This document shows, in pieces, positions 1 to 32,261 of a stretch of 32,261 nt of DNA; position 1 is the stretch's first letter, and each line of letters begins with the position of its first letter. The notes under the pieces were generated by a model. The model made no database searches. It worked only from the letters and a program-made list of their open reading frames with translations, and was not told the origin of the DNA. The stretch covers positions 1 through 32,261 of the forward strand of contig JAFEFZ010000088.1 of the NCBI GenBank assembly GCA_018240325.1, written 5' to 3'. The translations under genes and the position numbers were made by a program. The stretch comes from Pseudomonadota bacterium (GTDB lineage: Bacteria > Pseudomonadota > Gammaproteobacteria > Burkholderiales > Burkholderiaceae_C).

Positions 1-125
1 ACGACGGGGGCGCCCAGCGCCCCGCCCTTGAGGAAGCGGCGGCGGGAGCCGTCGGCACCGCGTGCAGCGCAGGCGCTGCCGGCCGGGTTGCCTTCGGGCG
101 GCAGCAGATCGGATTCTTCTCTCAT
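1..125 (-). CDS. Tat-exported protein, N-terminal part only (cut by window edge)
   Basis: Reading the minus strand from an ATG at 125 gives 41 open codons to the window edge with no stop. The peptide has a polar N-terminus rich in Gly, Pro and Ala, then SRRRFLKGG at residues 27-35, followed by small and hydrophobic residues. S-R-R-x-F-L-K is the full twin-arginine consensus, so the product is probably folded in the cytoplasm and exported, often with a cofactor. It starts 15 bp after the stop of the sugar transferase gene and is probably co-transcribed with it. The mature domain lies outside the window, so its function cannot be named. No strong ribosome binding site is visible. Confidence 0.5.
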   Translation of the reverse strand, partial: MREESDLLPPEGNPAGSACAARGADGSRRRFLKGGALGAPV

Positions 126-140
126 GGCGTCGGGTACCGG

Positions 141-1604
141 CTATTGACCTTCACGAAACACGATCACGCTGACGGTTTCCACCAGGATCAGCAGGTCCAG
201 CCACAGCGAGTTGTTCTTCACGTAGTACAGGTCGAACTGGTGCTTGCGCTTGGCGTCCTCGAGCGATTCGCCGTACTGGAAGCGCACCTGCGCCCACCCG
301 GTGATGCCGGGCTTCACAGTATGCCGGATCTCGTAGAACGGAATTTCCTGCTTGAGCTTCTCGACGAAGGCCGGGCGCTCGGGGCGCGGGCCGATCAGGC
401 TCATCTCGCCGACGAACACGCTCCACAGCTGCGGCAGCTCGTCGATGCGCGTCGAGCGGATGAAGGCGCCGACGCGAGTCACGCGCGGGTCGCCCTGGGT
501 CGCCCAGCGGGCCACGCCGTCGGATTCGGCGTCGGTGCGCATGCTGCGGAACTTGGTGCACAGGAAGCTGCGGCCGCCCAGGCCGACCCGCCGCTGCCGG
601 TACAGCACCGGCCCCGGGCTGTCGAGCTTGATCGCGATTGCCGTCAACACCATGATCGGCGCGGTCAGCAGCAGCAGCAGCAGCGACGTGGCGATGTCGA
701 AGGCGCGCTTCACGCTGCGCCGGCCCCAGCCCTGCACGAAACCGTGGCCATAGACGAGCCAGCTGCTCTTCAGGCTGGCGATCGGCACTTCGTGGCGCGT
801 CGCCTCGGTGTAGCCGGCCAGGTCGATCACCGGGATGCCGTTGATGCGGCAGGTGAGCAGTTCGTCCATCGGCACGCCGCCGCCGCGCTGCTCGCGCACC
901 GCGACGATGACTTCGCGCACGCCGTGCCGCGCAACCAGCTCGCTGATCGGCTGGCTGCGGCTGAACACGCGCAGCCCGCTGTCCTCGACCTTGGCCGCAT
1001 CGTCGGACGTGGTCGGATACAGGCCGACCACTTCACGACCGTGGCGGCGCGCAACCTGCAGGTCATGGGCGAGCGCCTGCGCTTCGGCGCCGGTGCCGAC
1101 GATCAGCACGCGCGGCAGCGTCGCCACGCGGCGCAGCGCAAACAGCCCGCCACGCACGAACACGATGCCGACCAGCAGGTACACCAGCGCCGCCGGCAGC
1201 AACTGCTCGACGTAGCCGCGGTCGGCGACGACACGCATGCCCAGGCCGGTGACGTAGGCGCCGACCACCAGCGAGATCGCCATCCGCCCGGCGGTGCCCA
1301 GCAGCGTCATCGGGGTCGGCCGGTACAGGCCGACCACCGCGTACATCAACGCCATGACCAGCGCGAACAACGTGGCGCCGGCCAGGATCAGCGGCAGTTC
1401 GCTGACCGCGCCGGGGATCGTGGCGTAGCGGGCCGACAGCGTCGAGGCGCCCAGCAGCAGCGCCGCGAAGCACAGGGACAGGTCGATCAGCATCCCCGGG
1501 ATCATCCCGGTGAACGCCGCGTAACGACTGCGCCGCATCGAAGTCAAGGCGTCATCCCACAGGTTGAAGGGGTTGGGGCAGAAAAAGCCGCGCCGGACAG
1601 GCAT
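141..1604 (-). CDS. Polyprenyl-phosphate sugar phosphotransferase (exopolysaccharide initiation)
   Basis: The protein is 487 aa if started at the ATG at 1604. A TTG at 1619 would add five residues, and an ATG at 1538 would give a shorter form. The N-terminal half has several hydrophobic segments and a nucleotide-binding-like fold starting at RVLIVGTGAEAQALA (about residue 165). The C-terminal half is a bacterial sugar transferase domain: a membrane segment, then DSPGPVLYRQRRVG, KFRSMRTDAE, TRIDELPQLWSVFVGEMS, GPRPERP and KPGITGWAQV. Such enzymes move a sugar 1-phosphate from a UDP-sugar to undecaprenyl phosphate in the inner membrane, the first step of exopolysaccharide assembly. The ARWAT, RPERP and final LLILVET patterns resemble the PEP-CTERM/EpsB-like branch (TIGR03013 type) more than WcaJ. 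That sub-assignment and the sugar are inferred. Confidence 0.88.
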   Translation of the reverse strand: MPVRRGFFCPNPFNLWDDALTSMRRSRYAAFTGMIPGMLIDLSLCFAALLLGASTLSARYATIPGAVSELPLILAGATLFALVMALMYAVVGLYRPTPMTLLGTAGRMAISLVVGAYVTGLGMRVVADRGYVEQLLPAALVYLLVGIVFVRGGLFALRRVATLPRVLIVGTGAEAQALAHDLQVARRHGREVVGLYPTTSDDAAKVEDSGLRVFSRSQPISELVARHGVREVIVAVREQRGGGVPMDELLTCRINGIPVIDLAGYTEATRHEVPIASLKSSWLVYGHGFVQGWGRRSVKRAFDIATSLLLLLLTAPIMVLTAIAIKLDSPGPVLYRQRRVGLGGRSFLCTKFRSMRTDAESDGVARWATQGDPRVTRVGAFIRSTRIDELPQLWSVFVGEMSLIGPRPERPAFVEKLKQEIPFYEIRHTVKPGITGWAQVRFQYGESLEDAKRKHQFDLYYVKNNSLWLDLLILVETVSVIVFREGQ

Positions 1605-1621
1605 CGTTGGGCTGCCCAACG
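1605..1621. repeat. Perfect 17-nt palindrome at the start of the sugar transferase gene
   Basis: CGTTGGGCTGCCCAACG has 8-nt arms around a single central base. It sits directly before the ATG at 1604 and covers the alternative TTG at 1619. It could be an operator for a dimeric regulator or a hairpin in the short leader that hides the start site. The sequence alone does not decide. Confidence 0.5.
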
Positions 1622-1630
1622 GTGGCGCCG

Positions 1631-1656
1631 ATTATGTTGAGGGGCCCTGGCCCCTT
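1631..1656 (-). promoter_or_regulatory. Possible promoter and dyad upstream of the sugar transferase gene
   Basis: On the minus strand CATAAT (1636-1631) matches the -10 consensus at five of six positions and would start transcription near 1624, about 20 nt before the ATG at 1604. The -35 region is poor (GTGAAG-like). A dyad AGGGGCC-CT-GGCCCCT-type (1640-1655) lies in the spacer and could bind a regulator. Confidence 0.3.
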
Positions 1657-2023
1657 CACTCCCTCGAACCGGGGGGCCGATCTCGGGATGCCGGCACTGA
1701 CCGGTCGTCACGTCCATCTCATGATGCGGAATCGCCACCTGCGCAGGCCGCCGCAGCGGGATCGACCCAGCCGGCAACCCTTGCCCAAGAATGCCGCGCG
1801 TGGGAGTCAAGTCTTTGATCCGGAAGGAATTTGTTGCGGAGCCTGTCGTCGCGCCCGGGACCTCGGCCAGGGTGCGAGCCGAGGCAGCCAGGCCGCATCA
1901 AGGCCGGCGCCGCGCGCCAACCACTCATCGGCATCTGGGTGTCACGATGGAGATGCCGGCGGGGTTTCGAGTCGATTAGTTCACGCGCCGGCATGAAAAG
2001 CTGAGAGGCACCTGCGCGCGCCG
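1657..2023. other. Intergenic stretch without recognisable gene
   Basis: About 370 bp lie between the leader of the sugar transferase gene and the stop of the LysE-type exporter gene. Short ORFs occur on both strands, but none has a ribosome binding site, a recognisable motif or the codon bias of its neighbours. The stretch around 1800-1860 is less GC-rich than its surroundings. I see no RNA gene or convincing terminator. Confidence 0.5.
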
Positions 2024-2641
2024 CTACGCCAACCCGCCCAGCGTCCACAGCGCGAAGGCCGCCAGCAGCAGCGCCGAGCCGCGGTTGACGACGCGCAGCG
2101 CATCGGCGTCCAGCCGCTTGCGCAGCCGCCCCACCCCCGCGCTGAGCAGCAGCCACCACAGCGCAGAGCCCGCGAGCACGCCGGCAACCATCGTCCAGGG
2201 CTCGCCGACGCCATCGCCGCCGCCGCGCGCACCGAGCGCACCGAAGACGGCGGCGAAGGACAGGATCGTCGCCGGGTTCGACAGCGTCAGGCCGAAGGTG
2301 CCGGCAAAGCTGCCCAGCGCGCCGCCGCCGCCCGCGCGCGCGGCTTGCAGCGCCGGGGCGGCATGCCAGATGCGCCAGGCCAGCCACAGCAGGAAGGCCG
2401 CGCCGCCCAGCATCAGCGGCACGCGCGCGCCGTCGAGCGCGCTGATCACCCCGGCGACGCCGAAGGCGCCGATCGCGCCGTACAGCGCATCGGCCATGGC
2501 TGCGCCCAGCCCGGTGGCCAGCCCGATGCCGCTGCCGTGCTGCAGCGTGCGCTGGATCACCAGCAGCCCGATCGGGCCCACCGGCGCGGCGATCGACAGC
2601 CCGATCAGCAGCGACTGCGCAAACAGCGCGCCGTCAGCCAC
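2024..2641 (-). CDS. LysE/RhtB-family amino acid exporter
   Basis: The 205-aa protein has about six hydrophobic segments and the family signature near the N-terminus: a membrane helix followed by PVGPIGLLVIQRTLQHG, then a GLGAAMADALYGAIGAFGV helix. The motif TLSNPATILSFAAVFGALG in the middle is also typical of LysE-type translocators. The family exports amino acids or small derivatives across the inner membrane by proton exchange. The substrate cannot be told here. The start is a GTG at 2641 that overlaps the last 8 bp of aroQ, so translation is probably coupled to it. The length is normal. Confidence 0.88.
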   Translation of the reverse strand: MADGALFAQSLLIGLSIAAPVGPIGLLVIQRTLQHGSGIGLATGLGAAMADALYGAIGAFGVAGVISALDGARVPLMLGGAAFLLWLAWRIWHAAPALQAARAGGGGALGSFAGTFGLTLSNPATILSFAAVFGALGARGGGDGVGEPWTMVAGVLAGSALWWLLLSAGVGRLRKRLDADALRVVNRGSALLLAAFALWTLGGLA

Positions 2642-3101
2642 CGTCCGCGCCGGCAGCAGCGCGCCGCGCCAGCCCCTGGATCGCCAGCGCGTAGCCGTCG
2701 ATGCCGAAGCCCACCACGATGCCGGCGGCAGCCGGCGACAGGTACGAGTGGTGGCGGAAGGGCTCGCGCGCGTGCACGTTGCTGATGTGCACCTCGACCA
2801 TCGGCACGCCCGCGCCCTTGACCGCGTCGTGCAGCGCCAGGCTGGTGTGGGTGTAGGCGCCGGCGTTGAGCACCAGGCCCAGCAGCCGGCCGCTGCGGTG
2901 CGCGGTGCCGGCTTCGTGGATCCAGTCGATCAGCACGCCTTCGTGGTTGCTCTGGCGGAAGTCGATGCCCACGCCCAGCGCCTGCCCGGCGGCTTCGCAC
3001 AGCGCGCGCACGTCGTCGAGCGTGGCCGATCCGTAGACGGCCGGCTCGCGCACACCCAGCAGGTTCAGGTTCGGGCCGTTGAGGACGAGGATCGTGGTCA
3101 T
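2634..3101 (-). CDS. aroQ: 3-dehydroquinate dehydratase, type II
   Basis: This 155-aa enzyme removes water from 3-dehydroquinate to form 3-dehydroshikimate in the shikimate pathway, in the cytoplasm. Family motifs appear in order: ILVLNGPNLNLLGVREPAVYG at the N-terminus with the active-site Tyr of the flexible loop, QSNHEGVLIDWIHEA, LNAGAYTHTSLALHDA with the substrate-binding Asn, and PMVEVHISNVHAREPFRHHS with the catalytic His. The ATG at 3101 is chosen because type II enzymes begin just before the ILVLNGPN strand. The reading frame continues upstream to 3290 without homology. In many betaproteobacteria aroQ is followed by accB/accC; here it is followed by an exporter gene overlapping it by 8 bp. 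Confidence 0.95.
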   Translation of the reverse strand: MTTILVLNGPNLNLLGVREPAVYGSATLDDVRALCEAAGQALGVGIDFRQSNHEGVLIDWIHEAGTAHRSGRLLGLVLNAGAYTHTSLALHDAVKGAGVPMVEVHISNVHAREPFRHHSYLSPAAAGIVVGFGIDGYALAIQGLARRAAAGADGG

Positions 3102-3314
3102 CGTGCGTGCGCGCAGCCGGGGTGGCGCGAGTATCGCCGCTGGTGCGCTGCCCCGCAGCAGCGGCCGCACGCCGCGCCCGTGCTGCCCCGAGGCTGTCAG
3201 CCCGTGTTGGTTTCGTGTCATGAGCCGGTCAGCCCGGCGCCTGAACATCCGCGCCGTGCGGCAGGCCGCGGCCGCCGCAGTGTCCATCACCAGCGCATCA
3301 CCACAGGAGACGCC
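3102..3314. promoter_or_regulatory. Divergent regulatory region between aroQ and the acetate uptake genes
   Basis: This 213-bp gap separates two gene groups read in opposite directions and must hold promoters for both. I see no clear sigma-70 or sigma-54 promoter. The only decisive signal is AGGAGA at 3305-3310, the ribosome binding site of the DUF485 gene. Confidence 0.4.
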
Positions 3315-3623
3315 ATGGAAAACGATCTGGCCCAGCGGATTGCCAGCAATCCGAAATACCAGGAGCTGAAAGCCAAGCGCTCCAGCTTCGGATGGAAACT
3401 GACGATCGCGATGCTCGTCGTGTACTACGGCTTCATCCTGCTGATCGCCTTCGACAAGGAGCTGCTCGCCACGCGCATGGGCAGCGGCGTGATGACCTGG
3501 GGCATGCCGATCGGCCTGGCGGTGATCGTGTTCACGATCGTGATCACCGCCATCTACGTGCGCCGCGCCAACAGCGAGTTCGACCAGCTGGCCGACCAGA
3601 TCAACAAGGCGGTGCTCAAGTGA
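3315..3623 (+). CDS. DUF485 small membrane protein (YjcH type)
   Basis: The 102-aa protein has a soluble start ([22 protein letters not shown]) with the N-P-x-Y-xx-L-xxx-R pattern of DUF485, then two membrane helices (about residues 28-47 and 58-80) and a basic C-terminal tail. DUF485 genes almost always sit just before an acetate/solute:sodium symporter gene, as yjcH before actP in Escherichia coli, and are thought to help that transporter. Here the symporter gene starts 26 bp downstream. ATG 3315 follows a strong ribosome binding site, AGGAGA, four bases away. Confidence 0.9.
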
Positions 3624-3649
3624 GCCGGCACCCCGACACGGAGACTTCC

Positions 3650-5365
3650 ATGAAGAAGCTGATCAAGCCGGCCCTCGCGCTGGCCGCGCTGCTGGGCGCC
3701 GGTGCGGCGTTGGCCGCCGGCGGCGACCTCGGCCAGGCCGAGAAGCAGGCCACCAACTGGACCGCGATCGCGATGTTCGCGATCTTCGTGGTCTTCACGC
3801 TGTTCATCACCAAGTGGGCCGCGGCCAAGACCAAGAGCGCGGCCGACTTCTACACCGCCGGCGGCGGCATCACCGGCTTCCAGAACGGCCTGGCGATCGC
3901 CGGCGACTACATGTCGGCGGCCTCGTTCCTGGGCATCTCGGCGGCGGTCATGGCCTCGGGCTTCGACGGGCTGATCTACTCGATCGGCTTCCTGGTCGGC
4001 TGGCCGGTGGTCACCTTCTTGCTGGCGGAGCGGCTGCGCAACCTCGGCAAGTTCACCTTCGCCGACGTGGCCGCGTTCCGCTTCGCGCAGACGCCGGTGC
4101 GCATCTTCGCCGCCAGCGGCACGCTGGTGGTGGTGGCCTTCTACCTGATCGCGCAGATGGTCGGCGCCGGCCAGCTGATCAAGCTGCTGTTCGGCCTGGA
4201 CTACATGTACGCGGTGATCATCGTCGGCGTGTTGATGATCATCTACGTGCTCTTCGGCGGCATGACGGCCACCACCTGGGTGCAGATCATCAAGGCGATC
4301 ATGCTGCTCGGCGGCGCCTCCTTCATGGCCTTCATGGTGATGGCGCAGTTCGGCTTCAGCCCCGAGGCGCTGTTCGCCAAGTCGGTCGAGATCAAGAGCA
4401 TGCTCGCCGAGCAGGGCGGCAAGACGCCCGAGGAGGCAGCCAAGATCGGCTTCTCGATCATGGGCCCGGGCGGCTTCGTGAAGGACCCGATCAGCGCGAT
4501 CAGCTTCGGCATGGCGCTGATGTTCGGCACCGCCGGGCTGCCGCACATCCTGATGCGCTTCTTCACCGTGCCCAACGCCCGCGAAGCGCGCAAGTCGGTG
4601 CTGTGGGCCACCACCTGGATCGGCTACTTCTACATCCTGACCTTCATCATCGGCTTCGGCGCGATCGTGTTCGTGCTCACCAACCCGCAGTTCCTCGACG
4701 CCAAGGGCGGCCTGATCGGCGGCAGCAACATGGCGGCGGTGCACCTGGCCAACGCGGTGGGCGGCAACGTCTTCCTCGGCTTCATCTCGGCGGTGGCCTT
4801 CGCGACCATCCTCGCGGTGGTGGCGGGCCTGACGGTGTCGGGCGCGTCGGCGGTGTCGCACGACCTGTACAGCACGGTGATCAAGGGCGGCAAGGCCGAC
4901 AGCAAGAGCGAACTGGCGGTCACGCGCATCACCACGGTGTGCCTGGGCATCATCGCGGTCATCCTGGGCATCGCCTTCGAGAAGCAGAACATCGCCTTCA
5001 TGGTCAGCCTGGCCTTCGCGATCGCCGCGTCGGCCAACTTCCCGGTGCTGCTGATGAGCGTGCTGTGGAAGGGCTGCACCACGCGCGGCGCGGTCATCGG
5101 CGGCTTCCTCGGGCTGATCAGCTCGGTGGTGCTGACGGTGGTGTCGCCGGCGGTCTGGGAAGCCACGCTCGGCAACCCCAAGGGATCGGCCTGGTTCCCG
5201 TACACCTCGCCGGCCCTGTTCTCGATGACCATCGGCTTCGTCGGCATCTGGCTGTTCTCGATCCTGGACGGCAGCAAGCGCGCCGCGCAGGACAAGGCCG
5301 GGTTCCTGGCGCAGCAGGTGCGCAGCGAGACCGGCATCGGCGCGGCCGGCGCGTCGGGCCACTGA
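3650..5365 (+). CDS. actP: Cation/acetate symporter ActP
   Basis: The 571-aa inner-membrane protein belongs to the sodium:solute symporter family. It starts with a cleavable-looking signal ([23 protein letters not shown]), as E. coli ActP does, followed by about 13 hydrophobic helices. Matching segments include [51 protein letters not shown] and [25 protein letters not shown]. ActP brings acetate and other short carboxylates into the cell with a cation. Its length is close to the 549 aa of E. coli ActP. ATG 3650 has GGAGA five bases upstream, and the gene forms an operon with the DUF485 gene. Confidence 0.93.
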
Positions 5366-5375
5366 GCGGCGACGT

Positions 5376-5399
5376 GCCCGGCGCCCACCGGCGCCGGGC
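5376..5399 (+). terminator. Strong GC hairpin after actP
   Basis: A perfect 10-bp stem (5376-5385 with 5390-5399) closes on a 4-base loop, CACC, 11 bp after the actP stop. No T-run follows, so it may end transcription weakly, or protect the 3' end of the actP message, rather than be a full intrinsic terminator. Confidence 0.5.
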
Positions 5400-5498
5400 G
5401 CACGCGATCCAACCGTGGCACTCCCGTTCACCCGGGCGGCCACGCCCGCAGGGACTGCGCGGCCGACGAGGCCCGCGGTCCCTTCTGCGTTGCGGCCC

Positions 5499-7331
5499 AT
5501 GAGCGAGACCTTCGACTTCACCGTTGCGCCCTTCGACAGCCTGAATGCGGCGCAGCAGGCGCTGGTGCAGGCCACGGCCGACCGCCGCAGCTTCGAGCCC
5601 GGCGATCCGCTGCTGACGCCGGAGATGGAGCCGACCCATGCCTACCTGATCGCATCGGGGCAGGTGCGGCGCGAGGCGGCGACGCTGCCCGAGGCGACCT
5701 TCGGCCCGGGCGAGTTGCTCGGCGCGCGCGCGGTGCTCGCCCAGCGCGCGAGCAGCGTGTCGGTGGCGCAGGGCGCGGTCTCGGCCTGGCGCATCCCGCG
5801 CGCGACGCTGCAGTCGCTGGTGTCGGCCAACCCGGCGTTCTGCGCCGCGCTGTTCAGCGACATCGCGCGCCGGCTGTCGCGCCAGGAGGCACGCGCCGGC
5901 CAGCGCGAATTCCTGTCGCTGATCATGGCGCGGGTGCGCGACGCCTACGTGCGCAAGCCCTTCTATCTCGACGGCGCGGTCGACCTGGTGGCCGCCTGCG
6001 CGGCCATGGCCGAGGCCGGCCAGAGCAACGCGCTGGTGCGCGACGGCGGGCGCCTCGGCATGTTCACCACCACCGACCTGCGCGACGCGCTGCTCGTGCG
6101 TGATGCCGCCGGCCGCCCGCGCTTGCCGCAGCAGGTGGCGGTGCGCGAGGTCGCGCACTTCGAGCTGATCAGCGTGGCCGCCGACGCCGAGCTGTTCGAG
6201 GCGCTGCTGCTGATGCTGCGCCACCGCGTGCACCGCGTGCTGGTGCGCGAGGGCGACGCGGTGGCCGGCATCCTGAGCCAGCTCGACCTGATGAGCTTCG
6301 TGTCGAACCACTCGCACCTGATCGCGCTGCAGGCCGAGCAGGCCGCGAGCCTGGCCGAGCTCAAGGCCGCGGCGCTGCAGCTCGACAGCCTGGTGGCGCT
6401 GCTGCACAGCGGCGGCGTGAAGATCGAGCTGATCAGCCGCATGGTGCGCGTGCTGAACGCGCAGGTGCTCGCCCGCGCCTGGTCCTTCGTCGCGCCGCCC
6501 GAGCTGGCCGCCAACAGCTGCCTGCTGGTGATGGGCAGCGAAGGCCGCGGCGAGCAGATCCTCAAGACCGACCAGGACAACGCGCTGCTGCTGCGCGACG
6601 GCTTCGAGTGCGCCGACCTGCCGCGCATCGCCGAGGCCTTCAACCGCGCGCTGATCGATTTCGGCTGGCCGCGCTGCCCCGGCGACATCATGCTGACCAA
6701 CCCGATGTGGCGCGCGCCGCTGACGGCCTTCCGCGAGCGCATCCGCGGCTGGATCTACGGCAGCGAGGCCGACGGGCCGATGCACCTGGCGATCTTCATG
6801 GACGCGGCCGCGGTCGCGGGCGACGCATCGCTGCTCGAGCAGGCGCGGCGCTACGCCTTCGAGATCCTGCCCGGCAACGACGCCTTCCTCGCGCGCTTCG
6901 CGGCCGCGGCCGACCAGTTCGACGAGCCCTCGGTCGGCTGGTGGGCGCGGCTGACCGCGCCGCGCGCGCGCGACGAGGCGCCCTTCGACCTGAAGAAGCT
7001 CGGCACCTTCCCGATCGTGCACGGGGTGCGCGCGCTCGCGCTGGCCGCGCAGCTGCCGCAGCTGTCGACGGTGGAGCGGCTGCACGCGCTGGTCGAGCGC
7101 GGCCGCATCGACGCCGCCCTGGCGCGCGACCTGGCCGAGACGCTGCACGTGGTGATGGGCCTGAAGCTCAAGAACAACCTGGCGCAGCGCCAGGCCGGCC
7201 GCCCGGTGGACAACCTGGTGCGCATGGCCGACCTGAGCACCCTCGAGCGCGACCGGCTGCAGGACGCGCTGGGCATCATCAAGCGCTTCCGCCAGGTGCT
7301 GCAGCAGCGCTTCAAGCTCGGCGCGCTGTAG
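5499..7331 (+). CDS. cNMP-binding / CBS pair / DUF294 nucleotidyltransferase-like protein
   Basis: The 610-aa soluble protein starts at ATG 5499. A GTG at 5415 in the same frame would add 28 residues without recognisable content. Domains in order: a cyclic-nucleotide-binding-like beta-roll (about residues 15-125), a CBS pair (about 155-285, with GRLGMFTTTDLRDALL and VAGILSQLDLMSFV), then DUF294. The last has GSEGRGEQ (346-353) and TDQDNALL (357-364), i.e. the G-S...D-x-D core of GlnD-type nucleotidyltransferases, and a helical C-terminal DUF294 extension. The family is common next to acetate-type symporters and DnaQ-like exonucleases, and its substrate is not settled. Here it follows actP by 133 bp. 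It probably senses a nucleotide and modifies a target; that role is inferred. Confidence 0.85.
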   Translation: MSETFDFTVAPFDSLNAAQQALVQATADRRSFEPGDPLLTPEMEPTHAYLIASGQVRREAATLPEATFGPGELLGARAVLAQRASSVSVAQGAVSAWRIPRATLQSLVSANPAFCAALFSDIARRLSRQEARAGQREFLSLIMARVRDAYVRKPFYLDGAVDLVAACAAMAEAGQSNALVRDGGRLGMFTTTDLRDALLVRDAAGRPRLPQQVAVREVAHFELISVAADAELFEALLLMLRHRVHRVLVREGDAVAGILSQLDLMSFVSNHSHLIALQAEQAASLAELKAAALQLDSLVALLHSGGVKIELISRMVRVLNAQVLARAWSFVAPPELAANSCLLVMGSEGRGEQILKTDQDNALLLRDGFECADLPRIAEAFNRALIDFGWPRCPGDIMLTNPMWRAPLTAFRERIRGWIYGSEADGPMHLAIFMDAAAVAGDASLLEQARRYAFEILPGNDAFLARFAAAADQFDEPSVGWWARLTAPRARDEAPFDLKKLGTFPIVHGVRALALAAQLPQLSTVERLHALVERGRIDAALARDLAETLHVVMGLKLKNNLAQRQAGRPVDNLVRMADLSTLERDRLQDALGIIKRFRQVLQQRFKLGAL

Positions 7332-7397
7332 CCGCGCGCGACACCACCCCGCGTCAGACCGGGGTCAGTCCTCGGGCCAGAATGCCGGCTGCACGGA

Positions 7398-7413
7398 CCC
7401 GGCCCGAGCCGGG
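7398..7413 (+). repeat. Small hairpin before the membrane peptide gene
   Basis: CCCGGC (7398-7403) and GCCGGG (7408-7413) form a 6-bp stem with loop CCGA, about 12 bp before the GGGAGA ribosome binding site. A second inverted repeat, ACCCCG/CGGGGT at 7346-7365, follows the DUF294 gene. Neither has a T-run. They may mark the transcript boundary between the DUF294 gene and the signalling operon. Confidence 0.3.
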
Positions 7414-7437
7414 CCGCAAGAACGGGAGACAAGCGCG

Positions 7438-7629
7438 ATGCTCGAAGGCCTGGGCGCGCAGCGGCTGCTGGCGCTGTTCTTTGCCGGACTCAGCCTGTTC
7501 AACTTCCCGCTGCTGGCGCTGTGGGACCGCGACGCGCTGGTCTTCGGCGTGCCGCTGTTCCCGGCGGCGCTGTTCGCGCTGTGGGCGCTGCTGATCGCGC
7601 TGCTGGCGCTGATCCTCGAACGCGGCTGA
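7438..7629 (+). CDS. Small two-helix membrane protein (DUF3311-like)
   Basis: This 63-aa protein consists of two hydrophobic helices (about residues 8-29 and 37-60) around a short loop, WDRDALVFGVP. The pattern of a first helix ending FNFPLLALWD, a loop ending FGVPLFP and a second helix rich in W/L is like DUF3311, small proteins encoded beside sodium:solute symporters. I assign it by pattern only. ATG 7438 has GGGAGA at 7426-7431. The next gene, a kinase with a symporter domain, starts 4 bp after its stop, so the two are surely co-translated. The context suggests it is a small subunit of the kinase's transporter-like sensor. Confidence 0.75.
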   Translation: MLEGLGAQRLLALFFAGLSLFNFPLLALWDRDALVFGVPLFPAALFALWALLIALLALILERG

Positions 7630-7633
7630 ACCC

Positions 7634-10369
7634 ATGACCTCCGGCGCCCTGGTCGTCGCCGTCGCCTTCGCCTACCTGTCGCTGCTGTTCGCGGTGGCGA
7701 GCTTCGGCGACCGGCGCGCCGCCGCCGGCCGCTCGATCATCGCCAACCCCTGGGTCTACGCGCTGTCGATGGCGGTGTACTGCAGCGCGTGGACCTACTT
7801 CGGCAGCGTCGGCCGCGCCGCCACCGGCGGCGTGTGGTTCCTGCCGATCTACCTGGGGCCGATGCTGACGATGACGCTGGCGTGGCTGGTGCTGCGCAAG
7901 ATGATCCGGATCTCGCGCGCCTACCGCATCACCTCGATCGCCGACTTCGTCGCCAGCCGCTACGGCAAGAGCCCCACCGTCGCCGGCCTGGTGACGCTGA
8001 TCACGGTGGTCGGGCTGGTGCCGTACATCGCGCTGCAGCTCAAGGGCATCGAGGTCGCCTACACGCTGATGACCACGCCCGCGGGCGGTGCGGCCGCCGC
8101 GCCCGCCGCCTGGTGGCAGGACAGCACCTTCTACGTGGCGCTGGCGCTGGCCGGCTTCACCATCGTCTTCGGCGCGCGCCACCTCGACAGCGCCGAGCGC
8201 TACGAGGGCATGGTCGCGGCGATCGCCTTCGAGTCGCTGGTCAAGCTGCTGGCCTTCCTGGCGGTGGGCGCCTTCGTCGTGTGGGGCCTGTTCGACGGCC
8301 TCGCCGACCTGTTCGCGCGCGCGCAGGCCGTGCCCGAGCTGGCGCGGCTGCTCACGCTCGACCAGGGCCGGGGCTTCGCCTACCCGCAGTGGTTCGCGAT
8401 GACGATGCTGTCGGCCCTGAGCGTGATCGTGCTGCCGCGCCAGTTCCAGATGATGGTGGTCGAGAACGTCGACGAGCGCCACCTGAAGCGCGCCGCCTGG
8501 GTGTTCCCGCTGTACCTGCTGCTGATCAACCTGTTCGTGCTGCCGATCGCGCTGGCCGGGCTGCTGCACTTCGGCGGCGGCGCCAACCCCGAGGGCTTCG
8601 TGCTGACGCTGCCGCAGGCCGCGGGGCAGCACGCGCTGGCGCTGCTGGCCTTCGTCGGCGGGCTGTCGGCGGCCACCGGCATGGTCATCGTCGAGGCGAT
8701 CGCGGTGGCGACGATGGTCTGCAACGACCTGGTGATGCCGGCGCTGCTGCGCACCCGGCGCTTCCAGGCAGCGCAGGCGGCGCACGGCGGCGACTTGAGC
8801 GGCTACCTGCTGGGCATCCGGCGCAGCGCCATCGTCGCGATCCTGCTGCTGGGCTACGTGTACTACCGGCTGGCGGGGGACGCCTACGCGCTGGTGGGCA
8901 TCGGCCTGATCAGCTTCGCCGCCGTGGCGCAGTTCGCGCCGGCGATGCTCGGCGGCATGTACTGGAAGGGCGGCACGCGCGCCGGCGCGCTCGCCGGCAT
9001 GGGAGCCGGCTTCACGCTGTGGATCTACACGCTGCTGCTGCCGTCCTTCGCCAAGTCGGGCTGGCTGGGGCCGGATTTCCTCGAGCACGGCGTCTTCGGC
9101 ATCGACCTGCTCAAGCCCGAGCAACTGTTCGGCCTGAAGGGGCTGGACTACCTGACCCATTCGCTGTTCTGGAGCCTGCTGGCGAATGTCGCGCTGTACG
9201 CCGGCGTGTCGCTGGCGCGCCCGCCGGCGGCGCGCGAAACCAGCCAGGCACTGCTGTTCGTCGACGTCTTCCGCCGCACCGCCAGCACCGGCCCGGTGTT
9301 CTGGCGCGGGCGCGCGCGCGTGGCCGACCTGCTGCCGCTGCTCGGCCGCTTCCTCGGGCTGGAGCGCGCGCGCGCGCTGTTCGACGAACACGCGCGCGAA
9401 CGCGGCCTGAAGCACCGCGACGCGCTGCCGCCCGATGCACGCCTGGTGCAGTTCGTCGAGACCCAGCTGGCCGGCGCGATCGGCAGCGCGTCGGCGCGCA
9501 CGATGGTGGCCTCGGTGGTCGAGGAGGAATCGCTGGGGCTGGACGACGTGATGCGCATCCTCGACGAGGCCTCGCAGATCCGCGCCTATTCGCGCCAGCT
9601 CGAGCAGGTCACCGGCGAATTGAAGCGCGCCAACGAGCAGTTGAAGAGCCTGGACAAGCTCAAGGACGATTTCATGTCGTCGGTCACGCACGAGCTGCGC
9701 ACGCCGCTGACTTCGATCCGTGCGCTCACCGAGCTGATGCGCGACGACCCCGAGATGCCCGCCGAGCAGCGCCAGGAGTTCCTGGGCATCGTCGTCGCCG
9801 AGACCGAGCGCCTGAGCCGCCTGGTCAACCAGGTGCTGGACATGGCCAAGATCGAGTCGGGCAACGCCGAGTGGCGGGCCGCCGACGTCGACCTGAAGGC
9901 GCTGGTCGAGCATGCGGCCCTGACCACGCGCGAGATGTTCCGCGAGCGCCGCGCGGCGCTGGAGCTCGCGCTGCCGCCCCACGTGCCGACGATCCGCGCC
10001 GACCCCGACCGGCTGACGCAGGTGCTGCTGAACCTGCTGAGCAACGCCGCCAAGTTCCTGCCGGCCGAAGGCGGGCGCGTGCAGCTGCGCCTGCAGGCCG
10101 GCGCCGATGTGCTGCGCGTCGAGGTGCAGGACAACGGCCCGGGCGTGCCGCCCGAGCAGCGCGCGCTGATCTTCGAGAAGTTTCGCCAGGGCGGCGACGC
10201 GCTCAACCGGCCGCAGGGCACCGGGCTGGGCTTGCCGATCAGCCGCCAGATCGTCGAACATTTCGGCGGGCGCATGGGGCTGCGCGATGACAGTGCGCAT
10301 GGCGCATGCTTCTGGTTCGAACTACCCTTGCACGCGGCCGCCGCGGCAGACGCAGGAGAGCACCGATGA
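7634..10369 (+). CDS. Histidine kinase with sodium:solute symporter sensor domain (CbrA/CrbS type)
   Basis: The 911-aa membrane protein has about 13 helices of a sodium:solute symporter domain (about residues 1-525), then a STAC linker (about 535-640, SQALLFVDVFRRTAS...), a short coiled coil and a complete kinase core. The H-box is SVTHELRTPLTSIR with His686; the N-box is DRLTQVLLNLLSNAAKF; the G-boxes are DNGPGVP and GTGLGLPISRQIVEHFGG. There is no PAS domain. CbrA and CrbS of this type control carbon use and acetate metabolism (acs) in gammaproteobacteria. Here actP lies 2.3 kb upstream, which supports sensing of acetate or another carboxylate, but the ligand is inferred. Its stop overlaps the next ATG by 4 bp (ATGA). 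Confidence 0.92.
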   Translation: MTSGALVVAVAFAYLSLLFAVASFGDRRAAAGRSIIANPWVYALSMAVYCSAWTYFGSVGRAATGGVWFLPIYLGPMLTMTLAWLVLRKMIRISRAYRITSIADFVASRYGKSPTVAGLVTLITVVGLVPYIALQLKGIEVAYTLMTTPAGGAAAAPAAWWQDSTFYVALALAGFTIVFGARHLDSAERYEGMVAAIAFESLVKLLAFLAVGAFVVWGLFDGLADLFARAQAVPELARLLTLDQGRGFAYPQWFAMTMLSALSVIVLPRQFQMMVVENVDERHLKRAAWVFPLYLLLINLFVLPIALAGLLHFGGGANPEGFVLTLPQAAGQHALALLAFVGGLSAATGMVIVEAIAVATMVCNDLVMPALLRTRRFQAAQAAHGGDLSGYLLGIRRSAIVAILLLGYVYYRLAGDAYALVGIGLISFAAVAQFAPAMLGGMYWKGGTRAGALAGMGAGFTLWIYTLLLPSFAKSGWLGPDFLEHGVFGIDLLKPEQLFGLKGLDYLTHSLFWSLLANVALYAGVSLARPPAARETSQALLFVDVFRRTASTGPVFWRGRARVADLLPLLGRFLGLERARALFDEHARERGLKHRDALPPDARLVQFVETQLAGAIGSASARTMVASVVEEESLGLDDVMRILDEASQIRAYSRQLEQVTGELKRANEQLKSLDKLKDDFMSSVTHELRTPLTSIRALTELMRDDPEMPAEQRQEFLGIVVAETERLSRLVNQVLDMAKIESGNAEWRAADVDLKALVEHAALTTREMFRERRAALELALPPHVPTIRADPDRLTQVLLNLLSNAAKFLPAEGGRVQLRLQAGADVLRVEVQDNGPGVPPEQRALIFEKFRQGGDALNRPQGTGLGLPISRQIVEHFGGRMGLRDDSAHGACFWFELPLHAAAAADAGEHR

Positions 10370-10737
10370 GCCACAAGATCCTGATCGCCGACGACGAGCC
10401 GAACATCGTGGTCTCGCTGAAGTACCTGCTCGAGCGCGGCGGCTACCAGGTGCTGGTGGCGCGCGACGGCCAGGAGGCGATCGACGCGATCCGGCGCGAG
10501 CGCCCGGCGCTGGTGCTGCTCGACGTGATGATGCCGAAGAAGAGCGGCCACGAGGTCTGCGCCGAGCTGCGCGCCGACGAGGCGGTGCGCGACACGCTGG
10601 TGCTGATGCTCAGCGCCAAGGGCCGCGACACCGACATCGACAAGGGCCTGGGGGTGGGCGCCGACGCCTACATGACCAAGCCCTTCTCCACCAAGGAACT
10701 GGCGGCCAAGGTCGCCGAGATGCTGGGCGCAGCGTGA
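10366..10737 (+). CDS. Stand-alone receiver-domain response regulator
   Basis: The 123-aa protein is a single CheY-like receiver and nothing else. The acidic pocket is Asp9-Asp10, the phosphorylation site Asp53 (LVLLDVMMPKKSG), and the conserved Ser83 and Lys105 (TKPFS) are present. ATG 10366 lies within the end of the kinase gene (ATGA overlap) and has AGGAGAG at 10354-10360. The gene order makes it the partner of the symporter-domain kinase. CbrB and CrbR, the usual partners, carry DNA-binding domains; this protein has none. It must act by protein contact or pass on the phosphate. The gene encoding a kinase-like exonuclease begins 13 bp downstream. Confidence 0.92.
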   Translation: MSHKILIADDEPNIVVSLKYLLERGGYQVLVARDGQEAIDAIRRERPALVLLDVMMPKKSGHEVCAELRADEAVRDTLVLMLSAKGRDTDIDKGLGVGADAYMTKPFSTKELAAKVAEMLGAA

Positions 10738-10750
10738 AGGCGGGCGGGCG

Positions 10751-12958
10751 TTGAAGGCGATCGACAAGGCGTTGGTGGGCGCGCTGCTCGCGCCCGGGCT
10801 GCTGCTGGCGCTGTTCGGCCTGGGCGGCGGCGCGTGGCTGTGGGCCACGCTCGAGCCGGCCGAGCGCGCGGTGCTCGCGCAGGTGCTGGCCACGCGCGGC
10901 ATGCTGCTGGTGCTGGTGGGGCTGGCGCTGTGGGGGCTGGCCGCCTGGGCCGTGAGCCGGCTGCACGCGCGCCACGTGGCCGCTGCCGGCCGGCTGCTCG
11001 AGCAGGTGCGCGCGCGTGCCGGCGGCGACATCGCCCAGCCGATCGAGCCCGCCGGCTCGGCGGCGCTGCGCGGCATCGGCGCCGCGGTGGACGAGCTCGT
11101 GCAGCAGCGCGCCGGCCTGCGCGGCGAGATGGCCGCCAAGGTGGCCGAGGCCGCGCGCCACATCGACCAGGAGCGCCAGCGGCTGGCCGCGCTGATGGCC
11201 GAGCTGACGCAGGCGGTGGTGGTGTGCAACCTGGACGGCCGCATCCTGCTGTACAACCAGCGCGCACGCGCGCAGTTCCGGTTGCTGTCGAGCGCGCCCG
11301 AGGTCGCGGCCGGCGCCGAGCTGATCGGCCTGGGGCGCTCGATCTACGCGGTGTTCGAGCGCCGCCTGGTGGCGCACGCGCTCGAGAACATCCAGCAGCG
11401 GCTGCAGCGCGGCGCCACGCACCCGACCGCGCAGTTCGTCACCAGCACCCGCGCCGGCCAGTTGCTGCGCGCGCTGATGACGCCGGTGCGCGCCGCCGAA
11501 GGCGGCGAATCGGCGGACGAAGCCGGCTCGGGCCCGGAGCTGCACGGCTTCGTGCTGATGCTCGACAACATCACGCGCGAGTTCGAGCAGGATTCGGCGC
11601 GCGACGCGCTGCTGCACGCCTTCACCGAAGGCACGCGCGGCTCGCTGGGCAACCTGCAGGCGGCGGTGGAGATGCTCGAGATGCCCGACATCGACGCCGA
11701 GATGCGCGAGCGCTTCCAGGCGGTGATCCGCGACGAGGTGCACCAGATGGGCGCGCGCGTGCAGGAGCTGGCCACGCGCGGCGCGCAGGACCTGCGCACG
11801 CGCTGGCCGCTGGAGGACATGCTCGGCGCCGACCTGCTGAGCGCCGCGCAGCGCCGCATCGAGGCGCTGGGCCTGCGCGTCGCGGCCGACGCGGTCGACC
11901 GCACGCTGTGGCTCAAGGTGGACAGCTTCTCGCTGCTGATGGCGCTGACCAGCCTGGCGGCGCGGCTGCACGGCGAGTACGACATCCAGCGCATCGAGCT
12001 GCGCCTGGCGCCGGCCGGCACCGCCGGTGACGCCAAGGCCGCGGCGCGCGCGCACCTGGACCTGCTGTGGGTCGGTCCGGCGATGAGCACCGAGACGGTG
12101 ATCGGCTGGGAGACCGAGCCGATGCGCGTGGGCGCCGACACCAGCCCGCTGTCGGTGCGCGACGTGGTGCAGCGCCACGGCGCCGAGGTCTGGTTCGAGC
12201 GCGAGCGCCTGCGCCATGCGGCCTTCTTCCGCTTCCTGCTGCCGCTGGCCGGCGCGCAGCCGGCGCTGGACGCCGACACCTTCGTGCGCAGCGACAGCCG
12301 CCCCGAGTACTACGACTTCGACCTGTTCGCGCAGACCGAGTCGAGCCGCGCGCTCGACGAGCGGCCGCTCGCCGAGCTGAGCTGCACCGTGTTCGACACC
12401 GAGACCACGGGGCTGAACCCGTCGCAGGGCGACGAGATCATCCAGATCGGCGCGACCCGCATCGTCGCCGGCAAGCTGCGCCGGCAGGAGAGCTTCGACC
12501 AGCTGGTCGACCCGCAGCGCGACATCCCGGCCGCCGGCATCCCGATCCACGGCATCGAGCCGTCGATGGTGCAGGGCCAGCCGACGATCGACACCGTGCT
12601 GCCCGCCTTCCACGCCTTCGCGCAGGACACGGTGCTGGTCGGCCACAACGCGGCCTTCGACATGCGCTTCCTGCAGCTGAAGGAAGAGCGCACCGGCGTG
12701 CGCTTCGACCAGCCGGTGCTGGACACGCTGCTGCTGGCCGCGGTGGTGCAGCCGAACCAGGAATCGCACGGGCTCGAGGCGATCGCCGAGCGCCTGGGCG
12801 TGACCGTGATCGGCCGCCACACGGCGCTGGGCGACGCGATCGTCACCGCCGAGGTGTTCCTGAAGCTGATCCCGCTGCTGCAGGCGCAGGGCATCCACAC
12901 GCTGGGCCAGGCGCGCGAGGCGGCGCAGAAGACGCTGTACGCGCGGCTGAACTACTGA
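10751..12958 (+). CDS. Membrane pseudo-histidine-kinase fused to DnaQ-type 3'-5' exonuclease
   Basis: The 735-aa protein has two N-terminal helices (about 10-32 and 50-68), a HAMP/coil segment (70-150), a PAS-like segment (150-250), a kinase-like body (272-500) and a DEDDh exonuclease (543-710). In the body, THELRTPL of true kinases is replaced by TEGTRGSL (292-299), so the phospho-His is Glu293. The N-box asparagines are Ser401 and Arg405, and the glycines of the G2 box are lost in SPLSVRDVVQRHG. The exonuclease has all five catalytic residues: Asp549 and Glu551 (FDTETTGL), Asp637 (GHNAAFDMRFL), His690 and Asp695 (HTALGDA). It probably cuts nucleic acid or nucleotides under membrane or receiver control. 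The start is TTG 10751 with GAAGG upstream; a later start at Met51 is possible. Confidence 0.85.
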   Translation: MKAIDKALVGALLAPGLLLALFGLGGGAWLWATLEPAERAVLAQVLATRGMLLVLVGLALWGLAAWAVSRLHARHVAAAGRLLEQVRARAGGDIAQPIEPAGSAALRGIGAAVDELVQQRAGLRGEMAAKVAEAARHIDQERQRLAALMAELTQAVVVCNLDGRILLYNQRARAQFRLLSSAPEVAAGAELIGLGRSIYAVFERRLVAHALENIQQRLQRGATHPTAQFVTSTRAGQLLRALMTPVRAAEGGESADEAGSGPELHGFVLMLDNITREFEQDSARDALLHAFTEGTRGSLGNLQAAVEMLEMPDIDAEMRERFQAVIRDEVHQMGARVQELATRGAQDLRTRWPLEDMLGADLLSAAQRRIEALGLRVAADAVDRTLWLKVDSFSLLMALTSLAARLHGEYDIQRIELRLAPAGTAGDAKAAARAHLDLLWVGPAMSTETVIGWETEPMRVGADTSPLSVRDVVQRHGAEVWFERERLRHAAFFRFLLPLAGAQPALDADTFVRSDSRPEYYDFDLFAQTESSRALDERPLAELSCTVFDTETTGLNPSQGDEIIQIGATRIVAGKLRRQESFDQLVDPQRDIPAAGIPIHGIEPSMVQGQPTIDTVLPAFHAFAQDTVLVGHNAAFDMRFLQLKEERTGVRFDQPVLDTLLLAAVVQPNQESHGLEAIAERLGVTVIGRHTALGDAIVTAEVFLKLIPLLQAQGIHTLGQAREAAQKTLYARLNY

Positions 12959-13051
12959 TCGCCGCCGCGGCCCGCGTGCGCCGGGGCCGCCGCCCGCCAC
13001 GCACCGCCGCAGCCGGCACGGCCGCGCGGCCGCCGCTGCCGCCGCGGTCGA

Positions 13052-13690
13052 TCAGCCCTGCCCGACCACGATCACGTGCAGGAAGCCGGGCCCGTGCGCG
13101 CCGCGCACGTAGCTGCCCTCGATGTCGGTGGTGCCACTGGGGCCGGTGATCAGGATCGCGTTGCGCGGCACGGCGCCCGCGGCCAGGCGCTCGGCGTAGT
13201 CTTCCAGATAGGGCACGAGCGTCGCCGCGCGCAGCACCACCACGTGGTGCAGCGCCAGGAAGGACAGCAGGATCGGCGTGCGCGGCCCGGAATGCACGAT
13301 CAGCGAGCCGCTTTCGGCGATGCCGCCTTCGGCCAGGCCCAGGGCCACCGGCTCGTCGGGCGCCGGCGTGTCGTGATGCTCGATGCCGCTCCAGTCGAGC
13401 GCGGCGAATTCGGCCGCCGGCTGGATCGCGACCGACGGCTGCAGCCCATGCGCCTGCAGGTAGCGGCGCAGCGCCTGCGGCACCTCGGCCAGCGCGGCGA
13501 CGCGCTCCAGCGTGGTGCCCAGCGCCGCCGCCTTGGCCTCGAAGGCCTCGGAAAGCGTGGCGCCGGCCAGCGCCGGGCGCGCGGCGCCGGCATCGGCCAG
13601 CAGCGCCGCGGCCTCGGCGGCGACGGCTGCTGCCGGGCGCGGCGGCGCCGCGGCGCGCACGGCGGCGAGGATGCGGTCGCGGGCCTTCAT
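13052..13690 (-). CDS. lutC: Lactate utilization protein C (LutC/LldG)
   Basis: The 212-aa protein is the third part of the LutABC complex that oxidises L-lactate to pyruvate in the cytoplasm with Fe-S centres. It has an Ala-rich N-terminus and the LutC/YkgG core with LGLAEGGIAESGSLIVHSGPR, LSFLALHHVVVL and AILITGPSGTTDIEGSYVRGAHGP. ATG 13690 overlaps the lutB stop by 4 bp (ATGA) and has AAGGGG upstream. The gene ends the operon and converges with the exonuclease gene, with 93 bp between the stops; that gap holds a GC palindrome (13019-13032) but no T-run terminator. Confidence 0.92.
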   Translation of the reverse strand: MKARDRILAAVRAAAPPRPAAAVAAEAAALLADAGAARPALAGATLSEAFEAKAAALGTTLERVAALAEVPQALRRYLQAHGLQPSVAIQPAAEFAALDWSGIEHHDTPAPDEPVALGLAEGGIAESGSLIVHSGPRTPILLSFLALHHVVVLRAATLVPYLEDYAERLAAGAVPRNAILITGPSGTTDIEGSYVRGAHGPGFLHVIVVGQG

Positions 13691-15111
13691 CGCGGCCCCT
13701 TCTTGTGCTGCGCGCGGTACTGCTCCATGAAGGTGCGGCCCGGCGGGCGCGGCAGGTCGCGGTACGCAGTCCAGCCGCCGGCCAGCGGCAGGCTGGCGAT
13801 CCAGCCGCCGCGGCCGAACAGCCGCAGCACGCGCACGCCGATGCGGCTGCCCAGCCGGTACAGCGCCGGGCGGCGCGCGACCTGCGCCCACACGCCCAGC
13901 CCCAGGCGCAGCGTGCCGGGCTCCAGCCGCTCGCGCCAGCTGCGCGTGCGCCACGCGCGCAGCAGCGTCGGCACCGGGATGCCGACCGGGCAGACCTCGG
14001 CGCAGCGGCCGTTCATCGTGCACGCATGCGGCAGGTCGCGCGACGCGGCCAGGCCGTCGAGCACCGGCGTCAGCACCGATCCCATCGGGCCGGGGTAGGT
14101 GCCGCCGTAGGCGTGCCCGCCGATCTGGCGGTAGACGACGCAGTGGTTCATGCAGGCGCCGCAGCGGATGCAGCGCAGCATCTCGCGGAACTCGTCGGCC
14201 AGCATGCGCGTGCGGCCGTTGTCGACCAGCACGATGTGCATCTGCTCGGGCCCGTCGGCGTCGCCGGTGCGCTTCGGGCCGCAGTGGAAGGTGGTGTACT
14301 GCGTCAGCTCGCCGCCGGTGGCCGATCGCACCAGCAGCCGCAGCAGCGCGAAGGCGTGGGCGGTCGAGGGCACGATCTTCTCGATGCCGGCGGTCACGAT
14401 GTGCACGCGCGGCGGCGTGGTGGTCAGCTCGGCGTTGCCCTCGTTGGTGACGGTGCAGGTGGCGCCGGTGTCGGCGACCAGGAAGTTGGCGCCCGAGATG
14501 CCGACGTCGGCGCTCAGGAACTTGGCACGCAACTGGCGGCGCGCGCTGCGCACCATCGTCGCCGGGTCGTCGGCCTCGGGCGGCGGATGGTGGGCGGCGT
14601 GGAACAGCTCGGCCACCTGCTCGCGCGTGCGGTGCATCGCCGGCCACACGATGTGCGACGGCGCTTCGCCGGCCAGCTGGATGATGTGCTCGGCCAGGTC
14701 GGTCTCGACGCGCTCGATGCCGGCATCGGCGAGCGCGTGCGGCAGGCCGATCTCCTCGCCCAGCATCGACTTGGAGCGCGTGACCCGCTTCGCCTTCGCC
14801 TCCAGGCAGATGCGCGTGACGATGGCGCGCGCCTCGGCGTCGTCGGCCGCCCAGTGCACCTGGGCGCCGGACGCGGCGGCGTTGCGCTCGAACATCTCCA
14901 GGTAGTGGGCGAGGTTGGCGATCACGTGGTCCTTGATCGCCTTGCCGCGTGCGCGCGCGGCTTCGAATTCGGGGAAGGCCGCGACCGCGGCGGCACGCTT
15001 GCGCTCGGCGTTGCCGGTGGTGCGATCGATGGCCAGCTTCAGCGTGCGGTCGGCCAGCGCGGCGCTGACGCGCTGCTTGAAGGGCGGCTTGGCGGCGTCG
15101 TGGGTGTGCAT
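13687..15111 (-). CDS. lutB: Lactate utilization iron-sulfur protein B (LutB/LldF)
   Basis: The 474-aa protein is the ferredoxin-like subunit of the LutABC lactate oxidation complex. The N-terminal two thirds have the LUD fold, with AKRVTRSKSMLGEEIGLPHAL, LSADVGISGANFLVADTGA and NEGNAELTTTPPRVHIV. The C-terminal part carries two cysteine clusters for [4Fe-4S] centres: CIRCGACMNHCVVY and CTMNGRCAEVCPVGIP. A DUF3390-like tail follows. ATG 15111 begins 2 bp after the lutA stop with GAGGAGG about 8 bases upstream. The frame stays open to 15636 without meaning. Length matches the family. Confidence 0.94.
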   Translation of the reverse strand: MHTHDAAKPPFKQRVSAALADRTLKLAIDRTTGNAERKRAAAVAAFPEFEAARARGKAIKDHVIANLAHYLEMFERNAAASGAQVHWAADDAEARAIVTRICLEAKAKRVTRSKSMLGEEIGLPHALADAGIERVETDLAEHIIQLAGEAPSHIVWPAMHRTREQVAELFHAAHHPPPEADDPATMVRSARRQLRAKFLSADVGISGANFLVADTGATCTVTNEGNAELTTTPPRVHIVTAGIEKIVPSTAHAFALLRLLVRSATGGELTQYTTFHCGPKRTGDADGPEQMHIVLVDNGRTRMLADEFREMLRCIRCGACMNHCVVYRQIGGHAYGGTYPGPMGSVLTPVLDGLAASRDLPHACTMNGRCAEVCPVGIPVPTLLRAWRTRSWRERLEPGTLRLGLGVWAQVARRPALYRLGSRIGVRVLRLFGRGGWIASLPLAGGWTAYRDLPRPPGRTFMEQYRAQHKKGPR

Positions 15112-15113
15112 CT

Positions 15114-15887
15114 TCAGCCCTCCTCGCCGATGGCCGGCTCGCCGGCGCCGGCACGGCCGGCCAGCACCTCGATGGTGTGGAAGCAGCGCGTCTTCGCGCC
15201 GCGGCGGTGCAGCTTGCCGGCCATGTTCATCAGGCAGCCCAGGTCGCCGGCCAGCAGCAGATCGGCGCCGGTCTTCTCGATCGCCTCGGCCTTCTCGCCG
15301 ACGATGGCGTTGGAGATGTCCGAGTACTTGACGCAGAAGGTGCCGCCGAAGCCGCAGCAGACGTCGTTGCCTTCGAGCGCGCGCAGCTGCAGCCCCTCGA
15401 CCTGCGCGAGCAGCCGGCGCGGCTGCGCCGCCACGCCCAGCTCGCGCAGGCCGGCGCAGCTGTCGTGGTAGGTGGCCGAGGCATCCAGGCGCCGGCCCCG
15501 GGGCTCGAAGCGCATCACGTCGGCCAGGAAGCTGGTGATCTCGTGCGTCTTCGCGGCCATCGCCCGGGCGCGCGCGGCCCAGGCCGGGTCGTCGGCCAGC
15601 AGCTCGGGGTAGGCGTGCACCATCGTGCCCGCGCACGAGCCCGAGGGCAGCACGACGTAGTCGAAGCCCTCGAAGGCGGCGATGGTCCGGCGCGCCAGCA
15701 CCGCCGAGTCGGCGGCGTCGCCGCTGTTCAGCGCCGGCTGGCCGCAGCAGGTCTGCGCCGGCGGCACCTCGACGCGGCAGCCGGCCTCTTCCAGCAGCCG
15801 GATCGCGGCGAAGCCGATCTGCGGGCGCATCGCGTCGACCAGGCAGGTCACGAACAGGCCGACGGTGGGGTGGGACGGAGCAGACAT
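15114..15887 (-). CDS. lutA: Lactate utilization protein A (LutA/LldE)
   Basis: The 257-aa protein is the first subunit of the LutABC lactate oxidation complex. It has two cysteine-rich CCG domains typical of heterodisulfide-reductase-like subunits: CCGQPALNSGD near residue 47 and CCGFGGTFCVKYSDIS near residue 175, with LPSGSCAGTMVHAYPEL and YHDSCAGLRELG between. These bind an Fe-S cluster and pass electrons to the quinone pool or another acceptor. ATG 15887 has TGAGGAG seven bases upstream, and that site overlaps the end of the permease gene, 10 bp away. Confidence 0.94.
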   Translation of the reverse strand: MSAPSHPTVGLFVTCLVDAMRPQIGFAAIRLLEEAGCRVEVPPAQTCCGQPALNSGDAADSAVLARRTIAAFEGFDYVVLPSGSCAGTMVHAYPELLADDPAWAARARAMAAKTHEITSFLADVMRFEPRGRRLDASATYHDSCAGLRELGVAAQPRRLLAQVEGLQLRALEGNDVCCGFGGTFCVKYSDISNAIVGEKAEAIEKTGADLLLAGDLGCLMNMAGKLHRRGAKTRCFHTIEVLAGRAGAGEPAIGEEG

Positions 15888-15897
15888 GGCGGGCTCC

Positions 15898-17559
15898 TCA
15901 GTGCACGACCAGCAGCGTGAACGGCCACACGTAGGCCTGCATCGTCACGAACACGCCCACCAGGCAGGCCAGCGCGATCGAGTGGAAGAACACGTAGCGC
16001 AGGATGTCGCCCTCGTGGTTGAACCAGCGCGTCGCGGTGGAGGCCACCACGATGGATTGCGCGTCGATCATCTTGCCCATCACGCCGCCCGAGCTGTTGG
16101 CCGCGCCCATCAGGTTGGGCGACAGGTGCAGCTGCTCGGCCGCCACCTTCTGCATGCCGCCGAAGAGCACGTTCGACGCGGTGTCGGAGCCGGTCAGCGC
16201 CACCCCCATCCAGCCCATCAGCGTGCCGAAGAACGGGTACAGCATGCCGGTGTTGGCGAAAGCCAGGCCGAGCGTGGTGTCGGTGCCCGAGAAGCGCGTC
16301 ACCGTGCCCAGCGCCAGCATCAGCACGATCGTCAGCAGCGAATAGCGCACCAGCCAGGTGGTCTTGAAGAAGGTGCGCACGATGTCCACCGGCTTGTACT
16401 TCATGACGAGCGCGCTGATCACCGCCGCCAGCAGGATGCCGGTGCCGGTGGCCGACAGCAGGTTGAAGCTGTAGACCGCGCCTTCGGGGTGCGGCTCGGG
16501 CACCACCGGCGGCGACTTCAGCACCAGGTTGTGCAGCCCCTCGATCGGAATGGACGGCGCGAAGATGCCGTTGAGCCAGGCCTTGACCGGCGGCAGTCCC
16601 CAGACGAACACGAAGACCGACAGGATGACCCAGGGCGTCCACGCGGCGACCAGCGCCGCGCGGTCGTGGCGCACCACCGGCTGCGGCGGCTTGGCCTCGG
16701 CCGCGCTCGGGTCGTGCCCGCGCAGCGACGGCGAAGTCCAGACCTTCTTCGGCTGCCACACGCGCAGGAAGGCGATCAGGCACAGCATCGAGACGATGGC
16801 GGCGATGATGTCCACCAGCTCCGGCCCGATGAAGTTGGACACCAGGAACTGCGGAATCGCGAAGGACAGGCCCGTCACCAGGATCGCGGGCCAGATCTCC
16901 ATCATCGCCTTGCGCCCGGCGAAGGCCCAGATCAGCCAGAAGGGCACCAGCAGCGAGAAGAACGGCAGCTGGCGGCCGATCATCGCGGTGACTTCCATCA
17001 GGTCGTAGCCGTGCACCTTGGCCAGCGTGATCACCGGCGTGCCCAGCGCGCCGAAGGCCACCGGCGCGGTGTTGGCGATCAGCGACAGCCCCGACGCCGC
17101 CAGCGGCGAGAAGCCCAGGCCGATCAGGATGGCCGCGGTCACCGCCACCGGGGTGCCGAATCCGGCCGCGCCCTCGAAGAAGGCGCCGAAGCAGAAGGCG
17201 ATCAGCAGCAGCTGGATGCGCCGGTCTTCGGTGATGCCCGACAGCGAATCCTGCAGCACCTTGAAGCTGCCGTTCTGCTCGGTCAGCTGGTGCAGGAAGA
17301 TGATGTTGAGCACGATCCAGCCGATGGGCAGCAGGCCGACGAAGCCGCCCAGCATCGCCGCGCGGCCCGCCATGCCGGCCGGCATGCCGTAGGCGAAGAC
17401 CGCCACCAGCAGCGCGGCCAGCAGGCCCATGCCGGCGGCGATGTGCGCCTTGATGTGGAACAGCCCCAGGGCGCCCAGCATCACCACCACCGGAATCGCG
17501 GCCAGCGCGGTGGACACGAACATGTTGCCGAAGGGGTCGTAGATCTGCTGCCAGGTCAT
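15898..17559 (-). CDS. lctP: L-lactate permease
   Basis: The 553-aa inner-membrane protein of the LctP/LldP family carries L-lactate into the cell with protons. It has about 13 hydrophobic helices and family segments such as MLGGFVGLLPIGWIVLNIIFLHQL, FCFGAFFEGAAGFGTPVAV and NTAPVAFGALGTPVITLAKVHG; near the C-terminus it has MGWMGVALTGSDTASNVLFGGMQ and NSSGGVMGKMIDAQSIVVA. The length is almost that of E. coli LldP (551 aa). ATG 17559 follows AGGAGA. It is the first gene of a permease-lutA-lutB-lutC operon with very short spacings. Confidence 0.95.
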   Translation of the reverse strand: MTWQQIYDPFGNMFVSTALAAIPVVVMLGALGLFHIKAHIAAGMGLLAALLVAVFAYGMPAGMAGRAAMLGGFVGLLPIGWIVLNIIFLHQLTEQNGSFKVLQDSLSGITEDRRIQLLLIAFCFGAFFEGAAGFGTPVAVTAAILIGLGFSPLAASGLSLIANTAPVAFGALGTPVITLAKVHGYDLMEVTAMIGRQLPFFSLLVPFWLIWAFAGRKAMMEIWPAILVTGLSFAIPQFLVSNFIGPELVDIIAAIVSMLCLIAFLRVWQPKKVWTSPSLRGHDPSAAEAKPPQPVVRHDRAALVAAWTPWVILSVFVFVWGLPPVKAWLNGIFAPSIPIEGLHNLVLKSPPVVPEPHPEGAVYSFNLLSATGTGILLAAVISALVMKYKPVDIVRTFFKTTWLVRYSLLTIVLMLALGTVTRFSGTDTTLGLAFANTGMLYPFFGTLMGWMGVALTGSDTASNVLFGGMQKVAAEQLHLSPNLMGAANSSGGVMGKMIDAQSIVVASTATRWFNHEGDILRYVFFHSIALACLVGVFVTMQAYVWPFTLLVVH

Positions 17560-17711
17560 GGCCGGTCTCCTGTGCGGTCGTCGCTATTCGAAACCCGGCA
17601 GCGCCGGGCGCAGGGGGCGCACTGTAGGAGCGCCGAAATGTGCGCTGCGTGAAATCCGGTGGCGCCGCGCGTGAATGTTTTTCAGCATCCGGGCACCCGC
17701 CGCGCGTGCGC
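17560..17711 (-). promoter_or_regulatory. Leader region of the lactate operon
   Basis: The 152-bp gap between the LysR gene and the permease gene must hold the lactate operon promoter, unless the regulator is co-transcribed. Two AT-richer copies of a TTCACGC motif, each preceded by AT-rich bases, occur on the minus strand near 17650-17675 and could be regulator sites. An inverted repeat CCCGGC/GCCGGG with loop of three (17594-17608), followed by TTT on the minus strand, may be a weak terminator for the LysR gene or a leader hairpin. Confidence 0.35.
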
Positions 17712-18614
17712 CTACCGCAGCGCCTGCCGCAGCCAGTCGACGAAGGCCGCGCATTCCCAGCGCTGCAGCGCGCCCGGCTTCCAGCACAGGAAGTAGTCGT
17801 GCGGCGAGCGCACGCTGCGCGGCGACAGCCGCAGCAGCCGGCCGCTGTCCAGCCAGCTGCGGCCCAGCTTCAGCCGCATCAGCGCCACGCCGAAGCCGGC
17901 CACCGCGGCGTCCAGCACCAGGCCCAGGTCGTTGAACTGGCTGCCCGAGGCGGGCTCGGGCAGGGCCACGCCGCAGGCGCGAAACCAGGTGCGCCACGGC
18001 TCCAGCGGCGTGCGGATCAGGTGGGCGCGGACGATCGACTCCTGCGTCTCGAAGCCGTCGTCGAAGGGCCCGGCCGCGCTCAGGTATTCGGGGCTGCACA
18101 CCGGGCAGACCTCGTCCGACAGCAGGTGCATCGACTCGCGGTCGGCGAACGGGCCGGTGCCGAAGCGCAGTTCGAGGTCGGCGTCCTCGGCGGTGACGTT
18201 GGCGACCGGGATCGTCACCTGCAGGATCAGCTCGATGTCCGGGTAGGCGTGGCGGAACAGCGCCAGGCGCGGCAGCAGCAGCTGGCGCGAGAAGGTGGGC
18301 GTGACCGCGACGCGCAGCCGCGTGGCGGCCGGCCTGGCCGCGCCGTCGCCGGCGCGTGCCGGGGGCTGCAGCGCGGCCAGCGCCTCGCGCACCCGCGCCA
18401 GGTAGGCCGCGCCCTCGGTGCTGGGCAGGTAGTCGCCGCGCGCGGCGAACAGCCGCAGGCCGAGCTGCGACTCCAGCTGGCGCATGCGGTGGCTGACTGC
18501 GCTGGGCGTCACGTTCAGCTCGGCCGCGGCCAGCGTCACGCTGCGCAGGCGCGCCACCGCCTCGAAGGCGAGCAGTGCCTGGACCGGTGGAATGCGCACG
18601 GCGGGGGCTGGCAT
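17712..18614 (-). CDS. LysR-family transcriptional regulator (GcvA-like)
   Basis: The 300-aa protein has an N-terminal helix-turn-helix (about residues 10-70): LLAFEAVARLRSVTLAAAEL, TPSAVSHRMRQLESQLGLRLF. A periplasmic-binding-protein-like effector domain follows (about 97-300). The HTH and the SPEYLSA and DLGLVLDAAVAGFGVAL segments place it with the GcvA-like LysR proteins. It lies directly upstream of the lactate permease gene on the same strand, so it is the likely lactate-responsive regulator. Classical LysR genes are divergent from their target; this one is co-directional. The effector is not known. ATG 18614 has only a weak ribosome binding site. Confidence 0.9.
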   Translation of the reverse strand: MPAPAVRIPPVQALLAFEAVARLRSVTLAAAELNVTPSAVSHRMRQLESQLGLRLFAARGDYLPSTEGAAYLARVREALAALQPPARAGDGAARPAATRLRVAVTPTFSRQLLLPRLALFRHAYPDIELILQVTIPVANVTAEDADLELRFGTGPFADRESMHLLSDEVCPVCSPEYLSAAGPFDDGFETQESIVRAHLIRTPLEPWRTWFRACGVALPEPASGSQFNDLGLVLDAAVAGFGVALMRLKLGRSWLDSGRLLRLSPRSVRSPHDYFLCWKPGALQRWECAAFVDWLRQALR

Positions 18615-18936
18615 GGCCTGGTTCCCGGCTCGTCGGCGTGCCGCCGCTGCCCGCCCCGCTCAGCCGCGCCCGCCGCAGGCGGGTCCGCAGGCCGGCCCGC
18701 AGACCGGTTTCGGGTGTTGGGCAGCGCGGTCGAGCCGGTTCTTCATCCACGGCCCCGGAAGTGGCGCGGAATGCGAGCATATCCAAGTCGTCGGGCGCAG
18801 GCTGGTGCGGGTGCCCCCGACCGGCGCGCGGCCGCCGTCCGTGACAGGATCGGCAGCGTCACCGCGGCCTTCGGCCCATCCGGGGCGCCGCGCGCTTCGC
18901 GCAGCGCGGGCACGTCGAAGCAGGCCTCTCAGCCTC
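18615..18936. other. Intergenic stretch with three 12-bp tandem repeats
   Basis: The 322 bp between the VapC-type toxin gene and the LysR gene hold no credible gene. Three adjacent 12-bp copies occur at 18673-18708: CCGCAGGCGGGT, CCGCAGGCCGGC and CCGCAGACCGGT. The promoter of the LysR gene should be in this stretch, but no clear hexamers stand out. Confidence 0.5.
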
Positions 18937-19332
18937 TCAGCCCTGCACCGGCGCGACGTCCCCCATCCCGGCCTTCGGCGCGTCGCGCACGAGGCGCCGG
19001 TCGAAGGTGGCGAAGCGCTCGCCCTCGCGGCGTTGCGACGCATGCAGCGCGTCGGCGAAGTCGAGCCCGGCCTCGTACGCCTGCAGCACCTGCTGCGTCA
19101 GCAAGGGGTCGAGCGCATCGATGTTCTGCAATGCCAGCAGGTCGCGAAAGCACGCGGCGATCACCTCGGCGCCGAGCCCGTAACTGCCGCGCAGCACCCA
19201 CTCGCATTCCATCAGCACCGAAGGCGCGACCGTGCACCGCTGCGCCGCCACCAGCTTCTCGGCCGCACGGGCCTGCTTCGGATCGTCGCCGACGATCAAC
19301 CGGACGACGACGTTGGTGTCGAGCGCGGCCAT
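18937..19332 (-). CDS. VapC-type PIN-domain toxin (ribonuclease)
   Basis: The 131-aa protein is a PIN-domain RNase of a type II toxin-antitoxin pair. The acidic metal-binding residues are visible: Asp5 (MAALDTNVVVRLIVGD), Glu42/Glu44 (LMECEWVLRGSYG), Asp91 and Asp94 (DFADALHA), and Asp111 (FATFDRRL). PIN toxins of this kind cut tRNA or rRNA and stop growth until antitoxin is made again. The antitoxin gene is immediately upstream with 16 bp between them. That gap is one copy of an exact 17-bp duplication of the toxin's own start, described in the findings. Length is normal and no frameshift is seen, so the toxin may be functional. Confidence 0.9.
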   Translation of the reverse strand: MAALDTNVVVRLIVGDDPKQARAAEKLVAAQRCTVAPSVLMECEWVLRGSYGLGAEVIAACFRDLLALQNIDALDPLLTQQVLQAYEAGLDFADALHASQRREGERFATFDRRLVRDAPKAGMGDVAPVQG

Positions 19333-19351
19333 CAGTCGAGCGCGGCCATCA
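19318..19351 (-). repeat. Exact 17-bp tandem duplication at the antitoxin/toxin junction
   Basis: On the minus strand TGATGGCCGCGCTCGAC occurs twice in a row (19351-19335 and 19334-19318). Each copy has a TGATG stop-start overlap and the codons for M-A-A-L-D. The first copy gives a mini-ORF of five codons (19349-19332) that ends exactly where the true toxin ATG at 19332 begins. Confidence 0.95.
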
Positions 19352-19621
19352 CCCGCGCGCCGCCCGCCGCACCGCTTCGCGCAGCACGGCGGCGTCCATC
19401 TCGGCCAGCGTCCGCGCCCGTCCTGGGTGGCCGACGCGCCGGCGGATCGCGGCCAGGCCGCTGGCCAGCTCGACCTTCCGGACGGCGACCGCCGGCTTCA
19501 GCAGCAGGCCGTCGGGCGTGTCGTGGACCTCGAGTTGCGTGCCCGGGGACCAGCGCCGCGCCGTGCGCAGCGCCTTCGGAATGATGACCTGCCCCTTGCT
19601 CGACAGTTTCGTGGTGTGCAT
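19349..19621 (-). CDS. AbrB/MazE-type antitoxin
   Basis: The 90-aa protein has the swapped-hairpin AbrB fold at its N-terminus: MHTTKLSSKGQVIIPKALRTARRWSPGTQLEVHDTPDGLLLKP. The K-(L/V)-x-x-x-GQVxIPKxLR pattern is the hallmark. This part binds operator DNA as a dimer. The C-terminal half (about 50-90), rich in Arg and Ala, should wrap the PIN toxin and block it. ATG 19621 is chosen because the AbrB fold starts there. It has no ribosome binding site and a predicted leader of only a few bases. The stop TGA overlaps an ATG (TGATG). Confidence 0.9.
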   Translation of the reverse strand: MHTTKLSSKGQVIIPKALRTARRWSPGTQLEVHDTPDGLLLKPAVAVRKVELASGLAAIRRRVGHPGRARTLAEMDAAVLREAVRRAARG

Positions 19622-19635
19622 GATCGATCGGCGCC

Positions 19636-19656
19636 ATTGTAAGACTGGCATCTTAC
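19636..19656 (-). promoter_or_regulatory. Promoter and palindromic operator of the toxin-antitoxin pair
   Basis: GTAAGA (19639-19644) and TCTTAC (19651-19656) form an exact inverted repeat around six bases. On the minus strand the right arm runs into TACAAT (19641-19636), which matches a -10 box at five of six positions, 14 bases before the antitoxin ATG. An antitoxin dimer on the palindrome would cover the promoter, the usual autoregulation of such pairs. No good -35 box is seen. Confidence 0.5.
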
Positions 19657-19824
19657 CGCGGCGACGCAAGGGCGGCAGCCTGTCGATCGACCGGCACCCG
19701 CGCCACCGCGGGAATGGGCCCGGCTCCGCGGTCGGCGCGTGCTGCGCGGGCGGCACGCGCAAGCGGGTCGGCCGTTGCGGTAGCCTCGGCGTGGCAGCTG
19801 GCTGCCGATCCCCACCCGACACCG

Positions 19825-20949
19825 ATGACCGACAAGCTCTTCACGCCGCTGCAGCTCGGCCCCTACACGCTGCAACACCGCGTCGTGCTCGCGCCGCTGA
19901 CGCGCATGCGCGCCGACCCCGACGGCAACGTGCCCACCGCGCTCAACGCCGCGTACTACGCGCAGCGCGCCACGCCCGGCGGGCTGCTGATCACCGAGGC
20001 GACGCCGGTGTCACGGCAGGGCCACGGCCACCCGTGCGTGCCCGGCATCCACACCGCCGCACAGGTGCAGGGCTGGCGGCGCGTGACCGACGCGGTGCAC
20101 GCGCGCGGCGGTCTGATCTTCATGCAGCTGTGGCACACCGGCCGGGTGTCGCACTCGAGCCACCAGCCGGGCGGCGCGGCGCCGGTGGGCCCGTCGGCGG
20201 TCGCGGCGCAGGGCCGCACGATCGACGCGCACTGGCAGCCGGTGCCCTACGAAGTGCCGCGCGCGCTCGAGGCGGCGGAGATGGCGCCGCTGGTCGACAC
20301 CTGGGCCGCCGCGGCGGCCAACGCGGTCGCCGCCGGCTTCGACGGCGTCGAGGTGCACGGCGCCAACGGCTACCTGCTCGAACAGTTCCTGCAGTCGCGC
20401 AGCAACCGGCGCACCGACGCCTACGGCGGCTCGATCGCCAACCGCTGCCGGCTGGTGCTCGAGGTCGTCGACGCCGTCGTCGCCGCGGTCGGCCGCGATC
20501 GCACCGGCATCCGCCTGTCGCCGTGGGGCGTCGCCAACGACAGCGGCGAGGACGAGCCGCTGCCGCTGTACCGCCATCTGGTCGGCGAGCTCGCGCTGCG
20601 CGAACTGGCCTACCTGCACCTGATCGAGCCGCGCGCCAGCGGCGCCGGCAAGGCCGACGGCGTGCGCGACGGCCAGCCGTCGGCGGCAGCGACCTTTCGC
20701 CCGCTGTGGCCGACGGTGCTGATCGATGCAGGCGGCTTCGACCGCGCGGGCGCGATCGAAGCGGTGGCCAGCGGCCGCGCCGACGCGGTGGCCTTCGGCC
20801 GCTGGTTCATCGCCAACCCCGACCTGCCGCACCGGCTGCGCGTCGGCGCGCCGCTGAACCCCTATCACCGCCCGACCTTCTACGGCGGCGGCGCGGCCGG
20901 CTACACCGACTACCCGGCGCTCGCATCGACGGCCGGCGCGCCAGCCTGA
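19825..20949 (+). CDS. Alkene reductase, Old Yellow Enzyme family (NemA-like)
   Basis: The 374-aa FMN enzyme has an (alpha/beta)8 barrel. Visible motifs are VVLAPLTRMRA at the first FMN-binding strand, LWHTGRVSHSSHQPGG, GFDGVEVHGANGYLLEQFLQ with the His/Asn substrate pair and the proton-donor Tyr, SRSNRRTDAYGGSIANR, GIRLSPWG and AVAFGRWFIANPDLPHRL. The family reduces activated C=C bonds of enones, maleimides or nitro compounds using NAD(P)H, often in detoxification. ATG 19825 is chosen because the family begins with a short LFTPLQLG start; upstream codons in the frame are not conserved-looking. The gene stands alone, divergent from the toxin-antitoxin pair with 203 bp between. Confidence 0.92.
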   Translation: MTDKLFTPLQLGPYTLQHRVVLAPLTRMRADPDGNVPTALNAAYYAQRATPGGLLITEATPVSRQGHGHPCVPGIHTAAQVQGWRRVTDAVHARGGLIFMQLWHTGRVSHSSHQPGGAAPVGPSAVAAQGRTIDAHWQPVPYEVPRALEAAEMAPLVDTWAAAAANAVAAGFDGVEVHGANGYLLEQFLQSRSNRRTDAYGGSIANRCRLVLEVVDAVVAAVGRDRTGIRLSPWGVANDSGEDEPLPLYRHLVGELALRELAYLHLIEPRASGAGKADGVRDGQPSAAATFRPLWPTVLIDAGGFDRAGAIEAVASGRADAVAFGRWFIANPDLPHRLRVGAPLNPYHRPTFYGGGAAGYTDYPALASTAGAPA

Positions 20950-20951
20950 CC

Positions 20952-20986
20952 CGGCCGGCGCCGGCCGTCGAGAGCCCGGCGCCGGC
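20952..20986 (+). terminator. GC-rich palindromes after the alkene reductase gene
   Basis: CGGCCGGCGCCGGCCG at 20952-20967 is a perfect 16-bp palindrome, and a related GGCGCCGGCC stretch follows at 20978. They lie in the 90-bp gap between converging genes and could act as a weak bidirectional terminator. No T-run is present. Confidence 0.3.
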
Positions 20987-21039
20987 CCTCGAGGAAACGC
21001 CGGGCCGAGGCGCGTGGCGCGCCGGGCCGGCGCCCCTGA

Positions 21040-21390
21040 TCAGGGCTGGCGCCTGAATAGGCGCGGCACCCGCTCGCGCGCCGCGTAGGCCTGCTCCACG
21101 TTCGGCGCCATCTGCACGACCGGCACCCTGCCGGTCACGAAGAAGCTGCCTTCGTCGGCGACGGGGTCGCGCACGGTGATCGGCCCCATCAGCCGGTCCC
21201 CTGCATGCTCGGCGCCCGGCACCTCGACCGCGCGCAGGGCGTTGCCGTTGCCGGGGTTCACCGCCTGCGCGAGCGCGCGGCAGCGGCCGGCGCCGTCGTC
21301 GTCGCTGCTGCCCACCTGGATTGGCATCGGCGCGCCGGTCAGGTTCAGGAACTGCGTGCCGAACTGCGCCGGCGGCGCCGCGCCGGCAGC
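21040..21390 (-). pseudogene. 3' remnant of a dienelactone-hydrolase-like (alpha/beta hydrolase) gene
   Basis: The minus-strand frame ending at 21040 codes for a protein tail that looks like the last 110 or so residues of an alpha/beta hydrolase. There is QFLNLTGAPMPIQVGSSDDDG with the catalytic-Asp loop, RCRALAQAVNPGN, then VEVPGAEHAGDRL with the catalytic-His loop, and a final helix with AYAARERVPRLF. The Ser nucleophile elbow (GxSxG) and all earlier strands are absent. The frame runs open to 21471, but that part overlaps the next gene and has no hydrolase features. A start at ATG 21327 would give a 95-aa product that cannot be active. I call it a decayed 5'-truncated gene. Confidence 0.5.
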
Positions 21391-21391
21391 T

Positions 21392-21682
21392 TCAGGCGGG
21401 CAGCACGAACACCTGCGCGGCGCGCCGCTCGGCCAGGCTGTGGCCTTCGAGCGCGCGGTCCCACTCGGCACCGTCGGCCCCCTGCTGCGCCACCAGGCCG
21501 GCGATCATCTGCGCCGTCTCGCCGGTGCCGGCGTCGAAGTCGGCAACCTGCTGGCGCGTCTCGAGAAACAGCCGCGCCACGGCCACGCCGCCCGACTCGA
21601 TCAGCACCAGGAAGCGCGCCGGGGGCTGGTGCTCGGCCTGACGGTGCGCGCGCGGCGCTTCGGATCCATACACCTGGCTCAT
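21392..21682 (-). CDS. Small conserved-looking hypothetical protein
   Basis: The 96-aa protein (MSQVYGSEAPRAHRQAEHQP... to ...RRAAQVFVLPA) is soluble, with no signal peptide or membrane segment and no motif I can name. A beta strand (RFLVLIESGGVAVARLFL) followed by helices suggests a compact alpha/beta domain. Its codon use matches the neighbours and it has a good ATG at 21682, with a weak GAAGA site upstream, so I think it is real. It is divergent from the NUDIX-MBL gene across a 124-bp gap holding 10-bp repeats. Its stop lies directly before the hydrolase remnant. Confidence 0.65.
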   Translation of the reverse strand: MSQVYGSEAPRAHRQAEHQPPARFLVLIESGGVAVARLFLETRQQVADFDAGTGETAQMIAGLVAQQGADGAEWDRALEGHSLAERRAAQVFVLPA

Positions 21683-21700
21683 GCGGCAATCTTCGCACGC

Positions 21701-21746
21701 CCGGCCTCACCCGGCATCCCCCGACATCCCCCGGCATCACCCGGCC
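21701..21746. repeat. 10-bp tandem repeats in a divergent promoter region
   Basis: Four consecutive 10-mers, CCGGCCTCAC, CCGGCATCCC, CCGACATCCC and CCGGCATCAC, are followed by a partial fifth (CCGGCC). They lie between two divergent starts (21682 minus, 21807 plus). The 10-bp spacing is close to one DNA helix turn. Confidence 0.75.
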
Positions 21747-21806
21747 GTTGGCGGCGGTTTGCGGCGCAGCCCGCGGCCGGCGGCGGCGATGCGCTACCCT
21801 GCGCCC

Positions 21807-23534
21807 ATGTCCACCGTTCAAACGCCGACCGCCGCGCGCGGCCCGATCACCGCCCGCGATTGGGCACCGACCCCCGGCGCGCAGGCGCGCGAAGCCGCCA
21901 GCGTGGTGGTGCTGCGCCGCGACGCAGCAGGGATGCAGGTGCTGCTGATGCGGCGCGCGCCGCGTGCCGGCGACATCCACAGCGGCGCCAGCGTCTTCCC
22001 GGGCGGGCTGGTCGATGCCGGCGACGGCGAAGGCGCCGCGCTGTGCACCGGCCTGGACGACGCGCAGGCGAGCGCGCGCCTGGGCCTCCCCGCGGGCGGC
22101 CTGCGCTTCTGGTTCGCGGCGATGCGCGAATGCTTCGAGGAAGCCGGCCTGCTGCACGCCGCCGCGCAGGGCGGCCCGCACCTCGCCGCGGCCGAGGCGG
22201 ATGCGATCGCTGCGCAGCGCGCCGCGCTCAACCGGCGCGAAACCACGATGGCGCAGGTCTGCAGCCGCTTCGGCATCCGGCTCGCGGCCGACCGCATCCT
22301 GTACCTGGACCACTGGCTGACGCCGCCGGGCGTGCCCAAGCGCTACGACACGCGCTTCTTCGTGACCGAGGCGCCGGCGCTGCAGGTGGCCGAGCAGGAC
22401 GGCCACGAGCTCGACGACCAGCAGTGGCTGACGCCTGCCGAAGCACTGCAGCGCCGCCGCGAGCTGAAGCTCGCGCCGCCGACCTGGCGCATCCTCGAGC
22501 GGCTGCAGCGGCTCGGCAGCGTCGATGCGGTGCTGGCGCATGCACGCGCGCTCGGCGCCGTGCCCTGTACGATGCCGCGGCTGGCGGCCGGCGCGAGCGG
22601 CCTGCAACCGGTGATGCCCGACGAGCCGGCCTATGCCGAGATCGCGCGCTGCGACCCCGAAGGCCTCGGCAGCCACGGCTGCGAGCTGACGCCGGGCGCG
22701 GCGGTGCGGCTGTCGCCGCGGCTGATCCGCGTCACCGCAGGCAACGGCAGCGTGATGACCGGGCCGGGCACCAACACCTACCTGATCGGCGGCGGTGAAG
22801 CCAACGAGTGGGCGGTGCTCGACCCCGGCCCCGACGACGACGCCCATGTGCAGGCGATCCTGGCGGCCGCGCCGGGGCCGATCCGCTGGATCTTCGTCAC
22901 CCACACCCACGCCGACCATTCGCCGGCCGCGCGGGCGCTCAAGGCCCTGACCGGCGCGCCGCTGCACGGCATGGCGGCGCGGCATGCCGAGTGGCAGGAC
23001 ACGGCCTTCGTGCCCGACCGGCCGCTGGCCGGCGGCGAGGTCTTCGTGCTGCCCGGCGGCAGCACCTGGCGCGCGATCCACACCCCCGGCCACGCCGCCA
23101 ATCACCTGTGCTGGCTGCTCGACGAGGAGCGCATGCTGTTCACCGGCGACCACGTGATGCAGGGATCGACGGTGGTGATCAACCCGCCCGACGGCAGCAT
23201 GAGCGCGTACCTGCGCTCGCTGCGCGAACTGCTCGCGCTGGATCTGGACTGGCTGGCGCCGGGCCACGGCTTCCTGATGGCCGAGCCGCGGCGCGCGCTG
23301 CAGGCGCTGATCGACCACCGGCTCAAGCGCGAGGCCAAGGTGCTGGCCGCCCTGCCCGCCGACGGCAGCGCGCGCAGCGTGGACCAGCTGGTGGCGCTGG
23401 TGTACGACGACGCGCCGCCGAAGATGCACCCGGTCGCGCGGCGCTCGCTGATGGCCCACCTGCTGAAGCTGCGCGACGACGCGCTGGCGGCCCCCGACGG
23501 CGAGCACGGCTGGCGGCGAGCGGCGCGCACCTGA
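21807..23534 (+). CDS. NUDIX hydrolase fused to metallo-beta-lactamase-fold hydrolase
   Basis: The 575-aa protein joins two enzymes. Residues about 20-250 are a NUDIX domain of the NUDT19 type. The strand VVVLRRDAAGMQVLLMRRAP and FPGG are followed by an insertion, then RECFEEAGLL, so the NUDIX box is split. Relatives split CoA or nucleoside diphosphates. Residues about 300-560 are a metallo-beta-lactamase domain close in pattern to LACTB2. It has GPGTNTYLIG, the metal motif THTHADHSPAA, HTPGHAANHLCW, FTGDHVM and LAPGHG, and a C-terminal winged-helix-like tail. Relatives cut RNA or hydrolyse thioesters. ATG 21807 lies just before the first predicted strand. The true substrate is unknown; acyl-CoA or RNA are the options suggested by the two families. 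Confidence 0.88.
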   Translation: MSTVQTPTAARGPITARDWAPTPGAQAREAASVVVLRRDAAGMQVLLMRRAPRAGDIHSGASVFPGGLVDAGDGEGAALCTGLDDAQASARLGLPAGGLRFWFAAMRECFEEAGLLHAAAQGGPHLAAAEADAIAAQRAALNRRETTMAQVCSRFGIRLAADRILYLDHWLTPPGVPKRYDTRFFVTEAPALQVAEQDGHELDDQQWLTPAEALQRRRELKLAPPTWRILERLQRLGSVDAVLAHARALGAVPCTMPRLAAGASGLQPVMPDEPAYAEIARCDPEGLGSHGCELTPGAAVRLSPRLIRVTAGNGSVMTGPGTNTYLIGGGEANEWAVLDPGPDDDAHVQAILAAAPGPIRWIFVTHTHADHSPAARALKALTGAPLHGMAARHAEWQDTAFVPDRPLAGGEVFVLPGGSTWRAIHTPGHAANHLCWLLDEERMLFTGDHVMQGSTVVINPPDGSMSAYLRSLRELLALDLDWLAPGHGFLMAEPRRALQALIDHRLKREAKVLAALPADGSARSVDQLVALVYDDAPPKMHPVARRSLMAHLLKLRDDALAAPDGEHGWRRAART

Positions 23535-23540
23535 AGAGCC

Positions 23541-23559
23541 CGCCGGCCCCGAGCCGGCG
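23541..23559 (+). terminator. Hairpin after the NUDIX-MBL gene
   Basis: CGCCGGC (23541-23547) pairs with GCCGGCG (23553-23559) around loop CCCGA, 6 bp past the stop codon. There is no T-run, so terminator strength is uncertain. Confidence 0.4.
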
Positions 23560-23718
23560 CGGCGGTTCGACGAGCGCCCCGGTGCGCCGCTGCACGCGGG
23601 TTATTGCCGTCGCCGATCAACCTTGGGATTGACTAAGATGCAATTTCAAGCTGCGGCGATGCTCGCCGCGTTCGCATCGGGCCGCCCGAGCGGTCCCACC
23701 CCCCTAGGAGACAGACAC

Positions 23719-24840
23719 ATGAGCAAGTCCCCGGCCCCGCGCCGCAAGTTCCTGGGCAAGGCCGCCGCCGGCGCCGTCGGTGCCGGCAGCCTCGCCTTCC
23801 CGATGGTGTCCAGTGCCCAGACCACCAGCCTGCGCTTCCAGAGCACCTGGCCGGCCAAGGACATCTTCCACGAGTACGCGCAGGACTTCGCCAAGAAGGT
23901 CAACGACATGGCCGGCGGCCGGCTGAAGATCGAAGTGCTGCCCGCCGGTGCGGTGGTGCCGGCCTTCCAGCTGCTCGAGGCGGTGAACAAGGGCACGCTC
24001 GACGGCGGCCACGGCGTCGTCGCCTACCACTACGGCAAGAACTCGGCGCTGGCGCTGTGGGGCTCGGGCCCGGCCTTCGGCATGGACCCGAACATGGTGC
24101 TGGCCTGGCACTACTACGGCGGCGGCAAGGTGCTGCTCGAAGAGATCTACAAGTCGATCAACATGGACGTGGTGTCGTACCTGTACGGCCCGATGCCCAC
24201 CCAGCCCTTCGGCTGGTTCAAGAAGCCGATCGCCAAGGTCGACGACATCAAGGGCAGCAAGTTCCGCACCGTCGGCCTGGCGGTGGACATGTATTCGGAC
24301 ATGGGCGCGGCCGTCAACCCGCTGCCCGGCGGCGAGATCGTGCCGGCGCTGGACCGCGGCCTGATCGACGGCGCCGAGTTCAACAACGCCAGCTCCGACC
24401 GCCTGCTCGGCTTCCCCGACGTGTCCAAGGTGTGCATGCTGCAGAGCTACCACCAGAGCGGCGAGCAGTTCGAGGTGCTGTTCAACAAGGCCAAGGTGGC
24501 CGCGCTGCCGCCGGAGCTGCGCGCGATCATCGACTACGCGGTGCAGGCGGCCAGTGCCGACATGAGCTGGAAGGCGATCGACCGCAACTCGCAGGACTAC
24601 ATCGAGCTGAAGAAGGCCGGCGTCAAGTTCTACAAGACGCCCGACACGATCCTGAAGGCGCAGCTCGACGCCTGGGACAAGATCATGGCCAAGAAAGGCG
24701 GCGAGAACCCGCTGTTCCAGAAGGTGCTCGATTCGCAGAAGGCCTTCGCGCAGCGCGCCACCGCCTGGCAGAACGACTACTCGGTCAGCTTCAACATGGC
24801 CTACAACCGCTACTTCGGCAGCGGCGCGAAGAAGAGCTGA
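23719..24840 (+). CDS. dctP: TRAP transporter solute-binding protein (DctP family)
   Basis: The 373-aa periplasmic protein captures a carboxylate and hands it to the DctQ/DctM membrane pair. It opens with PRRKFLGKAAAGAVGAGSLAFPMVSSAQ-type sequence, a twin-arginine signal, so it is exported folded. The mature part has the DctP pattern LRFQSTWPAKDIFHEYAQDF, GGRLKIEVLPAGAVVPAFQLLEAVNKGTLDGG, the ligand-binding segment KGSKFRTVGLAVDMYSDMGA and PGGEIVPALDRGLIDGAEFNN. The Arg in KFRTVG normally binds the carboxylate. The W and FN patterns resemble the branch binding mannonate, pyruvate or other 2-oxoacids, but the ligand is inferred. ATG 23719 has AGGAGA seven bases upstream. Confidence 0.93.
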   Translation: MSKSPAPRRKFLGKAAAGAVGAGSLAFPMVSSAQTTSLRFQSTWPAKDIFHEYAQDFAKKVNDMAGGRLKIEVLPAGAVVPAFQLLEAVNKGTLDGGHGVVAYHYGKNSALALWGSGPAFGMDPNMVLAWHYYGGGKVLLEEIYKSINMDVVSYLYGPMPTQPFGWFKKPIAKVDDIKGSKFRTVGLAVDMYSDMGAAVNPLPGGEIVPALDRGLIDGAEFNNASSDRLLGFPDVSKVCMLQSYHQSGEQFEVLFNKAKVAALPPELRAIIDYAVQAASADMSWKAIDRNSQDYIELKKAGVKFYKTPDTILKAQLDAWDKIMAKKGGENPLFQKVLDSQKAFAQRATAWQNDYSVSFNMAYNRYFGSGAKKS

Positions 24841-24879
24841 GCCGCGCCGATCGGCCGCATCCGGCCGCGAACGCACGCG

Positions 24880-24899
24880 GGGCGCCGGCGACGGCGCCC
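24880..24899 (+). promoter_or_regulatory. Hairpin between dctP and dctQ (possible attenuator or RNA stabiliser)
   Basis: GGGCGCC (24880-24886) pairs with GGCGCCC (24893-24899) around a 6-base loop and is followed by TTGTTG. It lies in the 79-bp gap after the binding-protein gene. Such hairpins often cause partial termination or protect the upstream message, giving more binding protein than permease. Confidence 0.5.
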
Positions 24900-24919
24900 T
24901 TGTTGATCGAGGATCCGCG

Positions 24920-25546
24920 ATGCAGAAGACGTTGCTGGCGGTGGACCGCCTGTCCACCTGGGTGGGCAAGGCGGCCGCCTGGATGGCGGTCGGCCTGACC
25001 CTGCTGGTCACCTGGGAGGTGTTCTCGCGCTACGTGCTCAACCGGCCGCACGGCTGGGTGCTGGATGCGCAGATCATGATGTACGGCGCGCTGTTCATGC
25101 TGGCGGGCGCGTACACGCTGTCCAAGAACGGCCACGTGCGCGGCGACGTGCTCTACGGCTTCTTCCGCCCGCGCACGCAGGCGGCGATCGACCTGGCGCT
25201 GTACTTCGTGTTCTTCCTGCCCGGCGTCATCGCGATGACCTGGGCCGGCTGGACCTTCGCGCGCGAATCGCTGGCAATCCGCGAGACCACCTTCAACGCC
25301 GACCCGCTGCCGGTCTACCCCTTCAAGTTCGTGATCCCGGTGGCCGGCGCCTTCCTGCTGCTGCAAGGGCTGGTGGAGATCGTGCGCTGCGTGATCTGCC
25401 TGCGCGAAGGCGAATGGCCGTCGCGCGAGCATGACGTCGAAGAGGTCGACGTCGACAAGCTCAAGGAAATGGTGCACGCGACCGACGCCGACATCGGCGA
25501 CGACACGAGCCTGCTGCCGCCGGCGCAGCGCCAGGAGGGCGTGTGA
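24920..25546 (+). CDS. dctQ: TRAP transporter small permease (DctQ family)
   Basis: The 208-aa inner-membrane protein has four hydrophobic helices (about residues 15-40, 47-68, 90-112 and 133-157). The family segment EVFSRYVLNRPHGWVLDAQIMMYGALFMLAGAYTL sits across the first two, and NGHVRGDVLYGFF follows. DctQ pairs with DctM to form the sodium-driven channel. The C-terminal 50 residues are hydrophilic and acidic, longer than in typical DctQ, and probably face the cytoplasm. ATG 24920 has CGAGGA six bases upstream. The stop overlaps the dctM start (TGATG). Confidence 0.92.
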   Translation: MQKTLLAVDRLSTWVGKAAAWMAVGLTLLVTWEVFSRYVLNRPHGWVLDAQIMMYGALFMLAGAYTLSKNGHVRGDVLYGFFRPRTQAAIDLALYFVFFLPGVIAMTWAGWTFARESLAIRETTFNADPLPVYPFKFVIPVAGAFLLLQGLVEIVRCVICLREGEWPSREHDVEEVDVDKLKEMVHATDADIGDDTSLLPPAQRQEGV

Positions 25547-27606
25547 TGCCCAAGCTGCGCAAGGAACTGTGGTTCGGCTTCGGCCTGATGGCGATCATCG
25601 TCGCCGGTGCGGCGGCGATGCTGATCGGCGCCGAGAAGGTCACCTCGGGCCACATCGGCCTGCTGATGCTGTCGCTGGTGGTGGTGGCGATCATGCTGGG
25701 CTTCCCCACGGCGTTCACGCTGATGGGCATGGGGATGATCTTCACCTGGCTCGCCTACGACCGCGACTGGCACCGCACGCTCGACCTGATGGTGCAGTCG
25801 ACCTTCAAGACGATGGCCAACGACGTGCTGATCGCGATCCCGCTGTTCGTGTTCATGGGCTACCTGGTCGAGCGCGCGAACCTGATCGAGAAGCTGTTCA
25901 AGAGCCTGCACCTGTCGCTGGCGCGCGTGCCCGGCGCGCTCGGCGTGGCCACGCTCGTGACCTGCGCCGTCTTCGCCACCGCCACCGGCATCGTCGGCGC
26001 TGTGGTCACGCTGATGGGGCTGCTGGCGCTGCCGCAGATGCTGCGCGCCGGCTACAGCGTGCAGTTGTCGGCCGGCGCGATCACCGCCGGCGGCTGCCTG
26101 GGCATCCTGATCCCGCCGTCGGTGCTGCTGATCGTCTACGGCGCCACTGCCGGCGTGTCGGTGGTGCAGCTGTACGCCGGCGCCTTCTTCCCCGGCATCA
26201 TGCTCGCCGGGCTGTACGTGGTCTACGTGATCCTGCTGGCCAAGATCAAGCCCTCGCTGGCGCCGCCGCTGACGCCCGAGCAGCGCTTCGTGCCGCTGCC
26301 GCCGCTGACCCGGCGCATCGCGGCCTCGGGCGAGGCGCGCGCGCTGCCGGCGCTGCTGCAGGCGCTGAAGGGCCGCCGCAACCAGGAGGTGCCCACCGGC
26401 TTCCTGCTGCGCGAGCTGCTGATCGCCGCGCTGCCGCTGCTGCTGTTCGTGTTCGTCGCGCTGTGGTCGCACCAGCTGGCGACGCGGCCGGCGGCGGTGG
26501 AAGACACCGGCGGCCTGCAGCAGATGGGGGCCGGGGTTGCCGAACCCTCGGGCGGGCTGGCCGAGCCGTCATCGGTCGGCAGCGGCCTGGCCGAGCCGCC
26601 TGCGGCCGGCAGCGGGCTGGCCGAACCACCGGCCACCGGCGGCGGCCTCGCCGAGCCGCCTGCCGACAGCGGCGGCCTTGCCGAGCCGCCTGCCGACAGC
26701 AGCGGCCTGGCCGAGCCGCCGGGGGCGCTGGCCGAGCCGCCCGGCAGCGGGCCGGCCGAACCGGGGTCCGCGACCGCATCGGCAGCCGAAGGCGCGCTCG
26801 CGGCACCGGCTGCCGAGCCGGCCGCGCCCGCCGCTGCGGCCACCGAGCGCGTGCCCGCACCAGCGAGCTTCTGGATCGGCCTGGGCGTGGGCGCGCTGGC
26901 GCTGCTCGTGTACTACGGGCTGCTCAGCTTCAACCGGCTCGAGGTCTTCAAGATGCTGCTGACCTCGTTCTTCCCGCTGCTGATCCTGATCCTGGCGGTG
27001 CTGGGCTCGATCGTGATGGGGCTGGCCACGCCCACCGAGGCGGCGGCAGTGGGCGCCTTCGGCGGCTTCGTGCTCGCAGTCGCCTACCGCCAGTTCACGC
27101 TCGACGTGCTCAAGGAATCGGTGTTCCTGACGGCCAAGACGAGCGCGATGGTGTGCTGGCTGTTCGTCGGCAGCGCGATCTTCTCGGCCGCCTTCGCGCT
27201 GCTGGGCGGGCAGGAGCTGGTCGAGCAGTGGGTGCTGGGCATGAACCTCAGCAAGACGCAGTTCCTGGTGCTGACCCAGGTGATCATCTTCATCCTCGGC
27301 TGGCCGCTGGAATGGACCGAGATCATCGTGATCTTCATGCCGATCTTCATCCCGCTGCTCGACAACTTCGGCGTCGACCCGCTGTTCTTCGGCCTGCTGG
27401 TGGCGCTGAACCTGCAGACCGCGTTCCTGAGCCCGCCGGTGGCGATGGCCGCGTTCTACCTGAAGGGGGTGAGCCCGCCGCACGTCACGCTGAACCAGAT
27501 CTTCGCGGGCATGCTGCCGTTCATGGGCATCCAGATCATCGCGATCGTGCTGCTGTACCAGTTCCCGGGCATCGGCCTGTGGCTGCCGCAGCTGCTGTAC
27601 AAGTAG
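25546..27606 (+). CDS. dctM: TRAP transporter large permease (DctM family) with tandem-repeat insertion
   Basis: The 686-aa inner-membrane protein is the main channel of the TRAP transporter. DctM is usually about 430 aa; this one belongs to a longer form. The first half (about 1-235) has standard helices with FPTAFTLMGMGM, IAIPLFVFMGYLVERANLIEKLF, TGIVGAVVTLMGLLALPQML and GGCLGILIPPSVLLIVYGA. The second half (about 470-686) has MGLATPTEAAAVGAFGG and LNLQTAFLSPPVAMAAFYLKGV. Between them are two extra helices (about 290-307 and 442-462) separated by a hydrophilic loop of about 130 residues. In it a 10-residue unit of type (G/S)GLAEPPAxx repeats six times (336-395), then an Ala/Pro/Glu-rich stretch. 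Start ATG 25546 has AGGAGGG upstream; GTG 25543 is an alternative. Confidence 0.92.
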   Translation: MPKLRKELWFGFGLMAIIVAGAAAMLIGAEKVTSGHIGLLMLSLVVVAIMLGFPTAFTLMGMGMIFTWLAYDRDWHRTLDLMVQSTFKTMANDVLIAIPLFVFMGYLVERANLIEKLFKSLHLSLARVPGALGVATLVTCAVFATATGIVGAVVTLMGLLALPQMLRAGYSVQLSAGAITAGGCLGILIPPSVLLIVYGATAGVSVVQLYAGAFFPGIMLAGLYVVYVILLAKIKPSLAPPLTPEQRFVPLPPLTRRIAASGEARALPALLQALKGRRNQEVPTGFLLRELLIAALPLLLFVFVALWSHQLATRPAAVEDTGGLQQMGAGVAEPSGGLAEPSSVGSGLAEPPAAGSGLAEPPATGGGLAEPPADSGGLAEPPADSSGLAEPPGALAEPPGSGPAEPGSATASAAEGALAAPAAEPAAPAAAATERVPAPASFWIGLGVGALALLVYYGLLSFNRLEVFKMLLTSFFPLLILILAVLGSIVMGLATPTEAAAVGAFGGFVLAVAYRQFTLDVLKESVFLTAKTSAMVCWLFVGSAIFSAAFALLGGQELVEQWVLGMNLSKTQFLVLTQVIIFILGWPLEWTEIIVIFMPIFIPLLDNFGVDPLFFGLLVALNLQTAFLSPPVAMAAFYLKGVSPPHVTLNQIFAGMLPFMGIQIIAIVLLYQFPGIGLWLPQLLYK
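26551..26730 (+). repeat. Six 30-bp in-frame repeats inside dctM
   Basis: Units begin at 26551, 26581, 26611, 26641, 26671 and 26701. Each carries a GGCCTGGCCGAGCCGCC-like core and codes for (G/S)GLAEPPAxx; the first has SSV for PAx and the last is degenerate after GLAEPPG. Flanking partial copies exist on both sides: GVAEPSG before, and LAEPPGSG and PAEPG after. The units at 26641 and 26671 are nearly identical, a sign of recent expansion. Confidence 0.95.
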
Positions 27607-27626
27607 GCCGAAGACCGCCGCGCATC

Positions 27627-28382
27627 ATGACCGAACCCAAACGCGTGACCGCGGCCGTGCTGATCATCGGCAACGAGATCCTGTCCGGCCGCACGCAGGA
27701 CACGAACCTCGCGCACCTGGCGCGCACGCTCAACGGCTGGGGCATCCAGGTGCGCGAAGCGCGCGTGGTGCCCGACCTCGAGGCCGAGATCGTCGAGGCG
27801 GTCAACACGCTGCGTGCGCGCCACGACTACCTGTTCACCACCGGCGGCATCGGGCCGACCCACGACGACATCACCGCCGGCTGCATCGCCAGCGCCTTCG
27901 GCGTGGAGCTGGTGCTCGACGAGCGCATCGCCGCCGTCGTCCGCAGCCGGCCGTCGCCGCCCGAGGTGATGGCGGCGCGGCTGCGCATGGCGCAGGTGCC
28001 CCGGGGCGCCGGGCTGATCGACAACCCGCAGGGGCCGCCGGGCTTTTGCATCGGCAATGTCTACGTGATGGCCGGCATCCCGCGGATCATGCAGCAGATG
28101 CTGGCGTCGCTCGAGGGCCGGCTCGAGCGCGGCGTGGTGCTGCGCTCGCGCAGCATCACCGCGTATGTCAGCGAAGGCCAGATCGCGCAAGGGCTGGGCG
28201 CGATCCAGCAGCGCCACCCGCAGCTCGACGTGGGCAGCTACCCGTTCCACCGCGACGGGCGCTACGGCACGACGCTGGTGCTGCGCGGCAGCGACGAAGC
28301 GGCGCTCGACACCGCCGCCGCCGAGGTGCAGGCGCTGGTGCGCACACTCGGCGTCGAGCCCGAGGACATCGTGGCGGGGTAG
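27627..28382 (+). CDS. Molybdopterin-binding-fold protein (CinA N-terminal-like)
   Basis: The 251-aa protein has the MoCF/MoaB-Mog fold: AAVLIIGNEILSGRTQDTNLAHLARTLNGWGIQVREARVVPD, then LFTTGGIGPTHDDITAGCIASAFG. The GGIGPTHDD motif is the nucleotide- or pterin-binding loop. It matches the N-terminal part of CinA (COG1058) and lacks the C-terminal nicotinamide-nucleotide amidase domain. CinA N-domains can act as ADP-ribose or NMN-type pyrophosphatases; that activity is not proven for stand-alone forms. The start ATG is 20 bp after dctM, so it may be co-transcribed with the transporter, though a functional link is unclear. Confidence 0.88.
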   Translation: MTEPKRVTAAVLIIGNEILSGRTQDTNLAHLARTLNGWGIQVREARVVPDLEAEIVEAVNTLRARHDYLFTTGGIGPTHDDITAGCIASAFGVELVLDERIAAVVRSRPSPPEVMAARLRMAQVPRGAGLIDNPQGPPGFCIGNVYVMAGIPRIMQQMLASLEGRLERGVVLRSRSITAYVSEGQIAQGLGAIQQRHPQLDVGSYPFHRDGRYGTTLVLRGSDEAALDTAAAEVQALVRTLGVEPEDIVAG

Positions 28383-28456
28383 CGCCGCCGTGCGCTTCAG
28401 CCGCGCCGCAGTCGTGGCGCCGCCGCGATCGCCGATCGCCGATCACCGCATCGCGC

Positions 28457-30013
28457 TCAATGCGCGCCGCCCTCCACCGCCAGCATCGGGCCCTGGCGCC
28501 GGCCGCTGAACCAGACCAGCAGCACCAGCGCGACGAACAGCATCGACGACAGCCAGAACAGGTCGTTGGCCGCGAGCGTGAAGGCCTGCTGGTCGATAAG
28601 CCGGTTGATCTGCGCCAGCGCCTGCTCCTGCGTATAGCCGGCGGCGCGCAGCTGCGCGAGGGCCTGCATCGCCGCCGGGTTGGCCGGGTTCACGTGCTCG
28701 GCCAGTTGCGCGTGGTGCAGGCTGGCGCGGCTGTCCCACAGCGTCGTGAACACCGAGGTGCCGACCGCACCGGCGGTGATGCGCACGAAGTTGTTCAAAC
28801 CCGTGGCCGAGGGCATGCGCGCCGGCGCCAGCCCGGCGTAGGCGATCGCCTGCAGCGGGATGAAGAAGAAGGCCATCGCGATGCCCTGCAGCAGCGTGGG
28901 CAGCAGGATGGTCTCGAAATCGGCCTGCGTGCTGAACAGCGTGCGCATCCACATCACCGCGGCGAAGCCGAGGAAGGCGGTGGTCGCGAGCCAGCGCGGG
29001 TCGATGCGGCCGACGTTGTGGCCGACCCACGGCGACAGCAGGATCGCCAGCAGCCCCACCGGCGCCATCGCCAGCCCGGCCCAGGTGGCCGTGTAGCCCA
29101 TGTACTGCTGCAGCCACAGCGGCAGCAGCACCACGTTGCCGAACACCAGCCCGTAGGCCACCGACAGCGCCAGCGTGCCGACCAGGAAGTTGCGCCGCGC
29201 GAACAGCCGCAGGTCGACCACCGGATGCGCGGCACCCAGCTCCCACACCAGGAAGAAGGCGAAGCCCACCACCGCCGTCAGCGCCAGCGCGACGATCTCG
29301 ACCGACGCGAACCAGTCCAGCTCCTTGCCCTTGTCGAGCATCAGCTGCATCGCGCCGACCCACAGCACCAGCAGGCCCAAGCCGATGCGGTCCAGCGGGA
29401 TGCGCCGCGGCGCCGTCTGGCGCGCGCGGAACAGATGCCAGGTCAGCAGCGCCGCCGCCAGCCCGATCGGCACGTTGATGTAGAAGATCCACGGCCAGGC
29501 GATGTGGTCGGTGATCCAGCCGCCCAGCAGCGGGCCCACCACCGGCGCCACCAGCACCGTCATGCCGAACAGTGCCGTCGCCAGCCCGGCCAGCGCCGGC
29601 GGGTACACCGACAGCAGCAGCGTCTGCGACAGCGGGATCATCGGCCCGGCCACCAGCCCTTGCAGCACGCGGAAACCCACCAGCGCCTCGATCGTCGGCG
29701 CCAGCCCGCACAGCCACGATGCCGCCACGAACAGCAGCGTGCTGACCAGGAACACGCGCACCGCGCCGAAGCGCATCGCCAGCCAGCCGGTCAGCGGCAT
29801 CGAGATGGCGTTGGCCACCGCGAACGAGGTGATCACCCAGGTGCCCTGCGCCGGGCTCACGCCCAGGTCGCCCGCGATCGCCGGGATCGACACGTTGGCC
29901 ACCGACGAGTCGAGCACGTTCATGAAGGTGGCCAGCGACACCGAGATCGTGGCCACCCAGCGCTCGGCGCCGTACAGCGGCGGCAGCGCCTGCGGCGGCG
30001 CGGCGCTGCTCAT
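28457..30013 (-). CDS. emrB: Multidrug efflux MFS transporter, EmrB/QacA family (DHA2)
   Basis: The 518-aa inner-membrane protein has 14 hydrophobic helices of the DHA2 drug:proton antiporters. Visible motifs are FMNVLDSSVANVSIPAIAGDLG in helix 1, WLAMRFGAVRVFL (motif A), FRVLQGLVAGPMIPLSQTLLL, and motif C-like VLVAPVVGPLLGGWITDHIAWPWIFYINVPIG. It exports hydrophobic toxic compounds and works with the EmrA periplasmic adaptor and an outer-membrane channel. No outer-membrane gene is in the window. ATG 30013 overlaps the emrA stop by 4 bp (ATGA). Confidence 0.94.
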   Translation of the reverse strand: MSSAAPPQALPPLYGAERWVATISVSLATFMNVLDSSVANVSIPAIAGDLGVSPAQGTWVITSFAVANAISMPLTGWLAMRFGAVRVFLVSTLLFVAASWLCGLAPTIEALVGFRVLQGLVAGPMIPLSQTLLLSVYPPALAGLATALFGMTVLVAPVVGPLLGGWITDHIAWPWIFYINVPIGLAAALLTWHLFRARQTAPRRIPLDRIGLGLLVLWVGAMQLMLDKGKELDWFASVEIVALALTAVVGFAFFLVWELGAAHPVVDLRLFARRNFLVGTLALSVAYGLVFGNVVLLPLWLQQYMGYTATWAGLAMAPVGLLAILLSPWVGHNVGRIDPRWLATTAFLGFAAVMWMRTLFSTQADFETILLPTLLQGIAMAFFFIPLQAIAYAGLAPARMPSATGLNNFVRITAGAVGTSVFTTLWDSRASLHHAQLAEHVNPANPAAMQALAQLRAAGYTQEQALAQINRLIDQQAFTLAANDLFWLSSMLFVALVLLVWFSGRRQGPMLAVEGGAH

Positions 30014-31311
30014 CGCGGCGCGATCGGCTTCAGGTTGGCGGCGATGATGCGCCGCACCATGTCGTCGGCCTCGCGCTGCGCGGCCTGGTCGTCGGCGTCG
30101 ACCACCCGCGTGGCCGATCCCGCCGGCGGCGCGGCCGGCGCCTGCTCGTCCAGGTCCACCGTGACCTGCATCGACAGGCCCACGCGCAGCGGATGTTCGG
30201 CCGGCGCCGGCGCGTCGAGCGCGATGCGCACCGGCACGCGCTGCACCACCTTGATCCAGTTGCCGGTGGCGTTCTGCGCCGGCAGCAGCGCGAAAGCGGC
30301 GCCGGTGCCGGCACCGATGCCGACGATGCGGCCGCGGTACTCCACCTTCGAGCCGTAGGCGTCGGCCGTCATGCGCACCGGCTGGCCGGTGTGCATGCGG
30401 CGCAGCTGCGCTTCCTTGAAGTTGGCGTCGACCCAGACCTGATCCAGCGGGATCACCGCCATCAGCGGCGCGCCGGCCGCCACGCGCTGCCCTACCTGCA
30501 CGGTGCGCCGCGCGATCTCGCCGGCCAGCGGCGCGCGCAGCTCGGTGCGGCGCAGCGTCAGCAGCGCCTGGCGCAGCGCGGCGGCGGCCTGCTGCACGCC
30601 CGGGTGGCTGTCGATGCGGGTGCCGTCGCTCAGCGCCAGGTTGGCCAGCGCCTGCTGCTCGGCCGCGGCCTGCGCCGACTGCGCCGCCGCCAGCGCGCTG
30701 CGCGCGGCCGCGCGCGCCGCCTCGGCATGGCGGATGTCCTCGTCGCTGATCGCGCCGCTGGCCTGCAGCCGCAGCCGGCGTGCGGCGTCGTCCTCGGCCC
30801 GGGCCAGCTCGGCGCGCAGCCGCTCGACGTCGGCGCGCCGCGCGCGGATCTGCGCGTCGAAGCTGCCGTCCTGCGCCTGCAGCACGCGCACCTCGCGCAC
30901 CGCCTGCGCCAGCGCCGCTGCGGCGCGCTGCAGCGCGAGCTGCGCGTCGCTGGCGTCCAGCCGCACCAGCACCTGGCCCGCCTGCACCTTGTCGGTGTCG
31001 TCGACCTCGACCGCGACCACGGTGCCGTCGATGCGCGGCGTGATCTGCACCAGCGGTGCCTGCACGTAGGCGTTGTCGGTGCTCTCGTAGTGGCGCAGCA
31101 CCAGCCACCAGTACGCGCCGAAGCCGGCCGCGCCCAGCAGCACCAGCAGCGCCAGGCCGATCAGCGCGCCGCGGCGCCGCCGCGGCGCCAGCACCGGCGG
31201 CGGCGCCGGCGGTGCGCCCGGCGCGCCACCGGCGGGCGGGGCCGAAGCCGGCGGCGGCGCCGGTGGCTGCGCGGCAGGCTGTGAGGCGGGTTGTGCAGGC
31301 ACGGTGCTCAT
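30010..31311 (-). CDS. emrA: Efflux periplasmic adaptor, EmrA/HlyD family
   Basis: The 433-aa protein anchors in the inner membrane by one helix (about residues 49-71) after an unusual Pro/Ala-rich cytoplasmic tail of about 45 residues. The periplasmic part has a lipoyl half (YVQAPLVQITPRIDGTVVAVEVDDTDKVQAGQVLVRLD), a long Ala/Arg-rich helical hairpin (about 125-240), the second lipoyl half (LRAPLAGEIARRTVQVGQRV) and a beta-barrel domain (VWVDANFKEAQLRRMHTGQPV). It connects EmrB to an outer-membrane channel. ATG 31311 overlaps the regulator's stop by 4 bp, with GGAG upstream. The Pro-rich start is longer than in E. coli EmrA. Confidence 0.93.
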   Translation of the reverse strand: MSTVPAQPASQPAAQPPAPPPASAPPAGGAPGAPPAPPPVLAPRRRRGALIGLALLVLLGAAGFGAYWWLVLRHYESTDNAYVQAPLVQITPRIDGTVVAVEVDDTDKVQAGQVLVRLDASDAQLALQRAAAALAQAVREVRVLQAQDGSFDAQIRARRADVERLRAELARAEDDAARRLRLQASGAISDEDIRHAEAARAAARSALAAAQSAQAAAEQQALANLALSDGTRIDSHPGVQQAAAALRQALLTLRRTELRAPLAGEIARRTVQVGQRVAAGAPLMAVIPLDQVWVDANFKEAQLRRMHTGQPVRMTADAYGSKVEYRGRIVGIGAGTGAAFALLPAQNATGNWIKVVQRVPVRIALDAPAPAEHPLRVGLSMQVTVDLDEQAPAAPPAGSATRVVDADDQAAQREADDMVRRIIAANLKPIAPR

Positions 31312-31799
31312 CGTTCGGCTCCGGCTGCGCCGGCGTTGTCCAGCATGCGCTGCAGCAGGCCGCGCAGCTGCTGCCATTCGGCTTCGTCGAAGCCGCGCAG
31401 GCAGGCGTTGTTCACGGCGGCCAGCTCGGCCGGCAGCCGGGCCGCCACCGCCTCGCCGGCGGCGGTCAGCGTCAGCCGCACGCTGCGCCGGTCGTCGGCG
31501 GCACGCACGCGCTGCACCAGGCCCTTGGCCACGAGCCGGTCGACCAGCCGCGTCATCGCGCCGGCATCGACGCCGATGGCCTGCGCCAGCTCGCGCGCGC
31601 CGATCGGCCCGTCGAGGCGGATGCGCCACAGCGGCGCCCATTGCGCGGCGGTCAGCCCGAGAGCGGCCATGCGCTGGTCGATCTGCCGGCGCATCGCCTG
31701 CACTACGCGGTGCATCAGGAAGCCGACGCTGTCGCCGGGCACGTAGCGGCGCGCCGAATAGAAGGCCGCGGCCCGCCGCGGCGCTGGAGTCGTCATCAT
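31308..31799 (-). CDS. MarR-family regulator of the efflux operon (EmrR-like)
   Basis: The 163-aa protein (162 if started at ATG 31796) has the MarR winged helix at about residues 66-112: ARELAQAIGVDAGAMTRLVDRLVAKGLVQRVRAADDRRSVRLTLTAAG. The DxR(S/x) wing is intact. It is flanked by dimerisation helices. Proteins of this type repress their own efflux operon and let go of DNA when a phenolic or lipophilic drug binds. The gene is first in a regulator-emrA-emrB operon in which every junction is an ATGA overlap. A strong candidate operator lies right upstream. The predicted transcription start is at or near the first ATG, so the message could be leaderless. Confidence 0.92.
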   Translation of the reverse strand: MMTTPAPRRAAAFYSARRYVPGDSVGFLMHRVVQAMRRQIDQRMAALGLTAAQWAPLWRIRLDGPIGARELAQAIGVDAGAMTRLVDRLVAKGLVQRVRAADDRRSVRLTLTAAGEAVAARLPAELAAVNNACLRGFDEAEWQQLRGLLQRMLDNAGAAGAER

Positions 31800-31805
31800 C
31801 CGCCG

Positions 31806-31841
31806 ATTATCGTTGCCCAGGCAAGCTTTGTCCGGGCAACG
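31806..31841 (-). promoter_or_regulatory. Promoter and double MarR operator of the efflux operon
   Basis: On the minus strand CGGACA (31834-31829) and GATAAT (31811-31806) form a -35/-10 pair with the ideal 17-bp spacing. Two 12-bp pseudo-palindromes, TTGCCCAGGCAA (31813-31824) and TTGTCCGGGCAA (31828-31839), lie between and over these boxes. The whole 31-bp segment 31811-31841 is itself nearly palindromic with exact 8-bp outer arms, CGTTGCCC/GGGCAACG. A bound MarR dimer would block RNA polymerase. Confidence 0.75.
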
Positions 31842-32160
31842 ACCGGCCGGCGGGCGCTTGCCGCGGTACGTGTCCAGGGGACACGGCTGCCCCCGGGCCC
31901 AGTTCGGGGCGCGTCGGGCATCTGCCGCGCGCTGCGCCTTCCGGCGGGTACGGTCGACCGGCGGGTATGGCAGCCGTCGGGACGCCGCGCAGCGTCGAGC
32001 GCGGTGGCGCCGCGACGGCGATGAACGCGCGGACCGCGCCGTGCATGATCGCCCGCAGGCTCATCGCCAGGTGCCTGGTGCTGAGCCCGGACACAAACAG
32101 TCCGGTGAGCTGCTTGTGCCTGGCGAAGGGCCCGGCCGTCGGCCAGGCGCGGCCTGCAAG
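31842..32160. other. Gene-poor stretch between the efflux promoter and an IS remnant
   Basis: About 320 bp without a credible gene. Minus-strand codons remain open across much of it (up to 31807) as a continuation of the transposase remnant frame, but the peptide has no recognisable motif. I see no terminator, tRNA or clear IS end. Confidence 0.45.
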
Positions 32161-32162
32161 GC

Positions 32163-32261
32163 CGTCGCACAACGGCGCCTCGAACTTCAACTCCACCAGC
32201 CCGGCGGCGTTGAGCTGCACCCTCTCGCGCGGCAACGCCGGTCGGGTGATTGAGCGGCAGG
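32163..32261 (-). pseudogene. IS91-family transposase fragment, cut by window edge and truncated
   Basis: On the minus strand the frame entering from the window edge reads CRSITRPALPRERVQLNAAG, then LVELKFEAPLCDG. IS91-type (Y2, HUH) transposases carry a segment of pattern C-RYI-TRPA-xx-ERV/L-xx-N-AAG-QV-xLKLK-xx-xxDGTTH at this place, which I recall from the family. After CDG the similarity stops and the expected T-T-H and S-P-L-E-F segment does not follow, so the element is broken near 32163. The rest of the element, if any, is beyond 32261. Confidence 0.6.

Follow-up and report, generated by a model that had tools for sequence, protein, structure and literature searches.

To our knowledge few pseudo-histidine kinases have been described, and these act on other proteins. 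NifL acts on NifA by binding and carries no nuclease. DivL of Caulobacter binds the phosphorylated single-domain receiver DivK (DivK~P) and senses it through its DHp domain; passages of PMC4211667 on this interaction report that residue R553, three positions after Y550, is required, an R553A change disrupting the binding of DivK, and that lineages without DivK frequently lack the DHp-CA part of DivL. On the side of transporter-fused kinases, the SLC5-STAC kinases of the CrbS/CrbR and RpuS/RpuR systems are associated with acetate and pyruvate; CrbR and RpuR are LuxR-family regulators according to the portion of PMC9100948 that deals with them, and an excerpt of PMC5715377 places a CrbR motif in the promoter of the gene for Pflu5625, a DUF294-type protein. 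In the literature that we searched (few subscription papers and no preprints) no signalling protein of the design analysed here was found described, and an exonuclease as the output of a pseudo-histidine kinase was likewise not found there.

Layout of the protein and its kinase-like body

The window, the whole 32,261-nucleotide stretch that was analysed, comes from a genome of 4.18 Mb and encodes on its plus strand (10751..12958) a protein of 735 amino acids that begins with TTG; among seven homologues checked, one has TTG as well and five others have ATG at the same place. The best-scoring named relative is from a Rubrivivax metagenome bin (76% identity). A preliminary description of this DNA gave the protein two membrane helices, a HAMP or coil region and a PAS domain ahead of a kinase-like body and an exonuclease, and the analysis confirmed an arrangement of two membrane helices, PAS, histidine-kinase-like DHp-CA body and DEDDh exonuclease, all in the plus-strand frame. 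Hydropathy and the helices of the structure model bear out the membrane helices (approximately residues 7-30 and 40-71, 10769..10963, with a short loop between them), and a weak PAS domain match and the model agree on a PAS-like domain at residues 141-269 (11171..11557). The HAMP domain received no support from Pfam, and residues 72-140 (10964..11170) are called here, from the model, a coil or HAMP-like connector. There follow a DHp-like helical hairpin (residues 270-346, 11558..11788), a degenerate ATPase-like (CA) domain (residues 347-505, 11789..12265), the conserved linker SRPEYYDFDLF (residues 516-526, 12296..12328) and a PolC/DnaQ-like DEDDh 3'-5' exonuclease domain (residues 544-720, 12380..12910). 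The full-length model has a pLDDT of 77 and a pTM of 0.39, so it does not fix the mutual placement of these domains.

The kinase body of the window protein has no Pfam match, and among 23 family members the body touches HisKA in four and HATPase_c in two (E <= 0.1), so that it would be missed if Pfam were used alone. A PDB search with a profile of residues 270-505 (23 homologues) yields WalK/HK853-type kinases at 6e-6 to 1e-4, with Glu293 sitting on the histidine in the 4u7n alignment; Protein A repeats score better in the same search (9e-8 and 2e-6), over a single helical stretch. With the full-length model, Foldseek puts WalK first (2e-16) and has LvrB and NifL among the matches listed. Because the whole-model structure search was crowded with exonucleases, the kinase part was also folded separately, and all 50 structural matches listed for this model (40-row alignment, pLDDT 92.4, pTM 0.75) are to histidine kinases or to proteins resembling them, with DivL among them. 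In many of these the r.m.s.d. over both domains is large, which we take to be a hinge. Model and matches thus give the body the DHp-CA fold of a canonical histidine kinase, as the preliminary description had proposed.

The motifs of a working kinase have gone from this fold. They were followed in 194 homologues, obtained from 248 loci by excluding as duplicates 52 that shared an identical stretch of 80 residues, which left 196 distinct proteins, and then the two copies of the window's own protein. Position 293, said earlier to hold Glu in place of the H-box histidine, is Glu in 140 and Asp in 27 (together 167/194), another residue in 25 and a gap in 2; none of the 194 has the phospho-acceptor His there. 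The asparagines at the two N-box positions, also said to be lost, survive in 1/194 and 2/194, and position 440, where we placed the G1 Asp by hand, is Trp in 184/194. The G boxes, judged by eye, are lost, in line with the earlier remark that the G2 glycines are gone. Arg296, at H+3, is kept in 180/194; live kinases, too, usually have an Arg at this place in the H-box, and for that reason it is not specific to pseudokinases. In a closer set, all 95 alignment rows, query included, carry Glu293 and Arg296 together with the five catalytic residues of the nuclease. The kinase of this protein would, on its sequence, be dead.

The exonuclease domain has a very different record. It matches RNase_T (PF00929) at E 1.2e-35 and has the fold and the five catalytic residues of a DEDDh exonuclease (Asp549, Glu551, Asp637, His690 and Asp695, as first listed in the preliminary description), and all five are kept in 191/194 homologues, the three exceptions (L145-L147) forming one lineage. 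The nuclease is probably live, and selection has maintained it while the kinase was let go. With the fold retained, no His at position 293 and the nuclease residues preserved, the earlier view that a nuclease output took the place of phosphotransfer is a fair one. The nearest solved relatives of the domain are the PolC, DinG and epsilon proofreading exonucleases, which act on DNA in proofreading or processing, and these speak for a 3'-5' exonuclease of DNA or RNA that is tuned by nutrients or redox state and has nothing to do with DUF294 chemistry, for example in RNA/DNA trimming at the membrane. We hold this possible, if on balance not probable: linkage to a symporter, a DUF294 protein and a transporter-fused kinase (below) would be unexpected of an enzyme with a general part in repair or processing. 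A role in defence was considered and set aside, in that the PADLOC matches were to DEDDh-type models and were limited to the exonuclease part.

Searches of sampled genomes show that exonuclease-pseudokinase proteins are a real and widespread family, for which no name was found in the searched literature. In the window's class 20/369 genomes match at 1e-15, its own genome included, and in the phylum 120/398 match at 1e-10, many of the latter being partial matches to apparently ordinary kinases. Hits that reach 1e-50 or better and cover almost the full profile occur both inside and outside the window's class, and the family spans at least two classes of Pseudomonadota. It is also present on 19 plasmid records that match at least 80% of the query, with hosts that include Paracoccus denitrificans, P. 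pantotrophus, P. aminovorans and Cupriavidus necator; the Paracoccus copies are mostly annotated "exonuclease domain-containing protein" and one is annotated "DNA polymerase III subunit epsilon".

The neighbouring kinase and stand-alone receiver

The gene lies at the end of a plus-strand cluster whose members suggest a mechanism and did not figure in the preliminary description: immediately upstream, a receiver gene and that of a kinase that looks live, and in the same cluster a DUF294 gene. The stand-alone response-regulator receiver (10366..10737) has a start that overlaps the kinase stop (ATGA). The kinase (7634..10369) has HisKA and HATPase_c domains with H, N, G1 and G2 motifs by eye. Further upstream are a cNMP-CBS-DUF294-DUF294_C nucleotidyltransferase (5415..7331, ORF bounds) and a sodium:solute symporter (3392..5365, ORF bounds, true start probably internal; Pfam SSF at 3e-116) that is presumably ActP-like. 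The membrane part of the kinase matches the solved "histidine kinase" 10ed_A at 2e-73; comparison with Pfam SSF gave no hit up to E 10 and comparison with the window symporter no clear match, and the P. denitrificans relative of the kinase, at 65% identity, reaches SSF at 4e-4, which falls short of the cut-off. We call the kinase transporter-fused and CrbS-like because of the 10ed_A match and the SSF match of its relative. On the minus strand, lactate-utilisation-like, lactate permease-like and LysR genes (13052-18614) adjoin the module; LysR was confirmed by Pfam, and the LutABC-type and lactate permease names are our assumption from the translations.

The same genes accompany the family elsewhere. 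Within 6 kb upstream and 5 kb downstream of 114 loci (45 of them from a homologue search that gave mostly Burkholderiales) there is a receiver at 99, DUF294 at 95, a window-type kinase in a frame of 750+ aa at 73 and a symporter-type match at 107, the last count including the membrane part of the kinase; none of the 114 is without any of the four. Where at least 3.5 kb upstream was available in the mostly-Burkholderiales search (67 loci), the receiver is present in the same orientation at 66 and the kinase at 64, and at 20 more distant loci the figures are 11 and 10. On plasmid 1 of P. denitrificans PD1222 (L302, 4005-10905) the module is an overlapping run, PDEN_RS25395 to PDEN_RS25415, in the order DUF294 protein, small ORF, kinase, 121-aa receiver and exonuclease protein (52% identical to the window's), each overlapping the next. 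Two genomes (L137 and L138) have two copies of the gene, one adjoining kinase and receiver (L153 and L154) and the other adjoining an oppositely oriented ActP-like symporter and no kinase or receiver. When the dead-body profile was run on six genomes, its best match outside the family was in 6/6 a frame of 900+ aa beside a copy of the exonuclease-protein gene (32.7-40.4 bits; the next match had 12-24 bits in four genomes), and all four of these frames that were compared with the window's kinase matched it. This likeness is compatible with a receiver surface common to both or with a tandem duplication, and it may reflect only common descent.

The hairpin and an adjacent receiver gene go together. 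The 194 homologues less eight with under 700 bp upstream and one fragment (L230) give 185 usable loci, of which 176 have a full hairpin, 165 of these with a receiver directly upstream on the same strand; the hairpin is truncated in nine, and none of the nine has an adjacent receiver (Fisher 3e-10, uncorrected for kinship). The 20 loci without an adjacent receiver are therefore nine with truncated and 11 with full hairpins; at one of the latter (L141) a kinase and a receiver are nearby in a different order. One receiver counted among the 165 (L201) is within a 1668-aa frame, and the hairpin there is seemingly frame-shifted. A tree of 109 proteins was built without the hairpin, with the loci of the mostly-Burkholderiales search thinned one in five and with L145-L147 and the loci below L025 excluded; on it parsimony counts 4 truncations and 11 changes in receiver adjacency, and every truncated tip is without an adjacent receiver, several nodes being weakly supported. 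Arg296 follows the same pattern, a receiver being adjacent in 162/172 loci with Arg and 3/13 without it (p = 0.03 among full hairpins alone). The adjacent receivers themselves have the phospho-Asp and Lys in 165/165 and the Thr/Ser in 164/165, and in 163/165 loci the protein runs on for no more than 19 residues past the best receiver match, which leaves no output domain there.

Three further observations bear on how this tie is to be read. Absence of the receiver from genomes with a truncated hairpin was considered and is unsupported: in the nine such genomes the best receiver elsewhere scores 77-102 bits, two being as similar as adjacent ones (adjacent receivers of six genomes of the same family score 96-105 bits), so the data show a loss of adjacency only. 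For 165 receiver-protein pairs (effective number 96), mutual information between alignment columns was not enriched in the hairpin, the top pairs being scattered over all regions. Lastly, L145-L147 (also L124-L126), one family, have lost exonuclease residues and retain the hairpin (58-59 of 59 positions), and immediately upstream L145-L147 have a weakly receiver-like gene (29-34 bits); L146 also has, within the same 19 kb, ORFs that we take to be ImuA-like and DnaE2-like. This lineage speaks for a dead body that strips or traps the receiver's phosphate, the exonuclease being incidental. Such a phosphatase or sink is nevertheless quite improbable given that the nuclease residues are so widely kept while the kinase motifs are lost, and that the exonuclease stays in the nine loci that lost the hairpin.

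The reading that we favour, with somewhat better than even confidence, is that the protein acts as a DivL-type pseudokinase, in which the phosphorylated receiver of the neighbouring kinase would dock on the dead DHp and gate the nuclease. The transporter-fused kinase would sense a solute (acetate or some similar monocarboxylate is probable) and phosphorylate the stand-alone receiver; this receiver, having no output domain, would dock on the dead hairpin as DivK~P does on DivL; the change on docking would be relayed by the CA-like domain and then the conserved linker to switch the exonuclease; and the PAS domain would be a second, intracellular input. Fold, loss of kinase motifs, nuclease residues, module and the tie between hairpin and receiver gene are observed by computation, receiver control of the exonuclease is likely, and from these we infer docking, the direction of switching, the sensed solute, and the activity and substrate of the nuclease. 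The neighbouring two-component system probably switches a nuclease and not a gene. The approximately four hairpin truncations, each where the receiver is not adjacent, are a natural experiment, and the docking idea is directly testable.

DUF294 and a possible substrate of the exonuclease

DUF294 is the other persistent partner of the gene, and the nuclease may therefore erase what DUF294 writes. By this tentative proposal, which we consider rather doubtful, DUF294 would nucleotidylate a protein or RNA at the symporter in the style of GlnD/GlnE, the exonuclease would remove the nucleotide, and the two-component arm would only tune the eraser; it extends receiver docking, and both can hold together. 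In principle, nucleotidylation could be undone by a DEDDh enzyme able to take a 5'-NMP off O-R. The window DUF294 keeps GSEGRGEQ...DQD, presumably the DUF294 catalytic motif. The section of PMC3710099 that treats DUF294_C groups it with GlnD/GlnE-type C-terminal domains. A literature search with a term that also catches DUF2946 brought to notice no work on DUF294 function.

Gene order gives this proposal most of its weight. Besides the 95 of 114 loci with DUF294 nearby, all eight truncated-hairpin loci of one family (L183-L186, L232-L235) have symporter and DUF294 genes in a row immediately upstream of the exonuclease gene on the same strand. Outside the family, 30 DUF294 loci (L252-L281) were taken as the best matches from the 55 of 185 genomes that were positive; in 22 of them the DUF294 frame is followed, after 108-198 bp and in the same orientation, by the start of a separate DEDD-type exonuclease gene. 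These separate enzymes have no membrane or kinase part and stand apart from the fused ones in the tree, so two exonuclease lineages pair with DUF294; derivation of the fused exonuclease from the separate kind was considered and is unsupported by the tree. Against the proposal, DUF294 is not seen in the available stretch at 19/114 loci, eight of the 30 DUF294 loci have no exonuclease within about 3.4 kb, the third catalytic acid is Glu and not Asp in 20/22 of the separate exonucleases, and operon linkage is no proof of opposing chemistry. Deletion of pflu5625, of DUF294 type, gave no phenotype in the excerpt of PMC5715377 that reports it. The link between writer and eraser is speculative, and the complete chain, from transporter-fused kinase through stand-alone receiver to a pseudokinase-tethered exonuclease that removes DUF294-written nucleotides from the transporter or a partner, is unlikely to hold in every step. 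If true, it would be a membrane nucleotidylation cycle for carboxylate uptake in at least two classes of Pseudomonadota. A large family in which a dead kinase is coupled to a nuclease would extend two-component signalling to a new class of output, would provide a target for the stand-alone receivers next to these transporter-fused kinases, and would offer a handle on DUF294 nucleotidyltransferases.

Comparison with known systems

The 735-residue protein shares with DivL a histidine kinase fold with a replaced phospho-site and a stand-alone receiver partner to which it is genetically tied (adjacent at 165/185 loci), and Arg296 after Glu293 is in the same place as R553 after Tyr550. It differs in that DivL, by the passages of PMC4211667 on its motifs, apparently keeps the H, N, G1, F and G2 boxes except for the His, whereas here the N-box and G1 positions are lost; and DivL acts on the kinase CckA, whereas the output here is a fused exonuclease. 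NifL (Foldseek match 9qq6) has in common with it a PAS domain and a histidine-kinase-like body. The kinase of the adjoining gene looks as if it may be of the CrbS and RpuS kind, through the 10ed_A match of its membrane part and the weak SSF match of its 65%-identical relative, and the receiver differs from CrbR and RpuR in having, at the locus, no output domain. Finally, the exonucleases of PolC, DnaQ and DinG have the same fold and the same five catalytic residues, but they sit in polymerases or helicases, and here the domain is fused to a membrane pseudokinase.
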